A DNA stretch of 64,000 bases from Herpetosiphon aurantiacus DSM 785 (lineage in GTDB: Bacteria; Chloroflexota; Chloroflexia; Chloroflexales; Herpetosiphonaceae). The DNA lies in assembly GCA_000018565.1 (NCBI GenBank), contig CP000875.1:3921199-3985198 (forward strand), given 5' to 3'. A model generated the notes under the pieces. That model saw only the letters and a list, made by a program, of their open reading frames with translations. It was not told where the DNA came from and searched no databases. The position numbers and the translations under genes were made by a program. Position 1 is the stretch's first letter, and each line of letters starts with the position of its first letter. Below are positions 1 to 64,000 of the stretch, piece by piece.

Positions 1-122
1 CCATGGGCAGCCAAGCTTATCATATTGCCGCGCTCAGCGCCCAACGCACCAACGGCGATGATCCCTTCGATTGCCTTGATGATTTGCAAAGTTACGAGAT
101 GCACTACGCTGACGGTATTTAA
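1..122 (+). CDS. C-terminal fragment of an unidentified protein
   Basis: An open frame enters from the left edge (first full codon at base 3) and stops with TAA at 120-122. The visible 39 residues end in LQSYEMHYADGI and contain an acidic stretch (NGDDPFDCLDD). Only 25 bases separate the stop from cysS on the same strand, so the two are probably co-transcribed. The frame has no stop across the visible part and its codon use resembles its neighbours, but the fragment is too short to assign a family. Confidence 0.5.
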   Translation, partial: MGSQAYHIAALSAQRTNGDDPFDCLDDLQSYEMHYADGI

Positions 123-147
123 TTTTTTGTGTTGAGGAGCCACATCT

Positions 148-1548
148 ATGGCATTAGCAATTTACAACACGCTTACCCGCCAGACCGAGCCGTTTACACC
201 GTTGGTTGCTGACCATGTGTCGATGTATGTCTGTGGGCCGACGGTGTATTCTGATGCCCATATTGGTCATGCCATGTCAGCGGTGGTGTTCGATGTGGTG
301 CGGCGCTATTTGGAATGGTCGGGCTATACGGTGCGCCATGTGATGAATTTTACCGATGTTGATGATAAAATTATTCGCCGCGCCAACGAGCAAGGCCGTG
401 ATCCCATGGAATTGGCCGAGAGCTATACCTTGGCCTTTCTTGATCAATTGGGCCAATTGAATGTGCTGCCCGCTACGGCCTACCCCCGCGTTTCAACCAC
501 GATTCCGCAAATTATTCAATTTATCGAAGGCTTGATTGCCAAAGATGCGGCATACCACGCCAGCAATGGCGATGTCTATTTTCGGGTACGAGCCGACGAA
601 GATTATGGCAAACTTTCGCGCCGCGCTGTCGATGATATGCGCTCTGGTGCGCGAATTGCTCCCGATGAAGCCAAAGATGACCCGTTAGATTTTGCGCTGT
701 GGAAATCGGCCAAACCAGGCGAGCCAGCTTGGGAAAGCCCATGGGGTCAAGGCCGACCTGGTTGGCATATCGAATGCTCGGCCATGAGTTTGCACGAATT
801 AGCTGAGCAAATTGATATTCATGGTGGTGGAAACGACTTGATCTTCCCCCACCACGAAAATGAAATTGCCCAAACCGAATCATTAACTGGCAAAAATTTC
901 GCCCAAGTCTGGATGCACAATGGCATGCTGCAATTGGCTGGCGAGAAAATGAGCAAATCGCTGGGCAATTTGATCACGATTGATCAATTTTTAAGCGAAC
1001 ACTCCGCCGATATTATGCGCTTGCTGGTGCTTTCTGGCTCGTATCGTGCACCATTGGTTTATAATGATGAGGTTTTGGCTGATACCCAACGCAAACTTGA
1101 GCGAATTATGTCGGCGTTGAAACCAGCCCATGGCACGGCAACCAACGGCCCAGTCGTTGAGACGCTAAATGCAATTGTTGCCAAAGCCCCAGCCGATTTC
1201 CGTGCCGCGATGGACAGCGATTTCAATAGTGCAGCAGCCTTGGCGGTCTTGTTTGATTTGGTGCGTTCGATCAACGCTGCCCGTGATGCAGGCGTTGGTG
1301 GCGAGCCATTCGCAGCAGGTCAAGCCCGTTTACGTGAATTAGCTGCGGTGCTCGGCTTACGCTTAGAAGCGCCCAGCGCCAGCAAAACCGATGCTGCACC
1401 TTTTATCGAATTGTTGATTGAGCTACGCGCCGAGTTGCGCAAAGCTAAACAATGGGCACTCTCCGATTTAGTACGCAACCGCCTGAGCGAGCTTGATGTA
1501 CAACTCGAAGATAGTCCCAACGGCACAACCTGGACGACGAAAGGCTAA
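148..1548 (+). CDS. cysS: Cysteinyl-tRNA synthetase
   Basis: Charges tRNA-Cys with cysteine in the cytoplasm. The 466-residue product has the normal class I length. Visible signatures are the first zinc ligand C29 in [16 protein letters not shown], the HIGH motif at 38-41, the WHIECSAMS zinc-ligand segment, the [14 protein letters not shown] block and the KMSKSLGN loop that binds ATP. The C-terminal helical region is complete. The start is supported by a GAGGAG ribosome binding site about 8 bases upstream. It ends at 1548, directly before a dispersed inverted repeat. No missing catalytic element was noticed. Confidence 0.97.
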
Positions 1549-1676
1549 AACCAAAAGGCAGAAGGCAAAAGTCAGAAATCAAAACAGAGCATACTCTGAA
1601 CTTTCAACTTCTGCCTTTTGACTTTTGATTTCTGACTTTTGACAAAGGTTTTGCCTTTTGACCTTTGCCTTGAATA
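1549..1676. repeat. Dispersed repeat family A, inverted pair
   Basis: Between cysS and prmA a purine-rich arm (about 1551-1582, AAAAGGCAGAAGGCAAAAG) is followed by its near-reverse-complement (about 1609-1645, CTTCTGCCTTTTGACTTTTG) and a further short copy to about 1673. Related segments occur at 22169-22212 and 34733-34766. The two arms could fold into a long imperfect hairpin in RNA. The function is unknown; it may act as a terminator or be a miniature mobile or REP-like element. Confidence 0.7.
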
Positions 1677-1685
1677 GGGGTTTTT

Positions 1686-2651
1686 ATGCAGTGGCTCGAA
1701 CTGAGCGTGACCGTCGATACCGAAGCGGTCGAAAGTGTGTCGGAATTATTTGCCCAATATGGCTATAACGGTGGTGTGGCCGTCGAAGAGGCGATCATTC
1801 CATCACTCGACTCACCTGAATATCAAATTGATACCAATAAACCAGTGATTGTGCGCACTTACCTGCTGGCCAACGAGCAAGCCGCCGATGCCCAAACCCA
1901 GATCGAGCGCGGTTTGTGGGTGCTGGGAATGATGCGTCCAGTCGGCGATTTGCAGGTTAAAACCATCGCTGAGGAAGATTGGGCCAATGCTTGGAAGGAG
2001 CATTATCGCACCCGTCGCATCGGCCAACGCTTCGTGATTGTGCCCTCGTGGCTGGAATACGAGCCAGCCGAAAACGATGTTGTGCTCAATCTCGACCCAG
2101 GTATGGCCTTTGGCACTGGCTTGCACCCCACCACCCAGCTCTGCCTTGAGTTGATGGAATTGATCGAATTTAACAACACAACGGTGCTTGACCTTGGCTG
2201 TGGCTCAGGGATTTTGGCGGTTGGCGCTGCTAAACTTGGCTCACAACGTGTTTTGGCTTTAGATACCGACCCAATCGCGGTTGAAGCGACTGCTGAAAAT
2301 GCTCGTATCAATCATGCCGAAACCTTGGTAACTGCCTTGGAAGGTAGCTTGGGCGATGCACCCTTGGAGCATTGGCTCGGCTGGGAAGGCGCACAACTCG
2401 GCACGCCGCAAAGTTATCGCCACCACAACGAGTTCGATGTGATTTTGGCCAATATTTTGGCCAAAGTGCATGTGGTGTTGGGCAATGATTACCTTGCGGC
2501 GCTCAAACCAGGCGGCGTACTGATTACTTCAGGCATTATCAACGAGCGCGAAGCTGATGTAGTAGCCGCGTTTGACGCAGTTGGCTTAGAGCAAGTTGAA
2601 CGGCGTACCCAAGGCGATTGGGTCGCTTTTACCCATCGCAAACCTGTCTAA
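1686..2651 (+). CDS. prmA: Ribosomal protein L11 methyltransferase
   Basis: SAM-dependent trimethylation of ribosomal protein L11. The 321-residue protein has an N-terminal ferredoxin-like substrate domain (about 1-100) and a Rossmann methyltransferase domain with motif I LDLGCGSGILAVGAAKLG (around 162-179), an acidic motif II (LALDTDP) and the post-II motif DVILANILAKV. An insertion between motifs (about 215-250, WLGWEGAQLGTPQSYRHH) makes it slightly longer than the usual roughly 290 residues. AGGGG lies upstream of the ATG. Its TAA overlaps the ATG of rsmE by one base (TAATG), which suggests translational coupling. Confidence 0.93.
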   Translation: MQWLELSVTVDTEAVESVSELFAQYGYNGGVAVEEAIIPSLDSPEYQIDTNKPVIVRTYLLANEQAADAQTQIERGLWVLGMMRPVGDLQVKTIAEEDWANAWKEHYRTRRIGQRFVIVPSWLEYEPAENDVVLNLDPGMAFGTGLHPTTQLCLELMELIEFNNTTVLDLGCGSGILAVGAAKLGSQRVLALDTDPIAVEATAENARINHAETLVTALEGSLGDAPLEHWLGWEGAQLGTPQSYRHHNEFDVILANILAKVHVVLGNDYLAALKPGGVLITSGIINEREADVVAAFDAVGLEQVERRTQGDWVAFTHRKPV

Positions 2652-3394
2652 TGAAAAATACCTATCGTTTTTTTGTGCCCGCCGAGGCGATTCAGGGCGA
2701 AACGTTGGCAGTGGCCGAGCGCGAATTGCTGCACCAATGGAACAACGTGCTGCGTTTGCGCGTTGGTCAGCATATTGCCTTGCTCGATGGCCTTGGTATG
2801 GGCTATATTGCTGAATTGACTAGCCTGAACAAGCGTGAAGCGCAAGGTCGGATTTTGCAACGCTACGCAGCGAACGGCGAGCCAAGCATCAATGTGACGC
2901 TTTATTTAGCGCTGACCCGTGGCGAGCGTTTTGAAATTGCCTTGCAAAAATGCACCGAATTGGGAGCGACCGCCTTTGTGCCCTTGCTGTGTGAGCGTTC
3001 GCAAGCCGATGTTTCGGCCACCAAACGCGAACGCTGGCAACGGATTATTCGCGAGGCGGCTGAACAAGCAGGCCGTGGGCGTTTGCCAAGCTTACACGAA
3101 GCCCAAACTGTGGCCCAAGCCTTGCCTCAAGCCCGTGGCCATTTGCTGTTAGCTGAAACTGGTCAGACCTTATCGTTTAAGGCAGCTTTGGCGTTAGAAC
3201 CACGTCAAGAACTAGCAATTTGGAGCGGGCCTGAGGGTGGTTGGAGCGACAACGAGCTTGAGGCAGCTCGCCAAGCAGGCCTCGTCAGCGTTAGTTTAGG
3301 CTCGCGCATTTTACGCGCCGAGACGGCTCCGATTGCCGCCTTGGCCGCAGTGATGTTTCAATTTGATCAGTGGTTTAGCCCAAATTCGTGCTAG
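2651..3394 (+). CDS. rsmE: 16S rRNA m3U1498 methyltransferase
   Basis: SPOUT-class enzyme that methylates U1498 of 16S rRNA. From the ATG at 2651 the product has 247 residues: an N-terminal PUA-like domain (to about 75) and a trefoil-knot domain with ALTRGERFEIALQKCTELGA, the CERS loop, and the cofactor-binding knot IWSGPEGGWSDNE followed by LGSRILRAETAPIAALA. The frame is open to 2618, but the ATG overlapping the prmA stop gives the family-standard N-terminus (MKNTYRFFV). prmA-rsmE adjacency is common in bacteria. Confidence 0.93.
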   Translation: MKNTYRFFVPAEAIQGETLAVAERELLHQWNNVLRLRVGQHIALLDGLGMGYIAELTSLNKREAQGRILQRYAANGEPSINVTLYLALTRGERFEIALQKCTELGATAFVPLLCERSQADVSATKRERWQRIIREAAEQAGRGRLPSLHEAQTVAQALPQARGHLLLAETGQTLSFKAALALEPRQELAIWSGPEGGWSDNELEAARQAGLVSVSLGSRILRAETAPIAALAAVMFQFDQWFSPNSC

Positions 3395-3534
3395 CATGAA
3401 CCATAGCCTGAGCGGCAACGCGGCCCACCCATTCGATTGCTAATGCCAACCTAACCTACAACTCGGTGCTTAAGTTGTACACTGCTATACAGGCTGGATT
3501 AGCCTAGGTTAAATTGCATGAAACGAGGTTTTCT

Positions 3535-4953
3535 ATGAGCGAATTCCAGCCCACCTCGGGCGGTAGCTCAACATCATCAGCAAAGCTATGGGTGGTGTTG
3601 AGTGGGATTGTTGGAGTCTTGTTGGTGGTCGCGATTGCCCTTGGGGCTGGCTATTATTGGGGTAGCTCATCGAAAGAGCAGACGATGACGGCGGCGAATC
3701 AAGCTTTAGCCACCGAAACCGCCCAAATTATGCAAGCAACCCAACAGGCGCTGCCCCCAGCCAATGCCGATGAAAACTTTCAAACCTTTTGGGAAGTTTG
3801 GAATCTGGTCAACAAAGAGTTTTATCACACCGAGCCAATCGACGAAAAACAAATGATGTATGGCGCAATTCGCGGCATGCTCCAATCGCTTGGCGATGAT
3901 TTTACTGGGTTCCAAGAACCCGAAGCCGCCGAACGCTCGCGCGAGGATATGCGCGGCAATTTCGAGGGCATCGGAGCCTATGTCGAGTATAAAGATGGCC
4001 AGATCCTAATTGTTTCGCCAATTGAGGGTTCGCCTGCTGAAAAAGCCAATGTGCGAGCTGGCGATATTGTGGTCGCGGTCGATGGCAAGCAAATTAGTGA
4101 AGTCATCGAGAATCTTGAACGCGATCAAGCGCTTGCAGAAGCCATTAAGCTGATTCGTGGCCCCAAAGGTTCGCAAGTCGTGATTACGGTCTATCGTACC
4201 AGCGAAGAAAAGCAAATCGATATTACGATTATACGCGATACGATTCCGTTGATCAGCGTGCGCTCAAGCATGATTGGCGATATTGGCTACATTCAATTGA
4301 GCGAATTCAAGCAAACATCCTACGATGAATTAGACCAAGCAATTGCCAAACTCAAAACCAATAACCCTAAGGCAATTATTTTTGATTTGCGTAACAATCC
4401 AGGCGGTTATGTCAATCAAGCTCAAAATGTACTTGGACGCTTTACCAAAGATGGGGTAACCCACTATCAAGAAAATAGCGATGGTACGCAAAAGGAATAT
4501 CGAACTTTGCAGCAAGGCGATGCCCAAGAATTATTTGATCTCCCAGTTGTGGTCTTGGTAAATGGTGGCTCAGCCAGCGCCTCGGAAATCGTCTCTGGTG
4601 CGATGCAAGATACCAAACGCGCAACCCTGATTGGGGAAAAGACCTTTGGCAAGGGTTCGGTCCAAAGTGTGCATACCCTGTCGGATAAATCGGAAGCGCG
4701 GATTACGATTGCCCATTGGCTTACTCCCAACAAACGGGCAATTCATACGCTGGGGATTACCCCCGATTATGTTGTGCCGTTCTCGGATGATGCAACCCAA
4801 TATCCAATTGAATGTATTTTGAATCGCACACCTGCCGATGGGGCAACCAGTTGTGCTGATTCACAATTGTTCTGGGCGCTAAAGTTCTTGAACGAACAAC
4901 AAACCCCACCGCCACCGCCAACCCCAACGATTACACCAACCCCTGGCAAATAG
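3535..4953 (+). CDS. C-terminal processing peptidase, S41 family
   Basis: Membrane-anchored serine protease of the CtpA/Prc family acting outside the membrane. The 472-residue product has a short cytoplasmic head, one membrane segment (about 17-41), an extracytoplasmic helical region, a PDZ domain (about 140-225, GIGAYVEYKDGQI to KLIRGPKGS) and an S41 core with the nucleophile Ser in NGGSASASEIVSGA and the catalytic Lys in GEKTFGKGSVQ. A Pro/Thr-rich tail ends the protein. The start at 3535 follows ACGAGG; the ATG at 3514 adds seven residues but lies before this site. A strong terminator follows. Confidence 0.92.
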   Translation: MSEFQPTSGGSSTSSAKLWVVLSGIVGVLLVVAIALGAGYYWGSSSKEQTMTAANQALATETAQIMQATQQALPPANADENFQTFWEVWNLVNKEFYHTEPIDEKQMMYGAIRGMLQSLGDDFTGFQEPEAAERSREDMRGNFEGIGAYVEYKDGQILIVSPIEGSPAEKANVRAGDIVVAVDGKQISEVIENLERDQALAEAIKLIRGPKGSQVVITVYRTSEEKQIDITIIRDTIPLISVRSSMIGDIGYIQLSEFKQTSYDELDQAIAKLKTNNPKAIIFDLRNNPGGYVNQAQNVLGRFTKDGVTHYQENSDGTQKEYRTLQQGDAQELFDLPVVVLVNGGSASASEIVSGAMQDTKRATLIGEKTFGKGSVQSVHTLSDKSEARITIAHWLTPNKRAIHTLGITPDYVVPFSDDATQYPIECILNRTPADGATSCADSQLFWALKFLNEQQTPPPPPTPTITPTPGK

Positions 4954-4960
4954 CCATAAA

Positions 4961-4999
4961 AACGCCCGCTCAAGTAAGTTTGAGCGGGCGTTTGTTGTT
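4961..4999. terminator. Bidirectional intrinsic terminator
   Basis: A perfect 13-bp stem (AACGCCCGCTCAA at 4961-4973 pairing with 4980-4992) with a 6-base loop is flanked by A-rich and T-rich runs on either side. It sits between the convergent S41 protease and amine oxidase genes, so it can end transcription from both directions. Confidence 0.88.
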
Positions 5000-6178
5000 T
5001 TAGCGTTGTTGGCTGGCGTATAAGTCGCGTGGTACCATTTGGAAGCTGCTCCAGTGTGATGACATTAACGGGTCATCTTCGTCGCGCGGTAAGTGATGGA
5101 AGGTGATTCCAAACCAAACGATCGGGTCAGTTAGGGTTTGGTTATTGACAAAACCACTGACATCATCGGCACAACCACTGCCATCGTTGTGCGAAACCCA
5201 ACGTTCACAAGGGTTATTTTCGGTCACATACACATCGTTATTCGTCCATGGCTCGAAGGTTGGCCCACGAAATACATGATCTGAATTGCCGATCAACTCA
5301 TAGGAGATCGCATGACCGTCGCTGTTGGTAACCGTTTTGTTCTTAACCCGCCATGAGCGGAAGGTTTCTGGGCTGAATTTAACTGCGGTTTCGGCGGTGT
5401 AATCTTGCAATTGAAGATTACGCTGAGCAGCACCGCTCGAATCGAATTCGATTTGCTCCACTACGTTATTGGTATTGCCACCGAGGGCAAAATCGATTCG
5501 CCAGTAGTAATTGTGAATGTGCGATGTGCCATATTGGCAGCTGCTTGCATCGATTTTCCAGCCATATTTGGCGACATTGGTACATTTTTGTAATTTACCA
5601 GTCGCGCCGATGCCTGGCTCAATCGTGGCATCGTCGTGAAAAATCCATTGGCTGACGTAGTTATATGCACCAATATGCGAAACCGAGCGTAATACCAAGG
5701 CCGAGCCTTGTTTGACTTGGGCATAGTATTTGTAGGCGTAACCAGTTGGTACAACCGTCATACACAGCACATTCCGACTGTTGTTTTGAATCAAGGTACC
5801 ATCGGGGCAATCTGCTGCCACCATATTATTGAGATGGCCACCACCCAAGCCATAATCCGAGAGATCATGGAAACGGGCAGTGTTATCGTCGTAGGGTACG
5901 TGAATTTGGGCCAAATTGATTTGATTGATTACTGAGATTTGGCTACCACCTGGTGGTGTATAGCGGATGCCGCGCAACACGATGCCTTCGCTGCTACGTT
6001 CTTCCCAACATAATGTCCAATTAGCGCCATTTGCCAAGGTTTTATTAATCACGAAACTGCCGCCTGAGCAGCGGTCGCGGGTCTGGGCATTGGCTTCTTG
6101 CTGAGTCTGGGTGCTAAACAAACTGACCGCAATTAATAGCATCCCGAGCAGCATGCCCCAACGTGCTGAAAGCTTCAT
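5000..6178 (-). CDS. Copper amine oxidase catalytic-domain-like secreted protein
   Basis: 392 residues with an N-terminal signal peptide (hydrophobic 9-23, possible cleavage near ANAQT). The rest matches the catalytic C-terminal domain of copper amine oxidases (EC 1.4.3.x family). Visible are a region resembling the catalytic-base motif (FHDLSDYGLG, D105), the cofactor-tyrosine block SHIGAYNYVSQWIFHDD (Y172), the HxH copper ligands in SHIHNYYWRIDF (H220, H222) and the third His in FHHLPRDED (361 or 362). The TPQ consensus N-Y-D/E reads A-Y-N, which is unusual. Canonical enzymes exceed 600 residues; here the N-terminal domains appear to be encoded by the gene just upstream. AGGAG lies 7 bases before the ATG at 6178; TTG and GTG codons just upstream are less well placed. 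Confidence 0.72.
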   Translation of the reverse strand: MKLSARWGMLLGMLLIAVSLFSTQTQQEANAQTRDRCSGGSFVINKTLANGANWTLCWEERSSEGIVLRGIRYTPPGGSQISVINQINLAQIHVPYDDNTARFHDLSDYGLGGGHLNNMVAADCPDGTLIQNNSRNVLCMTVVPTGYAYKYYAQVKQGSALVLRSVSHIGAYNYVSQWIFHDDATIEPGIGATGKLQKCTNVAKYGWKIDASSCQYGTSHIHNYYWRIDFALGGNTNNVVEQIEFDSSGAAQRNLQLQDYTAETAVKFSPETFRSWRVKNKTVTNSDGHAISYELIGNSDHVFRGPTFEPWTNNDVYVTENNPCERWVSHNDGSGCADDVSGFVNNQTLTDPIVWFGITFHHLPRDEDDPLMSSHWSSFQMVPRDLYASQQR

Positions 6179-6188
6179 CACCAAACTC

Positions 6189-6953
6189 CTAACGATTTAA
6201 ACTGACCACAAGGCCATTCGAGAGATCGACAATCGGGGTGCTATTGACCGCCCATTCATTATCGGCGCTGAGCAACAATTGCACACAACGATTTTGTTGG
6301 CAACTTCGCAGCACTGCGGCGTTATCAATTTGGGGTTCGGCGATATAGACAAAACCAGCAGCATGAAGTTGGCTGGCTTTGGTCAAGCTCTTTTTCGTCA
6401 AGGCTTGGTATTCACCGCGCAGTTGTGGGCCAAATGCTGGATGATCAAGCACTAATTGTAAAGCGCGAGCAGTTTCACGATCGGTTGGGTGGGGTTGGCT
6501 GCCACGGGCTTGCTCCAAGGCATCAACTTTGCCTGTGCTGAGATTGACTAACACAGCGACCAAGCTATTTTTGGCATAATCGAAAATCAGTACATCGGCA
6601 CGACGTTGCCATGAACCTTTATCATACACCGCTTGGATTTCTTCGTGGCGCTCGGTTTTGACGAACTCCAATTGGGCATCAGCAGGTACGGCCTTGTTTT
6701 CAACAACTTTGCCGCGTTTGGCTTGCCATTCAGCTTGGGCTAGCTTTTGGGCTTGTTCGATTTCGGCTAACGACAGTGGATCATAGCCAGCCCGATTGCT
6801 CTGGTTGGCAATTTCGACCTTACCAGTGGTGATGTTCGGGGCGGCGGTGGCCTGCGGATCACGCCGCAGATAGACGATCAGCAGGGCGATCAACGCGCCG
6901 CATGTCAGCCATGCAACGTTTTTGAGCACTGCCCGTGAGCGAGATACGACCAT
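6189..6953 (-). CDS. Membrane-anchored partner resembling amine oxidase N-terminal domains
   Basis: 254 residues with one N-terminal membrane segment (about 12-29, WLTCGALIALLIVYL) and an extracytoplasmic body. The segment RADVLIFDYAKNSLVAVLVNLSTG, followed by PTDRETARALQLVLDHPAFGPQL, resembles the N2/N3 domains that precede the catalytic domain in copper amine oxidases. The stop lies 10 bases before the ATG of the catalytic-domain gene, whose ribosome binding site overlaps this stop, so the two are co-translated and probably form one split enzyme. AAGGAG places the start at 6953. The family assignment rests on pattern resemblance and is moderately certain. Confidence 0.6.
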   Translation of the reverse strand: MVVSRSRAVLKNVAWLTCGALIALLIVYLRRDPQATAAPNITTGKVEIANQSNRAGYDPLSLAEIEQAQKLAQAEWQAKRGKVVENKAVPADAQLEFVKTERHEEIQAVYDKGSWQRRADVLIFDYAKNSLVAVLVNLSTGKVDALEQARGSQPHPTDRETARALQLVLDHPAFGPQLRGEYQALTKKSLTKASQLHAAGFVYIAEPQIDNAAVLRSCQQNRCVQLLLSADNEWAVNSTPIVDLSNGLVVSLNR

Positions 6954-7070
6954 CGGACTCTCCTTACAGCAGAAATGGTTCAATAATCAAGCAGCCGCAT
7001 TTGCGATGGGTGTTGGGCCAGAAACCAACATAACCCAAAACTTGCGTCACTGCCTGAACGATAGCCTAAA

Positions 7071-7096
7071 GGGTATGAACAGTGCTGTTCATACCC
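7071..7096 (-). terminator. Perfect hairpin downstream of the M29 aminopeptidase
   Basis: An 11-bp perfect inverted repeat (GGGTATGAACA at 7071-7081, loop GTGC, complement at 7086-7096) lies 36 bases past the aminopeptidase stop on the minus strand, followed there by only TTT. It is probably a terminator. Its position just upstream of the amine oxidase pair also makes an operator possible. Confidence 0.5.
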
Positions 7097-7132
7097 TCGA
7101 ACATGCTTTAGTTGGGAGGAAAAAGGGAAAGT

Positions 7133-8236
7133 TTAGACCACGAATGTGCCATTTTTTTGGAACAATTGACCATCGACATACACTTCGCTGTTTTGACGTA
7201 AATCGCAAACCATGTCCCAGTGGATTGCCGATTGATTCAAACCGCCAGTTTCAGGGTAGGAAGCGCCGACTGCCATATGGATTGTACCACCCATTTTCTC
7301 ATCGAATAAGATGTTACGGGTGTAATTTTTGATGTTGGGGTTGGTGCCAAAGGCAAATTCGCCCAAAATCCGTGCGCCAGCATCAACATTCAACATTTGC
7401 TCAAGGAAATCTTGGCCACTCTTAGCGGTTGCCTTGACAACTTTACCAGCTTCGAAGGTTAATTGCACGTCTTCGACTTCGCGTCCATTATAGATCGCTG
7501 GGAACGAAAAGCGTACAACACCATTGACGTTAGTTTCTTCGGGGCCAGTAAAGAACTCGCCATCAGGGAAGTTGGCATCGCCTGCACAGTTGACAAAGCT
7601 GCGCCCAGCAATCCCAACCCGAATATCGGTGCCTTCACCTAGGATATGCACTTCGCGCTTATTTTGCAAGTAATTGATCAAATGTGCTTGCATATCGTGA
7701 AGTTCTTGCCATTTGGCGATTGGGTCGGCTTCGTTCAAAAAGCACACGCCATACACAAAATCCTCAAAATCAGGCAAGCTCATATTGGCATCTTGAGCCA
7801 AGCCCTCGGTTGGAAAGAGCGTGACACACCAGCGAAAATCGCCAGCATGGGTGCGTGACATCAACGTGCCCATCAATTCGCGGCGTGATTTTTGAAACAC
7901 CGATTGGCGCTCAGGGTCAACCTGCGAGAGTTCGCGGGTGTTGCTTTGAGCATCGATCCGAATCCGCACATCAGCAGTTTCAATCCCCAAACGATCGTAG
8001 GGCGAGATCCACTGCAATTGCTTATCGTTGCCATGATTGAGCAAAATTCGCGAAAGCCCAGGCATAACCGTATGGGCAACTGGATGCCCGCCAGCCAGCA
8101 AAATTTCGCGATACATTGCTTGAACTAAGGGCGCAGCAGCAGGCTCACTCTGCAAAACCACCAATTCGCCCTCTTTGATTTTCATCGAATAATTGACCAA
8201 CGTATGAGCCATTTTGAGAACCCGTGGATCGGCCAT
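7133..8236 (-). CDS. Aminopeptidase, M29 (AmpS/AmpT) family
   Basis: Cytoplasmic metallo-aminopeptidase of 367 residues, the normal family length. The N-terminal domain (LVNYSMKIKEGELVVLQSE) precedes a catalytic domain in which the expected metal-ligand regions are present: the Glu residues around DGEFFTGPEE, the His in GGTIHMAVGASYPET, and His/Asp in SAIHWDMVCDLR. AAGGAG precedes the ATG. It lies in a run of minus-strand peptidase genes with pepF, with a hairpin between them, so the genes may be separate transcripts. A role in peptide turnover is known for the family. Confidence 0.92.
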   Translation of the reverse strand: MADPRVLKMAHTLVNYSMKIKEGELVVLQSEPAAAPLVQAMYREILLAGGHPVAHTVMPGLSRILLNHGNDKQLQWISPYDRLGIETADVRIRIDAQSNTRELSQVDPERQSVFQKSRRELMGTLMSRTHAGDFRWCVTLFPTEGLAQDANMSLPDFEDFVYGVCFLNEADPIAKWQELHDMQAHLINYLQNKREVHILGEGTDIRVGIAGRSFVNCAGDANFPDGEFFTGPEETNVNGVVRFSFPAIYNGREVEDVQLTFEAGKVVKATAKSGQDFLEQMLNVDAGARILGEFAFGTNPNIKNYTRNILFDEKMGGTIHMAVGASYPETGGLNQSAIHWDMVCDLRQNSEVYVDGQLFQKNGTFVV

Positions 8237-8261
8237 GCCAACTCCTTACACAACACAAGCA

Positions 8262-8286
8262 CTCGCCCTTCACAACGAAGGGCGAG
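8262..8286 (-). terminator. Hairpin after pepF
   Basis: A 10-bp perfect stem (CTCGCCCTTC at 8262-8271, complement at 8277-8286) with a 5-base loop lies 12 bases past the pepF stop. On the minus strand it is not followed by a clear T run, so it may slow rather than end transcription. Confidence 0.45.
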
Positions 8287-8298
8287 CATGAAAGGCGA

Positions 8299-10110
8299 TT
8301 AGGCGGTTAATTCATCGAGTTTGGTCACCAAATCGCCAAAGCGATTCATGGCTCGATGAATTGGGTCGGGGGTGGTCATATCGACCCCAGCACCCTTGAG
8401 TAGATCGATTGATGATTTGGAATTACCACCTCGCAAGAAGTTGACGTAGTTTTCAGCAGCACCAGCGCCTTCGGTCAAAATCTTATCGGCCAAGGCCAAG
8501 GCAGCTGAAATGCCAGTGGAATATTGATAGACATAGAACGAGCGGTAGAAGTGAGGAATCCGTGCCCATTCAATATCCAATTCTTCATCGATGACCAATT
8601 CGGGGCCATAGTATTGCTCGATCAAGCGGCGATACAAGGCACTGAGGTTATCGGCAGTTAGCGCTTCACCTTGCTCGACCATGCGATGGGTTTCGCGCTC
8701 GAACTCGGCAAACAAGGTTTGACGCAACAACGTGCCGCGAATATCATCAATTTGCTGGGTGACCAATTGCAAGCGCAAGGCTGGGTCATCGCTGGTTTTG
8801 AGCATATATTCGGCCAGCAAAGCTTCGTTTAAAGTTGAAGCGACTTCGGCCACAAACAAGGTGTAATGGCCATAGGTATAGGGTTGATATTTACGGGTCA
8901 TCAACGAGTGCATCGAGTGACCAAGCTCATGGGCCAGGGTAAAGAGACTATTCAAGTTATTTTTGTAGTTCATCAAAATAAAGGGCTGTGAGGTGTAACA
9001 ACCCCATGAATAGGCTCCTGAGCGTTTATTTTTATTTTCGTAGCGGTCAACCCAGCGCGATTCCAGCCCATGACCGAGGTTGGAGCTATATTCAGCGCCA
9101 AGTGGCTCCAAGGCGCTCAAAATCAACGAAGCACCTTGTTCAAAGTCGATTTTGGTTGGGGCTGCGCCGTTTAATGGCACAAACCAATCGTAGGCATGCA
9201 GGCTATCAACCCCCAAAATGCGCTTGCGCACTGCGCCATAACGATGCAATTTGGGCAAGTGCTCGTGCACCGTGCTGATCAAATTATCGTAGACGCTCAT
9301 AGGAATTTCTTTGGGTTTTAGGCTGGCATCTAAGGCTGAATCGTAGCCCCGCGCTTTGGCATAAAAAATATTACTGCGCACATTGGTCGCATAATTGGCC
9401 GCCAACATATTACGAAATTGGCGATAGGTGCGGTGAATGCTCATAAAAGTATCGCGGCGAATGCGTTGGTTGGGGTTTTCCAGCAACACTGCGTAGCGGC
9501 CCATCGTCACTTCGAGCGGCTTGCCCTGTTCATCTTCAATCGGCGGGAATTTGAGGTCAGCATCGCTAAACATGTTGAAGGTGGTTTGAGCGCCACGGCT
9601 AATCTCGCCAGTTTGGGCCAATAATTCTTCAACTTCGCCAGAGCGGGTGTGTTGGCGCAAACGAATTTGCTCTTCTAAGGCGCGGCGATAAAGTTCGAGG
9701 GCGGGCAAACTGCTCACATAGCCCAAAATTTGCTCATCGGAAAGGGCTAAAAGCTCTGGCTCAATCCAAGAGGTAGCGGCGCTTGCCTTAATCGAGAGGG
9801 CGGTGGCCCGTTCTTCGAGGGCTTGGTAATGTTGGTTGGCCGTATCTTCATCGGCTCGTAAACTGGCATAGACATAAATTTGTTCGAGCACCATGCCAAG
9901 GGCTTCTTGGGCTTGAAACACTGCCAACAACGCCTCAGGACCATTGGCGAGCGTGCCTTGCAAATTGGTCAAGGCTGGCAGCAAATCGCTGCTAATTCGT
10001 TCAACATCAGCCTCCCAAGCCGCTTGGTCTGCATAGAGACTACTAATATCCCAAGTGTCTTCGGCGCTTACTTCCTCGCGGGTTGGTACCTGTTCTTCAA
10101 CCATGGTCAT
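8299..10110 (-). CDS. pepF: Oligoendopeptidase F, M3 family
   Basis: Zinc endopeptidase that degrades oligopeptides in the cytoplasm. At 603 residues it has full family length. The zinc motif HELGHSMHS places ligands at H394 and H398 with catalytic E395. The third-ligand region (FVAEVASTLNEALL) follows about 25 residues later. The C-terminal region with YSTGISAALALADKI and the FLRGGNSKSSIDLLKGAGVDM block is typical of PepF. GGAG lies about 9 bases before the ATG at 10110; a second in-frame ATG is two codons in. No signal peptide. Confidence 0.95.
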   Translation of the reverse strand: MTMVEEQVPTREEVSAEDTWDISSLYADQAAWEADVERISSDLLPALTNLQGTLANGPEALLAVFQAQEALGMVLEQIYVYASLRADEDTANQHYQALEERATALSIKASAATSWIEPELLALSDEQILGYVSSLPALELYRRALEEQIRLRQHTRSGEVEELLAQTGEISRGAQTTFNMFSDADLKFPPIEDEQGKPLEVTMGRYAVLLENPNQRIRRDTFMSIHRTYRQFRNMLAANYATNVRSNIFYAKARGYDSALDASLKPKEIPMSVYDNLISTVHEHLPKLHRYGAVRKRILGVDSLHAYDWFVPLNGAAPTKIDFEQGASLILSALEPLGAEYSSNLGHGLESRWVDRYENKNKRSGAYSWGCYTSQPFILMNYKNNLNSLFTLAHELGHSMHSLMTRKYQPYTYGHYTLFVAEVASTLNEALLAEYMLKTSDDPALRLQLVTQQIDDIRGTLLRQTLFAEFERETHRMVEQGEALTADNLSALYRRLIEQYYGPELVIDEELDIEWARIPHFYRSFYVYQYSTGISAALALADKILTEGAGAAENYVNFLRGGNSKSSIDLLKGAGVDMTTPDPIHRAMNRFGDLVTKLDELTA

Positions 10111-10502
10111 GAGGGGTTCTCCAGTTTCATGTCAATGCTTCAGTACTGCACCATTGCAACACTGCTCCAGCAGGCGTAATTATCAATGGATATAGTATGC
10201 TGATTTTAGCATAAACTCGATGATTTGTACTACCCGACTTTTGACTGAACTGCTGTTAATTTGCTACAAATCTGCTACTACGGGCCAGCCGCATCATTAT
10301 AAAGTATAGCAAGATCGTTGAATTACCCAAAAACGCCGATGTACTAGGCGATCCTCGTTGCAGTTGCATCATTCATGGCCCAATTGAAAGCAGCACTAGC
10401 AGCACAATTGGACTATTGAGCCCTTGACAAGGAGGCGTTTTTGCGGTCTGGTATTGATACGCCCTTTTTGATGATGGTGGCGGTTTGGATAGGAGTTCTG
10501 CA
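10111..10502. other. Intergenic region between pepF and the ABC exporter
   Basis: This 392-base divergent region must hold promoters for both neighbours but shows no convincing consensus pair. AT-rich patches around 10188-10215 and 10298-10312 are candidates. A 7-bp inverted repeat CCAATTG/CAATTGG (10380-10386 and 10405-10411) flanks an 18-base segment. No ORF with a ribosome binding site was seen. Confidence 0.5.
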
Positions 10503-11483
10503 ATGATCATTGCTGAAGAGTTACGTAAACAATTTGGAGATTTTCACGCTGTAAAGGGCGTATCGCTTGAAGTAAAGCCGGGCGAAGTCTTGGCGTTGCT
10601 TGGCCCGAATGGCGCAGGCAAAACTACCAGCATCCGGATGTTGGCAGCAATTCTCAAACCGACCAGCGGGCGGGCAGTTGTTGGCGGCTTTAATGTAGAA
10701 ACCCATGCCCGCGAAGTGCGCCATGCTGTCGGCTTGCTCACCGAATTTCCAGGCCTCTACCATCGCATGAAATCGCTTGATTATTTATTATTTTTTGGGC
10801 GTTTGCAAGGCATGAATGATCGTGATTGTGGTAATCGGGCAGTGCAACTCCTCCAACAATTTGGCCTCTGGGAAGCCCGCGAAAAACGCATCGACGGCTA
10901 TTCCAAAGGCATGAAACAAAAACTAGCCTTGATTCGGGCAATGATCCACGATCCCAATATTTTGTATCTCGATGAGCCAACCACGGCCATGGACCCGCAC
11001 TCGGCCCGCACGGTGCGCGATGCAATTGCAGGCCTGCGCTCAGCCCAGCGCTCGATCATTTTGTGTACCCATAATTTGAACGAAGCCGAGGAGCTGGCCG
11101 ACCGCATTGCGGTTGTCCACGATGGTGGAATTGCTGTGCAGGGCACAATTGCTGAGCTAAGCCAACAATTGATGGGCGACCCAATTTGGGAGTTACGTCT
11201 AGCCCAACCACAACCAGAGCTAGCTCAACGCCTGGCCGATTTGCTAACCATTGAGGAAGTTGGTGATAGTTGGCTCCGTTATCGCACAACCGAGCCACAG
11301 ACGCTTAATCCGGTGCTGATTCAACGAATAAGTGGTTGGGGCTGGCCATTGTTGGCAATCAACGAAGTGCAGCGCTCGTTAGAAGATGTCTATCTGACGA
11401 TTGTTGGCCAAACTCACCGCGAACGGATGAGCAGCCCACTTGAGCAGCCCAATGCGGCGGCAGTTGCCGAGGTCGCCTTATGA
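10503..11483 (+). CDS. ABC transporter ATP-binding protein
   Basis: Energy-coupling subunit of an ABC-2 type exporter. From the ATG at 10503 (TAGGAG 8 bases upstream) it has 326 residues. Walker A is LGPNGAGKTTSIRML, the signature YSKGMKQKLALIRAM and Walker B ILYLDEPTTAMD; the H-loop is LCTHNLNEAE. The C-terminal 90 residues form the extension common in DrrA/CcmA-like subunits. A TTG at 10485 is in frame but lies upstream of the ribosome binding site. It overlaps the permease gene by 4 bases (ATGA), so the two are translationally coupled. The substrate cannot be told from sequence. Confidence 0.92.
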   Translation: MIIAEELRKQFGDFHAVKGVSLEVKPGEVLALLGPNGAGKTTSIRMLAAILKPTSGRAVVGGFNVETHAREVRHAVGLLTEFPGLYHRMKSLDYLLFFGRLQGMNDRDCGNRAVQLLQQFGLWEAREKRIDGYSKGMKQKLALIRAMIHDPNILYLDEPTTAMDPHSARTVRDAIAGLRSAQRSIILCTHNLNEAEELADRIAVVHDGGIAVQGTIAELSQQLMGDPIWELRLAQPQPELAQRLADLLTIEEVGDSWLRYRTTEPQTLNPVLIQRISGWGWPLLAINEVQRSLEDVYLTIVGQTHRERMSSPLEQPNAAAVAEVAL

Positions 11484-13762
11484 GGAACCAAGCCTTAACC
11501 ATTACACGCCGCGACTTACGCGATACGCTCAGCGATTGGCGCACATTGATTCCGTTATGCATTCTTTCGGTGTTGTTGCCGCTAATTCTGCGGGCGGGGG
11601 TAGCGCAAGCAGTGAGTTTTCTCGACGATGAATTTATCAACCGCAGTTTAGTGCCATTAGGTCTGTTGATTGCGGGATTCTTGCCAGCCTCACTCTCCTT
11701 GATTGGCCCCTTGGAATCGTTTGTCGGCGAACGTGAACGCTCAACCCTGGAATCGTTGTTGGCCATGCCAATGAGCGATCGTGGACTCTATCTAGCCAAG
11801 TTTTTGGCGGCACTATTGCCACCAATTGGCTCCTCGGCAGTGGCGATGCTGATGTATAGCCTAGCGATTGAGCTTGGGCGACCAGTACGCGTAGCCTTTG
11901 TGCAAAAGCTGCTCAGCGACTATTTAACCAGCGGCTGGATTATTGGCATCACATGTATTTTGTTGATTAAAGTTTTTACCATGGTTGCGGCAGCTGTCTA
12001 TGTTTCGTCACATACTACCAGCATTCGGGCAGCCAACTTATTAGCCAGTTTCATCCTAATTCCAATGGCAATTTTGGTCCAGATCGAAGCACTGATCATC
12101 ATCAACGGCATGTTTTTGCCAATTGTGTTGATTAATGGTTTGTTGCTCGTGGTTGGTCTGACCATGGTTGGTTGGGGCATGTATAGCTTTAATCGCGAAG
12201 AATTGCTCTCACGTGAGCATGAAAGCATCAGCAAACGAGCCTCAACCCAACGCCTGAGCCAATCGACCCGCACCTATGGCCCTGTGATGACCATTGTACA
12301 GCGCGAGGCTGTTGACACGCTCAGCGACTGGCGAATTTTGGTGCCAATTGGCCTCTTGACCTTTTTAGTGCCAATTGGCGCTTTGTTTGGGGTCATTTAT
12401 GCTTTTGCTAATGTCGATGACCCGACTGGGGTGGTTAATCTATTGCCCTTTATCGTGTTGCTGGTGGGCTTCTTACCAGCCTCATTTTCGCTGATTGTGG
12501 CACTTGAAGTTTTTGTTGGTGAGCGCGAACGTGGGTCGCTGGAGTCATTATTCTCAATGCCGATCAGCGATGGTCAGTTGTATCGAGGAAAGTTATTGGC
12601 GGCGATCGTGCCACCAATTGGCGCAAGCTTGGTTGGCATGCTGTTGTTTGGGGTTGGACTGAGCGTCTTTGCCCCAACTGCCTTGCTGGGACGGATCAAC
12701 TTAAGCATTTTTAGCCAAATGGTCTTGCTGAGTATTGCCCAAGCCTTGACGATGGTTTCAGCAGCGGTGGTGATTTCGTCGCATACCAACACCGTGCGCT
12801 TAGCCAATTTATTGGCAAGCTTTATTTTGATCCCAGTGGCGATTATGGTACAGCTTGAAGCGGTGCTGATTATCGGCGAACGCTTCGACGTGCTGAATGC
12901 GATAATGGCAGTAATGTTAATTTTGACAATCGTCTTGACGCGTACCGGCATTGGTAGCTTTAAGCGTGAATCAATTCTATCGCGTGAGCATTTAGCCCTC
13001 AATTTTAGTCAAATCAATCGAGCCTTCAAAGCCTTTTTCAGCGAAATTCGCCCAGCAGGCAGCAACCCCGATAGCCATCTCGGCTTATTCAATGTTGAAA
13101 CTACTAATGGCCCACAACGCAATCTAGGACTGTGGCTCAAACGCTTCTATCGCCAAGAATTAGCTGTCGTTTGGCGCGAGACCCGACTAGCGCTGGTTGT
13201 GGTGCTCCTCTTTTGTGGCGCAGCAATCCTTTTTGGTAGCCAATTTAATCCAGTCAGTAGCCGCGAACAATCATTGGCCAATGTTATGACGCGCTTAGAC
13301 GTAGGTCAGGGCACACTCTGGGAGCCGCCATTAAGCTTTATTGTCATTAGCAATAGCTTTGCAATCTTTTTTGCTGGGCTATTTTCAAGCATCACTTTAG
13401 GCTTTTTTGGCTTGATTCTGCCAGCCATTAACCTAATGGGATTGAGTTTTCGAACCAGTAGTTTAGCCGCAAGCGGCGGCCTAGCAACTGCTCTCAATTA
13501 TCTAGTGGGCTATGAATTGCCGCATGGGTTATTGGAAATTCCGCTAAGTATATTTGCGGCAGCCTTGGCATTACGTATGGGTGCGGCTTTGGCGTTTGTG
13601 CCACCAACCTATAGCGCTGGGCGGCATTTGCTCTGGGCTTGGGCCATGTATCTCAAAGTATTTTGCTTGCTAATTGTGCCTGGACTCGTGCTGGCGGGCT
13701 TGATTGAAGTGTTGGTAACCCCAGCTGTGCATCAGATGGTCTATGGGTTTCTGTGGATTTAG
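11480..13762 (+). CDS. Triple-fusion membrane protein: two ABC-2-like permease modules plus SpoIIM-like domain
   Basis: 760 residues, almost all membrane segments. Residues 1 to about 255 and about 270 to 520 are clear internal repeats: ITRRDLRDTLSDWRTLIP/IVQREAVDTLSDWRILVP, AGFLPASLSLI/VGFLPASFSLI, VGERERSTLESLLAMPMSD/VGERERGSLESLFSMPISD. Each resembles an ABC-2 permease half, so one chain could supply both halves of the channel. The last 200 residues (about 558-760) look like a SpoIIM/DUF95 membrane domain, with YELPHGLLEIPLSIFAAALALRMGAA as the typical signature. The upstream ATPase overlaps by 4 bases. The substrate is unknown, and the SpoIIM assignment is from motif recognition. Confidence 0.8.
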   Translation: MRNQALTITRRDLRDTLSDWRTLIPLCILSVLLPLILRAGVAQAVSFLDDEFINRSLVPLGLLIAGFLPASLSLIGPLESFVGERERSTLESLLAMPMSDRGLYLAKFLAALLPPIGSSAVAMLMYSLAIELGRPVRVAFVQKLLSDYLTSGWIIGITCILLIKVFTMVAAAVYVSSHTTSIRAANLLASFILIPMAILVQIEALIIINGMFLPIVLINGLLLVVGLTMVGWGMYSFNREELLSREHESISKRASTQRLSQSTRTYGPVMTIVQREAVDTLSDWRILVPIGLLTFLVPIGALFGVIYAFANVDDPTGVVNLLPFIVLLVGFLPASFSLIVALEVFVGERERGSLESLFSMPISDGQLYRGKLLAAIVPPIGASLVGMLLFGVGLSVFAPTALLGRINLSIFSQMVLLSIAQALTMVSAAVVISSHTNTVRLANLLASFILIPVAIMVQLEAVLIIGERFDVLNAIMAVMLILTIVLTRTGIGSFKRESILSREHLALNFSQINRAFKAFFSEIRPAGSNPDSHLGLFNVETTNGPQRNLGLWLKRFYRQELAVVWRETRLALVVVLLFCGAAILFGSQFNPVSSREQSLANVMTRLDVGQGTLWEPPLSFIVISNSFAIFFAGLFSSITLGFFGLILPAINLMGLSFRTSSLAASGGLATALNYLVGYELPHGLLEIPLSIFAAALALRMGAALAFVPPTYSAGRHLLWAWAMYLKVFCLLIVPGLVLAGLIEVLVTPAVHQMVYGFLWI

Positions 13763-13832
13763 CCTGTTGACAAGCCATGAAGCTGCTACGTACAATGGAG
13801 CCATCACTTGGTACTGCTAGGAGGGTACTTCG

Positions 13833-15914
13833 ATGGTGGCTCCTTCTGCGCTTGCGTTAATTTTACCGGCGGGTATGCCATTGGCAACCGCGTTAATGAT
13901 CGTCAATCAACGCCAAATCGATTGGGTGGTGATCACGCCTACGCCCAACCCCAAAGAGGGCGATGCAGCGACGCTGATTGCTGTAGCTGAGCTGAAACAA
14001 AGCAATGTTTCGGTCGTTGGGGCATTGGCTGGCCTAACCGTTACGATCACACGAATCTTTCCGGATCGCACGGTGCATTGGCAAAGCGAAGCGATCACAA
14101 CCAAACAAAATGATGATCGGCGTGGCGATAACGAAGGCATTGAGCCAGAGCCAACTACGCCACGGGTGGTTAATGCAGCGCTGTATTATGCCGATGATCC
14201 CCCCGACCTTGTGCCACCAACCACAACCTTGGCAGTAGCAAGCCGTTACCATTTGCGGATTAATATCGGTGAACGGCGGAGCGATTCGCGCTTAACTGAT
14301 GCCCAAGCCTTGCCAACCCCCGAAATAAGCGAAGATTTACCCTTATTTATCAGCGTTTCAAGTCGTGGCGAATATATGGTGTTTGATGCGCCGATGCAGC
14401 GCCTGAGTTTGCCGCCTGTTGGCGATAGTGCCAGCTTGCAATTTAGCCTAACTGCCAAACAGGCAATTGATGATATTCCAATTTGGATCAATGTTTATTA
14501 CAACTGGACCTTGCTGCAAACGCTTGAATTGCATTTCAAAATTACGCCCGTCGAAGGCGATTTGGCTGCGCCCTTGTTAGCGCGGGTCAGCTATTCGCGC
14601 ACCGCTGGCTTTGCTGATTTAGTGGCAATTCGCCCCAAAAAAATTACTTGTAAATTAACTGGCGATGGCGAATTTTATCGTATGAGCGTGGCGTGGCCCG
14701 ATGAAGGTACGAGCACCCGTCGCGAACAACGTGGCTTGAATTTGGTGCTGCCAATCAATGCCGCCAGCTTGAGCAACGAAATTGTCCAAGCGCGAAACAC
14801 GCTCTACGATATTACCTGGCAACCATCGTATCGCCAAGGCAGCCGTGGCAAGTTGGCCGAGCGCCGCGAAAGTTTGTATCAACTAGCGGTTGTGGGTAAT
14901 CGCTTGTATGCTGCTTTGTTTGCGCCCAGTGGAGCCAGCGCCGAGCAAGCTGAATCGTTGGCGGCACTGCGAACATGGCTTGAAACAATTAGCGCCGATC
15001 AGACCTTGCCAGCCTTGCAAATTATCCACGAAGGCATGCCCAGCGGTGTGCCATGGGGCTTGCTTTACCCTGAGCCAGTCAACGATCCCAACAACGTTGA
15101 TCTGAACAAATTCTGGGGTTGTCGTTATCGTTTGGAAATTATGACCCCGCAACTGGCCCAAAATGCGCAGCAAGCGCCAACTGCCCAAGCCCAATTGCAG
15201 ATTAGCGGCGGAACCTACAACTTCCGCGTGCCAATCGCCGATACAGTCGTTGATGTGACTCAACAACATCGTGAAGCGCTGCAAACGTGGAGCACAACCC
15301 GGGGCAATGTGGCGCTCGATTTACGCGAATCAGGCGATAAAAATAGCCTTGGCGGCTTATTCGGTAAAAGCGATATTGTCTATATGTATTGCCATGGCCA
15401 CACCGCCAAAACTCCCGACGATACCTCAGATTGGCTAGCCAAGTTTCGTGATCAAATGGCGCGTTTGGATGATAACGTGCGCAGCAACTATAGCGATTTG
15501 CTCAGTTTGAGCCAGAAAGAATATCAACCAAGCGACCCAAATATTAGCGATAGCTGGCTGAAATGGAATCAAAGCCTGTTGCCGTTGCGCTTGCTGAGCC
15601 AGTGGGGATTAAAACTCGAACGCAAACCGTTGGTCATTTTGAATATGTGTGAATCGGCCCAAGTGCTGCCAACCTTGAGTAGCGGCTTTATTCCATTTTT
15701 CAGCCAATTGGGGGCGCGAGGCATTTTAGGCACCGAATGCCCAATGCTCGCACCATTTGCCGCCGCCTTTGGCCAAAAACTGATCGAACGCTTGGGACAG
15801 GGCGAGGCGATTGGCGATATTTTGCCAGCGCTACGCCGCCATTTTATCGAAGAAGAGCGCAATCCCTTGGGCTTGGCCTACACTTACTATGGCGATGCCG
15901 ATGCCCATGTTTAG
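13833..15914 (+). CDS. CHAT-domain (caspase-like) protein
   Basis: 693 residues. The N-terminus (about 1-90) has a compact domain starting SALALILPAG. The middle part is beta-rich and unassigned (about 120-400). The C-terminal third is a CHAT peptidase-like domain with the conserved His in YCHGHTAK (H521) and the nucleophile Cys in LNMCESAQ (C606), followed by GARGILGTECPMLAPFAAAFG and the LGLAYTYYGDADAHV end. CHAT proteins are predicted or proven cysteine proteases, several acting in bacterial self versus non-self responses. AGGAGG precedes the ATG. A short gene follows 73 bases later and may encode a partner or substrate. No transmembrane segment was seen. Confidence 0.82.
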   Translation: MVAPSALALILPAGMPLATALMIVNQRQIDWVVITPTPNPKEGDAATLIAVAELKQSNVSVVGALAGLTVTITRIFPDRTVHWQSEAITTKQNDDRRGDNEGIEPEPTTPRVVNAALYYADDPPDLVPPTTTLAVASRYHLRINIGERRSDSRLTDAQALPTPEISEDLPLFISVSSRGEYMVFDAPMQRLSLPPVGDSASLQFSLTAKQAIDDIPIWINVYYNWTLLQTLELHFKITPVEGDLAAPLLARVSYSRTAGFADLVAIRPKKITCKLTGDGEFYRMSVAWPDEGTSTRREQRGLNLVLPINAASLSNEIVQARNTLYDITWQPSYRQGSRGKLAERRESLYQLAVVGNRLYAALFAPSGASAEQAESLAALRTWLETISADQTLPALQIIHEGMPSGVPWGLLYPEPVNDPNNVDLNKFWGCRYRLEIMTPQLAQNAQQAPTAQAQLQISGGTYNFRVPIADTVVDVTQQHREALQTWSTTRGNVALDLRESGDKNSLGGLFGKSDIVYMYCHGHTAKTPDDTSDWLAKFRDQMARLDDNVRSNYSDLLSLSQKEYQPSDPNISDSWLKWNQSLLPLRLLSQWGLKLERKPLVILNMCESAQVLPTLSSGFIPFFSQLGARGILGTECPMLAPFAAAFGQKLIERLGQGEAIGDILPALRRHFIEEERNPLGLAYTYYGDADAHV

Positions 15915-15987
15915 GAGTGTGACGTTGGGGCTGTGCGATAACCTTTATCAGCAGCCAAGCATCATTGAGTTATTTTAAGGAGTTGCT

Positions 15988-16551
15988 GTGAGCGATTCAA
16001 CCAATCAACAAGCCGTGTTGGAAAGCCAAGTTCGGTCTTTGGTGGAGCTTTCGGAAGATGATTTGTTTCGCAAACTTGGGATTCAGGTCAAACAAGCTGA
16101 AGAAGCCGATGCTGCCGCGCTCGAAGTAGCCCAAGCTGAAGGCGCATTTGCCGAGCCAGTTGGGGTTGAAATGGGCTTGGGCGAAAATCTGCGGGCTTTT
16201 GGGGCACGCTGGTGGGCCGAAATCGAGCCAAAACTTTACAATTTGCTGTGTGCCAGCGAAAGCAAAGAGCGCAGCCAAATTTTGGCTCAATTGCCCGAAT
16301 CGAAGGGCGGCACAGCAGCGGCAGTGGTTGGTGGCGATAGTGGTAATGCTGCGGCTGATAATATTGCCACAGCCCTAGCACCATTATTGATTGGCCTGTT
16401 GCCCTTCAATTTGCCAATTATTGCCTCAGTTGGCGCAACAATTGCCGCCAAAATGATTTTGAGTTCAGGCCTCAAAACGACCTGCGAAATGTGGCAAGAA
16501 TCAATTGAGGCTCGTGAAGAAGCCAAGGCTAAAGAAAACCCCGCTGAATAA
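15988..16551 (+). CDS. Unknown protein with hydrophobic C-terminal hairpin, partner of the CHAT gene
   Basis: 187 residues starting at GTG (AAGGAG 5 bases upstream). The N-terminal 100 residues are acidic and helical (VRSLVELSEDDLFRKLGIQV). Residues about 125-160 form two short hydrophobic, Gly/Ala-rich segments (LAPLLIGLLPFNLPIIASVGATIAAKM, quoted here only as a region, broken by Pro/Asn), followed by a charged tail. This suggests a protein able to insert into or associate with membrane. I do not recognise the family. Its position right after the CHAT gene suggests a substrate, inhibitor or effector role; that is inference. Confidence 0.7.
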   Translation: MSDSTNQQAVLESQVRSLVELSEDDLFRKLGIQVKQAEEADAAALEVAQAEGAFAEPVGVEMGLGENLRAFGARWWAEIEPKLYNLLCASESKERSQILAQLPESKGGTAAAVVGGDSGNAAADNIATALAPLLIGLLPFNLPIIASVGATIAAKMILSSGLKTTCEMWQESIEAREEAKAKENPAE

Positions 16552-16555
16552 TTGG

Positions 16556-16670
16556 TTCCCTCACCCCCTAGCCCCCTCTCCCGCCCCGCAGGCGAGGGGC
16601 AACCACCAAACCAAACGCCCTTCTCCCACCGCAGTGGGAGAGGGGTTGGGGGTGAGGGATCTTAAAATCT
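16556..16670. repeat. Dispersed repeat family C, inverted pair
   Basis: TTCCCTCACCCCCTAGCCC at the left is mirrored by GGTTGGGGGTGAGGGA near 16645-16662, with inner arms CTCTCCCGCCCCGC and CACCGCAGTGGGAGAGGGG. The element is GC-rich unlike its surroundings and can form a long hairpin. Related copies lie at 22012-22070, 45015-45065 and 59702-59809. Confidence 0.75.
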
Positions 16671-16702
16671 ACAAGAGGGTGAGGGCATCGCCATAAGCAT
16701 TT

Positions 16703-16736
16703 AGCGCAGCAGAACATTGACCTGCTGCGCTTTTTT
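16703..16736 (+). terminator. Strong intrinsic terminator
   Basis: A 10-bp stem (AGCGCAGCAG at 16703-16712, complement at 16722-16731) with a 9-base loop is followed by TTTTTT. It lies about 150 bases after the CHAT partner gene and ends that transcription unit. Confidence 0.85.
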
Positions 16737-16840
16737 GTGACATTCGTAATGATGTTTGAGCAAATTAGCCAACAAAAGTTACGGAAACTGCTCCCAAGCA
16801 GCGCTATAATAGCAGTAGTATAGATTGAAGGATTCATGGT

Positions 16841-17338
16841 ATGACATCAATTCGCAAACTGCTTTGGATTAGTCTTGGGACTATTTTTCTAATATTAGGT
16901 GTAATTGGCATTTTCGTGCCGTTAATTCCCACCACTGGGCCGTTGTTGGCCTCGGCGGCCTGCTATATGCGTGGTTCGCAACGCTGGTACAACTGGCTGA
17001 TCAACAATCGCTATTTGGGCAGCTATATTCGCAATTTTCGCGATAAACGGGGCATGCCCTTGCGAGCTAAGGTGGTCACGTTGGTGGTTTTGTGGCCAAC
17101 CTTAGCAATTTCAGCCTGGGCCAAACCAGTTTGGTGGCTGTGGCTCATCCTTTTGGCGGTGGGGATTGGGGTGTCGTGGCTGATGTGGAAGCTTCCGACG
17201 TTGCAGCTTGATCCTCAGGGTAACGCCATGCCAAGCGTTGCTGAACCCGCGCTTCATAGCCATGATCAGTCGGGTAGTAATAGCGATGCCCCGCTAAATT
17301 CGGCGGTAGATGCTCCTGTTCAACCTGGGCATCTTTGA
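16841..17338 (+). CDS. DUF454 (YbaN-like) inner membrane protein
   Basis: 165 residues with membrane segments at about 5-30 and two closely spaced ones at 80-120. The conserved core FVPLIPTTGPLLASAACYMRGS and the NNRYLGSYIRNFRDKRGMPLRAK block identify the DUF454 family, whose function is unknown. After the core (about residue 122) comes a hydrophilic, poorly conserved tail of about 40 residues. The tail region overlaps the 3' end of rarA on the other strand by 194 bases. GAAGG lies upstream of the ATG. Confidence 0.88.
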   Translation: MTSIRKLLWISLGTIFLILGVIGIFVPLIPTTGPLLASAACYMRGSQRWYNWLINNRYLGSYIRNFRDKRGMPLRAKVVTLVVLWPTLAISAWAKPVWWLWLILLAVGIGVSWLMWKLPTLQLDPQGNAMPSVAEPALHSHDQSGSNSDAPLNSAVDAPVQPGHL

Positions 17339-18524
17339 AATCGTGGGCATATTGGTAGCCCGATCCATAGCCTAAACCCTTCATCAAGCCAGTGACCGCG
17401 TTGCGTAGATGCAGCGGCACTGGTTCGTTGCGGGTAGCCTCAACATCGTGCAAGACTGCGCCATACGCCCGATAGACCGCATTGCTCTTTGGTGCTTGGG
17501 CCAGATAAACGACGGCTTGCGCCAAGGCCAATGCCCCTTCACCAGCACCCATAAAATGCACAGCTTGCTGGGCTGCCACACAAATTCCCAAAGCCAGTGG
17601 GTCGGCTAAGCCAATATCTTCGACTGCCATACGAATCACGCGGCGGGCCACATACAGCGGGTCTTCGCCGCCCTCAAGCATACGAGCCAGCCAATATAAG
17701 CCGCCATCGGGGTCGCTATCACGGACTGATTTATGCAAGGCTGAAATTGCGTCGTAATGCAATTCGCCAGTTTTGTCGTAGGCCACGTTGCGGCGTTGGT
17801 AGGCCTCAACAATCGCCTCAAGATCGATCAGGCGTTGGCCGTTTGGCTCAGGAACTTGGGTTAATGCGGCGGCTTCGAGCGCAGTCAAGGCGGCGCGGGC
17901 ATCACCACTTGCCAGATGAATCAACATATCGCGGGCTTCGGGGCTAAGTTGCACCTGCTGTTTGCCCAAACCGCGTTCGTTGTCGTTTAATGCGCGTTCG
18001 ATGATCTTATCGATTGCGGCATCTTCCAAGGCTTCGAGCACAATCACCCGACAGCGTGAAAGTAAGGCGCGATTAATTTCAAACGATGGATTTTCAGTGG
18101 TTGCACCAATCAAGGTGACCGTGCCATCCTCAACCGCTGGCAGTACGGCATCCTGTTGCGCTTTGTTCCAACGATGAATTTCATCGATAAACAATACTGT
18201 GCGTTTGCCATACATTCCACGGCGCTCGTTCGCCTCTTTAACGACTTTGCGTAATTCGGCTACGCCAGCGCTGACCGCCGATAGTGGCTCGAAATGTGCC
18301 GAAGAAGCTCCAGCGATAATTCGCGCGAGGGTGGTTTTGCCAGTGCCAGGTGGCCCCCATAAAATCAACGAAATCAATTGATCGCGCTCGATCAGGCGAC
18401 GCAGCAAACGCCCTTCGCCCACAATTTTGGTTTGGCCCTCGTACTCGGCGAGAGTTCGCGGGCGCATACGAGCCGCCAAGGGGGCATCATTGCTTTGGCT
18501 AGCTTGATAGCTAAATAAATCCAT
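17145..18524 (-). CDS. rarA: Replication-associated recombination protein A (RarA/MgsA) AAA+ ATPase
   Basis: ATPase that acts at stalled replication forks with SSB and clamp-loader homology. 459 residues. Walker A is GPPGTGKT (57-64), Walker B VLFIDEIHRWNKAQQD, sensor 1 LIGATTENPSFEIN with Arg finger LLSRCRV. The C-terminal tetramerisation domain follows (DPDGGLYWLARMLEGGEDPLY). It ends with the family-typical YYYPTDHGYE segment, then a variable Ser/Thr/Pro-rich tail. The last 64 residues are encoded antisense to the DUF454 gene tail. The start region is divergent from a lipoprotein gene 41 bases away. Confidence 0.95.
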   Translation of the reverse strand: MDLFSYQASQSNDAPLAARMRPRTLAEYEGQTKIVGEGRLLRRLIERDQLISLILWGPPGTGKTTLARIIAGASSAHFEPLSAVSAGVAELRKVVKEANERRGMYGKRTVLFIDEIHRWNKAQQDAVLPAVEDGTVTLIGATTENPSFEINRALLSRCRVIVLEALEDAAIDKIIERALNDNERGLGKQQVQLSPEARDMLIHLASGDARAALTALEAAALTQVPEPNGQRLIDLEAIVEAYQRRNVAYDKTGELHYDAISALHKSVRDSDPDGGLYWLARMLEGGEDPLYVARRVIRMAVEDIGLADPLALGICVAAQQAVHFMGAGEGALALAQAVVYLAQAPKSNAVYRAYGAVLHDVEATRNEPVPLHLRNAVTGLMKGLGYGSGYQYAHDFKDAQVEQEHLPPNLAGHRYYYPTDHGYEARVQQRLAWRYPEDQAATSEASTSATTPQSPPPKG

Positions 18525-18565
18525 GAGTTGTGATACCTTTCTTATGATGATGTTTAGGAGGTACC

Positions 18566-19822
18566 ATGCGCAAAGCTCTGCTTTTGATCAGTTTGCTTGG
18601 TTTGTTGGCCGCTTGTGGCGAGCAACAAGTCGATGCGCCGATTGCACCAACCACCGTGCCGCTCAACCAAGCCGCTGGCAGTTCCACCACACCTGTTGCC
18701 ACCGCAACAACTAGTATTGTACCAAGCCCTGAGCCAACAACAAGTGCAGGCAAGCCAGCACGCAACGCGCCAACCGCCGTAGTCGAGCCAACCGATGCGG
18801 TTACTTTGCCCGATGGCTTTGGCATTAGTGTGTTTCAAAGTAAGCTGGCTGGCCCGCGCATGTTGGCGATTGGCCCTGATGGCGCGATTTATACCGCTGA
18901 GCGTGGGGAGGATCGGATTGTCCGCTTGCCTGATCGCAACGCCGATGGTTTGGCTGATGGCGTTGAGGTGATTGCTGATGGCTTCGATTCACCCTCAAGC
19001 ATGATTTTCGACCAAGCTGGAAATTTATATGTCGCCGAAACCACCAAAGTGATCAAATTAACCCAGCCTGATGCTGAAGGCAAATATACTCAACGCCAAA
19101 CGATCATCGATGGCTTGCCTGCTGGCGGCCATAGCACCCGCACCTTGCTATTCAGCCCTGATGAAAGCAAATTGTATGTGGCGGTTGGTTCATCGTGCAA
19201 TGTTTGCAACGAAGAAGATGAGCGACGGGCAACCGTGATGGAATATGATCCCGATGGCAGCAATGGCCGAATTTATGCCAAGGGCTTACGCAACGCGGTG
19301 GGCATTACTTGGCGGCCTGGCACGAATGAATTGTGGGCTACCAACAATGGTCGCGACATGTTGGGCGACGACCAACCACCAGAAACTGTCAACGTGGCAA
19401 CCAGCGCTGGCCTGGATTTTGGCTGGCCTCGCTGTCACTCAGGGCGGATTGCCGACCCTGAATTTGGCAAAGATGCCAATGCCTGCCAAGGTGTTACGCC
19501 GCCTGCGGTCGAGATGCAAGCCCACAGCGCTCCGCTCGGTTTGGCATTTGGCAACGGCAGCAACTTCCCCGAACCCTATCAAAGCGGCTTGTTTGTGGCT
19601 TTCCACGGCTCATGGAATCGCTCAAGCCCAACGGGTTATAAAGTGGTGTTTATTCCCGTAACTGATGGCAAAGCTGGCAATGCCCAAGATTTTGCCACTG
19701 GCTGGCTGACCGATGCTGGAGCGGTTTGGGGCCGACCAGTTGATGTAATTGTGGGCCGTGACGGTAGTTTATATATTTCCGATGACGCTGGCGGCGCGAT
19801 TTACCGCGTCTTTGCCAAATAA
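18566..19822 (+). CDS. Lipoprotein with sorbosone dehydrogenase-like (PQQ-type) beta-propeller
   Basis: 418 residues: signal peptide with lipobox LLAAC (Cys at about 17), a Thr/Ser/Pro-rich linker (to about 75), and a beta-propeller of the soluble glucose/L-sorbosone dehydrogenase family. Characteristic blocks are AGPRMLAIGPDGAIYTAER, KGLRNAVGITWRPGTNELWATNNGRD, TSAGLDFGWPRC, SAPLGLAFG, VAFHGSWNRS and GRPVDVIVGRDGSLYISDD. Such proteins oxidise sugars or related alcohols with bound PQQ on the cell surface. AGGAGG precedes the ATG. A terminator follows directly, so it appears to be a single-gene unit. Confidence 0.88.
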   Translation: MRKALLLISLLGLLAACGEQQVDAPIAPTTVPLNQAAGSSTTPVATATTSIVPSPEPTTSAGKPARNAPTAVVEPTDAVTLPDGFGISVFQSKLAGPRMLAIGPDGAIYTAERGEDRIVRLPDRNADGLADGVEVIADGFDSPSSMIFDQAGNLYVAETTKVIKLTQPDAEGKYTQRQTIIDGLPAGGHSTRTLLFSPDESKLYVAVGSSCNVCNEEDERRATVMEYDPDGSNGRIYAKGLRNAVGITWRPGTNELWATNNGRDMLGDDQPPETVNVATSAGLDFGWPRCHSGRIADPEFGKDANACQGVTPPAVEMQAHSAPLGLAFGNGSNFPEPYQSGLFVAFHGSWNRSSPTGYKVVFIPVTDGKAGNAQDFATGWLTDAGAVWGRPVDVIVGRDGSLYISDDAGGAIYRVFAK

Positions 19823-19843
19823 CCAAGTTCAGGTTTGCTTACC

Positions 19844-19871
19844 AAGGGTTGTTGCATAACAACCCTTTTTT
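19844..19871 (+). terminator. Intrinsic terminator
   Basis: A perfect 10-bp stem (AAGGGTTGTT at 19844-19853, complement at 19858-19867) with a GCAT tetraloop is followed by a run of T residues, 21 bases after the dehydrogenase-like gene. Confidence 0.9.
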
Positions 19872-20137
19872 AGTTAAATCGGCGCTAAACTAAGCCCAAG
19901 CCAGCGTTTGGCGTAATTGTTGTTTAAGTGTAAAACGTTATTGGCTTGCAGCATCCCCTATTTGGTGGATGAATTTGGTTCAACTATTCCCAATAATGGG
20001 GGATGACGGCTAAATTAAGACACGACCTTGGGCAAATTGCACAAATTACTATCTTGGCGTAGCATAGGTATAAGCTATATTGCGCTTAACATTACTTTAC
20101 ACTTTGTTGTCTGCCGTTGGTTTGAGGAGGCTGCCGC
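19872..20137. promoter_or_regulatory. Intergenic region with weak promoter candidate for the molybdopterin-fold lipoprotein
   Basis: No ORF was seen. Near 20050-20081, TTGGCG is followed after 16 bases by TATATT (extended by AAGC), a plausible but weak -35/-10 pair. A CCCCTATT/AATAATGGGGG imperfect dyad lies around 19958-20007. GAGGAGG just before the lipoprotein ATG marks the 3' edge. Confidence 0.35.
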
Positions 20138-20722
20138 ATGGGCCGCTCGTTGCACACTGGGTTTCGGTTATTGATGGTTACTATGGTTGTTTTGGGGAGT
20201 TTGGTTGCTTGTGGCGAAACCACCATCGATCCGGCGAGCACCTACAAAGTTATTACTCCAGCCTCGATCAAAGCTGGTGAGGCGATTCCAGCCCCTAATT
20301 CAGAGGTTATTTTGAGCCTCAGCGGCCTAATTGGCCAGACCAACAATGCCCAACAACTCGATTTTAGTATGGAAACGCTTGAGCAATTGGACGTGGTTGA
20401 ATATACCCTCGAAGATCCCTTTTTGGGTCGCACCGTCACCTACCAAGGGGTTTTGATCAGCAGTATCTTTGAGGCGGCTAAGGTTACTGAGGGAGCCAAA
20501 ACGGTCAAAGCTGTAGCGCTGAATGATTATAGCGTTGATATTCCAATCGATGAATTACGCACAATGCCTGTCATCTTGGCGACTCGGATTGATGGTGAGC
20601 GCATGGCCGTCGCCGATAAAGGCCCGTTGGAAATTGTTTTTCCATACCACGCCTACAAGCTTGAGCATGAAAAATATGTTGGTATGTGGATCTGGCAGTT
20701 GCGGAGTATGGAGATTAAATAA
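20138..20722 (+). CDS. Lipoprotein with molybdopterin-oxidoreductase-like (SUOX) fold
   Basis: 194 residues with lipobox LVAC (Cys at about 25). The body matches the small sulfite-oxidase-fold family: ILSLSGLIG, a central TYQGVLISSIFEAA, VKAVALNDYSVDIPIDEL and the ending RMAVADKGPLEIVFPY. The Cys that binds molybdopterin in true enzymes is not evident, so a ligand-binding or sensory role is more likely than catalysis. GAGGAGG precedes the ATG. Its stop overlaps the ATG of the STAS protein by one base, which ties the two functionally. Confidence 0.8.
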   Translation: MGRSLHTGFRLLMVTMVVLGSLVACGETTIDPASTYKVITPASIKAGEAIPAPNSEVILSLSGLIGQTNNAQQLDFSMETLEQLDVVEYTLEDPFLGRTVTYQGVLISSIFEAAKVTEGAKTVKAVALNDYSVDIPIDELRTMPVILATRIDGERMAVADKGPLEIVFPYHAYKLEHEKYVGMWIWQLRSMEIK

Positions 20723-21861
20723 TGCAACCTCGCCGCTGGATTCATCGATTGGTACTGGCAGGCACAAGCTTGATCTTTTTGGTCTTGCTTGTGCTGTTGG
20801 GCTTTAATTTACAAACTTTAGGCATGGCAACGCGCTTTTTTACCCTTGATGGCGGTATTTGGAACCCAACTCAGCTTGAGCGCGAAATTCTACGCTTGCG
20901 GGTAATTGCCAACGAAATTAGTATGGGCACGCCCAATTTAGGCAACGAGTTTGTGTTGCGACGTAATTTAGTTGGCAGCCGAATTAATGTACTGAGTGAT
21001 TTTTATCGGGTTGAGCATGAAGATCAGCGCAGCATGCTCGAACGCAGCTCATTTGAGGTGATTAAGCGTGAATTTTTTACGCTGGAAAATCAAACTCGCT
21101 TCAATATCTCAGATCATTCGGTACAAGCATTAATTCCTGTTTTAGTAAACATGGAATCCAATGCTCGCGTAATGGTCAATGAGCGCCGCCAAATTGTTGA
21201 TCGAGCCTCGCAGTTTCAACGCCAATCGCTTGAACGCTTGCGAGTTACGCTCTTATTTATGCTTGGTGGCATTTTAATTCAAGTACCGATTTTCTTTTTG
21301 TTGACGCGCCGCCGCTTTGATACGACCTTGCAAAAAGCCTATAGCACTTTGCAAGAGCGTTCAACCGCGCTTGAGCAATCGCAACGCGAATTAGCAAGCT
21401 CACATACCCATGCCCAACAACAAAACGAGGCCTTGCAAAAAACCTTGGCCGATTTAGAGCACAGTATGGCTGAACGCAGCGCATTGCAAACCACCGTGCA
21501 GCAGATGCAGTTTCCGATTATTCCATTGCGCAATCGCATGGCAATTATGCCCGTAATTGGCAATTTGTCAGCTGAACGGATCAAAATTGCTACCGATTCG
21601 GCTGGACATTATGTTGAAGCCAAACGGATCAAAATCTTGCTGTTTGATATAACTGGGGTTTCGGCGATTGATCAAGCGGCGGCGGCTAGTATGCAGCAAT
21701 TATTGCAAATGTTGCGTTTGCTCGGCTGTGAGCCAGTTTTGGTTGGGGTAACGCCCGCTGTAGCCGAAGAATTGGTGCACACTGGCTTGATTCAGCAAAA
21801 CTTACAAACCTACGCTAATTTGCAACAGGCAATTGAGGTTACCGCCAAAACAATTGAGTAG
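20722..21861 (+). CDS. Membrane sensor with C-terminal STAS domain
   Basis: 379 residues: a membrane segment at about 10-32, an extracytoplasmic helical domain of about 140 residues, a second membrane segment at about 175-197 (LLFMLGGILIQVPIFFLL), a coiled coil (about 205-255) and a STAS domain (about 258-375, MAIMPVIGNLSAERI to LLFDITGVSAIDQAAAASMQQLL). The layout recalls RsbR-type sensors of stressosome pathways, but with a two-pass receptor fused on. The Ser after DQAAA in many RsbR proteins is here Ala-Ala-Ser. Translationally coupled to the SUOX-fold lipoprotein, it is probably the receptor reading that protein's state. Confidence 0.8.
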   Translation: MQPRRWIHRLVLAGTSLIFLVLLVLLGFNLQTLGMATRFFTLDGGIWNPTQLEREILRLRVIANEISMGTPNLGNEFVLRRNLVGSRINVLSDFYRVEHEDQRSMLERSSFEVIKREFFTLENQTRFNISDHSVQALIPVLVNMESNARVMVNERRQIVDRASQFQRQSLERLRVTLLFMLGGILIQVPIFFLLTRRRFDTTLQKAYSTLQERSTALEQSQRELASSHTHAQQQNEALQKTLADLEHSMAERSALQTTVQQMQFPIIPLRNRMAIMPVIGNLSAERIKIATDSAGHYVEAKRIKILLFDITGVSAIDQAAAASMQQLLQMLRLLGCEPVLVGVTPAVAEELVHTGLIQQNLQTYANLQQAIEVTAKTIE

Positions 21862-21878
21862 ATGCCAGTTCGGTTGTT

Positions 21879-21912
21879 GATCCACGAAGGACACGAAGAG
21901 CACGAAGGATAC
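21879..21912. repeat. Dispersed repeat family B
   Basis: GATCCACGAAGGACACGAAG followed by AGCACGAAGG. Copies or variants occur at 34769-34853, 41624-41740 and 62931-62999. The unit is a short run of CACGAAG-type words, reads on either strand and is always intergenic here. Function unknown. Confidence 0.75.
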
Positions 21913-22011
21913 AGCAGGCGATGGGCTTTTGGCTAGCGACAATCATGGGAATACCTAAACGTGTTCCGATAGCCCATAGCTGGAATGGTTCATTCGGTTG
22001 GCAACCATGCC

Positions 22012-22070
22012 ATGCCCTCACCCTCAGCCCCTCTCCCACGGCGGCGGGCGAGGGGAGCACTCCTGGGGCG
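22012..22070. repeat. Dispersed repeat family C, partial copy
   Basis: CCCTCACCCTCAGCCCCTCTCCC followed by GGCGGCGGGCGAGGGG, a shorter version of the element at 16556-16670 (only the segment names are given; the full element is longer). Confidence 0.65.
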
Positions 22071-22168
22071 GTTCACCTCGCCTTGCGGGCGGTTGTTAAT
22101 GCGATAAACCATTACAGATAGCCGATAGCCATACTTTTCTCTGCGCTGCTGCGTTAAACGAGTAATCT

Positions 22169-22212
22169 ATCTTCTGCCTTTTGACTTCTGCCTTTTGATT
22201 TTCTTGCTCTTG
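22169..22212. repeat. Dispersed repeat family A copy
   Basis: CTTCTGCCTTTTGACTTCTG then CCTTTTGATTTTCTTG, related to the right arm of the element at 1609-1645. Together with the family B and C copies it makes most of the 450-base gap between the STAS gene and the hydrolase gene. Confidence 0.65.
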
Positions 22213-22310
22213 ATCTTCAATTAGTTCTTTGTGATAATGGGCTTGGGCAATGTAGCTCACATCGATGCCGCCCGATCAGCGTTCTCCATTTCAGCCACAA
22301 GGGAGATAGT

Positions 22311-22952
22311 ATGCAGATCGATCCATCCACAACCGCACTGGTCTTGATTGAATTTCAAAACGATTTCACCTCGGAAGGCGGGGCGCTCCACGGTGCTGTT
22401 GCCGAAAGTATGCAAGCTACCAATATGCTGGCCAACGCGATCGAAACGGTCAAACAAGCGCGTGAAGCAGGCGTGACGATCATTCATGCGCCAATTTCAT
22501 TTGCCGAAGGCTACCGCGAAATTACCAGCCATCCCTATGGCATTCTCAAGGGCGTGGTCGATAACAATGCCTTTCGCAAGGGCACATGGGGCGCAGAATT
22601 GGTCGATGTGCTGACCCCAGAAAGCAGCGATATTGTGATCGAGGGCAAGCGTGGCCTCGATACCTTCGCCAGCACCAACCTCGATTTTATTTTGCGCAGC
22701 CGTGGCTTGACCAACTTGGTTTTGGCGGGCTTTTTGACCAACTGCTGCGTCGAATCGACCATGCGCTCAGGCTATGAACGTGGCTACAATGTCATCACTT
22801 TGACCGATTGCGTGGCCGCCACCAGCGCCGAAGAGCAACAAGGCGCAATCAGCAAAGATTATCCAATGTTCTCGCATCCCATGGATCATCAGCAATTCCT
22901 CGAAATTTTGAGCGGACGCAGTGCCATGGTTAATGCTAGTCGCGGCTACTAA
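22311..22952 (+). CDS. Isochorismatase-family cysteine hydrolase
   Basis: 213 residues, cytoplasmic. The Asp-Lys-Cys catalytic set is present: D in LIEFQNDF (about residue 17), K in IEGKRGLDTF, and C in GFLTNCCVESTMRSGYERGY. Related enzymes hydrolyse isochorismate, nicotinamide, N-carbamoyl compounds or other amides, and the exact substrate cannot be set from sequence. GGGAG lies upstream of the ATG. The next gene starts 2 bases after the stop, so the hydrolase and the flavin/iron-sulfur oxidoreductase form one operon. Confidence 0.9.
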   Translation: MQIDPSTTALVLIEFQNDFTSEGGALHGAVAESMQATNMLANAIETVKQAREAGVTIIHAPISFAEGYREITSHPYGILKGVVDNNAFRKGTWGAELVDVLTPESSDIVIEGKRGLDTFASTNLDFILRSRGLTNLVLAGFLTNCCVESTMRSGYERGYNVITLTDCVAATSAEEQQGAISKDYPMFSHPMDHQQFLEILSGRSAMVNASRGY

Positions 22953-22954
22953 CG

Positions 22955-25843
22955 ATGAATCACGCAGCAGAACTTCAGGCTGAGGTTTTGGCTGCACTTC
23001 AGCGGTCGGTTCGTGGCAAGGTTCACGCCGACCGCTTGACATGTGCGCTGTATAGCACCGATGCCTCTTCCTACGCCGTCATGCCCAAAGCGGTGGTTAT
23101 TCCGCACGATCGCGCCGATTTGCAGGCAATCGTCGAAATTGCTCAACGCTACCATGTGCCAATTGTGCCGCGTGGCGGTGGCACAAGCCTCTCGGGCCAA
23201 GCGATTGGCGCGGGCATTATCGTCGATCTTTCGCATTCATTCGGCCAAATTGGCAAATTCGATCCAAGTAGCCGCCAGATTTGGGTTGAAGCTGGCTGCA
23301 CGCTTGATCGCTTGAATAATTTCCTCAAACCACATGGCCTAATGTTTGGCCCCGACCCTTCGTCGAGTGCTTCGGCCACGATCGGCGGCATGCTCGGCAA
23401 TAATTCAACTGGCTCGCATTCAATTGTCTATGGCATGACTGTTGATCATACCCTCGCCATGGAAACGATTTTAGATGATAGCTCGCTGGCGATTTGGTCA
23501 ACCCAAGCAGCCAATAATCCGCGTCAGCAACAGATTCAAGCTCAACTTGGCCAAATTGTTGAGCGTTATGCTCCCAACATTGAGCGCGATTATCCACAAG
23601 TTTGGCGCAATGTGGCAGGCTACAATCTCCAACGCCTGCTGCAACGCCAGCAACAGCAACAACCATTTAGCGCTGTGCCAATTTTGGTTGGTAGCGAGGG
23701 CACGCTCGGCTTGACGGTTGCCGCCCAACTCAGCTTGGTACCACGGCCAAAGGTCACACGGTTGGCACTCTGGCATTTTGATGATCTTCAGCGAGCCTTG
23801 GCTTTAGTACCCGAAATTCTGCGCTTTCAGCCAAGCGCTGTCGAATTATTTGATCGCTATTTTATTAATTTGACTCGCCAAAACCCTGAGTATGGTTCGC
23901 GCCTGAGTTTTGTGGTGGGCGAGCCACGGGTGGTCTTAATTGTTGAATGGGCGGGAACCGATTCCACTGAATTAGCTGCCAACGATGCGGCCTTAGAAGC
24001 TCATTTACGCGCGTTGGGCGAAACTGGCCTGATTGTGCGCGAAACAACACCCGCTGCCATTGCCAATGTTTGGGCGGTGCGCAAGGCTGGATTAGGCTTG
24101 TTGATGAGCCAGCGCGGCGATGCCAAACCCCTGGCTTTTGTTGATGACGCAACCGTGCCAGTCGAACGTTTGGCCGAATATGCCCGTGGCGTTGAAGCGA
24201 TTTGCCGCGAAGCTGGCACTGAAGCCACGTTTTATGCTCATGCCTCGGTTGGCTGCTTACACATCAATCCATTAATTAATTTGAAAACTGAGCATGGTTT
24301 AGCCCAGATGGCTCAAATTTCGCAGGCCGTTGCTAGTTTAGCAATTAGCCTTGGCGGCACAACCACGGGCGAACATGGCGAGGGTTTGGCTCGATCTGCC
24401 TTCAATCAAAAATTGTATGGCACGGAACTGCATCAAGCTTTTGGCGAAATCAAGCAATTGTTCGACCCAAACCAAATCTTCAACCCAGGCAAGATTTTGA
24501 CCGCACCCCAGCCGTGGCAACCTGAAATCCTGCGCATCAACCCCAGCTACCAAACGCCGCATGCGCCCAGCGTAACTTTTTTTGATTTTACGCCTGATGG
24601 CGGTTTTGCTGGCTTAGTCGAGATGTGCAACGGCCAAGGGGTTTGCCGCAAAGATGATGCAGGCGTAATGTGTCCATCGTATATGGCGACTCACGACGAG
24701 GCCAACTCGACTCGTGGCCGTGCCAATGCCCTACGTGCAGCCATGACTGGTCAGCTTGGAACGGCTGGATTGAGCAGCCCTGAATTGCACGAGGCCATGG
24801 ATTTATGCCTTGAATGCAAGGCTTGTAAACGCGAATGCCCATCGATTGTTGATATGGCGCGGCTCAAATCGGAGTGGCTAGCGCACTATCAAGCAACTCA
24901 TGGCGTGCCCTGGCGCAGCCGTTTGTTTGGCCAGATCGCTAAAATCAACCAACTCGGCATGTTGGTTCCACGCTTAAATAATTGGGTTTTGGCGCAACCA
25001 ATCACCCGTTGGCTACTCGATCGCAGTTTGGGCATCGATCAACGACGGCAACTGCCAGCTTTGGCGCGTAGCTCATTTCGGACATGGTTTAAACGCCAAA
25101 CCCAAAACCAAGCTGCGCCGCTTGGCCCATTGATTCTGTGGGATGATACCTTTACGCTCTACAACGAACCTCAGATCGGCCAAGCAGCGGTCAAAATGCT
25201 TAGCGCAGCAGGCTACAAGGTTTATTTAATCGAAGAACGGCATTGTTGTGGCAGGCCATTAATTTCTAAGGGAATGTTGGCCGAGGCTCGGGCAAATGCT
25301 GAGTATAATATCGCACTACTCGCGCCATTCGCTGAGTTGGGCGTGCCAATTATTGGGCTAGAACCAAGTTGTATTGCCAGCTTTCGCGATGAATACCCAG
25401 CGCTGGTGACGACCAAGGCTGCCAACATCGTGGCAGCACAAAGCTATTTCATTGAAGAATTTTTGGTTAAGCTGGCGGCTGAGGGCGTTACTTGGCATTG
25501 GAAAGAGCAGCTACCAGCCGATCAGGTTTTGGTGCATGGTCATTGCTATCAAAAAGCCTTGATCAGCACCAACCCTCTGTTGGCGATGTTGCGGCTCGTG
25601 CCAAACTTAGCAGTCCACGAAATTGAGAGCGGTTGTTGCGGAATGGCTGGCTCGTTTGGCTATGAACGTGAGCATTATGAAGTTTCAATGGCTTGTGGCG
25701 AGCAGCGCCTATTTCCAGCGATTCGCAGCAGCCACCAGCCAATTCTTGCAGCTGGCATGTCTTGTCGCCATCAAATTGAGGCTGGCACAGGCGTAATCGC
25801 CCAGCATCCGATTGTTTTTTTGGCCGATTGTTTAGCCGATTAA
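22955..25843 (+). CDS. FAD-binding and iron-sulfur oxidoreductase (D-lactate/glycolate dehydrogenase type)
   Basis: 962 residues fusing a GlcD-like flavoprotein (about 1-520) to a GlpC-like iron-sulfur module. FAD-domain motifs are VPRGGGTSLSGQAIGAG and GTLGLTVAAQLSLVPRPK; the C-terminal FAD cap has TTTGEHGEGLARS. Two ferredoxin-type Cys clusters follow (CNGQGVCRKDDAGVMCPSY and CLECKACKRECPS), then two CCG-type repeats (RHCCGRPL and SGCCGMAGSFGYE). It probably oxidises a 2-hydroxy acid at the membrane and passes electrons to quinone. It is co-transcribed with the isochorismatase-like hydrolase. Length and domain order match known fused dehydrogenases. Confidence 0.9.
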   Translation: MNHAAELQAEVLAALQRSVRGKVHADRLTCALYSTDASSYAVMPKAVVIPHDRADLQAIVEIAQRYHVPIVPRGGGTSLSGQAIGAGIIVDLSHSFGQIGKFDPSSRQIWVEAGCTLDRLNNFLKPHGLMFGPDPSSSASATIGGMLGNNSTGSHSIVYGMTVDHTLAMETILDDSSLAIWSTQAANNPRQQQIQAQLGQIVERYAPNIERDYPQVWRNVAGYNLQRLLQRQQQQQPFSAVPILVGSEGTLGLTVAAQLSLVPRPKVTRLALWHFDDLQRALALVPEILRFQPSAVELFDRYFINLTRQNPEYGSRLSFVVGEPRVVLIVEWAGTDSTELAANDAALEAHLRALGETGLIVRETTPAAIANVWAVRKAGLGLLMSQRGDAKPLAFVDDATVPVERLAEYARGVEAICREAGTEATFYAHASVGCLHINPLINLKTEHGLAQMAQISQAVASLAISLGGTTTGEHGEGLARSAFNQKLYGTELHQAFGEIKQLFDPNQIFNPGKILTAPQPWQPEILRINPSYQTPHAPSVTFFDFTPDGGFAGLVEMCNGQGVCRKDDAGVMCPSYMATHDEANSTRGRANALRAAMTGQLGTAGLSSPELHEAMDLCLECKACKRECPSIVDMARLKSEWLAHYQATHGVPWRSRLFGQIAKINQLGMLVPRLNNWVLAQPITRWLLDRSLGIDQRRQLPALARSSFRTWFKRQTQNQAAPLGPLILWDDTFTLYNEPQIGQAAVKMLSAAGYKVYLIEERHCCGRPLISKGMLAEARANAEYNIALLAPFAELGVPIIGLEPSCIASFRDEYPALVTTKAANIVAAQSYFIEEFLVKLAAEGVTWHWKEQLPADQVLVHGHCYQKALISTNPLLAMLRLVPNLAVHEIESGCCGMAGSFGYEREHYEVSMACGEQRLFPAIRSSHQPILAAGMSCRHQIEAGTGVIAQHPIVFLADCLAD

Positions 25844-25899
25844 GCTACAAGCAAGCGTAGAATTTTCATAGTTGTTCAATTGTTTGTTCATCCAACAAA

Positions 25900-25929
25900 T
25901 TGACAAAAGCCATGGCTTTGGCGTATAGT
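25900..25929 (+). promoter_or_regulatory. Promoter with palindromic spacer upstream of the NRPS genes
   Basis: TTGACA (25900-25905) and TATAGT (25924-25929) are separated by 18 bases. Bases 25906-25919 of the spacer, AAAGCCATGGCTTT, form a perfect 14-bp palindrome, a likely operator. The leader to the ATG at 26088 is about 150 bases. Confidence 0.75.
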
Positions 25930-26087
25930 ATGGACTTGAAGAGTCGTGTGTATTTGATGATTCCCCTAACCGATCACCATGCCCTGCCTACGGGGCTATT
26001 TGGCGGTTGCGCTGAGGCTATCGCTGCTCCATAGGCATCGCAACAATTCTAAAACTACAATCTAAAACGATGCGAAGGAGCCGTGTT

Positions 26088-27977
26088 ATGTCAATAGCGA
26101 CATTAGCGCCGATCACCGCCGACCGCACAGGCACAGTTTTTGTGCATGATGTTATCAGCACGCACGCCCAGCATTCGCCACAGGCTATTGCCATTGCTAC
26201 CAGCACATTCAAGTTGAGTTACGCTGAATTCGAACAGCGCACCAATCAGCTTGCCCATTATTTACACCGCCAAGGAGTGCATCGTGGCCACACAGTTGGC
26301 GCGTGCTTTGAGCGCTCAGTCGAGGCAATGATCGCCGCCGTGGCGATTTGGAAGGCTGGCGCAGTCTACTTGCCGCTTGATCCAGGCTATCCCCAAGAAC
26401 GGCTTAAATATATGTTGGGCAATAGTGGCGCGAGTTTGGTACTGGCAACCCAACTCACCGCCAGCCAGTTTCCTGAGCAACAATTGCATATTTTTGAGCA
26501 ATTAGCCGCTGAGCTTGCACAGCAACCAAGCCATGCCCCTGAACATCAACTTACACCCGACGATCTGGCCTATATCATTTATACCTCTGGCTCAACTGGC
26601 AAGCCCAAAGGCGTGCTCGTGCCGCATCGCGGTTTGGCCAATTTGGCGGCTGCTCAAACCGAGCGCTTTGGCATCAACAGCCAATCACGAATTTTGCAGT
26701 TTGCCTCGCCAAGCTTCGATGCTTCGATTTCTGAGATGCTGACGGCTTTTTTTCAGGCTACAACTTTGTTTGTAGCCCCAACGAACGATCTTTTGCCCGG
26801 CCCAGACTTATTGACAACCCTGCGTGATCACCACATCACGGTTGCCACCCTGCCGCCTTCGGTGCTGGCGTTGCTCGATCCACGCGACTTGCCCAATTTA
26901 CAAACCATCGTTTCGGCAGGCGAGGCTTGCACCGCTGAAATTGTGGCCCGTTGGGGGACAAACCGCCGTTTTATCAATGCCTATGGCCCGACCGAAGTCA
27001 CCGTTTGCGCCACCATGAGCCAGTCTTTACGCTACGGTATGGCCGTCAGCATTGGCAACGCTATCAGCAATAGCCAAACCTATATCGTTGATGAGCACTT
27101 AAATTTGGTCGAAGGCGAGGCGGTTGGCGAATTATTGGTCAGCAGTGTTGGCTTAGCCCATGGCTACCTTGGCCTTGGCGATCAAACTGCCGAGCGCTTT
27201 TTGCCCAATCCATGGAGCGACCAAGCGGGCAGTCGGATGTATCGCACTGGCGATTTGGTGCGGCGCTTGAGCGATGGCAGCCTTGAGTTTCGCGGACGCA
27301 TTGATCATCAAATTAAGCATCGCGGCTATCGCATCGATCCAGGCGAAATTGAAATGCTCTTGATGGAATATCCTAATGTGCGCCACGCCGTCGTCACGCT
27401 GCATCACGACCATAACCAGACCGAGCGGTTGGTCTCGTATTTGGTGTTACACGGCGAAGTTATGCCCTACTATCGCGATATTTACCGCTATTTGGAGAGC
27501 ATGCTGCCCAAATATATGGTACCGCTCTCGTATACGGTCGTGAAAGAATTGCCACGCACGCCCAATGGCAAACTCGATTTAGCAGCCTTGCCTGAGCCAG
27601 ATTTTGCCTTGCTGACCGTTAGTGAAAATTATGTTGCCCCACGCACACCGCTTGAACAGCAGATCGCCGCGATTTGGGAAAATATTTTGGATACTCCCAA
27701 TATTGGTGTGCTTGATGATTTCTTTGATGCTGGCGGCCACTCGCTGTTAGCAACCCAAATTGTTTCAGCGATTCGCAGCACGTTTGCGGTGGAAATTCCA
27801 CTTTCAGTCTTGCTTGGCGTTGAGCCAACCATCGCCGCCACGGCCCAATTGATCGAGCAATATCAAATTGCTAATGCCGATGATGCCGAACTCGCCGACC
27901 TGTTGAACGAACTTGATGGCCTCTCCGATGAAGAAATTCAAGCCTTGTTAGCTGATGAAGGAGCGCTCACCGCATGA
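26088..27977 (+). CDS. NRPS loading module, A-PCP (predicted aromatic amino acid)
   Basis: 629 residues with one adenylation domain (about 10-520) and one carrier domain (about 530-600), no condensation domain, hence an initiation module. Core motifs: A3 YTSGSTGKPKG, A5 NAYGPTE, A7 YRTGDLV, A8 HRGYRIDPGEIE, A10 TPNGKLD; the PCP Ser is S552 in DAGGHSLLA. Aligning by eye to GrsA, from D211 in FDAS, gives pocket code DASTVAAVCK, close to Phe/Tyr codes. The acidic tail (LSDEEIQALLADE near the end) may be a docking helix. GAAGGAG sets the start at 26088. The stop overlaps the next gene by 4 bases. Confidence 0.93.
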   Translation: MSIATLAPITADRTGTVFVHDVISTHAQHSPQAIAIATSTFKLSYAEFEQRTNQLAHYLHRQGVHRGHTVGACFERSVEAMIAAVAIWKAGAVYLPLDPGYPQERLKYMLGNSGASLVLATQLTASQFPEQQLHIFEQLAAELAQQPSHAPEHQLTPDDLAYIIYTSGSTGKPKGVLVPHRGLANLAAAQTERFGINSQSRILQFASPSFDASISEMLTAFFQATTLFVAPTNDLLPGPDLLTTLRDHHITVATLPPSVLALLDPRDLPNLQTIVSAGEACTAEIVARWGTNRRFINAYGPTEVTVCATMSQSLRYGMAVSIGNAISNSQTYIVDEHLNLVEGEAVGELLVSSVGLAHGYLGLGDQTAERFLPNPWSDQAGSRMYRTGDLVRRLSDGSLEFRGRIDHQIKHRGYRIDPGEIEMLLMEYPNVRHAVVTLHHDHNQTERLVSYLVLHGEVMPYYRDIYRYLESMLPKYMVPLSYTVVKELPRTPNGKLDLAALPEPDFALLTVSENYVAPRTPLEQQIAAIWENILDTPNIGVLDDFFDAGGHSLLATQIVSAIRSTFAVEIPLSVLLGVEPTIAATAQLIEQYQIANADDAELADLLNELDGLSDEEIQALLADEGALTA

Positions 27978-29287
27978 ACTTTTTGCTAATTCAGCCGCTT
28001 GATTATTTGTTCGTCTCTGGCGGGGCGCATAAAGCCAATCGTTTTTTGATGGAAGGCCTCGTCGAGCGCGGACACAAATGTATCGTGCTCTACCCGCTGG
28101 AAGAAAATCGCGAGAAAAACGGCAAAGAAAAGTTGCTCAAGCAACTGGAGCAACGCCAAATTCAGGTGGTCGATGCTAGCCATCCCGATCTGGTGCATTA
28201 TCACATGAATGGGGTTGATGTTTATGCCTCAGGCGGCTCGCTGAGCTTCTTCACCAAACTCATTCATCGCATTACCAACGAATTTCACATCGATTGGACG
28301 ATCGTCACCGAAGATCGCTCATTTTTATGGGTCGAGGTGGCACACGAAGCAAATCCAGGCCGCGCTATTTTTCTTTCGCATAGCCAAGCAACTCTGCCAT
28401 TCGGCCCCGAATGCTTCGTTGACGACCCAACCAAAACCCGCACCTTGCAACAAATGGCCGATTTAATCTGTGTCAGCGAATACTTGCAACGCTACGCCAA
28501 AGAATGGGGCAATCTCGATTCGACTGTACTACGCTTCCCATCGTATGGCTCAGGCCCGTTCCCGTTCCTTGCCAACTTCGATCAAGGCGCGGTCACGATG
28601 ATCAATCCGTCGATGCTCAAGGGTAGCCCGATTTTTATTGAATTAGCCCAGCGCATGCCCGAGGTGCAGTTTGCCGCCGTGCCCACGTGGTCAACCACCG
28701 GCAAAGATCGGGCAATTCTCGAAGCCTTGCCAAATGTGCAATTTATTCAGCCCTCGCCCGATATGAACGAGGTGCTCAAGCATGTCAAAGTGCTGTTGGT
28801 GCCATCGCTGTGGGGCGAATCGTTTGGTCAGGTGGTGGTTGATGCGATGCTGCGTGGCATCCCAGTGCTGGCGAGCGATGTTGGCGGCTTGCCCGAAGCC
28901 AAACTGGGTGTGGAATATCTGCTGCCAGTCACCCAAATTCGCGAATATAGCAGCATTTCAGCCAAAGTTTATACGGCAATTCCAGTTGTGCCGGCCCAAG
29001 ATGTTACGCCTTGGGAAACCACCTTGCGCCGTTTGCTGAACGATCGTGAGCATTACAACGATTTGGCTCAACGTTCGCAAGCCGCCGCGCTGAATTTTAT
29101 CAACAACATTGGCATCGAACATTTCGAACGCTATTTTCTCAACCTGCAACCACGCCAAACTAGCGTCGTGCCAAGCTTGACTCCCGACCCCAAAGTGCAA
29201 CGAGCCGCTCAGTTGGCAGCCCTGCCCGCTGAACAACGAGCGCTCTTAGCTCAACGCTTGAAACAACGCCGAGGTGAGCAAGTATGA
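27974..29287 (+). CDS. GT4-type glycosyltransferase inside the NRPS operon, with NRPS-like C-terminal helix
   Basis: 437 residues. The N-terminal domain begins NFLLIQPLDYLFVSGGAHKA, as in GT-B enzymes. The donor-binding part has LLVPSLWGESFGQVVVDAML and the following GIPVLASDVGGLPEA, the GT4 signature. Most of the chain is a normal retaining glycosyltransferase. The last 25 residues (LPAEQRALLAQRLKQRRG) are unlike GT4 ends and closely match the start of the next NRPS (LSPERRALLAQRLRQR). ATGA overlaps on both sides place it firmly within the synthetase operon, so it probably glycosylates the peptide or a carrier-bound intermediate. The sugar donor is unknown. Confidence 0.88.
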   Translation: MNFLLIQPLDYLFVSGGAHKANRFLMEGLVERGHKCIVLYPLEENREKNGKEKLLKQLEQRQIQVVDASHPDLVHYHMNGVDVYASGGSLSFFTKLIHRITNEFHIDWTIVTEDRSFLWVEVAHEANPGRAIFLSHSQATLPFGPECFVDDPTKTRTLQQMADLICVSEYLQRYAKEWGNLDSTVLRFPSYGSGPFPFLANFDQGAVTMINPSMLKGSPIFIELAQRMPEVQFAAVPTWSTTGKDRAILEALPNVQFIQPSPDMNEVLKHVKVLLVPSLWGESFGQVVVDAMLRGIPVLASDVGGLPEAKLGVEYLLPVTQIREYSSISAKVYTAIPVVPAQDVTPWETTLRRLLNDREHYNDLAQRSQAAALNFINNIGIEHFERYFLNLQPRQTSVVPSLTPDPKVQRAAQLAALPAEQRALLAQRLKQRRGEQV

Positions 29288-32200
29288 CCGAAGTCGCACG
29301 CCAGCTTGAAGATCTTTCGCCCGAACGCCGCGCCTTGTTGGCCCAACGTCTGCGCCAACGCCAAGCCGCCAAGCCAGTGCCCAGCATTCCAGCGCTGGCT
29401 CGGATCGGCGAACATCCAGCCTTTGAACTTTCGTTTGCCCAACAACGGCTGTGGTTTTTAAGCCAGTGGCAACCAGAAAGCGCCGCCTATCACATTCCAG
29501 CCACATTTAGCATTGCTGGTGAAATTAATGTTTCTGTATTGCAAACTTGTCTTGATAAAATTATTCAGCGCCATGAAGTGCTGCGTAGCACGATCGAAGT
29601 GCTCAACGACCAGCCAATGCAGGTTATTCAGCCATTCCGCAGCCTTGATTTGGAGCTTGTTGATCTCCGTGGGCTGAGCAATGAGCAACAAGCCAGTCAA
29701 CGCCAGCAGCAGATCGAACGCCACAGTCAGCAGCCGTTTGATCTCAGCAAAGATTTAATGCTACGCGGATTGTTGCTGCACACGGCTGCTGATCACGCTG
29801 AATTGGTATTGACGATTCACCATATTGCCTGCGATGGTTGGTCGATTGGGGTCTTGTTGCGTGAGCTAGGCCAACTTTACGAAGCTGGGCTACGCGGCGA
29901 GCAACTTGAGCTACCAGCGCTGCCAATTCAATATGCCGATTTTGCGGTTTGGCATAAACGTTATGTGCTTGAGCAAGTGTATCAGCAACATTTAAATTTT
30001 TGGCAAGAACAATTAAGCGGCACGCTACCCTTGCTCAATTTGCCAACCGACCATGCGCGACCAGCGGTCAAACGCGACCTTGGGGCAACCGTCGAATATC
30101 ATCTACCTTGGAGTTTGGTCGAGGCGGTTGAGCGCTTGAGCCGCCAAGAGCGAGCCACGCCGTTTATGCTGTTTATGGCGGCTTTTCAGGTTTTGCTCTA
30201 TCGCTATTCAGGCCAAAGCGATCTGATTATTGGTACGCCGATTGCCAATCGCACCCGCCGCGAAATCGAAAATCTGATTGGATTTTTCGTCAATACCTTG
30301 CCAATTCGGGTCAATTTGGCTGGCTCGCCTAGCTTTCGTAGCCTAATTGCCCAAGTGCGCCAAACCTCGTTGGCCGCTTTCGAGCATCAAGATATGCCGC
30401 TCGAACACTTGATTGATGTGCTCAAAGTCGAACGCAGTTTGAGCCATAACCCACTGTTTCAAGCCCTGTTTGTGCATCAAACCACCAGCATCCAAACTGT
30501 CGATTCAGGTGAATTTGGCTTGCAATTTGGCGGGGCAATTGAAACTGGCAGCGCTAAATTTGATATTAATCTGAATTTGGCCGCCAATCGTGCCACTTTT
30601 GAATACAATACCGATCTGTTTGAGCGCAGCACGATCGAACGCATGGCCAGCCATTTCCATAGCTTGTTGGAATATGCGGTGACCAATCCCGATGCCAGCA
30701 TCGAGCATTTGCCTTTGCTGAGCAGCAGCGAACGCCAACAATTGCTGCAAACCTGGAACAGCACCAGCGCCAATTATCCTGCGGTTGATTCGATTGTGCG
30801 TTTGTTCGAAGCTCAAGCGGCGCGAGTCCCAGAGCGCACGGCCTTGCATTTTGAAGGCCAAACCCTGAGCTACGCCGAATTGAATCAACGCGCCAACCAA
30901 CTAGCACATAGCTTGCGCCAACGCGGCATCGGCTGCGATATGCGAGTAGGCTTGTTTATCGATCGCTCGTTGGATTTATTGGTTGGCGCGTTGGGAATTC
31001 TCAAAGCGGGCGCGGCCTATGTGCCAATCGACCCAATTTACCCCCAAGATCGCATCAGCGCTATGCTCGAAGATGGTGCAGTGAGTTTGCTGCTTACCCA
31101 CGCTGAGCTAGCCGCCGAATTGCCAAAACTTGATCTTGAGGTGCTGTGCCTCGACCAAGCATGGCCGACGATTGCCCAAGCGCCAACGCACAACTTGAAT
31201 TTGGCGCTTGAGCCGCGCAGTTTGATGTATGTGCTGTTTACCTCTGGCTCGACTGGCCGCCCCAAAGGTGTGGCAATCGAACACCATAATTATGTCAACT
31301 ATATTCAAGGCTTATTGCAACGAATTGAAGCCGAAGATGGCTGGAGCTATGCCTTGGTTTCGACCTTCGCGGCAGATCTTGGCACAACCAATGTGTATGG
31401 AGCCTTGTGCAGCGGCGGCGAATTACATATCGTGGCCTATGAACGCGCCACTGATCCCGAAGCGTTTGCAGCCTACTTTCGCCAGCATCGCATCGATGTG
31501 ATGAAACTTGTACCCAGCCATTTCGAGGCCATGCGCGGCTTGAACAACTTGGCCGATGTCATTCCCAAGCAGCGCTTGATTTTGGCGGGCGAAGCCAGCC
31601 TTTGGGAGCAGCTTAGCGATATTCGCCAACTTCAGCCTAGCGTGCAACTGCAAAACCACTATGGACCAACCGAAACCACGGTTTCCATGCTGACCTATCC
31701 AATTCCCAGCCAACCACACTACCCCAGCAGCACCGTGCCACTTGGCAGGCCATTGGGCAATGTGCAAATTTATGTGCTCGATCGCCGAATGCAGCCAACG
31801 CCGCAAGGTGTACCAGGCGAACTCTACGTTGGCGGCGCTGGTGTGGGGCGTGGCTACATCGGGCGGCCCGATCTGACCGCCGAGCGTTTTGTGCCCAATC
31901 CATTTAGTACCGAAGCTGGAGCGCGGCTCTATCGCAGCGGCGATTTGGTGCGCTATCAGCCTGATGGCGCGATTGAATTTTTGGGTCGGATCGATCTACA
32001 AGTCAAAATTCGTGGCTATCGGGTTGAGTTAAGCGAGATCGAAACCGCGATTCAAGCTCAGGCACAGGTTGCCAATAGTGTAGTGATTTTGCGCGAAGAC
32101 ACGCCAGGTGATAAGCGCTTGGTCGCCTATATCGTGCCAGAAGCAGGCCAAAGCCTGAATATTGGCAGCATTCGCGAGGCCTTGCGCAATAGTTTGCCCG

Positions 32201-34734
32201 ATTATATGGTGCCAACCGCCTTTGTTGAATTAGATGGATTGCCGTTGAACCCCAATGGCAAAATCGAACGCCGCGCCTTGCCCGCCCCCAGCAACGAGCG
32301 CAATCTCGATAGTTACGTTGCGCCACAAACCGCCACTGAACATGAATTGGCAGGAATTTGGGCCGAGGTTTTGGGGCTTGATCAGGTTGGCATCGACGAT
32401 AATTTCTTCGATTTAGGCGGCGAATCATTTAAAGCGATTCGGGTGGTGCGCAAAATTGGCAGCCATATCAGCGTTATGACGCTGTTCAAATATCCGACAG
32501 TGCGTGAATTGGCCGCTCATCTCTCGGGTGCAAGCAGCGCTGAGAGCGGCGGCATGCTCTATGAATTGAGCAAAGCACAGGCTAAACAGCACACCACGAT
32601 TGTGGCAATTCCCTATGGTGGCGGCAGCGCGATCACCTATCAACCATTGGCCCAAGCCATGCCCAAGGGCTATCGGTTATTGGCCGCCGAGCTACCTGGC
32701 CACGATTTCAGCCGCCCCGACGAGCCATTGCAAGCCTTAGAAGTCGTGGCGAGTCAGCTTGCCAGCGAAATTCAAACCAAAACCCAAGGGCCAATTGTGT
32801 TGTATGGCCATTGTGTGGGCAGCGCCATGACCGTGGAAATTGGCCGTTTGTTGGAGCAAGCAGGCCGCGACGTTCAGGGGATTGTGCTCGGTGGCAATTT
32901 TCCGGCGGCTCGCGTGCCAGGCCGCTTCTTTGAATGGCTCAACAAACTTATGCCCGCCGATCGTTGGATGTCGGATCGGACATATCGCGATTTTCTCCGC
33001 GCGTTGGGTGGCTTCACCGAAATTGTCGATCAAGCTGAACAAACCTTTGTGATGCGCAGTTTGCGCCATGATGCGCGTGAAGTTGAGCGCTATTTCACCC
33101 AAGCCTTTGCCCAAAAACAGTCGCAACAACTCAAAGCTCCAATCGCCTGTATCATCGGCGAGATGGATCGAGCGACCGAATATTACCAAGAGCGCTACCG
33201 CGAATGGGAATATTTCAGCAACAATGTGACGCTGCATGTAATTCCCCACGCTGGCCATTATTTTCTCAAACATCAGGCCAGCGAATTGGGCCAAATTATC
33301 GAGCAACAAACCGAGCAATGGCAACAACCACGGCCAATTCAGCCAACTGCCGCCAAATCAAAATCGCATAAAACCAGCATGCCCAGCCTACGAATTTTCT
33401 TTATGGTTGCGTTAGGCCAATTGGTTTCGATGCTTGGCTCAAGTTTATCAAGTTTCGCCTTGGGCATTTGGATCTATCAACGAACTGGCACGGTCAGCGA
33501 TTTTGCCTTTACCGCGATTGCCTCGATGCTGCCAAGTTTGCTGGTTTCGCCATTGGCTGGAGCAATTGCCGACCGCTGGGATCGGCGCTGGATTATGATT
33601 ATTGCTGATACAATTTCGGCGCTTTCGACAATTGTGATTGCAATGTTGCTGTGGGCCAATAAACTTGAGGTTTGGCATATTTACCTCACGGCGGCAATTA
33701 GCTCGATTGCCGGAACCTTCCAGCGCCCAGCGTATGCCGCAGCCATGACCCAGCTTGTGCCCAAACAATATCTGGGCCATGCCAACGGCGTGATTCAGCT
33801 TGGCTCGGCTACGGGCGGACTGATTGCACCGTTTATTGCTGGCGGCATGGTGGCCTTCTTTGGCTTGGGCGGGGTCTTTTTGCTCGACTTCATCTCGTTC
33901 AGCTTGGGAATTGGAGTATTGTTCTTGGTGCGCTTCCCCAACACGCTCTATCACAAGCGCGAGGAGCCATTGCTGCGCGAAATTGTGCGCGGCTGGGAAT
34001 ATATCATCAAGCGCCCAAGTTTGGTGGCGATGGTGCTGTTTTTCGCCTTGGGCAACATCTGGTTTGGCATCGCCAGTATCAGCATGAGTCCGTTGGTGCT
34101 TTCGTTTGGCGGGCCTGCCGAATTAGGCATTGTCAGCGCAGCTTGTGCTTTGGGCGGCTTCCTCGGCGGCTTATTTATGAGCTTATGGGGCGGTTTGCAG
34201 CGTCGTGCCGAAGGCATGGTTGGCTTCGTCATTCTCGAAGGCTTTTTCATTGCCTTGGCCGGGTTGCGGCCTTCGGTATGGTTGGTAGCCTTAGCGATGT
34301 TTGGAATGTGGTTTGCGATTTCGCTGGTCAACGCCCACTGGCAAGTGCTCATTCAAACCAAAGTTGGCCTGGAGCTACAAGGGCGGGTGCAAGCAACCAA
34401 CCAAATGCTGGCCATGCTCAGCATCCCGCTGGGCTATTGGCTGGCTGGGCCATTGGCTGATAACTTGTTTGGCCCTTTGCTCGAACCAAACGGCGCACTC
34501 AGCAGCAGTTTGGGTTGGCTCTTCGGGGTCGGGCCTGATCGCGGGATTGGCCTGTTGATGGTGGTGGTTGGCTTAGGTGCAGCAATTTGGGCCTTGATTG
34601 GCTTCAACTATCGCCCCTTGCGCTACATGGAAGATGCCCTGCCCGATGCCATCCCTGATGCTGAAATCGCCAGCGACCGCGATACGATTCAAGCCCAAGC
34701 CGATGGTATAATCGCTGTGACAGCAAAAGGCTAA
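29284..34734 (+). CDS. NRPS C-A-PCP-thioesterase fused to an MFS transporter
   Basis: 1816 residues in one frame. An N-terminal basic helix (to about 28) precedes a condensation domain (about 45-470) with HHIACDG (H179, H180, D184), an adenylation domain (about 503-1000) with TSGSTGRPKG and NHYGPTE, a PCP (S1048 in LGGESFKA), a thioesterase (about 1095-1345) and a 12-helix MFS exporter (about 1366-1790) with GAIADRWDRRW. The A-domain code read by eye is DLTKIAHVS plus Lys, nearest to Asp-type codes but uncertain. The thioesterase elbow is GHCVG, with Cys1177 instead of Ser; downstream Asp (GEMD) and His (HAGHYF) complete a triad. No ribosome binding site precedes the Met at 1366, so the transporter is not separately started. 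Confidence 0.93.
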   Translation: MTEVARQLEDLSPERRALLAQRLRQRQAAKPVPSIPALARIGEHPAFELSFAQQRLWFLSQWQPESAAYHIPATFSIAGEINVSVLQTCLDKIIQRHEVLRSTIEVLNDQPMQVIQPFRSLDLELVDLRGLSNEQQASQRQQQIERHSQQPFDLSKDLMLRGLLLHTAADHAELVLTIHHIACDGWSIGVLLRELGQLYEAGLRGEQLELPALPIQYADFAVWHKRYVLEQVYQQHLNFWQEQLSGTLPLLNLPTDHARPAVKRDLGATVEYHLPWSLVEAVERLSRQERATPFMLFMAAFQVLLYRYSGQSDLIIGTPIANRTRREIENLIGFFVNTLPIRVNLAGSPSFRSLIAQVRQTSLAAFEHQDMPLEHLIDVLKVERSLSHNPLFQALFVHQTTSIQTVDSGEFGLQFGGAIETGSAKFDINLNLAANRATFEYNTDLFERSTIERMASHFHSLLEYAVTNPDASIEHLPLLSSSERQQLLQTWNSTSANYPAVDSIVRLFEAQAARVPERTALHFEGQTLSYAELNQRANQLAHSLRQRGIGCDMRVGLFIDRSLDLLVGALGILKAGAAYVPIDPIYPQDRISAMLEDGAVSLLLTHAELAAELPKLDLEVLCLDQAWPTIAQAPTHNLNLALEPRSLMYVLFTSGSTGRPKGVAIEHHNYVNYIQGLLQRIEAEDGWSYALVSTFAADLGTTNVYGALCSGGELHIVAYERATDPEAFAAYFRQHRIDVMKLVPSHFEAMRGLNNLADVIPKQRLILAGEASLWEQLSDIRQLQPSVQLQNHYGPTETTVSMLTYPIPSQPHYPSSTVPLGRPLGNVQIYVLDRRMQPTPQGVPGELYVGGAGVGRGYIGRPDLTAERFVPNPFSTEAGARLYRSGDLVRYQPDGAIEFLGRIDLQVKIRGYRVELSEIETAIQAQAQVANSVVILREDTPGDKRLVAYIVPEAGQSLNIGSIREALRNSLPDYMVPTAFVELDGLPLNPNGKIERRALPAPSNERNLDSYVAPQTATEHELAGIWAEVLGLDQVGIDDNFFDLGGESFKAIRVVRKIGSHISVMTLFKYPTVRELAAHLSGASSAESGGMLYELSKAQAKQHTTIVAIPYGGGSAITYQPLAQAMPKGYRLLAAELPGHDFSRPDEPLQALEVVASQLASEIQTKTQGPIVLYGHCVGSAMTVEIGRLLEQAGRDVQGIVLGGNFPAARVPGRFFEWLNKLMPADRWMSDRTYRDFLRALGGFTEIVDQAEQTFVMRSLRHDAREVERYFTQAFAQKQSQQLKAPIACIIGEMDRATEYYQERYREWEYFSNNVTLHVIPHAGHYFLKHQASELGQIIEQQTEQWQQPRPIQPTAAKSKSHKTSMPSLRIFFMVALGQLVSMLGSSLSSFALGIWIYQRTGTVSDFAFTAIASMLPSLLVSPLAGAIADRWDRRWIMIIADTISALSTIVIAMLLWANKLEVWHIYLTAAISSIAGTFQRPAYAAAMTQLVPKQYLGHANGVIQLGSATGGLIAPFIAGGMVAFFGLGGVFLLDFISFSLGIGVLFLVRFPNTLYHKREEPLLREIVRGWEYIIKRPSLVAMVLFFALGNIWFGIASISMSPLVLSFGGPAELGIVSAACALGGFLGGLFMSLWGGLQRRAEGMVGFVILEGFFIALAGLRPSVWLVALAMFGMWFAISLVNAHWQVLIQTKVGLELQGRVQATNQMLAMLSIPLGYWLAGPLADNLFGPLLEPNGALSSSLGWLFGVGPDRGIGLLMVVVGLGAAIWALIGFNYRPLRYMEDALPDAIPDAEIASDRDTIQAQADGIIAVTAKG

Positions 34735-34766
34735 AATCAAAAGTCAGAAGGCAAAAATCAAAAAAG
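34733..34766. repeat. Dispersed repeat family A copy
   Basis: TAAAATCAAAAGTCAGAAGG then CAAAAATCAAAAA, directly at the stop codon of the NRPS-MFS gene. It matches the left-arm orientation of the element at 1551-1582. Confidence 0.65.
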
Positions 34767-34768
34767 CT

Positions 34769-34853
34769 CAGTTATAACCGCGAAGAACGCGAAGTTGCGC
34801 TAAGAGATAAAAAATTAAACATTCTTCGTGCGCTTCGTGTCCTTCGTGGATCA
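34769..34853. repeat. Dispersed repeat family B, inverted pair
   Basis: AACCGCGAAGAACGCGAAG is followed about 40 bases later by the oppositely oriented TTCGTGCGCTTCGTGTCCTT and CGTGGATC. The right copy reaches the start region of the phosphopantetheinyl transferase gene and encodes spurious N-terminal residues if an upstream start is chosen. Confidence 0.7.
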
Positions 34854-34854
34854 A

Positions 34855-35568
34855 ATGATCCTATGTTCTATGCTCTTAAGCCCTAACACTATCGACATTT
34901 GGTTGCTTGATTTGACGCGGCTGCGACCCCAACGTAGCCGCTTTTGGGCTGTGCTCAACGTCGAGGAGCAAGCGCGGGCCTTGCGCTTTCACTTCGAGCA
35001 TGATCAAGTGCGCTACACGATTTGCCGTGGAGCAATGCGCCTGATTTTGGCCGAATACCTTGGCCGCGACCCAAGCAGCCTCGAATTTAGCCAAAACAAC
35101 TATGGCAAGCCCTTATTGGCCGATGTCGATTTGAGCTTTAACCTCTCACATGCTGGCAACTACGGCATGCTTGGCCTCAGCCAACTTGCCACCATCGGCG
35201 TGGATATCGAAGAACAACGCCAGCTTGACGATTTGGCAGGGATTGCTCAGCATTATTTTGCCCCCAGCGAACGCCAAGCAGTGCTGAATGCTGATGATCA
35301 GACCGCCGCCTTTTTTCGCTGTTGGACGCGCAAAGAAGCCTATATCAAAGCCCATGGAATGGGCTTGTCGCTACCACTCTCCAGCTTTGCCGTCTCGATC
35401 GAGCCAGAAATTGCCCAAGCCCTCGAATGGAACCGCGAAAACACCGTCGCTCAATGGCATGTCCAGCCGCTCAGTGCGCCCGCTGGCTACGCCGCCGCGC
35501 TCGCTTGCCCTCGCTCGACCGAAGAAATATTTGTGCAGCAGCGTGAGTGGCTGGGCTTGGCTGAGTAA
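34855..35568 (+). CDS. 4'-phosphopantetheinyl transferase, Sfp type
   Basis: Transfers the phosphopantetheine arm of CoA to the carrier-domain Ser of synthetases such as the two PCPs upstream. From the ATG at 34855 it has 237 residues, typical for Sfp-type enzymes. Motifs: NYGKPLL, SFNLSHAGNYGML, the Mg-binding IGVDIEEQRQLDD, and FRCWTRKEAYIKAHGMGLSLPL. An ATG at 34828 in the same frame lies inside a dispersed repeat and is unlikely to be used; 34870 is another possible start. No strong ribosome binding site is seen. Proximity to the NRPS genes suggests it serves them. Confidence 0.92.
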   Translation: MILCSMLLSPNTIDIWLLDLTRLRPQRSRFWAVLNVEEQARALRFHFEHDQVRYTICRGAMRLILAEYLGRDPSSLEFSQNNYGKPLLADVDLSFNLSHAGNYGMLGLSQLATIGVDIEEQRQLDDLAGIAQHYFAPSERQAVLNADDQTAAFFRCWTRKEAYIKAHGMGLSLPLSSFAVSIEPEIAQALEWNRENTVAQWHVQPLSAPAGYAAALACPRSTEEIFVQQREWLGLAE

Positions 35569-35657
35569 ATCGTCGAAGCCTGATTTTTTGTCAAGCCGCC
35601 AGCCCTGTGTTAAAATGCGCTATTGCGTTGAACACGCACTAGCTTGAAGGGCTTTTG

Positions 35658-37448
35658 ATGCAGCGGTTTCGCCAATCTTCGATCATTCTGCTTCTGACCA
35701 TGGCTTTGTTGGGCCTTGGCAGCCTGTTGATCGCTCAGTGGTTACGCCCCGATCGTTCGCCACGCATCTGGACAGGCGGCAATATTTTGGCTAATGCCGA
35801 TTGGCAGAGCGCCGCCGATAACGGGATTCCCGATGGTTGGTCGGGCAATGGCATCAAACGCGCCGATACCACCAATGGCTATGTGCTCGATGATCAATAT
35901 AGCTTGCAGTTGTATGGGGTCAATAGTTTTGCCCGTTCGCCACGCTTAACTGCCCAAGCAGGCCAGCGCTATCGACTGGGCTTTCAAGCCCTGATCGATC
36001 CCGGCACGCAGCGAAGCAGTTTGGGCGCACAAATTCAGGTTTGGGTGCATTGGGTCGATACTGCTGGCGATGATATTCGGCTCGATAAGCAAGCTCCAGT
36101 TTTGCTGGGCTTCGATAGCCAAGGCGCAGCAACCTGGACTCCAGTGTTGGTTGAAACTGAACCCAGCCCCAATCAAGCCGCTTGGCTAGCAATTTCAATC
36201 CACGCGCTTTCTGATGACCCAATTTATCTTGATAATTTGAGTATGGCAGCGGCTGGCATTTACATCGAACCCTATCCGCAGGGCGCGATTGCTGCTGTGA
36301 GTTTTAGTGTCGATTGGGAAACAGCCATGGGCGGGGCGATTCACTCGCTCAGTTTGTCAACCGATGCGATCAGCAGCGCCACGACCTTGGGTTTACAAGC
36401 TCGCCAAGGCACATACAATTTGCTGGACTTGTTTGCGCCGCATCACATTCGCGGCACATGGTTTGGCAATGGCTATAATTTTTTATTCGGCAACCAAGAG
36501 CGCCGCACCTGGATGGACGACCCAACCTTTGCTTGGGCTGCCAGTACGCCGCGCCGTTGGCAAACCATCGATTGGTCACAAACGCCGTGGTTCAGCCACG
36601 ATCCCTATGGCACGGTCGAGAGCGATCCAGCCTGGTATTTTGGCGATTTACTTGAACCGCTACGAAACGCTCAGCAAACGATCGAAAGTCATACATTTAG
36701 CCATATGTACATTGGCTTTGCCCATGCCAAAGAGTTAGCTAGCGATAGCAATGAGTGGCAGGCAGTGACAAGCAGCCAAGGCATTGCGCCCGCCAGCAGT
36801 TTAGCTTTCCCGTATGGCGGCAGCGATGGCATGACCGAAGCCCATTGGCAAACCTTGCAAGCCGCAGGTATTCGCACCGTCGTGCGCACCCGCGTGCTTG
36901 ATGCCACCAACGTGCAACGTGGTGTGAATGATCGCCATTTGTTGATCGATCGGCGTTGGTGGCAACCGCGCCAATTGCCAGGCCACGATCTGGTTGCCTT
37001 GCCCGATGTTTACCTGACCCCGCAAACCGCTATGACTGCAACCAATTACTTGCAGCAAGCCATCGCTAGCGGCGGTGTGATCGATATCTATGCCCATAAT
37101 TACGAAATTTACAACCCTGAGCAAATTGGCGTTTGGCAAACGGCAATTCAACAGGCAGTTGAAGCCCAAGCGTGGATCGCCACAGTGCCGGAAATTGCCG
37201 ACCGCTGGCGAGCACGCCAAACGCTCCAACTCACCATCGAACAAACCCCTGATCAACTTCGGCTTCAGCTCGCCAATCCCAGTCGTTTCGATTTAGCCCA
37301 GCTTAGCTTGCGGCTTCCGGCTGAGAGCACTGGCAGCGATAAAGGCAATTTTGATCAGGCTAACCATCGGCTGATTCTTGATTTACCAGCAAACTCCGCC
37401 GAGGAGATTACGATATGGCTCAAACCATCAACGCCGCACGTACCATAA
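35658..37448 (+). CDS. Membrane-anchored polysaccharide deacetylase-like protein
   Basis: 596 residues: an N-terminal membrane segment (about 8-30), a beta-sandwich carbohydrate-binding-like domain (about 35-200) and a NodB-homology region (about 215-500) with VSFSVDWE for the first Asp and the metal-type ESHTFSHMYIG His pair, followed by SSLAFPYGGSDGMT and IDIYAHNYE. The C-terminus is another beta domain. It probably removes acyl groups from an extracellular glycan. GAAGG sets the start at the ATG at 35658 rather than the TTG one codon upstream. Its 3' end overlaps the export permease gene by 34 bases. Confidence 0.83.
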   Translation: MQRFRQSSIILLLTMALLGLGSLLIAQWLRPDRSPRIWTGGNILANADWQSAADNGIPDGWSGNGIKRADTTNGYVLDDQYSLQLYGVNSFARSPRLTAQAGQRYRLGFQALIDPGTQRSSLGAQIQVWVHWVDTAGDDIRLDKQAPVLLGFDSQGAATWTPVLVETEPSPNQAAWLAISIHALSDDPIYLDNLSMAAAGIYIEPYPQGAIAAVSFSVDWETAMGGAIHSLSLSTDAISSATTLGLQARQGTYNLLDLFAPHHIRGTWFGNGYNFLFGNQERRTWMDDPTFAWAASTPRRWQTIDWSQTPWFSHDPYGTVESDPAWYFGDLLEPLRNAQQTIESHTFSHMYIGFAHAKELASDSNEWQAVTSSQGIAPASSLAFPYGGSDGMTEAHWQTLQAAGIRTVVRTRVLDATNVQRGVNDRHLLIDRRWWQPRQLPGHDLVALPDVYLTPQTAMTATNYLQQAIASGGVIDIYAHNYEIYNPEQIGVWQTAIQQAVEAQAWIATVPEIADRWRARQTLQLTIEQTPDQLRLQLANPSRFDLAQLSLRLPAESTGSDKGNFDQANHRLILDLPANSAEEITIWLKPSTPHVP

Positions 37449-39127
37449 ATGGCCAACGTCGTCGGTTGGGCGGCTTTCATTGGTTTTTGTTGTTACTGAC
37501 GATTGGCATGACCTTGCTGATTTCAGCGCCAACTCTGTTTTTTCAAACGGTTCAATACGATGCCAGCGCAACGATTCAGCTCGATACCCAGCGCTATCGC
37601 AGTTTTATGGCCGAGCAAACTTTGCAAAATCAGTTGTGCGATGCTAGCCGCAATGTAGTCAAAAGCATTTTGCCCAAATTTGGCAGCAATACCTTTGGCT
37701 CAGCCTGCGCCGCACTCGCCGCTGACGGTAGCTTGATCCTGACTGCTCAAGCCACTTCGCCCGAAAATGCCCAAGCTGCCGCTGATTACACCGCCCAAAA
37801 GCTGATTCAGCACATTCGCGCGGCTGGTGGGCGTGATAGTTTGCGCCGTTTGATGGAGTATGAGCTAGGCTTATTACTCAAAAATCAACCTGCCAACGAC
37901 GAACTTGGGCGACGCTTGCGCGAATTGATCGGCGTGCAAGCCTTTGATTTTTCGCTGCACGCCAGCACTGATCTACCAACGATCAACGCCGAAGATCTGA
38001 ACGATCTGATTCGGGCATTCGAAGTGCGCTTTGATCAAATTGCGTTTGAGTTACGTCAACCAGATTTACCCGCCGAACGGGCACGCGATCTCAAAACTGC
38101 CCGTGGTTTGATTGGCACAATCTTGACCGATGTGCTCTACTCCGACCCGCGCTATCAATCAGATGATAGCCAAATCAGTGCCGCGTATATCAAACAAGCG
38201 GCGATCTTGCCAACTCAAGCCCGTTCGCAAAATTTTGCGCTCAAATTTGGTTTAGCTTTGGTTGTTGGGATCGTTGGCGGGATTTTGTTGGTGCTGGCCG
38301 ATCGAGCAATCGGCATCGTCGATAAAGTTCGCGAGCTGTGGGAATATCGTGAACTCATTCGCAACTTGGTGCTGCGCGATTTACGTTCACGCTACAAAAA
38401 CTCGGCATTGGGCTATGTTTGGTCGTTGCTCAACCCATTGTTGATGATTTCCATCTTCTATTTAATTTTTGGCTTGCTGCTGAATTCCAATATTCGCCAT
38501 TTTCATATTTTCTTGATGGTGGCGTTATTACCGTGGAATTACTTTATCGGCGGCATGGCTGAAGGTATGATGAGCGTCATCAGCAATGCTAATTTAGTTA
38601 AAAAAGTGTATTTCCCGCGTGAAATCCTGCCAATCACCACATTAATTTCCAATTTGGTGAATTTTATGTTGGCCTTGCCAATCATGTTTTTGATTATGTT
38701 CATCACTGGTGCACCAATCAAAGCTACGCTTTTATTGATGCCCGTGATTATTGTGATCGAAAGCATGTTTATTTTGGGCATGATTTTATTCTTATCATCG
38801 GTGATCGTGTTTTATCGCGATGTTTCGCATATTATGGGGATTGTGTTGCAATTGTGGTTTTTTATCACGCCAGTATTTTATCCCTTAGATAATATTGCCA
38901 GTGCTAATTACGCCAAACTGGTGCGTTGGCTCAATCCAATGGCCTCGATTGTCGATTTCTATCGCGATATTGCCTATGGTGGGGTCACGACGATTCCCGA
39001 TTATCCAACGCCTGGCTTGCCCAGCCTCGATGGAGTGGCCCGAACTGGCCTGACCGCCTTGATTGTGCTGTGTTTCGGAGCCTATGTGTTCAACCATTAC
39101 AGCGCCCGATTTGGCGAAGAACTCTAA
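37415..39127 (+). CDS. Wzz-like domain fused to ABC-2 polysaccharide export permease (Wzm/TagG-like)
   Basis: 570 residues. The first 300 residues look like a chain-length/co-polymerase (Wzz-type) protein: membrane segment at about 22-44, a long extracytoplasmic helical domain, and a second membrane segment at about 274-296 (FGLALVVGIVGGILLVLAD). The rest (about 305-570) is a six-helix ABC-2 permease with YRELIRNLVLRDLRSRYKNS and LGYVWSLLNPLLMISIFYL, as in Wzm/TagG. GAGGAG precedes the ATG. The ATPase gene follows 8 bases on. The fusion would couple chain-length control to export in one polypeptide. Confidence 0.85.
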   Translation: MAQTINAARTINGQRRRLGGFHWFLLLLTIGMTLLISAPTLFFQTVQYDASATIQLDTQRYRSFMAEQTLQNQLCDASRNVVKSILPKFGSNTFGSACAALAADGSLILTAQATSPENAQAAADYTAQKLIQHIRAAGGRDSLRRLMEYELGLLLKNQPANDELGRRLRELIGVQAFDFSLHASTDLPTINAEDLNDLIRAFEVRFDQIAFELRQPDLPAERARDLKTARGLIGTILTDVLYSDPRYQSDDSQISAAYIKQAAILPTQARSQNFALKFGLALVVGIVGGILLVLADRAIGIVDKVRELWEYRELIRNLVLRDLRSRYKNSALGYVWSLLNPLLMISIFYLIFGLLLNSNIRHFHIFLMVALLPWNYFIGGMAEGMMSVISNANLVKKVYFPREILPITTLISNLVNFMLALPIMFLIMFITGAPIKATLLLMPVIIVIESMFILGMILFLSSVIVFYRDVSHIMGIVLQLWFFITPVFYPLDNIASANYAKLVRWLNPMASIVDFYRDIAYGGVTTIPDYPTPGLPSLDGVARTGLTALIVLCFGAYVFNHYSARFGEEL

Positions 39128-39135
39128 GCGAGGCA

Positions 39136-40410
39136 ATGATGATTATTTTCGAGAACGTTTCCAAGCATTTTACGATCAAACGTGATCGACGTAATAGTAT
39201 TCAGGAACGGATCGCCGGTTTATTCAAGCCGCAAGTGCTGCCTGACGAGGATTTTTGGGCGTTACGCGATGTCAGTTTTACGATCAATCGTGGCGAAACG
39301 GTTGGCCTAATTGGCCATAATGGTTCAGGCAAATCGACCACACTCAAGCTAATTACCCGTATTTTGCAGCCCAACAGCGGCAAAGTAATTGTCGATGGCC
39401 GGGTTTCGGCCTTGCTTGAGCTTGGTTCAGGCTTCCACCCCGACCTAACAGGCCGCGAAAATATCTTCTTGAATGGCTCGCTGCTCGGCTTCAATCGGGC
39501 CGAAATGGCCGAAAAAGTGCCAGCGATCATTCGCTTCTCCGAGATGCAAGAATTTATCGACATGCCCGTCAAGCACTATTCATCGGGGATGTATATGCGC
39601 TTGGGCTTTGCCGTGGCGATCAACGTCGATCCCGATATTTTGATCACCGACGAAGTGCTCGCGGTTGGCGATGAGTTGTTTCAGCGCAAATGCTTGGATC
39701 GGATTTACCAACTCAAACGCCGTGGCAAAACGATTTTGTTCGTCTCGCATGCCTTGGGCCAAGTGCGCGACTTATGCGATCGGGCCTTGTGGTTTCATCA
39801 TGGCAATTTAATGACCGATAGCACACCCACCGAAACAATCGACAATTATTTAGCCGAAACCAACCAACGTGATGCTGAGCGGATCGAGGCCGAAAAAGCC
39901 GCCGAAAACCCTGAACCAGAAGCACCAAGTACTGAAATCGAAACCAAGACCGAAGAAGAAATCGAATTTGATGCTCGGCGCTGGGGCAGTCGTGAGGCTG
40001 AGATCTATAATGTAGAATTGTTGAATGCTGCTGGCGAAGTGATTCAAACCGCTACCACCGGCCAAGCTCTGACCATTCGCATGCACTATCAAGCCCACCA
40101 ACCAATTGAAAAACCGGTCTTTGGCGTGGCAATCCATCATCGCACAGGCTTTCACATCAACGGGCCAAATTCGCGCTTTGCTGGGCTTGAAATTCCCCAA
40201 ATCGCCGAACAAGGCTATGTTGATTATCAGATCGAAAATCTACCGTTGCTTGAAGGCAACTATGAACTTTCGGTGGCGTTGTATGACCATACCTTGACCC
40301 ATCCGTATGATCATCACGATCGCAAACACAATTTACGGGTGTATGCGGCCTCAATTGGTGAACAATTTGGCACAATTTATATTCCTTCGCAATGGTCTTG
40401 GCATAAATAA
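39136..40410 (+). CDS. ABC polysaccharide export ATPase with Wzt-type C-terminal domain
   Basis: 424 residues. The ATPase domain (about 1-245) has Walker A IGHNGSGKSTTLKL, signature YSSGMYMRLGFAVAI and Walker B ILITDEVLAVGDE. A Glu/Pro-rich linker (EAEKAAENPEPEAPSTE) leads to a beta-sandwich domain (about 280-424, GSREAEIYNVELLNAAGE) like the glycan-binding Wzt C-domain that recognises the chain end. The start is one of two adjacent ATGs at 39136 and 39139. It pairs with the upstream fusion permease to export a cell-surface polysaccharide. Confidence 0.92.
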   Translation: MMIIFENVSKHFTIKRDRRNSIQERIAGLFKPQVLPDEDFWALRDVSFTINRGETVGLIGHNGSGKSTTLKLITRILQPNSGKVIVDGRVSALLELGSGFHPDLTGRENIFLNGSLLGFNRAEMAEKVPAIIRFSEMQEFIDMPVKHYSSGMYMRLGFAVAINVDPDILITDEVLAVGDELFQRKCLDRIYQLKRRGKTILFVSHALGQVRDLCDRALWFHHGNLMTDSTPTETIDNYLAETNQRDAERIEAEKAAENPEPEAPSTEIETKTEEEIEFDARRWGSREAEIYNVELLNAAGEVIQTATTGQALTIRMHYQAHQPIEKPVFGVAIHHRTGFHINGPNSRFAGLEIPQIAEQGYVDYQIENLPLLEGNYELSVALYDHTLTHPYDHHDRKHNLRVYAASIGEQFGTIYIPSQWSWHK

Positions 40411-40436
40411 GCAAGCGCCCACATCGTAGGATCAGC

Positions 40437-40460
40437 TCCAATTCTTGCAATTGGATTGTT
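40437..40460 (+). terminator. Possible weak terminator after the export ATPase
   Basis: A 7-bp stem (TCCAATT at 40437-40443, complement at 40449-40455) with loop CTTGC is followed by TTGTTG. It is short and AT-rich, so function is uncertain. Confidence 0.3.
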
Positions 40461-40476
40461 GTTAGGGAGTTTTTGT

Positions 40477-41592
40477 ATGCGTCGATGGTTTTCGATTAGC
40501 TTATTGCTTTTGTTGGTAGCATGTAGCACCACGGGAGCGCCAACCGCCACTGTGCCAGCCCAACCCAGCCCAACCGCAACAACCCAACCTAGCCCAACGA
40601 CTGCACCAACGGCAACAACCCAACCCAGCCCAACCATTGAGCCAACCGCAACCCCCATCAGCAGTGACCCACGGACTGGGCGGCCTGCTATGGCACGGGG
40701 CACACTAACCCAACGGCCCTATATCACGATGATCGATAACTTTCCAGCGGCATACCCGCAAACAGGTCTCGATCAGGCAGCCATTGTATTTGAGGCCTTG
40801 GCTGAATATGGCGTAACCCGCTATATGGCTGTCTTCACACCCGATTTGGCCGAGGTTGCAGGCGATTTGGGGCCGATTCGCTCGGCGCGGCTCTATTTTG
40901 TGCAATGGGCTATGGGCTTTCGGGCAGTCTATACGCATGCTGGTGGCAGCCCCGAAGGCTTAGAACGCCTCGCCGCCGATGCTAACGATTTGGTGATTGA
41001 TATCGATTTGGTGAGCCTGGAAAGCCGCCAGATTTTCGATTACTCACGCCGCTCGTTGGCGCGTGAGGCTCCACATAATTTGTATACCAGCGCTGCTGAA
41101 ATTGCTCAATATGTTGATGATCGGGCTAGCAGTAGTGCGCAAGCTGATGTGAGCGAAGTAGGCTATTTGTTTGCGCCCGAGGCTGCGATAGCTGAGCCAA
41201 TCAGCACAATCGATTACTTCTTCATCTATCCCGAAGATCCTGCGGGCTGGCGCTACGACGCTGACACGAACGAATATGCACGGTTACGCCGTGGAACAGC
41301 GCATATCGATGCAGTCAGTGGCGAGCAACTAACCTTCAAAAGTATTGTAACGATGGAAGTGGTCGAAGCCCCAATTATCGGCGATGATAAAGGTCGCATC
41401 GATCAGCAGGTGATTGGCGAAGGCCGAGCGTTGGTTTTTGCCAATGGCTCGCTTCAAGAGGCTACTTGGCGCAAGGATTCCGAATCAGCTCCGTTACGGT
41501 TTTATGCTGCTAACGCTGCCGAAATCGTCTTTCCTGCCGGCCCAATCTGGATCGCTGCCATGCCTAGCCTGGATAATGTGAGTTATCAGTAG
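40477..41592 (+). CDS. DUF3048 (YerB-like) lipoprotein
   Basis: 371 residues. Lipobox LLVAC gives a lipid-anchored Cys at about 15, followed by a Pro/Thr repeat linker (QPSPTATTQPSPTTAPT). The body matches DUF3048: RPYITMIDNFPAAYPQTGLDQA, the VTRYMAVF and GPIRSAR segments and a C-terminal domain including TNEYARLRRG. The biochemical role of the family is unknown. TAGGGAG supports the ATG at 40477 over an upstream TTG at 40456. It is separated from the polysaccharide export genes by 66 bases and may be an independent unit. Confidence 0.87.
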   Translation: MRRWFSISLLLLLVACSTTGAPTATVPAQPSPTATTQPSPTTAPTATTQPSPTIEPTATPISSDPRTGRPAMARGTLTQRPYITMIDNFPAAYPQTGLDQAAIVFEALAEYGVTRYMAVFTPDLAEVAGDLGPIRSARLYFVQWAMGFRAVYTHAGGSPEGLERLAADANDLVIDIDLVSLESRQIFDYSRRSLAREAPHNLYTSAAEIAQYVDDRASSSAQADVSEVGYLFAPEAAIAEPISTIDYFFIYPEDPAGWRYDADTNEYARLRRGTAHIDAVSGEQLTFKSIVTMEVVEAPIIGDDKGRIDQQVIGEGRALVFANGSLQEATWRKDSESAPLRFYAANAAEIVFPAGPIWIAAMPSLDNVSYQ

Positions 41593-41745
41593 GGATCAGG
41601 GGCTAGAGGTCAGGGGTCAGTTTTGATCCACGAAGAGCACGAAGGACTATTATTTATCGACTAGCAGGTTCAAAATCCAGCCATACTAATCTATGACAAA
41701 ACAGCCTTAGCGATCTTCGTGTTCTTCGCGGTTCTAAAATTCTGC
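41593..41745. repeat. Intergenic cluster of family B repeat copies
   Basis: GATCCACGAAGAGCACGAAGG at 41625-41645 (family B) and the inverted form ATCTTCGTGTTCTTCGCGG at 41712-41730, preceded by a short duplicated AGGGGTCAG-like word (41591-41620). The cluster separates the YerB-like gene from the convergent membrane protein gene. Confidence 0.65.
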
Positions 41746-41762
41746 TCCCTAGTTCCTCACAA

Positions 41763-42779
41763 CTATTCTTCAACCGTGGCTAAATCGGTTTTGAGTAAAG
41801 CATCGCCCAGCGGGTAGCGCAACGAAACTAAAAAGCCCAGCATCACATTAATCACATTCAACACCAAAAACAGGGTTGAAATGCCTAATGCCAAACTGGT
41901 CGCTTGGTCGCTGGTGAAGCTACCACCTGCCACAGGCACCATCTGGCCAGTTTGAGCTAAGTTGGTCATAATCAAAATCATCACCACATCGCGAATGCCA
42001 ATGCCAGCAATCGAAATCACGCTGACCAATGAGATAATCGCAATCATGGCCATATACGGGCCAATATCAATCTTGACCCCTGTTGCCAAAAACAGCAAAT
42101 ACAGTCGAATAAATGTCCAGCCCAAGGTCACGAATGAGAACAAAACCAAGGTCACAATCCGGCTGAGCGGCATATGCAACACGCGATCTTTGAGGCCAGC
42201 TTTGACCGCGAGTTGGCGTAATTTGGCAGGCACAACCACTGGCACAACTTTGGTCGTAAACCAACGCCGCAAACCAGCGCTCGCCAAAATCGCCACACCA
42301 ACCACCACGCCCAAGAGCGAAGCCACAATCAAAAGTTGCACATTGCCAGGCAAAAAGGTACGGTAGAAATACAAGCCTGAGCCAGCAATAATCCCCATAA
42401 TCGCCACATCGAAGAAGCGATCAACCACGATTGAAAGCAAACTTGGCCCCAGTGGATGGCCTTCGCGACGCAAATACCAAGCCTTGACCGCATCGCCGCC
42501 CTGCCCAGGCGTAACTGATCCAACGAAAATGCCCAAGGTATAAAGCAATGAAGCAAACCATGGGCTAATTTCAATATTCCAGCCTTGCAAGATCAAGCGC
42601 CAGCGCCAGCCCTTGGAATAAAGAAACGGCAATACCAAGACCACCGACCAACCAAACAACCAAGGATCAGTGGTGCGAATCACATTCCAAATGCTAGCAA
42701 GATCGTTGGTAGCCAGAAACCAAATCAAGATCGCTGGACCCAAGGCTGTCAAAAGCCCATTGATAATTCGTTTTTTCAT
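41763..42779 (-). CDS. Flippase-like (UPF0104/LPG synthase TM domain) membrane protein
   Basis: 338 residues with about eight membrane segments. The N-terminal segment (GLLTALGPAILIWFLATND), SVTPGQGGDAVKAWYLRREG and the following SLLSIVVDRFFDVAIMG are typical of the lysylphosphatidylglycerol synthase transmembrane family, which is thought to move lipids or polyprenol-linked sugars. Its ATG overlaps the TGA of the GT2 gene (ATGA), so the two are coupled, which fits a system that loads a sugar onto a lipid and flips it. The substrate is unknown. Confidence 0.88.
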   Translation of the reverse strand: MKKRIINGLLTALGPAILIWFLATNDLASIWNVIRTTDPWLFGWSVVLVLPFLYSKGWRWRLILQGWNIEISPWFASLLYTLGIFVGSVTPGQGGDAVKAWYLRREGHPLGPSLLSIVVDRFFDVAIMGIIAGSGLYFYRTFLPGNVQLLIVASLLGVVVGVAILASAGLRRWFTTKVVPVVVPAKLRQLAVKAGLKDRVLHMPLSRIVTLVLFSFVTLGWTFIRLYLLFLATGVKIDIGPYMAMIAIISLVSVISIAGIGIRDVVMILIMTNLAQTGQMVPVAGGSFTSDQATSLALGISTLFLVLNVINVMLGFLVSLRYPLGDALLKTDLATVEE

Positions 42780-43693
42780 TGGCGAATCCGTTCAAAGCGC
42801 AGCGCTGCAATCGTTTCGGCCAACAAGCCAAAACAAAAGAAAAACATGGTCGCAATCAAGCAAAACAGCGCCGTCGGCGGCAGATGCAACCAATTATTAT
42901 CGTTCAGCGCTCCCAACACATACGAAATAATACATAGCACAAAGAAAAAGCCGCTGACCGGGATAAACACCCGAATCGGATTAAACAAACTGATAATCCG
43001 CAGGATGATGATTGTAAATTTAAAGCCATTTTTCAGCAGCTTTTGCTTAGAGCGACCACCTTGGCGGCGTTGCATGGCGATTGGCTCGAAGCGCACGTGG
43101 TAGCCAGCTTTGGCAAAAGCCAAGGCGCTGGTGGTTGGCCACGAAAATTGGTTCGGCAAGAGATGAATATAATCAAGCAAAATTGAGCGGCGAAACGCCC
43201 GAAAACCTGAAGTCAAATCTTGCATTTCCATGCCTGTCAGATACGAGCCAAGCCCATTCAAGGCGCTATTGCCCAACCAACGCAGCCAATTTTCTTGGCC
43301 TGAGCGCGAACGAGCGCCAATCACCATATCGTAATCGCCGATATAGCTCAATAAGCGTTCGATGTCGGCGGGGTTGTGCTGGCCATCGCCATCCATAATA
43401 ATCACGATTTCGCCAGTTGCAGCCCGAACACCAGTTTTGACCCCAGCACCGTTGCCAATGTTATAAGGACGGGTGATCACGCGTGCTCCGGCAGCGGTGG
43501 CAATTTCCACGGTTGCATCAGCAGAATGATCATCAACCACGATAATTTCAAGTTCAGGGTAGCGTGTGCGAACCTCGTGCACCACCCCGCCAATTGTTGC
43601 GGCTTCATTAAAGGCTGGAATCACAATGCTCACCGTCCAAGGAAACGGTGATGACGTTGTGGTTAGAGCACTTGCAAGCGTTGTGCGTTCCAC
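42776..43693 (-). CDS. Family 2 glycosyltransferase, polyprenol-phosphate sugar type
   Basis: 305 residues starting at GTG with GGAGG 7 bases upstream. The GT-A catalytic domain (about 18-220) has VSIVIPAFNEAATIGGVV, EIIVVDDHSADAT, the nucleotide-sugar-binding IMDGDGQHNPADIE and TSGFRAFRR. Two C-terminal membrane segments follow (about 235-290), as in dolichyl/undecaprenyl-phosphate sugar transferases. It is operonic with the flippase-like gene. It probably makes a polyprenol-linked sugar used in surface glycan or protein glycosylation. Confidence 0.9.
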   Translation of the reverse strand: MERTTLASALTTTSSPFPWTVSIVIPAFNEAATIGGVVHEVRTRYPELEIIVVDDHSADATVEIATAAGARVITRPYNIGNGAGVKTGVRAATGEIVIIMDGDGQHNPADIERLLSYIGDYDMVIGARSRSGQENWLRWLGNSALNGLGSYLTGMEMQDLTSGFRAFRRSILLDYIHLLPNQFSWPTTSALAFAKAGYHVRFEPIAMQRRQGGRSKQKLLKNGFKFTIIILRIISLFNPIRVFIPVSGFFFVLCIISYVLGALNDNNWLHLPPTALFCLIATMFFFCFGLLAETIAALRFERIRQ

Positions 43694-43731
43694 AGTTGAA
43701 CCTCCGGAGAGGCATTGTACCAGAAACTAGC

Positions 43732-44367
43732 CTAGCGCAAACGCATGGTTTGCGGCCACAATTGCAGCGCATTCGCAACAATCGCTTGGAGTTGATTGGT
43801 GCTGGCTCCCAAGCGTGCTTGCAACGACATGCCTTGTAGCACACAAATGAAAAATTGAGCTAATTCATCAGCGTTAGTCGTAGCTGGCAGCTCGCCTGTT
43901 TGCACGCCCAACTCTACCAATTCGTTGATTTTGCTCATACGTTGCTGGCAGCGATCCACAATTGCTTGCTCAATTTCATGCGAATCGTAAGTTGTGGCAA
44001 TGCTAGAAAGCACAAAACAGCCCGCTGGATAAGCCGCATCGCTGAAGGCCTCAGCAGCTCGTTGCAGCAGTTGGGCCAACATCGCTCGCGGCGAGCTTTG
44101 GTCGCTAGGCACGGCGTAAACGTAGGCTCCACGCGTCGCCAGATAATGGTCGATCGCTTCGAGAAAAAAGGCTTGCTTGCTACCAAAGGCCGCATACAAA
44201 CTAGGCGGATTAATTCCCAAACAGGTTGTCAGATCAGCCATCGAGAGCGTTTCGTAGCCATGCTGCCAAAATTGGCGCATCGCACACTCCAAGGCATTGG
44301 TTCGGTCAAATTCGCGTGGTCGGCCACGTCGTTGGTTATTGGCTAATGGAAGTTCTTGCGCAGACAT
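43732..44367 (-). CDS. TetR-family transcriptional regulator
   Basis: 211 residues. The N-terminal HTH (about 15-65) is RGRPREFDRTNALECAMRQF then SMADLTTCLGINPPSLYAAFGSK, a typical TetR/AcrR DNA-binding domain. The C-terminal ligand domain is helical, ending VLQGMSLQARLGAS. GAGGA sets the ATG at 44367; a GTG directly before is less likely. It is divergent from the peroxiredoxin-like gene with a 98-base spacer that holds that gene's promoter, so it probably represses it and itself. The ligand is unknown. Confidence 0.9.
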   Translation of the reverse strand: MSAQELPLANNQRRGRPREFDRTNALECAMRQFWQHGYETLSMADLTTCLGINPPSLYAAFGSKQAFFLEAIDHYLATRGAYVYAVPSDQSSPRAMLAQLLQRAAEAFSDAAYPAGCFVLSSIATTYDSHEIEQAIVDRCQQRMSKINELVELGVQTGELPATTNADELAQFFICVLQGMSLQARLGASTNQLQAIVANALQLWPQTMRLR

Positions 44368-44377
44368 CACAGTCCTC

Positions 44378-44406
44378 TTGCTTTCTTTGCTTAGGCCTAT
44401 TATACT
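44378..44406 (+). promoter_or_regulatory. Promoter of the peroxiredoxin-like gene
   Basis: TTGCTT (44378-44383) and TATACT (44401-44406) with a 17-base spacer lie in the TetR/peroxiredoxin-like divergent gap. AT-rich partial dyads just downstream (ATTATAC and GTAATAAT) could be the TetR operator. Confidence 0.55.
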
Positions 44407-44465
44407 ATTCTGTAATAATCACTACATAATTCATTATACCCAATCTATTAGCAAGGAGCAAGCCG

Positions 44466-45014
44466 ATGCCACGCTATCAAGCAGGCCAAACGATTAATCC
44501 CCGCAATTTGACCAGCATTGCCAATCAAGCGCTGAGCATTCCGCACCCGCAGCAATTGACTCACCTGCAATTTCGGCGCTTTGCAGGCTGCCCAATGTGC
44601 AATCTACATATTCGTGCCTTTATTCAGGGCCATGCGGCGCTAGCTAAGGCAGGTATTCAAGAAATTGCGGTATTTCACTCATCAAAAACTGCAATGTTGG
44701 CGAGCCATGCCGAGGCTCCATTTGCCCTAGTGGCCGACCCCTCCAAAAAACTCTACGCAGCCTTTGGAGTTGATAGCTCGATCTGGGCGGTGTTGCACCC
44801 TAAATCATGGCTGCCAATGCTGAAAGGGCTATTCAAGCATGGCGTGGGCATGCCCGAAAAAGGCCAGAACCCGCTGGGTTTACCCGCCGATTTTCTGATT
44901 GCCCCTGATGGTACGATTGTGGCTTGCAAATATGCGGTGTATGGCTACGATCAATGGTCGCTGAGCGAGGTCTTGCAACTAGCCCAGCAATATCAACAGC
45001 GCAGCGTGGGCTAA
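44466..45014 (+). CDS. Peroxiredoxin-like (AhpC/TSA-fold) protein
   Basis: 182 residues, cytoplasmic. The thioredoxin-fold core has LQFRRFAGCPMCNLHIRAF with a CxxC pair near residues 39-42, EIAVFHSSKTAM and GLPADFLIAPDGTIVACKYA. The family is annotated as AhpC/TSA-like; a role in peroxide or disulfide chemistry is likely but the peroxidatic Cys context differs from classical 2-Cys enzymes. AAGGAG precedes the ATG. Divergence from a TetR regulator suggests induction by a small molecule. A family C repeat begins directly after the stop. Confidence 0.82.
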   Translation: MPRYQAGQTINPRNLTSIANQALSIPHPQQLTHLQFRRFAGCPMCNLHIRAFIQGHAALAKAGIQEIAVFHSSKTAMLASHAEAPFALVADPSKKLYAAFGVDSSIWAVLHPKSWLPMLKGLFKHGVGMPEKGQNPLGLPADFLIAPDGTIVACKYAVYGYDQWSLSEVLQLAQQYQQRSVG

Positions 45015-45190
45015 TAGTTCCCTCACCCCCAACCCTATTTTCAAGGATAGGTTTTTATCGAGTTCCACTTCAAACTAACAATTCACTGGTTCATCGATGG
45101 ATGCTTGATGACTCCTAATTGCCCTTGAGGGGGTGCAGGGGGATTAAAGCCCTCTGCGTTTCCCGCCTTGAGGCGGGACGGAAGGGTGGT
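45015..45190. repeat. Degenerate family C repeat and GC-rich hairpins
   Basis: TTCCCTCACCCCCAACCCTA (family C) then TTTTCAAGGATAGGTTTTTA, which is shared in diverged form with 59720-59745. Further on, CCCGCCTTGAGGCGGG forms a 6-bp hairpin near 45161-45176. No ORF was seen in this stretch. Confidence 0.6.
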
Positions 45191-45263
45191 GATCGTTGAT
45201 GAATGCCGCTGTTCAATACTTGGTTAAAAACCTATTGGTTAAGGAACCAGCTAAAACAACCAA

Positions 45264-45293
45264 CCGCCCTTGATCTTAACCAATCAAGGGCGG
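45264..45293 (-). terminator. Intrinsic terminator of the sugar dehydrogenase gene
   Basis: An 11-bp perfect stem (CCGCCCTTGAT at 45264-45274, complement at 45283-45293) with an 8-base loop is followed on the minus strand by a T-rich run. It lies 18 bases past the stop codon. Confidence 0.82.
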
Positions 45294-45311
45294 CTGAAGC
45301 AACAATAATCG

Positions 45312-46688
45312 CTATTTGTTCAAGTAGGGTGAGCCAACCGCCAAATAGCTATAGCCGCGTTCGACCAACTCATTGTAGTCGGGAATCATGCGGCGACCAT
45401 CGATGATCAGGTATGGTGCTGGCACGGTGCTTTCAATGGTGCTCGAAAGTCCGCGGAATTCTTCCCAGTCGGTCGAGATAAACAGCATATCGCTGCCTTC
45501 GAGCGCTGCTTTGGCCGAAGGGTGGTAGCTAATGCGCTCGAACAAGTGGTTGTGTTCGGGGTTGAAAAAGCGCTTGGCTTCTTCTTCGGCCATTGGGTCG
45601 TAGGCGCGAATTTCCTTGACCCCACGGCCAAGCAAGCTTTCGACAACTTTCAAGGCTGAGGCATCGCGCATATCGTTGGTGCGTTGTTTGAAGGCCAAGC
45701 CCAACAATGCCACAACTTTATTGTTAAACTTCACGCCAGCTTCGGCCGCTGCCCGATCGATCAAATAGGTCTTTTGGTATTCGTTAATTTCATAGACCGA
45801 TTCGAGCAAATCGGTGCTTTGGTTGCGGCTCTTAAGTTGATAGATCAACGATTGAATGTCTTTGCCAAAGCACGAGCCACCAGCGCCGTTCGAGACGAAC
45901 GAACCCCATTTGCTAATGCGGGTATCGGCGGTTACGCCACGCTTGAGATCTTCCATGCGCACATTTGAGACCGATTCAGCCAAACGTCCGCCAACCCCGT
46001 TCCAGAATGAAATGTAGGTCAACAACAAGGTATTGGCGACATACTTAATCGATTCAGCAGTTTCAGGGGTGGTTTCGATAAAGGCAATTCGCACATGGTT
46101 GATAAATTGCGAGTAGATCCGGCGCAAAATCCGGAAATCTTCCTCGGTATCAGCCCCAACCACGACCCGATCAGGATGGCGCGATTTTTCAACCGCGTTG
46201 CCTTCGGGCAAAAATTCAGGGTTCGAGGCAATCCCCACGTTTGGCACATTATGGCTTTTGAGCACTTCCTCAAGTTGGCGGCCAGTGCCAACTGGCACTG
46301 TGCTCTTATTGATAATCACCACGCGGCGTTGATCAGCACGTTTAGCCAACAACTTCGCTAAATGATTGACAGCATCGAAATAGTAGCTCAAATTCGAGGA
46401 GCCATCGCGATTTGGCGGGGTTGGCAAACACAAGAAAAAGGCATCGACCCCTTCGATTACCGGCTCAAGATCATCAATGAAATGCAGAGAACGGTTGATA
46501 TTTTCTTGGATAATGCTGGCCAAGCCTGGCTCATTGACATATTTTTCAATTTCTTCGCGCTTGGCGGTTTTGTAAGCCGCAATCCGCTTCGTATCAATAT
46601 CATAGGCATAGACTTCATGACCATATTCTGAGCAGACCGCAGCGTGGGGCAATCCCACAAAGCCTGTTCCTGCAACGACGATCTTCAT
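45312..46688 (-). CDS. UDP-glucose 6-dehydrogenase family nucleotide-sugar dehydrogenase
   Basis: 458 residues from the ATG at 46688 (GAAGGAG 7 bases upstream). NAD-binding VVAGTGFVGLPHA opens the chain; ASNPEFLPEGNAVEKSRHPDR, ESIKYVANT (K215) and the catalytic Cys C273 in GAGGSCFGKD are present, so oxidation to the uronic acid is expected. The C-terminal UDP-binding domain contains LLGLAFKQRTNDMRDA. It may feed glucuronate-type precursors to the surface polysaccharide genes upstream. An ATG at 46733 would add 15 residues ahead of the family N-terminus. The exact sugar is not certain. Confidence 0.92.
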   Translation of the reverse strand: MKIVVAGTGFVGLPHAAVCSEYGHEVYAYDIDTKRIAAYKTAKREEIEKYVNEPGLASIIQENINRSLHFIDDLEPVIEGVDAFFLCLPTPPNRDGSSNLSYYFDAVNHLAKLLAKRADQRRVVIINKSTVPVGTGRQLEEVLKSHNVPNVGIASNPEFLPEGNAVEKSRHPDRVVVGADTEEDFRILRRIYSQFINHVRIAFIETTPETAESIKYVANTLLLTYISFWNGVGGRLAESVSNVRMEDLKRGVTADTRISKWGSFVSNGAGGSCFGKDIQSLIYQLKSRNQSTDLLESVYEINEYQKTYLIDRAAAEAGVKFNNKVVALLGLAFKQRTNDMRDASALKVVESLLGRGVKEIRAYDPMAEEEAKRFFNPEHNHLFERISYHPSAKAALEGSDMLFISTDWEEFRGLSSTIESTVPAPYLIIDGRRMIPDYNELVERGYSYLAVGSPYLNK

Positions 46689-46890
46689 GCAAGCTCCTTC
46701 GGTAGGCCACTTCGACGGTGGAAGCAACCTCAACCATTAATAACAAACGGCACCGTCCCATGTGAACCAGCGAACAATGACCAACATCCTCGTTGATGGT
46801 AGAGCGCCCTCGCCGCACCTGACAACCACAGCGGGTCATCAGCCATGAATTTATGCATCATAGCCAACATCAAGCATTTGTGCAACAGGA

Positions 46891-47526
46891 CTATTCGACC
46901 ATCCCAGCCTGACGCTGAAGGCGTAACGCCAAACGTTCGCGCAGCTCACTCAAACGGTGTTGATAGCTTGGCTCAGTGATTACATCAGTCCACATAATCA
47001 GGGCATCTTCGCCGTTATCGGTGTAGTAGCGCACCCGCGTGCCGCTTGGCTCGAAGCCATATTTCAAATAGAGCTTTTGCGCCGATTCATTTGAAATCCG
47101 CACTTCTAAGGTCAGGCGGGTTGCCCCCATATCGATACCTTGATCGATCAAGCCATTCAGCAGCAACTCGCCGAGGCCTTGGCCGCGCTGCGAGGGAGCC
47201 ACGGCAATCGTGGTGATATGGCCTTCATCGACCATCAACCACAAGCCAGCATAACCCACCAAGGGAAACGGGCTGACTGGCTGCGGCTTGGTAAACACCG
47301 ACGGCAGCAAGGTCTGGAGCAACGAGCGCCGTGGCACATACGGCATAATTGGCTCATCGGGCGGCAAGCTTGGGCTAGAACGCGCCACAATATAGCGGCT
47401 GGTCGCAGGCGAACTTAATTCACGACGATAGGTATTGGCCGACCATGGCGCTGAAAAACTTTGGCGCTCAATTTCTTGGACACGCGGAATATCATCCTCG
47501 TGCATAGCCTTTAGGAAGTAGTACAT
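46891..47526 (-). CDS. rimI: Ribosomal protein S18 alanine N-acetyltransferase-like GNAT
   Basis: 211 residues. The GNAT fold starts with the RimI-like YFLKAMHEDDIPRVQEIERQSF and PWSANTYRREL; the acetyl-CoA loop is AVAPSQRGQGLGELLLNGLI and LEVRISNESAQKLYLKYGF follows. An insertion of about 40 residues (about 52-90, Pro-rich, PPDEPIMPYVPRRSLLQ) makes it longer than RimI of about 150 residues. RimI acetylates S18; other protein N-terminal substrates are possible. AAGG lies before the ATG. The next gene on this strand begins 25 bases upstream, so they may be co-transcribed. Confidence 0.87.
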   Translation of the reverse strand: MYYFLKAMHEDDIPRVQEIERQSFSAPWSANTYRRELSSPATSRYIVARSSPSLPPDEPIMPYVPRRSLLQTLLPSVFTKPQPVSPFPLVGYAGLWLMVDEGHITTIAVAPSQRGQGLGELLLNGLIDQGIDMGATRLTLEVRISNESAQKLYLKYGFEPSGTRVRYYTDNGEDALIMWTDVITEPSYQHRLSELRERLALRLQRQAGMVE

Positions 47527-47551
47527 TGCAGCCTTCTATGCTGATGAATGC

Positions 47552-48364
47552 TTATTTGATCGGTTTAACTGATGCTGGGTCGAGAATCAATTGTGAGCCA
47601 TGACGACCTTCTAAGCCAAATTGCCCGCCCGTTTGGAAGGTGCCAGTTACTTCAACCAAGCCCCAAACAAAGCCATTACCAGGCCCGACGTTGAGTTGGC
47701 TCGAAAGATCAGGTGGAAATCCTTCCATCGAAATTGGCGTGCCCATTGGCTGCGGATTAACCCCACTTGCCACGTTGTCGCCGAGGGGCTTTTCGCTTTG
47801 CACCCCAGTTGTCAACAAACCAGAGCTGGCTTGAGTCCAATAATACATGCCACGGGTGGTCACAGTTTGGCCGTTGTAGGCCGAAGGATTTTTCTCGAGC
47901 TCATAGATTGAAACTTGGTTGGGCTGAGCTTCGGTTGGCGCTGGATACTCAACCCGCTCAACGCGCTCAATCGCTTCGGCAGATTGCACTACCAAACGGC
48001 TGGTAAAACTGCCATCTGGGCCAAACGCGCCAGTTTCAAATTTGCCCTTGACCCGCACCGCGCCATAAACACTATCGATTGGGCGATGCAAATTAGCGCT
48101 AGCCTCAGCCGGAAACTCATCAAGCCAGACGAGGCTATCAACGGGCTGAGCATCAGTACCATCGTTGCGGGTTGAAACCGCCTTGGCCAACACCGACAAC
48201 CCAGGATTACCTGGCTTCCAGAGGTACACGCCTTCGACCGTAATTTCTTGACCGTTATAATTTGCAGGATTGCTGGTAATATCGTAGATGGTCAGGCTGC
48301 TGCCGCAACCTGTCAGAAATACTAAGAGCAATAGACAACAACTTCGCCAGATGCCAGAGCGCAT
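47552..48364 (-). CDS. Lipoprotein with two tandem OB-like domains
   Basis: 270 residues. Lipobox LTGC gives a lipid-anchored Cys at about 20. Two halves repeat the pattern YDITSNPANYNGQEITVEGVY / YELEKNPSAYNGQTVTTRGMY (each reading into a Tyr-Trp), with a matching 'V(R/E)V(K/T)GxFxTG' segment near the end of each. The repeats resemble small OB-fold nucleic-acid- or ligand-binding modules found in exported proteins, but the function is unknown. GGAGG sets the start at 48364. A TATAAT box on the minus strand at 48400-48405 probably serves it. Confidence 0.78.
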   Translation of the reverse strand: MRSGIWRSCCLLLLVFLTGCGSSLTIYDITSNPANYNGQEITVEGVYLWKPGNPGLSVLAKAVSTRNDGTDAQPVDSLVWLDEFPAEASANLHRPIDSVYGAVRVKGKFETGAFGPDGSFTSRLVVQSAEAIERVERVEYPAPTEAQPNQVSIYELEKNPSAYNGQTVTTRGMYYWTQASSGLLTTGVQSEKPLGDNVASGVNPQPMGTPISMEGFPPDLSSQLNVGPGNGFVWGLVEVTGTFQTGGQFGLEGRHGSQLILDPASVKPIK

Positions 48365-48399
48365 CGCAACCTCCAACTATGATCATGGTTCGGCGTGCG

Positions 48400-48428
48400 A
48401 TTATAGCAGATCGTCTGGCTCGTTGCCA
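48400..48428 (-). promoter_or_regulatory. Promoter candidate for the OB-like lipoprotein
   Basis: On the minus strand, TATAAT (48405-48400) is preceded by a 17-base spacer and a poor -35 (TGGCAA). The -10 is a perfect consensus, which suggests real but possibly activator-assisted use. Confidence 0.4.
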
Positions 48429-48630
48429 TAATCTAAGCAAAATTAGATCATTATGCTACAATAGAACCATGGCCTTTCTAGCCTTTTCATGATTTATTGT
48501 CCCCTCACTCGCGTAGTGGGGTATTGCATACGCTGGGTACTCAACAGGAGAGTGGTTGCGATGTGTACCCTTCACCTTTCAGCATGCGCTCAAATATTGC
48601 CTGTTCGGAGGTATCCAGCAAGGAATATCT

Positions 48631-49320
48631 GTGTTTTTCACTATGACTACACCACATACAATTGCAATTGATGGCCCTGCAGCGTCGGGGAAAAGTACGC
48701 TCGGCAAGTTGTTAGCAGATCATTTTGGCTATATCTATTTTGATACGGGGGTGCTCTATCGCGCCTTGACCTATGTAGCCCTCGAACAAGCCGTTGATCT
48801 CGCTGATGCCGCCGCTCTCGCCAAACTCGCCCAAACCAGCAACTTCGAAGTGCTTCCGCCAACCATCGCCGATGGCCGTCAATACACAGTGTTGGCCAAT
48901 GGCGAGGATATTACTTGGCCATTACGCGCCGCCAATGTTGAACGCAATGTTTCGCAAGTCGCCGCTCAATCAGCAGTTCGCGAGGCACTTCGCGATATTC
49001 AACGCCAAATTGGCAAAGCTGGCCATGTCGTGATGGCTGGCCGGGATATTGGGGCAGTCATTCTGCCCGATGCCCAGTTGAAAATTTATCTTGATGCCTC
49101 GGTTGAGGAGCGTGCCCAACGCCGCGCCCAAGAACTCAACGCCCGTGGCCGCTCGATCAGCTACCGCGAGGTGCTTGACGACTTGACTCGGCGCGATGCC
49201 AAAGATGCCGCCAATACCTTCTTAGCCGCTGACGCGATTACCATCACTACCGATGGCCGCTCGCCCGAAGAGGTGTTTCAGGCAATTTTGGGGTTAATCG
49301 GGGTTGAAGCCCAAGCTTAA
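48631..49320 (+). CDS. cmk: Cytidylate kinase
   Basis: Phosphorylates CMP/dCMP with ATP. With GTG at 48631 (AAGGA 6 bases upstream) the product has 229 residues, the normal size. The P-loop is GPAASGKS (15-22), followed by YFDTGVLYRALTYVAL, the GRDIGAVILPDA segment and LNARGRSISYREVLDDLTRRDAKD. An upstream ATG at 48556 would add 25 extra residues with no family match, and the ATG at 48643 has no well-spaced ribosome binding site. A terminator follows and plsC begins 150 bases later. Confidence 0.94.
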   Translation: MFFTMTTPHTIAIDGPAASGKSTLGKLLADHFGYIYFDTGVLYRALTYVALEQAVDLADAAALAKLAQTSNFEVLPPTIADGRQYTVLANGEDITWPLRAANVERNVSQVAAQSAVREALRDIQRQIGKAGHVVMAGRDIGAVILPDAQLKIYLDASVEERAQRRAQELNARGRSISYREVLDDLTRRDAKDAANTFLAADAITITTDGRSPEEVFQAILGLIGVEAQA

Positions 49321-49328
49321 TTTCGGCA

Positions 49329-49366
49329 AACGACGGCGTGGAGATTGCTCCACGTCGTTTTTGTTT
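49329..49366 (+). terminator. Intrinsic terminator after cmk
   Basis: ACGACGGCGTGGAG pairs with CTCCACGTCGT (small bulge) around an ATTG loop and is followed by TTTTTG. Confidence 0.78.
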
Positions 49367-49472
49367 AAGCATTGTTACATTGGCTGGGAGCAACCACAAC
49401 TTTTGGCGCTTGACGATTGGCTCACAAACAAAATACTATAGCAATAGCAACGCTGATGTGGGAGGGTAATCG

Positions 49473-50132
49473 ATGAGCCGCTTTTATCGTTTTTATCATT
49501 ATCTCGCCAAAGTGCTCTTTTTTATCTTCACTCGCCGCGTGATTGTCCGAGGTAGCCAGCATATTCCCAAGCATGGCGCGGCAATTTTGGTTTCCAACCA
49601 CATTAGCTACTCCGATCCAGCCACGATTATTGGTTATGTCAAACGTCATGTCTATTTTATGACCAAAGCCGAGATGTTTGACGGTGGGTTTATGGATTGG
49701 GTGATTACGAGAGCCGGGGCATTTCCGGTTCGGCGTGGCGAGGCTGATCGCACGGCGTTTCGGCGGGCACTCCAATTGCTCAGCCAAGGCCAATGCATCG
49801 GCCTCTACCCTGAGGGCACACGCTCAACCACGCGAACCTTGCAACAAGCGCGGGCTGGCGTGGTGTTGCTGGCGAAACAAAGCGGTGCGCCGATTATTCC
49901 AATTGCAATCACTGGCATGGAGCGGGTGTTTTTGGGCAAATTTCCATGGTTTGGGCGGCCAACAGTTACGATTACGATCGGCGAACCACAAACCTTGGAA
50001 CAACTTGCTCAAAGCAACTTGCCAATCGCCCACCAACGCGATTATTTGGCTGAGCAAATTATGGCCCAAGTTGCAGCTCTATTACCGCAGGCCTATGGCG
50101 GCACGAATGTTAGCCAACTCAGCTATGAATAG
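49473..50132 (+). CDS. plsC: 1-acyl-sn-glycerol-3-phosphate acyltransferase
   Basis: 219 residues, peripheral or single-pass membrane enzyme that acylates lysophosphatidate in phospholipid synthesis. The HX4D catalytic motif is H43 and D48 in SNHISYSD; substrate motif YPEGTRS is at 112-118, and the VLLAKQSGAPIIPIAITG block follows. The length fits the family. GGGAGGG lies about 7 bases before the ATG. The PH-domain gene follows 11 bases after the stop, so both are likely in one operon. Confidence 0.93.
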   Translation: MSRFYRFYHYLAKVLFFIFTRRVIVRGSQHIPKHGAAILVSNHISYSDPATIIGYVKRHVYFMTKAEMFDGGFMDWVITRAGAFPVRRGEADRTAFRRALQLLSQGQCIGLYPEGTRSTTRTLQQARAGVVLLAKQSGAPIIPIAITGMERVFLGKFPWFGRPTVTITIGEPQTLEQLAQSNLPIAHQRDYLAEQIMAQVAALLPQAYGGTNVSQLSYE

Positions 50133-50143
50133 GATGGGATGTT

Positions 50144-51427
50144 ATGCCAACCAACGTGCCTCAACTCAGTTTTAATATCAATCTCCAAGCTGATGAACGG
50201 GTCAAGTTGATCGCCTATCGCCATTGGCTAATCTTGGCACGCAATCTGTCAATTTGGTTTACCTTTTGGTTTATTTGTACCGTGATTTTCTTGTGGCGGG
50301 TCTCGGTGGTTGGCGTTGATACCCTGAATACTGTGCTGTTTGGCGCTGGTACGATCTTTTTCGGGGCCATGATTTATAGCTATTTCGATTGGCGCAATGA
50401 TGCCTTGGTCGTTACCAATCAGCGGGTTATTTCGTATAACTCGCGTTTTTTGATCAGCGTGCAGCGCAATGAGCTGTATGTGCGCGAAATTGAAGATGTA
50501 AAAACCGTCACCGAGTCGGTGGTTTCACGCTATTTCGATTATGGCGAAATTGAAGTCCAAACTGCCAGCCGTTTGCGCAACATTGCCTTCGTGGGAATCG
50601 TCAATCCTACGTTGGTACGTGACACAATTCTCGAATTTGTTGCGCCGCTCAAAGAAGTTGAGCATGTTGAGCATATTCAGCAAATCGTCAGAGCCAAAGT
50701 GCTCAAACAAGGCACAATGCCAAGCTTGCCACCATTGAGCGATTTTATTCCACCAGAACAAACTGGCCGTACACTTTTGGGCATTATTCCGCCAAGCCCC
50801 GAGGTGCGCGGCAATTCGATTATTTGGCGCAAACATTGGCTTTTTCTCTTTGTCGAGGCAGCTAACCCAATTTTGCTGTTTCTAATTATCAATTTGTCGT
50901 GGTCACTGTTGCTCGGCTACGATTTTATTCGGTCTGGTGGCTCGTTAGTATTTTTGGCAATCCTCGATATCTTTTGTCTCGGCTGGCTGATTTACGAGGT
51001 GATTGATTGGCGCAACGATGAATATATTGTCACCCCAATCAACATTATTGATATTGAGCGCAAGCCCTTGGGCCGTGAAACCAAACGGGAAACAACCTGG
51101 GACAAAATTCAGAATGTTTCGCTGAATCAAGAAAATTTATGGGCACGCATTTTGAAATACGGCGATGTCGAGCTATTTACCGCAGGTCAAAACGAAAATT
51201 TCACCTTTCGCGGGGTAGCCGCACCCGATAGCGTGTTGGCAGTCATTTCGGATTATCGCGACCAATTTGAGCAGCGGGCGCGTGACCGTGAATTTGATAG
51301 CACCTTAATGCTGTTGCAACATTATCACCAACTACAACGCGATGAACTCCAAGTGCTGTTTGATGATCATCGCAGCCATATCGAAGCCAAATTGCCGCCA
51401 ACCGAGCGGTTGGAAACTGGAGTGTAA
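50144..51427 (+). CDS. Tandem bacterial PH-domain membrane protein
   Basis: 427 residues in two homologous halves, each with two membrane segments (about 28-75 and 235-285) followed by a bacterial PH-like (bPH2/DUF304) domain. The halves align at YFDWRNDALVVTNQRVI / VIDWRNDEYIVTPINII, and at the later FDYGEIEVQTA / LKYGDVELFTA. The C-terminal 70 residues are charged and helical. PH-like domains of this class bind lipids or protein partners; the specific role is unknown. GGGATG-type sequence precedes the ATG. It lies between plsC and an ABC-2 export operon. Confidence 0.85.
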   Translation: MPTNVPQLSFNINLQADERVKLIAYRHWLILARNLSIWFTFWFICTVIFLWRVSVVGVDTLNTVLFGAGTIFFGAMIYSYFDWRNDALVVTNQRVISYNSRFLISVQRNELYVREIEDVKTVTESVVSRYFDYGEIEVQTASRLRNIAFVGIVNPTLVRDTILEFVAPLKEVEHVEHIQQIVRAKVLKQGTMPSLPPLSDFIPPEQTGRTLLGIIPPSPEVRGNSIIWRKHWLFLFVEAANPILLFLIINLSWSLLLGYDFIRSGGSLVFLAILDIFCLGWLIYEVIDWRNDEYIVTPINIIDIERKPLGRETKRETTWDKIQNVSLNQENLWARILKYGDVELFTAGQNENFTFRGVAAPDSVLAVISDYRDQFEQRARDREFDSTLMLLQHYHQLQRDELQVLFDDHRSHIEAKLPPTERLETGV

Positions 51428-51468
51428 TCCTAATTGGGAGTCAGAATCTGTTGTGCGAAGGAGTTTTC

Positions 51469-53355
51469 ATGGCGCAGTCAGCCCGGTGGCGTGGGTGGTT
51501 TTGGCTTGGTTTAGGCCTAATCTGCCTACTTTGGCCCAACCTAAGTCATGCCCAAAATGCCGATGCCATCACCATCACTATCGATCAAGTTGGCTTTGAT
51601 GCCCAAGGTCATGTAGCGAATGGTGGTTGGTATCCAATTATTACAACGATCGAAAATAGCGGAGCCGACCTTCAAGCCCAAGTTGTGGTTACCACAGGCT
51701 TTGGTCAGGCCGATTTGCTGCAAAATGTCGATTTACCTGGTGGTTCGCGCAAACAAGTGCGTTTACTCATGCGGGCCAATCTCAATCAAACCGTTGTCGA
51801 AATCAAAGTTATTGATGCTCAAGGCAAGCAGTTAGCCCGCAATCGCAGTAATGTGCGGGTACACGATAGCCAAGAAATTTTAGTAGGCGTATTTGGCGGG
51901 CCAGCCTCAAGTTTAGCTGGCGCTTCAGTTCCTGGCCGCCTCACCACGGTGATGCCGCTTGACCCAGCTCAACTGCCAAGCACCGATGGCGAATTGTTTA
52001 ACTTTGCAGCAATCGTGCTCCAAGATGTTCAACCGACTGCCGAGCAGGCCGCCGCTCTCGAACGTTGGGTCGCAACTGGTGGAACATTGATCGTCAGCGG
52101 TGGCCCGAATAGCGCCGAACTGCCCAAAGAACTAGCCTCACTCTTGCCTGCGAGTGTTAGCCGCAGCAATAGTTCGGCGGTGTTAACCACGCTCAATGGG
52201 CGCAATACTCCCGCTTTTGCCCAAATCAACCTACGGGTTAACCAACTTCAACCAACCGCCGATGCTAGCATATTCGGCGTTGGGGCCAATAACGAAGCCT
52301 TAGTGATCAGTCGCAAGCTGGGCATGGGTCAAATCTTAGTCACAGCCTTCAATCCCAGTGACTTACCCGCCGAAGTTAATGATCGGTTGGTTTGGCCAGT
52401 GCTCTTACAACCCCAACTTTACCGCGATTGGAATGTAGCGCTCTCGCCATGGTCAATCCAGATTCGCGGCACTGATCAAAATTTGCCTTCAGTTTTAGGC
52501 TTGATGGGAATTTTGTTTGGCTACATTCTGCTGATTGGCCCGATCAATTACTTTATTTTACGACGTTTGGATCGGCGGGAATGGGCTTGGTTTAGTATTC
52601 CATTGGTTGTACTTGGCTTTGTGGGTATTATGTATTTAGCTGGTGGCGATTTACGTACTGGCAATATCAATGTCACAACGATTAACATTATCGATAGCCA
52701 ACTGGGAGCCGATCAAGGCCGTCTAAGCGTCAATTATGGCTTCAATGCAGGGCGACGCGGCGCATGGAATGGCAGTATTGATGCCAATTTAATTGCTGGC
52801 AACCAACCAATGCAAGGCTTTGGCGATGAGGGTTCGGGCACAATCGAGCAAACCAACGATGGCAAAACCCGCTTGCCCAATTGGCAAAGCAACATCGGCC
52901 AAATGCAAACCCTCGCCGCGATTGGCTCAAGCGCAGTTCCCTACAATTTTGAGGTTAAAGTAGCCAAAGCCAATTCGTGGGAAGGTGCAACCATTACCAA
53001 CCGGAGCGAACGCAAGGTTGAATATGCGATTCTGTTCAATGGCGAAGAAAGTATTATTTTGCCAGCACTCGAACCAGGTGCTTCGATTACGATCGATAAC
53101 AGCCTTGATCGCGTTATGCAAAGCAGCCCCTATCTCAACAACAACGACCAATTAACCCAAGCCCTACAATTGCTCTGGAATGCTGGCAACGAACGCACCA
53201 ACTACAGTGGACTGCCCAAAAATTCGCTGTATACCAAGCCGCATATCACGGTGCTTGATACCGAAGTGCTCAACGAAATTATGGTCGATGGGGTCGCCGC
53301 TCCGCAAAAGAGCAGCAATATCTATAATTTGTATGTTGATTTGGAGCAACGCTGA
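51469..53355 (+). CDS. Secreted/membrane accessory protein of an ABC-2 exporter (GldG-like layout)
   Basis: 628 residues. A signal peptide (about 8-28, ending SHA) is followed by an immunoglobulin-like beta domain, a domain with FAAIVLQDVQPTAEQAAALER and TGGTLIVSGGPNSAELPKEL that resembles the glutamine-amidotransferase-like domain of GldG/DUF4350 proteins, and two membrane segments at about 340-395 (LGLMGILFGYILLIGP; IPLVVLGFVGIMYLA). A C-terminal beta domain ends it. AAGGAG sets the start at 51469. The stop overlaps the ATP-binding gene by one base (TGATG), so it is a coupled component of that transporter. Confidence 0.75.
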   Translation: MAQSARWRGWFWLGLGLICLLWPNLSHAQNADAITITIDQVGFDAQGHVANGGWYPIITTIENSGADLQAQVVVTTGFGQADLLQNVDLPGGSRKQVRLLMRANLNQTVVEIKVIDAQGKQLARNRSNVRVHDSQEILVGVFGGPASSLAGASVPGRLTTVMPLDPAQLPSTDGELFNFAAIVLQDVQPTAEQAAALERWVATGGTLIVSGGPNSAELPKELASLLPASVSRSNSSAVLTTLNGRNTPAFAQINLRVNQLQPTADASIFGVGANNEALVISRKLGMGQILVTAFNPSDLPAEVNDRLVWPVLLQPQLYRDWNVALSPWSIQIRGTDQNLPSVLGLMGILFGYILLIGPINYFILRRLDRREWAWFSIPLVVLGFVGIMYLAGGDLRTGNINVTTINIIDSQLGADQGRLSVNYGFNAGRRGAWNGSIDANLIAGNQPMQGFGDEGSGTIEQTNDGKTRLPNWQSNIGQMQTLAAIGSSAVPYNFEVKVAKANSWEGATITNRSERKVEYAILFNGEESIILPALEPGASITIDNSLDRVMQSSPYLNNNDQLTQALQLLWNAGNERTNYSGLPKNSLYTKPHITVLDTEVLNEIMVDGVAAPQKSSNIYNLYVDLEQR

Positions 53356-54314
53356 TGGAATTGATCGTTGAAACCCACAATTTAACCCAGCGTTTTGGCA
53401 CACACCTAGCGCTCAATCAGGTCAATTTGAGCATTCCCAAAGGCGCGGTCTATGGTTTTATTGGGCCAAATGGCGCTGGGAAAACCACCACCATGCGCAT
53501 TTTGACCACCTTGCTCCAACCAACCGCTGGCGAAGCCTTTGTCAATGGCATTTCGGTGCGCCAAGATCCCGATGCAGTGCGCAAAATGATTGGTTTTATG
53601 CCTGATTATTTTGGGGTTTACGAAAGCATGCGGGTTTGGGAATATCTCGATTTCTTTGCTCATATCTATGGCATCAAACAGCCACGCCGCACGAGTTTGA
53701 TTCAAGAATTATTGCAACTAGTCGATCTGACCGAAAAACACGATAGTTATGTGATGAATCTCAGCCGTGGTATGAAACAGCGCCTCAGTTTGGCCCGCAC
53801 CATGGCCCACGATCCCAGCTTGTTAATTCTCGATGAACCAGCCAGCGGGCTTGACCCTCGTGCCCGAATCGAGCTACGCGAATTACTGCGCGAATTAAGC
53901 CGCATGGGCAAAACGATTATGGTTAGCTCACACATTTTGTCGGAGCTGGCCGAAATGTGTAGCCATATTGGCATTATTGAGCGTGGCACATTGCTGGCAA
54001 GCGGCCCAGTCGAACAAATTATGCAGGATTTACGCCCGCATAAATTGATCGAAGTGCAAGTGCTTGAACGAGCCATGCCAGCCTTGCAAATGCTCAAACA
54101 ACTGCCAACCATCAACGATGTGCATTTAGCCAATGAGCTAGCCGATGATCAGGCAGGCGGCAAATTGGCGATCAACTTCAGTGGCACAGCCGAAGAAAGC
54201 AGCGCAATTTTGAGCAACCTGATCAGCCAAGGCTTTCGGGTCAATCACTTTGCCGAACGCCAATCCGACCTTGAAGAAGTCTTTTTGCATGTGACACAGG
54301 GAGTGGTGGCATGA
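53355..54314 (+). CDS. ABC transporter ATP-binding protein (ABC-2 type)
   Basis: 319 residues. Walker A IGPNGAGKTTTMRIL, signature LSRGMKQRLSLARTM, Walker B LLILDEPASGLDPRA and H-loop VSSHILSEL are intact. The C-terminal 90 residues form the DrrA-type extension. It is coupled to both neighbours (one-base overlap upstream, ATGA 4-base overlap downstream). Together with the preceding GldG-like protein and the following permease it makes an exporter of unknown substrate, as found in gliding or cell-envelope contexts in other phyla. Confidence 0.93.
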   Translation: MELIVETHNLTQRFGTHLALNQVNLSIPKGAVYGFIGPNGAGKTTTMRILTTLLQPTAGEAFVNGISVRQDPDAVRKMIGFMPDYFGVYESMRVWEYLDFFAHIYGIKQPRRTSLIQELLQLVDLTEKHDSYVMNLSRGMKQRLSLARTMAHDPSLLILDEPASGLDPRARIELRELLRELSRMGKTIMVSSHILSELAEMCSHIGIIERGTLLASGPVEQIMQDLRPHKLIEVQVLERAMPALQMLKQLPTINDVHLANELADDQAGGKLAINFSGTAEESSAILSNLISQGFRVNHFAERQSDLEEVFLHVTQGVVA

Positions 54315-55186
54315 AGGCAATTTTGCAAAAGGAATTTCGCTCGTATCTACGTGGCAATCGAGCGTTTACCACCCTCAGCATCTACTTATTCATTCTCAGT
54401 GGCTTGTGTGTGCTGATTTACGCTGGTCAAAGCGAAAGTGGGTTTGTCGATCGCAGTGAGATTGGCTTAAGTTTATATAGCACCGCCGCCGCCGTAGCCT
54501 TGTTTCAGCTGACCTTTTTTGCGCCATCGCTGAATGCTTCATCGTTGGGCAGCGAACGCGATCGCCAAACCATCGACGTGTTGATGGTCACGCCTGTGCG
54601 GCGCTACCAAATCATCTTGGGCAAGCTGATTGCGCCTTGTTTATTCCTCTTTTTGCTTAGTTTAGCCAGCCTGCCAATTGGCGCATTGGCCTTGCTGATT
54701 GGCGGAATCGAAGCCCGCGACCTATGGATTGCCCTAGCGATTCAATTGGTTACAGTTTTGGGCTATGGCAGCATTGGAATTTGGGGAGCTTCGTGGGCTA
54801 AAACCAGCCGTGGTGCAATGATGGCAACCCTTGGCTTAGCATTGGTATTGGCGATTGGGCTGCCGTTACTGGCGATCTTGGTCTTAGCAGTGCTCTCGAA
54901 TGATCAACCATTGTTTGATTCCATCATGAACAATGGCTTTATTCGCAATCTTGGGGTTGTGGCCTTATCGTTCAGCCCGTTTTTCAGCCTGATAATGTGG
55001 ATTCAGAGCGTTACCGATGGTCAAGCAACCACTTGGACTTTAGATCTCCAAGGCCAACTTGGTGGTGGCACAATTTTACAACCATGGGTTATTTCGGTGC
55101 TGCTTTGGCTAGTGCTCATCCCCTTCTTGATTTGGCGTAGCTCCAAGCAATTGCAAAAATCGGTTGCCCATTCGAGCGGCGGCTAG
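54311..55186 (+). CDS. ABC-2 type permease
   Basis: 291 residues with six membrane segments (about 22-40, 60-80, 105-130, 135-165, 170-200, 255-275). Typical points are KEFRSYLRGNRAFTTLSIY at the start and SSLGSERDRQTIDVLMVTPVRR, the cytoplasmic loop of ABC-2 permeases. It overlaps the ATPase gene by 4 bases. It ends with a short basic tail. Codon use is like its neighbours. Confidence 0.92.
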   Translation: MKAILQKEFRSYLRGNRAFTTLSIYLFILSGLCVLIYAGQSESGFVDRSEIGLSLYSTAAAVALFQLTFFAPSLNASSLGSERDRQTIDVLMVTPVRRYQIILGKLIAPCLFLFLLSLASLPIGALALLIGGIEARDLWIALAIQLVTVLGYGSIGIWGASWAKTSRGAMMATLGLALVLAIGLPLLAILVLAVLSNDQPLFDSIMNNGFIRNLGVVALSFSPFFSLIMWIQSVTDGQATTWTLDLQGQLGGGTILQPWVISVLLWLVLIPFLIWRSSKQLQKSVAHSSGG

Positions 55187-55250
55187 CAATCGTTGAGCAG
55201 CGGCATGCCCTATTGCTCATGCCGCTGCTTTCGCGGTACAATTCAGCCAC

Positions 55251-55682
55251 ATGCTGAAATCCAAGGAGGCTGGTATCGCTACACTTGTTGTGATCGAAGA
55301 CCAACCAGATACGCTATTAATTATTCGGAGCACATTGCACCAACAAGGCCATCAATTACACTTCTTCCCCAATGGCCGCGTGGCGACGGCTCAAGCCGTG
55401 CAAGCTCTGCACCCTGCCCTGATTTTGCTCGATGTGCAGTTGCCAGATCAATCGGGCTTCGATTTGATTGGTTCCTTGCGCTCAATAGCTCCCTGCATTG
55501 CCTTGACAGGATTTAGTGATATGAGCATTGTTGAACGTGCCAAGGCTTTGGGCTTTTTTGGTTTTTTAGGTAAGCCAATTCGCCCAGCCTACTTTCCACA
55601 ACAAATTAGCCGTTTGTTGGCTGGCGAAGCGGTTTGGGAACACACGTGGGCAGGCGATGTGCCAGTGCCAATCTTCAGCTAA
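55251..55682 (+). CDS. Single-domain response regulator (receiver)
   Basis: 143 residues if started at ATG 55251. The receiver fold has the acid pair E16-D17, phospho-acceptor D61 in LILLDVQLP, T86 in ALTGFSD and K108 in GKPIRP. No output domain is attached, so it acts through partners. A full AAGGAGG Shine-Dalgarno lies inside the frame at 55263-55269, five bases before an ATC codon (55275) that would begin the protein at fMet-ATLVVIED, the natural start of a receiver domain; see findings. The 3' end overlaps the STAND gene on the other strand by 8 bases. Confidence 0.85.
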   Translation: MLKSKEAGIATLVVIEDQPDTLLIIRSTLHQQGHQLHFFPNGRVATAQAVQALHPALILLDVQLPDQSGFDLIGSLRSIAPCIALTGFSDMSIVERAKALGFFGFLGKPIRPAYFPQQISRLLAGEAVWEHTWAGDVPVPIFS

Positions 55683-57270
55683 ACAGCAATAGAATTTGTT
55701 GTAATTCGCTGCGTTGCTGATCGCTCGCCATACTCATGGCCGAACGCAGCCATAAACGACCCTCGGGGCTTTCATAATGCAGCCAAAACTTCCACAAACC
55801 GCCGACTAACTCCAATAATTGCGTATGCTCATAGATCGCCGCCCATTGCAAACAGCCACGAATCGTTGTGTAGCTCTCGCGCAACAACGAAAGATCGTTC
55901 ATCGGCGTGAGCAATTCGCCATGATCTTTGGCGCGTTCGATCGTTTGCTCCCAGCGTTGCAAAATCTGCTTAATTTCATTGGCCCAATATTGGGTAAATT
56001 CCAGCATCAATTGATGATAGACATCGCGTTCGAGCGCTACTTGCCGAGCGTAGAGCCTAATCACAATTGGCATACTAAACCGCGTTTCGCCACGGCTATC
56101 GACACTGCCCTCTAAACACGATGCATCAACCAAACCGCTAGCCACCCGCCAATTGACTTTAAAGGCTTGGGTTGCTTGGGCCAAGCTAAAATGATGTTCA
56201 AATAGTGCTAAGCGGAGGCAAGCAGCTTGAACATCATCATGCAACAACGAAAACGTATACTCAACCATTTGGCGCAAGGTGCGATGCGAGGCCGAGCCAT
56301 TCGCCAACGATTCGATCTCCAGCATTTCGACGTTGGTCATGGCCAAAATATCGTTGAGCGAAACCAACAACAATTGTGAAGCGGCAATTTCAATCGCCAA
56401 GGGATGCCCCGCCAACCGCTGGACAATTTGCTCAGTTTGACGGCGCTCAACCTGACGGTTCAAATCGCGAGCACGTTGCTCAAACAACAAAATGCCTTCT
56501 TCGAGGCTCAAGGCTGGCACGGGAAAGCGTCGTTCGCCATTGATGCTCAAGGCAATTTGCGTGGTGGTAATAATCGAAATATTGCCAAAATTGAGCAATG
56601 GCAGCAGCATCTCAGCAACTGCCCGAATATGCTCACAATTATCGATAATCAAGACCGTGCGGCGATTGGATTGCTGAATATAACTGGTTAAATCGGCTTT
56701 CGGGTCGCCGAGCCAGCGATTAAGCAAGGCATGCCAGCTATCATGCACCGTATATTCATTGCGTAAATCGATAAAAACGACTTCTTGGGCAAAGCCAGCA
56801 TTAGCAATATAGCTAGCGAGGGCAATCGCGAGGCGGGTTTTGCCGATCCCACCAATGCCATGCAAGGTTACTAGGCGATATTCGCGGCAAAGCTCAAGCA
56901 ACTCTTGCAACACTGCTTGGCGGCCAACCAACGGCGTAAGCGGAATCGGCAGACCAATGATCGTGGTAGGACGCAGGCTAGGCAGATGATCGAGCAAATG
57001 GCGTAATTGCTCATAAAAACGGCCACGTTTGGCATAGTAGGTGCTATCGGCCATATTAAGATTTGCAGCTTTTTGGCTTTCTGTGGTATAACGATTTACC
57101 TGCTGTTCAAAGAAGGCAAGTGCATCAACATCGTGGCTCATGCCATCGCGCAACGTTTGCACAACTACCTGCCGACCACCATGATTATCGACCCACTGCT
57201 GCAACGTTTGCGATAACATCTCGCCGCGGAGTAATTGGCGGAGCATTTTATTTGGCCAAGGATGTGGCAT
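55675..57270 (-). CDS. STAND/NB-ARC ATPase without LuxR output domain
   Basis: 531 residues. The N-terminal 105 residues are helical (RQLLRGEMLSQTLQQWVD). An NB-ARC ATPase follows with Walker A GIGGIGKT (138-145), Walker B RTVLIIDNCEH (about 205-213) and LAGHPLAIEIAASQLL as the GLPL-type motif; a helical winged-helix region and an incomplete TPR-like C-terminus complete it. Such signal-transduction ATPases usually carry a C-terminal LuxR domain or long repeats; neither is present. GAGGG lies 8 bases before the ATG at 57270. The start codon overlaps that of the HTH gene by two bases. Confidence 0.82.
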   Translation of the reverse strand: MPHPWPNKMLRQLLRGEMLSQTLQQWVDNHGGRQVVVQTLRDGMSHDVDALAFFEQQVNRYTTESQKAANLNMADSTYYAKRGRFYEQLRHLLDHLPSLRPTTIIGLPIPLTPLVGRQAVLQELLELCREYRLVTLHGIGGIGKTRLAIALASYIANAGFAQEVVFIDLRNEYTVHDSWHALLNRWLGDPKADLTSYIQQSNRRTVLIIDNCEHIRAVAEMLLPLLNFGNISIITTTQIALSINGERRFPVPALSLEEGILLFEQRARDLNRQVERRQTEQIVQRLAGHPLAIEIAASQLLLVSLNDILAMTNVEMLEIESLANGSASHRTLRQMVEYTFSLLHDDVQAACLRLALFEHHFSLAQATQAFKVNWRVASGLVDASCLEGSVDSRGETRFSMPIVIRLYARQVALERDVYHQLMLEFTQYWANEIKQILQRWEQTIERAKDHGELLTPMNDLSLLRESYTTIRGCLQWAAIYEHTQLLELVGGLWKFWLHYESPEGRLWLRSAMSMASDQQRSELQQILLLFS

Positions 57271-57526
57271 GGAACAGCCCTCTGGTCTAACCTACGACCC
57301 ACCAGCCAGCCAACTGCTCTCCTTGCAGCAGGCGGCGGCCTATACCCGTGAATATTACCCGGCTCAATCGCTCACCGAAGGCACCTTGCGCGTTTACCTT
57401 AATAAAGGTAAAATCCGTGGCATCAAACTTGATCGCTATTGGTACACAACGGCAGCTGAGCTTGAGCGCTATCTTTCTCAACCAACATCAGCCACAATCA
57501 CCCAACCCTCAGTTACGGATTCGTAA
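57269..57526 (+). CDS. Small helix-turn-helix (excisionase/MerR-like) protein
   Basis: 85 residues. The segment LLSLQQAAAYTREYYPAQ with EGTLRVYLNKGKIRGIKLDR and YWYTTAAELERYLSQ has the pattern of HTH_17/excisionase-type DNA-binding domains, with an insertion in the helix-turn-helix loop. The start is ATG 57269 with AAGGA 6 bases upstream. This start overlaps the STAND ATPase start codon by two bases, so the two genes share a regulatory region lying within each other's coding sequence. It could autoregulate the pair. No integrase is nearby. Confidence 0.7.
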   Translation: MEQPSGLTYDPPASQLLSLQQAAAYTREYYPAQSLTEGTLRVYLNKGKIRGIKLDRYWYTTAAELERYLSQPTSATITQPSVTDS

Positions 57527-57780
57527 TTTCTCCAAGATTCTCCCGCCAAACTCTAGACACAATAAAGAGAGATATTGCACTCTCTTGGTTTGATTGTATG
57601 CTATCGTAGCATTATCGACGATTAATTCAACCAACAACTTAATAAAGCACCGAGCCAGTGCGAATGTGGTTGCGCATAGCATCATTATATCCGACTATCG
57701 ATTTCAACGAACAGTCTGTGCTAGGCAAATAGCCAAATTCAAGCGTCGCAGCACTCCATCGGTCACCACTAGGAGGTCTC
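57527..57780. other. Gap between the HTH gene and the small ORF
   Basis: Contains a 7-bp hairpin (AAGAGAG at 57565-57571 with CTCTCTT at 57580-57586) that could weakly terminate the HTH gene. A frame with a TTG start runs from 57594 to 57806 but has no ribosome binding site and no family signal. The rest shows nothing recognisable. Confidence 0.4.
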
Positions 57781-57960
57781 ATGGTCGCCAGCCGTGCGCT
57801 CTGTAGCTGTAGAGGGCTACATTGCCAGCCATTGCAAACCCACAGTGGCCGTTGTAACACTGTTACACCAGCCGCCATCAATCTATCGTCAACGCTTGTG
57901 GGAGAGAAGAACAATGGAGTAGGTTGGAAGAATGCCAATAGTCCGCTTGTGGGAGCCTAG
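57781..57960 (+). CDS. Possible 59-codon small protein with four Cys near the N-terminus
   Basis: A frame from ATG 57781 to TAG 57960 is preceded by a perfect AGGAGG (57771-57776, 4-base spacer). The product starts MVASRALCSCRGLHCQPLQ, has Cys at 8, 10, 15 and 25, and ends in NSPLVGA; there is no signal peptide or hydrophobic segment. It lies alone between the HTH gene and trxA. The strong ribosome binding site is the main support; the family is unknown and the frame may be spurious. Confidence 0.4.
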   Translation: MVASRALCSCRGLHCQPLQTHSGRCNTVTPAAINLSSTLVGEKNNGVGWKNANSPLVGA

Positions 57961-57981
57961 ATAATTTACCGAGGAAGAATA

Positions 57982-58017
57982 AACAGGCAGGCCGCCGTGA
58001 GAAGCAGCCTGCCTGTT
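57982..58017 (-). terminator. Intrinsic terminator of trxA
   Basis: An 11-bp perfect stem (AACAGGCAGGC at 57982-57992, complement at 58007-58017) lies 6 bases past the trxA stop and is followed on the minus strand by TTATTCTT. Confidence 0.82.
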
Positions 58018-58022
58018 ATCAT

Positions 58023-58364
58023 TTAACGCCCAAGCAGCTGTTGCACACGTTGCTCGAACGCAGCTTCGCTCATCGCCCCAATCCAGCGATCAACCTCTTG
58101 ACCATGCTGAAATACCACCATTGTGGGCAAACCACGCACACCTAAACGGCTGGCATATTGCACGTCTTCGTCGGTATTGATTTTGGCAACCACAATTTCG
58201 CCTGCATAGCGCTGTGCCAACTTGGCCAAAATTGGCGCAATCACGCGGCAATGCCCACACCAAGGTGCCCAAAAATCGACAATGACTGGCGTATCCGATT
58301 GCAATACCTGCGTTTCAAAGCTGGCATCGCTAACCTGAACTGGCTGATCAATCACGGTTTGCAT
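58023..58364 (-). CDS. trxA: Thioredoxin with WCGHC active site
   Basis: 113 residues from ATG 58364 (GGAGG 8 bases upstream); an earlier in-frame ATG at 58379 is not favoured. The thioredoxin fold has the buried D30 in VIVDFW, active site W35-C36-G37-H38-C39 and cis-Pro P80 in GLPT. Most thioredoxins have CGPC; CGHC is seen in more oxidising relatives such as PDI, so the redox potential may be raised. It is divergent from a MerR-family gene, and its own promoter has the 19-base spacer typical of MerR control. Confidence 0.92.
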   Translation of the reverse strand: MQTVIDQPVQVSDASFETQVLQSDTPVIVDFWAPWCGHCRVIAPILAKLAQRYAGEIVVAKINTDEDVQYASRLGVRGLPTMVVFQHGQEVDRWIGAMSEAAFEQRVQQLLGR

Positions 58365-58415
58365 GAACGCGACCTCCACTTGACAGCTATTGCATGATTA
58401 CAGTAGCTCGTTGGC

Positions 58416-58446
58416 AGTCTACAAGTTCAAGTTAACTGGAAGTCAA
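58416..58446 (-). promoter_or_regulatory. MerR-type promoter of trxA with operator dyad
   Basis: On the minus strand TTGACT (58446-58441) and TAGACT (58421-58416) are separated by 19 bases, the over-long spacing characteristic of MerR-activated promoters. The spacer holds TTCAAGTTAACTGGAA (58426-58441, overlapping the -35 by one base), a 16-bp dyad with one mismatch. Confidence 0.65.
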
Positions 58447-58469
58447 GCAGCAATTTCAGGGGTCGGCAT

Positions 58470-58865
58470 ATGCAACAACTGAGCATCAGTATGGTCGCCA
58501 AACAGGCGGGCATCAAAGCCTCAACCATTCGTTATTATGAAGAAATTAATCTATTGCCGCCTGCTGCTCGCCAGAATGGTCGGCGTTATTACGATCAACA
58601 GATTTTCGAGCGTTTAGCGTTTATTCGCACAACCCAACGCCTTGGCTTTAGCCTCAACGAAATTCAATTGCTATTTCAACATGAACAGCAACAGGCTCCG
58701 TTAGCAGGCTTATGGCGGCAATTAGCCAAGCAAAAGTTGGCCGATCTCAGCCAATTGCTCGAACAAGCCAGCCATGTGCAACAATTACTCCAGCGCGGGC
58801 TACGTTGTCGCTGCGCCACCCTTGAAATGTGTGTCCATTGTGTGTTACAACATTGTCAAGATTAA
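58470..58865 (+). CDS. MerR-family redox- or metal-sensing regulator
   Basis: 131 residues. The winged HTH has SMVAKQAGIKASTIRYYEE and LPPAARQNGRRYYDQQ, then a dimerisation helix (GFSLNEIQLLFQH, residues 59-71, through QLLQRG). The C-terminus is Cys-rich (C113, C115, C121, C124, C129; LRCRCATLEMC), as in sensors of thiol state or soft metal ions such as SoxR or CueR relatives, without matching either exactly. The divergent trxA has a MerR-type promoter, so this regulator very probably controls trxA and itself. Confidence 0.88.
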   Translation: MQQLSISMVAKQAGIKASTIRYYEEINLLPPAARQNGRRYYDQQIFERLAFIRTTQRLGFSLNEIQLLFQHEQQQAPLAGLWRQLAKQKLADLSQLLEQASHVQQLLQRGLRCRCATLEMCVHCVLQHCQD

Positions 58866-58935
58866 ATCGTGAAACCTTTTGATACTGTGTCTACGTATAA
58901 CGCCTTAACAAATCGATCAACTTAGGAGGATGTGC

Positions 58936-59700
58936 ATGTTCCGTAAATTGCTCGCCAGCGTTGGTATTGGCAATGCTCGTATCGAAACCCATCTCCACAA
59001 TAATACAACCGCTCCAGGTGGCACGATCACTGGCGAAGTGCATATTATGGGCGGTGATGTCGAACAAGATATCGAGGCACTGTATTTGTTTTTGGTCGCT
59101 CGCTATACCCGCGAGTACGACGATAGCAAAATAACCCAAGATCACACGATTGGGCAATATCCACTGACGCAGCGGTTTCAGCTTCAACCAGGCGCTCAAC
59201 AACGCATTCCCTTTAGCATTAATTTGCCGCTCGATACGCCCTTGACCATGGGCCATCAACCGGTCTTTATTCGCACTGGTTTATCGATCAGTGGCGGGGT
59301 CGATGCAGGTGATGTTGATCAATTGCAGATTCAGCCGCATCCTTCGCAAGCAACGATTATTCAGGCCATCCAACAAATTGGCTTCCAACTTTATACCGTG
59401 CATAACGAATACAATTCACGCTGGCGCGGCCCCTATCCATTTGTGCAAGAGCTTGAATTCAAGCCTTATGGCCACCAAAGTTTCCATATCGAAGAATTAG
59501 AGGTTGTGCTCGATTTGCAAGATTATGGGGTCGATGTCTATTTGGAAATCGACAAGCGTTTGCATGGCTTTGCTAAGCTGTTTGCCGATTTTGATCTCAA
59601 CGAGCGTTACGCGAAGTTGACCTTTACCCATGCCGATATTCAACGCCCTGATTTGGCCCATATCATCAGCCAAACCATCCAATCGCGCATGCGCCACTAA
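58936..59700 (+). CDS. Spo0M (SpoOM) family protein
   Basis: 254 residues, cytoplasmic, with the arrestin-like double beta-sandwich of Spo0M: MFRKLLASVGIGNARIETHL, PGGTITGEVHIMGGD, DIEALYLFLVARY and FSINLPLDTPLT. In Bacillus, Spo0M influences sporulation and cytoskeletal processes; here its role is unknown. AGGAGG ends directly at 58929, so the ATG at 58930 is too close and the ATG at 58936 (6-base spacing) is chosen. A family C repeat follows the stop. Confidence 0.9.
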   Translation: MFRKLLASVGIGNARIETHLHNNTTAPGGTITGEVHIMGGDVEQDIEALYLFLVARYTREYDDSKITQDHTIGQYPLTQRFQLQPGAQQRIPFSINLPLDTPLTMGHQPVFIRTGLSISGGVDAGDVDQLQIQPHPSQATIIQAIQQIGFQLYTVHNEYNSRWRGPYPFVQELEFKPYGHQSFHIEELEVVLDLQDYGVDVYLEIDKRLHGFAKLFADFDLNERYAKLTFTHADIQRPDLAHIISQTIQSRMRH

Positions 59701-59701
59701 T

Positions 59702-59809
59702 TCCCTCACCCCCTAGGCCTCTCATGTCAAGGGTAGGTTTTAACGTTCCCCACCTCCAACCCCTCTCCTACTGCGGCGGGAGAGGGGACGGGGTGAGGGC
59801 ATGCACCCA
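59702..59809. repeat. Dispersed repeat family C, inverted pair
   Basis: TCCCTCACCCCCTAGGCCTC and, about 80 bases on, GGGAGAGGGGACGGGGTGAG. Inside is TCAAGGGTAGGTTTTAACG, a diverged copy of a segment in the 45015-45190 element. It lies between the convergent Spo0M gene and the next minus-strand gene. Confidence 0.75.
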
Positions 59810-59823
59810 AATCCATCATGTCG

Positions 59824-60588
59824 CTAACCTAAAACATATTGCGCCAAGGCTTTGTGCAATAAATTACGCAGCATCTGGCCAAAATGGCGATTCAGATCGG
59901 CTGGCAATAAGGCTAATTCTTTGGTCAGCGGCTGTGGTTGCCAGCCTTGAATCACCAACATCAAGGCCGCCTTCTGAAATTCAGTCAACACGGCTTTGGC
60001 TAAATCGCCGCCTAAGCACCAAACCTCAAATTTTTCTAAACCCTCAGCCGTTTGACGGTCATGCAAATCGACCAACGAATAAATATCAATATTCGTCCAG
60101 AGTGCCCCAGCCTTGGCTTGCTCCAAAAGATGTCCACCATGAAACACGATTAAATCGCGGAAACCCTCGCCCCCAGCCACACAAAACACCGCATCAAGCG
60201 CCGCCAATTGCTCAGGATGGCGTTTGGCAAAATGTTCAAGCGCCACTTCGATACTGCGCAGGTAGGCGGGCAAAACATACGGCTTGCTAGCTTGGGCATA
60301 TTCAACAATCCGATGCGCCAAATTCGGCAATAATACTTCGCGCAAACTAGCCAACGCCGCCATAATTGCAGGCAATTGAGCAGCATCAAACGACGATTCA
60401 ACCCCAATTGCGTTGATGCCTGGATAGATTGTCGCCAGATGTTCGCCATATTTTTTGGCATACACTGCATGCATGCCATGGCGTGGGCAGCCACCACGTT
60501 CGACTCCAGGCCCACGAAAATGCGCTCGGATCGGCGCAAACAGAATATAACTTGCTTGCAATTGTTCAGCAATCTGCAGATCGTTCAT
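59824..60588 (-). CDS. Unidentified cytoplasmic protein
   Basis: 254 residues from ATG 60588 (GGGGG upstream); 60615 is an alternative start. No family is recognised. A conserved-looking N-terminal segment reads ILFAPIRAHFRGPGVERGGC and PRHGMHAVYAKKYGEHL. Several motifs suggest a globular alpha/beta enzyme: AVFCVAGGEGFRDLIVFHGG and WTNIDIYSLVDLHD. No membrane segment or signal peptide. Codon use is like neighbouring genes. It stands alone between a repeat and the DUF5107 gene. Confidence 0.78.
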   Translation of the reverse strand: MNDLQIAEQLQASYILFAPIRAHFRGPGVERGGCPRHGMHAVYAKKYGEHLATIYPGINAIGVESSFDAAQLPAIMAALASLREVLLPNLAHRIVEYAQASKPYVLPAYLRSIEVALEHFAKRHPEQLAALDAVFCVAGGEGFRDLIVFHGGHLLEQAKAGALWTNIDIYSLVDLHDRQTAEGLEKFEVWCLGGDLAKAVLTEFQKAALMLVIQGWQPQPLTKELALLPADLNRHFGQMLRNLLHKALAQYVLG

Positions 60589-60756
60589 CGCAGCAGCCCC
60601 CTTTTGAGCATTCACACACTAGCCATACTATAGAGCATAATCGCCCCAAACCTGGCAGAGTTTTCAGATTTCTCAGGCCAACTTCAGCCGCAAACTATGG
60701 TTTTTGGCCCACCACAGCGCTATACTCACCATAGCTATTTGATGTTGGAGGGATTT

Positions 60757-62910
60757 ATGTTTCGTCGAATAACTCTGAGTTTTTGCTTATTAATTGTCAG
60801 TTTGAGTTTCGTGCCCCAACGCCCAAGTTATGCTGCATTTACTGATGGTTTTGCCGATTCGGCCTTTCGCCAACGCTGGCAGCGTGCCGATCAAGCAGTG
60901 GCCGAAGGTCAAACCAGCCGTTCGTGGGTTTGGGGTCAAAACATCGGCCCACGAATAATCGAGCGCTATCAGCAATCGCCCCAAGCCAGCCGCCTCGTGC
61001 AATATTTTGATAAAGCTCGCATGGAAATTAGCCAGCCCGCTGCTGATCGTACCAGTGAGTGGTTTGCCACCAATGGTTTGTTGGTCGTTGAACTGATCAG
61101 CGGCCAGATGCAAACAGGCGATCAACGCTTCGAACCACGGACAGCAGCTAATGTGCCAATTGCTGGCGATCCTGCTAGCTCAAGCCCAACCTATGCTAGC
61201 CTTGCGCCAATCGCGACCACCAACGGCGATCATCGCAGCGAAAATCGCCAAGGCCAACGGATTAGCAGCCTGCTCGCGGCAAACGGCCAGATCAGCGATC
61301 AGCCAAATTTGGCAACTGCCAACACCACCATCGTGCAGTATGAAAGCGTCACGGGCCATAACGTGCCCAAAGTATTTTTCGATTTTCAGCAATCGTTAAG
61401 CACTGTAACCAATGTGTTAGGGACGTTTGGCTACCCAATCACCGAGGCATACTGGATCGACACAACGATTAACGGCCAAGCCCAACGCGTGCTATTCCAA
61501 GCTTTTGAACGCCGTGTGCTGACCTACAATCCCAATAATTCGGCGAATTGGCAAGTTGAAATGGGCAATGTGGGCAGTCATTACTATCGCTGGCGCTATA
61601 CCACGCCAATGTATTATTTTCAGGATAGCAGCATTGCGGCTAAAGTTTCTGAGGCTGGCACATTGGCCATCAATACCGAAGGCTATCAGCCAGCGCTGGT
61701 CGATAGCCTACCCAACGATCCAATTTACCCCTACAAACGGATTGATCGCAGCAAAATCACAGGCTATCAACCCAAACATTATCGTTTGCTCAAGCTTGAA
61801 AATCGTTATGTCACGCTAACGATCTTACCAGAACTGGGCGGACGAGTTTATCAGCTGATCAACAAAGCTACAGGCCAGAACTTGCTCTATCAAAATCCGG
61901 TGATCAAAGCCAGTCATTTAGGTCAACGGGGTTGGTGGCTGGCCGCAGGTGGTATCGAATGGGCCGCCCCAACCGAGGAGCATGGCTACCTCGAATCCGA
62001 GCCATGGGATTATCGCTTGGAGCAAACCAACGAGGCCGCACGGGTGATCGTTTCAACAACCGAGCGCCACACTGGCATTCAAATTGAAATCACGATTGAG
62101 CTAACCAACGATAGCCAAATTGTGAATATGCGCGGCAATTATCGCAACCCAACTGCTAGCCCACAACCATTTCAATTTTGGATGAATGCCATGATCGCAC
62201 CTGGCGGGATCAACCATTTGCAACGTAGCCTACATTTTGCCGTGCCAACCCAGCAGATGATTGTGCATGCAACGCAAGATGCAGCGCTGCCAGCACCACA
62301 ACAAACGATCAGCTGGCCTACTTTCAATCAGCGTGATCTTAGTCGTTATGCCACCTGGAACGGCTACATTGGCCTCTTTGCCGCCGACAACCTGAGCGGA
62401 AAATGGGCTGGCGTGTACGATCCAGCGCTCAACCAAGGCTTGATGTTGGTTGATCTTGATCCAAACTTGCCTGGGATTAAAACCTTTGCCTTTGGCGACC
62501 AATTTGATCGCAGCCTCTATACGACCGATGGCAGCGATTATGCCGAACTATGGCATGGTGCACAAGCCACATTTTGGGATTACCCAAGCCTAGCCGCAGG
62601 CCAAAGTCGTTCGTTCGAGGCCCATTGGCTGCCCTTGCACGATTTGGGCGATTTGAGTGCGGGCAATCGTTATGGCGCGGTTGGCTTGCAAATCAGCAGC
62701 AACGGCAATGTGAGCGTGGCAATTCAGCCAAGCCAAGCCTTCGTTGCAACGCCAATTCGCATTAGCAAGGCAGGCCAAACGCTCTGGCAAGGCACGTTTG
62801 ATCTCAAGCCGCAACAGCCACTACGGATTGAATTAACCCAAAATATTACGCGTGGCGAGCTGCTTGCAATCGAATGGGCTGGGCAAACTCAGCAAATCGT
62901 TGTTCCTTAG
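60757..62910 (+). CDS. Secreted DUF5107-containing protein
   Basis: 717 residues with a signal peptide (about 5-26, ending SYA). An N-terminal domain of about 260 residues (FADSAFRQRWQRADQAVAEG, VFEAF-like LFQAFERRVLTYNP) resembles stand-alone domains of Chloroflexota secreted proteins. The C-terminal half has a DUF5107 mutarotase-like beta-sandwich: YVTLTILPELGGRVYQLIN, AAGGIEWAAPTEEHG and LSGKWAGVYDP. Related domains occur in carbohydrate-active proteins; enzymatic activity is unproven. GGAGGG sets the start at 60757. Family B repeats follow the stop. Confidence 0.83.
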   Translation: MFRRITLSFCLLIVSLSFVPQRPSYAAFTDGFADSAFRQRWQRADQAVAEGQTSRSWVWGQNIGPRIIERYQQSPQASRLVQYFDKARMEISQPAADRTSEWFATNGLLVVELISGQMQTGDQRFEPRTAANVPIAGDPASSSPTYASLAPIATTNGDHRSENRQGQRISSLLAANGQISDQPNLATANTTIVQYESVTGHNVPKVFFDFQQSLSTVTNVLGTFGYPITEAYWIDTTINGQAQRVLFQAFERRVLTYNPNNSANWQVEMGNVGSHYYRWRYTTPMYYFQDSSIAAKVSEAGTLAINTEGYQPALVDSLPNDPIYPYKRIDRSKITGYQPKHYRLLKLENRYVTLTILPELGGRVYQLINKATGQNLLYQNPVIKASHLGQRGWWLAAGGIEWAAPTEEHGYLESEPWDYRLEQTNEAARVIVSTTERHTGIQIEITIELTNDSQIVNMRGNYRNPTASPQPFQFWMNAMIAPGGINHLQRSLHFAVPTQQMIVHATQDAALPAPQQTISWPTFNQRDLSRYATWNGYIGLFAADNLSGKWAGVYDPALNQGLMLVDLDPNLPGIKTFAFGDQFDRSLYTTDGSDYAELWHGAQATFWDYPSLAAGQSRSFEAHWLPLHDLGDLSAGNRYGAVGLQISSNGNVSVAIQPSQAFVATPIRISKAGQTLWQGTFDLKPQQPLRIELTQNITRGELLAIEWAGQTQQIVVP

Positions 62911-62930
62911 CAAAAATCTGTTTTTAACAA

Positions 62931-63060
62931 CCACGAAGTTTATTTTTTGATCCACGAAGGACACGAAGGTTAGGTTCTTAGCCACGAATTGCACGAATAA
63001 GCTATGCATCCCTCATCCTTCATAATTCCCTTTGCGCCTCTGCGTTGAAACCTAGCCCCT
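62931..63060. repeat. Family B repeat copies with an unrelated repeat tail
   Basis: AACCACGAAG, GATCCACGAAGGACACGAAG and GCCACGAATTGCACGAATAA lie close together, and TTTGCGCCTCTGCGTTGAAA follows at about 63030-63049; the last word resembles CTGCGCTGCTGCGTTAAA near 22141-22157. No ORF was seen. Confidence 0.65.
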
Positions 63061-63101
63061 GACCTGCAAAGAATCCGCAAGCTGGGGCTAGCTCAAAGAT
63101 T

Positions 63102-63130
63102 TTGACAAACCAGCGCCGCTTCCGTATACT
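63102..63130 (+). promoter_or_regulatory. Consensus promoter of the class III aminotransferase
   Basis: TTGACA (63102-63107) and TATACT (63125-63130) with an ideal 17-base spacer, about 97 bases upstream of the ATG. Confidence 0.8.
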
Positions 63131-63138
63131 AGCGCTCA

Positions 63139-63175
63139 AATAAAATCTATTTAATCCGACTAAATTGATTTTATT
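63139..63175 (+). promoter_or_regulatory. 15-bp inverted repeat in the aminotransferase leader
   Basis: AATAAAATCTATTTA (63139-63153) and TAAATTGATTTTATT (63161-63175) are reverse complements with one mismatch, around a 7-base loop (ATCCGAC). It starts 9 bases after the -10, so it lies at or just past the transcription start and may be an operator or a leader RNA hairpin. Confidence 0.6.
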
Positions 63176-63226
63176 CTACATAATCATATAACCAAACGTC
63201 GAGCATATATGGAAGGATCGAGCAGC

Positions 63227-64000
63227 ATGAGTGCAGCACAACTGCCCAAGGTCAGCGGCGAAGCCCTAAATCTCACCAAATCGATGGAATTGTTAGTCCA
63301 AGCCGAAGCGATTGTTCCAGGAACAACCCAATCGTTGATGAAACGGCCTGAGCAATTTGCCTATGGTTCGTTTCCAGTTTTTATTGATCATGGCGATGGC
63401 GCGTTGGTAACCGATGTTGATGGCAATCAATATATCGATTTTATTTGTGGCTTGGGTGCAACCACCTTGGGTCACAACCATCTAGCAGTGGTCGAGGCAA
63501 TTCGCAATAACTTGGATAAAGGGCTGATTCATTCGCTGCCCACCGAAGTTGAGCTACGCGCAACTCAAGCATTGATCGATATTATTCCGAATGCTGAAAT
63601 GGCTCGCTTCTTCAAAACTGGGGCTGATGCCACTTCGGCTGCTGTGCGTTTGGCTCGCCACCTGACCAAGCGCGAACGGATTATCACGGTCGGCTACAAT
63701 GGTTGGCACGACCATTTTATGTATTACACTCCTGGCGTGCCCGCAGTGCTCAGCCAATACACCGAACAAGTATCGTTGATGGCTCCCCACGAAAAGCCCA
63801 ACTTGATCGCTGCCATCAACAACCATGGCGATCAATTGGCCGCCGTGTTGCTTTCAATGCCCTACAAACACTGCTTGGATGCTGAGTATTTGAACGAAGT
63901 TAAGGCTGCTTGTCATGCAGTTGGCGCATTATTTGTGCTCGATGAAGTGGTAACGGGCTTCCGCTTGGCGTTGGGTGGGGCGCAAGAATTCTATGGCGTT
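63227..64000 (+). CDS. Class III aminotransferase of the glutamate-1-semialdehyde aminomutase family (partial)
   Basis: The frame opens at ATG 63227 (GGAAGG 10 bases upstream) and is still open at the window edge, giving 258 residues. The chain carries PVFIDHGDGALVTDVDGNQY, CGLGATTLGHNHLAV, the cofactor-binding TGADATSAAVRLAR and LDEVVTGFRLALGGAQEFYG, the HemL-type ends of the PLP domain. The PLP Lys would lie beyond the edge. HemL makes 5-aminolevulinate; related class III enzymes act in other pathways, including sugar and secondary metabolism, so the substrate is open. Confidence 0.88.
   Translation, partial: MSAAQLPKVSGEALNLTKSMELLVQAEAIVPGTTQSLMKRPEQFAYGSFPVFIDHGDGALVTDVDGNQYIDFICGLGATTLGHNHLAVVEAIRNNLDKGLIHSLPTEVELRATQALIDIIPNAEMARFFKTGADATSAAVRLARHLTKRERIITVGYNGWHDHFMYYTPGVPAVLSQYTEQVSLMAPHEKPNLIAAINNHGDQLAAVLLSMPYKHCLDAEYLNEVKAACHAVGALFVLDEVVTGFRLALGGAQEFYGV

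Follow-up and report, generated by a model that had tools for sequence, protein, structure and literature searches.

We identified a membrane protein in which two copies of an ABC-2 transporter module and a SpoIIM domain are joined on a single chain. It is encoded in the window, i.e., the stretch of 64,000 nucleotides from Herpetosiphon aurantiacus DSM 785 that we analysed (genome of 6,785,430 bases in 3 contigs, the largest of 6,346,587). The ORF occupies positions 11480-13762 of the forward strand, exactly where the original prediction had placed it, starts with ATG and encodes 760 aa. ABC-2 module 1 (residues 2-266, 11483-12277) comes first, followed by ABC-2 module 2 (residues 266-523, 12275-13048) and by the SpoIIM domain with its lead-in helix (residues 549-760, 13124-13759), all on the forward strand. 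This fusion is real, well conserved and no artefact; each of its parts is a known family, and single chains with two channel halves have precedent. We propose, with moderate confidence, that it belongs to an ABC-2 (type V) exporter, a one-chain, two-half channel associated with its own SpoIIM partner and probably devoted to a hydrophobic envelope cargo.

The two ABC-2 modules are a genuine repeat. Residues 6-251 and 270-508 share 44% identity over 246 columns (194 bits), with a Smith-Waterman score of 494, to be compared with a mean of 46.6 (sd 7.5, maximum 75) for 500 shuffles, and a module HMM detects the module exactly twice in the permease. Two Pfam families are also matched above their cut-offs, each over two stretches, i.e., ABC2_membrane_2 (55.2 bits, cut-off 27.2) and ABC2_membrane_4 (37.1 bits, cut-off 27), and NosY is matched with an E of 1.3e-5 using profile A1. 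Each module carries a VGERER motif, at residues 82-87 (11723-11740) and 346-351 (12515-12532) of the forward strand, a putative ATPase-contact site that we take to be the coupling site meeting the ATPase. Among 24 rows of two-module proteins (26 proteins minus 2 near copies), GERER is found in all 24 first modules and in 23 second modules, the last one having GEKER. Since GE[RK]ER is thus kept in both modules of 24/24 rows, there is no sign that either half has decayed.

The structure predictions agree with this repeat. In the whole-chain model (pLDDT 79.3, pTM 0.74), module 1 shows six long helices, and residues 1-500 can be aligned with 8k1o_A (Z 19.8, 444 residues, 4.3 A), one of the 8k1m-8k1p structures, which we take to be those of the Rv1217c/Rv1218c pump, but also with Pdr5 (7p06; Z 18.9, 465 residues, 5.6 A) and ABCA1 (7tbw_A; Z 16.1, 433 residues, 4.4 A). 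One module alone aligns with NosY (7o0z_E; Z 20.0, 220 residues, 3.0 A). A Foldseek search with the whole chain gave nothing at E<=0.001, the best match being NosY (E 0.027, probability 1.00). Because residues 1-500 align with chains holding both channel halves, the model supports a one-chain dimer, whose ABC-2 part is predicted to adopt the type V fold in two halves. The repeat alignment, the module HMM and the model therefore bear out the two repeated modules and the one-chain pseudo-dimer of the original prediction.

The third part had been called SpoIIM-like, and this assignment holds, so that neither of the two refuting outcomes named in the original prediction, a third part without SpoIIM match and an alignment without repeat, was observed. 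Indeed, residues 603-748 match Pfam SpoIIM (PF01944, formerly DUF95) with a modest score of 33.9 bits, above the cut-off of 26.9. Such a score could suggest that the match merely reflects a chance likeness of hydrophobic helices, the third part being a further membrane domain of the ABC transporter. We consider this hardly credible, since the scores of relatives, the shared signature and the ABC-2 controls all contradict it. The SpoIIM score reaches 100.4 bits in the one-module relative L047, and each of the 22 rows of alignment A1 has matches at E<=0.001 to SpoIIM as well as to ABC2_membrane_2. When a profile built from the SpoIIM parts of 68 fusion proteins (A3) was compared by hhalign with that of 14 stand-alone SpoIIM proteins (A6), the two matched over 210 columns with a probability of 99.9% (E 1.2e-32), while the ABC-2 modules, used as control, reached only 0.4-0.5% against either SpoIIM profile. 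Moreover, the signature is conserved over 41 rows of the family: Asn625 (13352-13354, forward strand) in 41/41, and the PHGxxE motif (residues 681-686, 13520-13537, forward strand) with P in 41, H in 40, G in 40 and E in 41. The same Asn is invariant in the 14 stand-alone proteins, where the PHGxxE motif is present too. Homology between the SpoIIM part and the ABC-2 modules was considered as well and rejected for lack of signal, in the profile controls and in direct alignments, where the scores of 37 and 55 against the two modules fall inside the range of 200 shuffles each. Modelled alone, the SpoIIM part gives a pLDDT of 92.6 and a pTM of 0.87. Searching for a solved fold with this model brought no prominent family (best Foldseek E 0.62, best VIA-align Z 6.6), which does not show a new fold. 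The genome also encodes a second SpoIIM, of the normal stand-alone type, adjoining the gene of an RDD protein.

The fusion is not restricted to Herpetosiphon. In a sample of 301 Chloroflexota genomes, 83 match the permease at E<=1e-10 and 66 carry the family (at least 112 bits, the next scores being 69.7 and below). Three low-scoring loci that we fetched encode two ATPase-ABC-2 fusions and one 269-aa ABC-2 protein, none of them with a match to the SpoIIM part. In the order of the window, the family is found in 28 of the 29 sampled genomes (own genome counted; G134 is without it), in a two-module form for 26 and in a one-module form for 2 (G158 and G142). Beyond the order, every member examined has one ABC-2 module followed by SpoIIM. 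The module HMM, run on 54 proteins, finds two copies in 26 (all of at least 740 aa) and one in 28. The best 80 loci of a genome contig scan are all one-module by length (410-577 aa); the query began with the one-module protein of G005, which biases the scan towards that clade, and the record titles name Chloroflexi or groups that we take to belong to Chloroflexota. One-module ABC-2-SpoIIM proteins span the phylum, so that SpoIIM is found fused to ABC-2 more widely than the module is found doubled, a correction to the original prediction, whose duplication of the ABC-2 module otherwise stands. The wide one-module form and the narrow two-module form suggest most simply that the fusion came first and that the doubling followed, either near the base of the order or on two occasions inside it. 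We built two trees, one on 80 modules and one on the 51 that remain once 23 near copies and 6 rows that are far or ABC-2-only have been dropped. In these trees, long branches are present, and the two modules of the window's family, first and second, stand apart from their counterparts in f2. A single origin (p 0.455 and 0.37) and a separate duplication in f1 (p 0.388) both withstand AU tests.

Within the genus, all three parts are under purifying selection, as dN/dS over six pairs is 0.03-0.08 for module 1, 0.03-0.05 for module 2 and 0.11-0.18 for SpoIIM, rough values given a dS of 0.7-1.4 in five of the six pairs. At this scale, SpoIIM changes 2-3 times faster than the two ABC modules; over the 24 two-module rows, conservation is about equal (0.542, 0.536 and 0.538 for module 1, module 2 and SpoIIM). 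Outside the phylum, a plasmid search with module 2 plus SpoIIM returned only partial ABC-2 matches, in 4 records, and a second plasmid search, with the SpoIIM part of a relative, returned 9 records. Two haloarchaeal proteins of ~515 aa that we tested combine a weak DUF7847 match with SpoIIM, with no ABC-2. Among the best 80 loci of the contig scan and the plasmid matches examined, the fusion is thus seen in Chloroflexota only.

The permease is encoded together with its presumed motor. A DrrA/GldA-like ABC ATPase gene (10485-11483, forward strand; 332 aa if started at TTG 10485, fewer if started at ATG 10503) lies immediately upstream, its stop overlapping the permease start by 4 bp (ATGA, 11480-11483). 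The protein has all the usual motifs, i.e., Walker A (GPNGAGKTT), signature (YSKGM), Walker B (LYLDEPT) and H-loop (CTH), and matches Pfam ABC_tran with 99.8 bits. This gene order is found in 47/50 family loci, the window not counted. In the three exceptions (L059, L060 and L075, all of genus g5), the best ATPase match, 58-60% identical, is found elsewhere in the genome, ~25 kb off or on a different contig.

On the other side of the permease, a gene for a 693-aa CHAT-domain protein (13833-15914, forward strand; Pfam CHAT, 31.9 bits) had been assigned to the same operon. We judged that it is not part of the ABC-2-SpoIIM system. Indeed, the gap of 70 bases between the two genes holds a promoter-like site, TTGACA-18-TACAAT (13767-13796, forward strand), matching at 11/12 positions, the best of 10 such matches where 7.4 are expected in shuffles; it argues for a separate unit. 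Both hexamers are invariant in 6/6 congeners, which alone is weak evidence since the whole gap is ~95% identical. The CHAT gene adjoins the permease in 5/5 congeners, a genus-specific neighbourhood; in the sister genus (G070), the two lie on separate contigs (C51 and C186). Moreover, among the 14 CHAT matches of the genome, the one beside the permease scores lowest.

From these features, we can propose how the system may work. The two transmembrane halves, joined in one chain, would form the membrane half of an ABC-2 exporter. Each module would receive, at its VGERER site, one copy of the ATPase encoded by the overlapping gene upstream, and the two copies would drive the pseudo-symmetric channel; the conservation of GE[RK]ER in both modules and the complete motifs of the ATPase fit such a 1:2 complex. 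As true ABC-2 modules are already present in the chain, SpoIIM presumably does more than form a channel. By analogy with the separate SpoIIM and ABC ATPase of circular-bacteriocin clusters, it may be a built-in partner standing beside the channel, which holds, inserts or hands over the cargo. This cargo would probably be a hydrophobic envelope component, i.e., a peptide, a lipid or a lipoprotein. Several points speak against this reading: we recognised no cargo gene adjoining the operon of the window, the SpoIIM part is the faster-evolving one within the genus, and its fold lacks a confident match in the PDB. Among the ORFs of at least 25 aa in 10110-10500, none was recognised by eye as a precursor peptide.

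The genes surrounding the one-module relatives support an envelope role for the exporter and also bear on two other explanations. In the best 80 loci of the contig scan, with neighbour identities checked on locus L040, we found the ATPase in 78, Lgt in 74, FtsK and a CDP-alcohol phosphatidyltransferase each in 72, and a metallo-beta-lactamase-fold protein in 59. In the one-module genome G158 (L036), the operon adjoins mreB, mreC and a PBP gene. FtsK/Lgt-type envelope neighbours are absent from the shared neighbour families of the two-module loci. The first explanation is that of an immunity or drug-efflux pump of the DrrA/DrrB or Rv1217c type, removing self-made or foreign hydrophobic compounds, with SpoIIM as an inactive accessory. 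The ATPase is closest to the drrA model TIGR01188 (257 bits), and, among two-half structures, a mycobacterial efflux pump is matched best. However, this ATPase score stays below the drrA cut-off of 312, and the presence of the family in 66/301 genomes with a fixed housekeeping neighbourhood is unlike that of a resistance gene, so that we find an efflux function improbable.

The second explanation is an envelope-remodelling machine, in which the ABC part would be mechanical and SpoIIM a scaffold recruiting or switching peptidoglycan enzymes, on the model of FtsEX, an ABC device that switches such enzymes, and of SpoIIM itself in the DMP complex. The FtsK gene of most one-module loci and the MreB/MreC/PBP genes, present at L036 only, would fit this role, and a SpoIID is encoded in the genome. 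According to the accessible part of PMC5898192, the SpoIIM of Bacillus subtilis recruits SpoIIP and SpoIID, and a survey of archaea favours membrane remodelling for the SpoIIM family. Nevertheless, SpoIIP has 0 matches in the genome, while the B. subtilis control matches; the single SpoIID lies far off (C1:1110608); no wall-hydrolase gene is found among the identified neighbours; and the modules match ABC-2/NosY in both fold and sequence. We thus regard envelope remodelling as rather unlikely. A sporulation-type complex (SpoIIDMP), related to the role in peptidoglycan remodelling during sporulation that the original prediction mentioned for SpoIIM, was rejected, since the genome has no SpoIIP match and its one SpoIID is unlinked.

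The exporter reading would have consequences for the SpoIIM family. SpoIIM proteins are widespread and, in the parts of PMC7132975 available to us, their contact with an ABC exporter is so far a proposal; the functions described in the accessible text of PMC5898192 and PMC6131525 are only those of sporulation and circular-bacteriocin work. Conserved together with its ATPase across Chloroflexota, the natural ABC-2-SpoIIM fusion provides genetic evidence that the two are physical partners, and it suggests a close cooperation between SpoIIM and ABC exporters. It also offers a single stable chain for solving the place of SpoIIM beside the channel, and the one- and two-module forms allow a ready comparison between exporters with two SpoIIM copies and with one. 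More speculatively, SpoIIM/DUF95 could be a general membrane partner of ABC exporters, handling hydrophobic cargo at the channel, an extension that we hold as possible though doubtful. If true, the Chloroflexota fusion would be the natural proof of the SpoIIM-ABC exporter contact, the duplication would show that a complete two-half exporter is served by a single SpoIIM, and the release of circular bacteriocins, perhaps also engulfment, would be particular instances of SpoIIM handling a cargo or the envelope. SpoIIM is not always an ABC partner, however, as no gene with the ABC-2 motif stands alongside it in the 19 stand-alone SpoIIM loci fetched from other Chloroflexota, the SpoIIM ORF with its motif being seen in 16 of them. 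By eye, we noticed a permease-like ORF and an ATPase ~3 kb from SpoIIM at L210 and L211, separated from it by other genes.

In the literature searched, most subscription journals being outside its scope, we found no earlier description of an ABC-2-SpoIIM fusion, while its components are each known. As in the type V exporters (NosFY, ABCG, Pdr5 and 8k1m-8k1p), the modules have six helices and the NosY fold. Both halves are on one chain, as in 8k1o_A and Pdr5, and the ATPase is on a separate gene, as in other ABC-2/type V exporters. Unlike type V exporters, the permease adds a C-terminal SpoIIM domain on a chain without ATPase. For Rv1217c/Rv1218c, the available part of PMC7761784 describes a large TMD with 12 predicted helices. 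As in the SpoIIM of DMP or of stand-alone RDD-SpoIIM pairs, the domain is full-length, with the Asn and PHGxxE; unlike these, it is covalently linked, on one chain, to ABC-2 modules. Circular (head-to-tail cyclised) bacteriocin clusters also encode a SpoIIM domain with an ABC ATPase, the two being close to each other in a Priestia plasmid cluster. In the accessible part of PMC6131525, loss of the SpoIIM protein LcyD leaves the mature bacteriocin inside the cell, and in that of PMC7132975, a SpoIIM-ABC transporter complex is proposed, with SpoIIM seen as the membrane-spanning part of the ATPase. Unlike in these clusters, no precursor peptide or immunity gene was recognised beside the operon, and SpoIIM is fused to real ABC-2 modules. 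Finally, the best NCBIfam match of the permease is NF041647 (ABC_perm_CPBP, ABC permease subunit/CPBP intramembrane protease; 41.3 bits, far below the cut-off of 435), which, judged by its name, follows the same plan in combining an ABC permease with another membrane family in a single chain, the permease of the window having SpoIIM where NF041647 has the CPBP protease.

One-module permeases, in which ABC-2 and SpoIIM parts are joined, are found in Anaerolineales-type genomes in a conserved block with the order FtsK, CDP-alcohol transferase, Lgt, ATPase and permease. We observed this block at locus L040 (3483-9947) and among the 80 best loci of the named-genome scan (L094-L173, one-module by length), of which 72 carry FtsK and the CDP-alcohol transferase. 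A metallo-beta-lactamase-fold protein often comes next after the permease.

In three loci of one genus (g5; L059, L060 and L075), the two-module permease has no adjoining ATPase gene, and a small-GTPase-like protein was read by eye among the genes upstream of it in L059 and L060. In family f59, a single ABC-2 module is fused to the ATPase (L048:3357-5042 and L049:3744-5411), and the SpoIIM part of the permease gives no match to these fusions.

In the window, CHAT is followed by a 187-aa protein (15988-16551) with no Pfam match, which is found downstream of CHAT in four of the five congener loci (the fifth ends too early). A G-rich/C-rich inverted repeat element (GGGAGAGGGGTTGGGGGTGAGGG) lies at 16560-16660, and a second near copy is present at 22015-22037, where none is expected by chance.

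SpoIIM is also encoded on archaeal plasmids. The haloarchaeal proteins of 512-518 aa (L225:3768-5306 and L227:3705-5261) are a second kind of SpoIIM fusion, with a DUF7847-like part whose match is below the cut-off. On Methanomethylovorans hollandica plasmid pMETHO01 (L226:2347-5507), a Yip1 protein, two 66-aa ORFs without Pfam family match, a 189-aa SpoIIM protein and surrounding ABC genes form a group that looks like an archaeal cluster of the circular-bacteriocin type.
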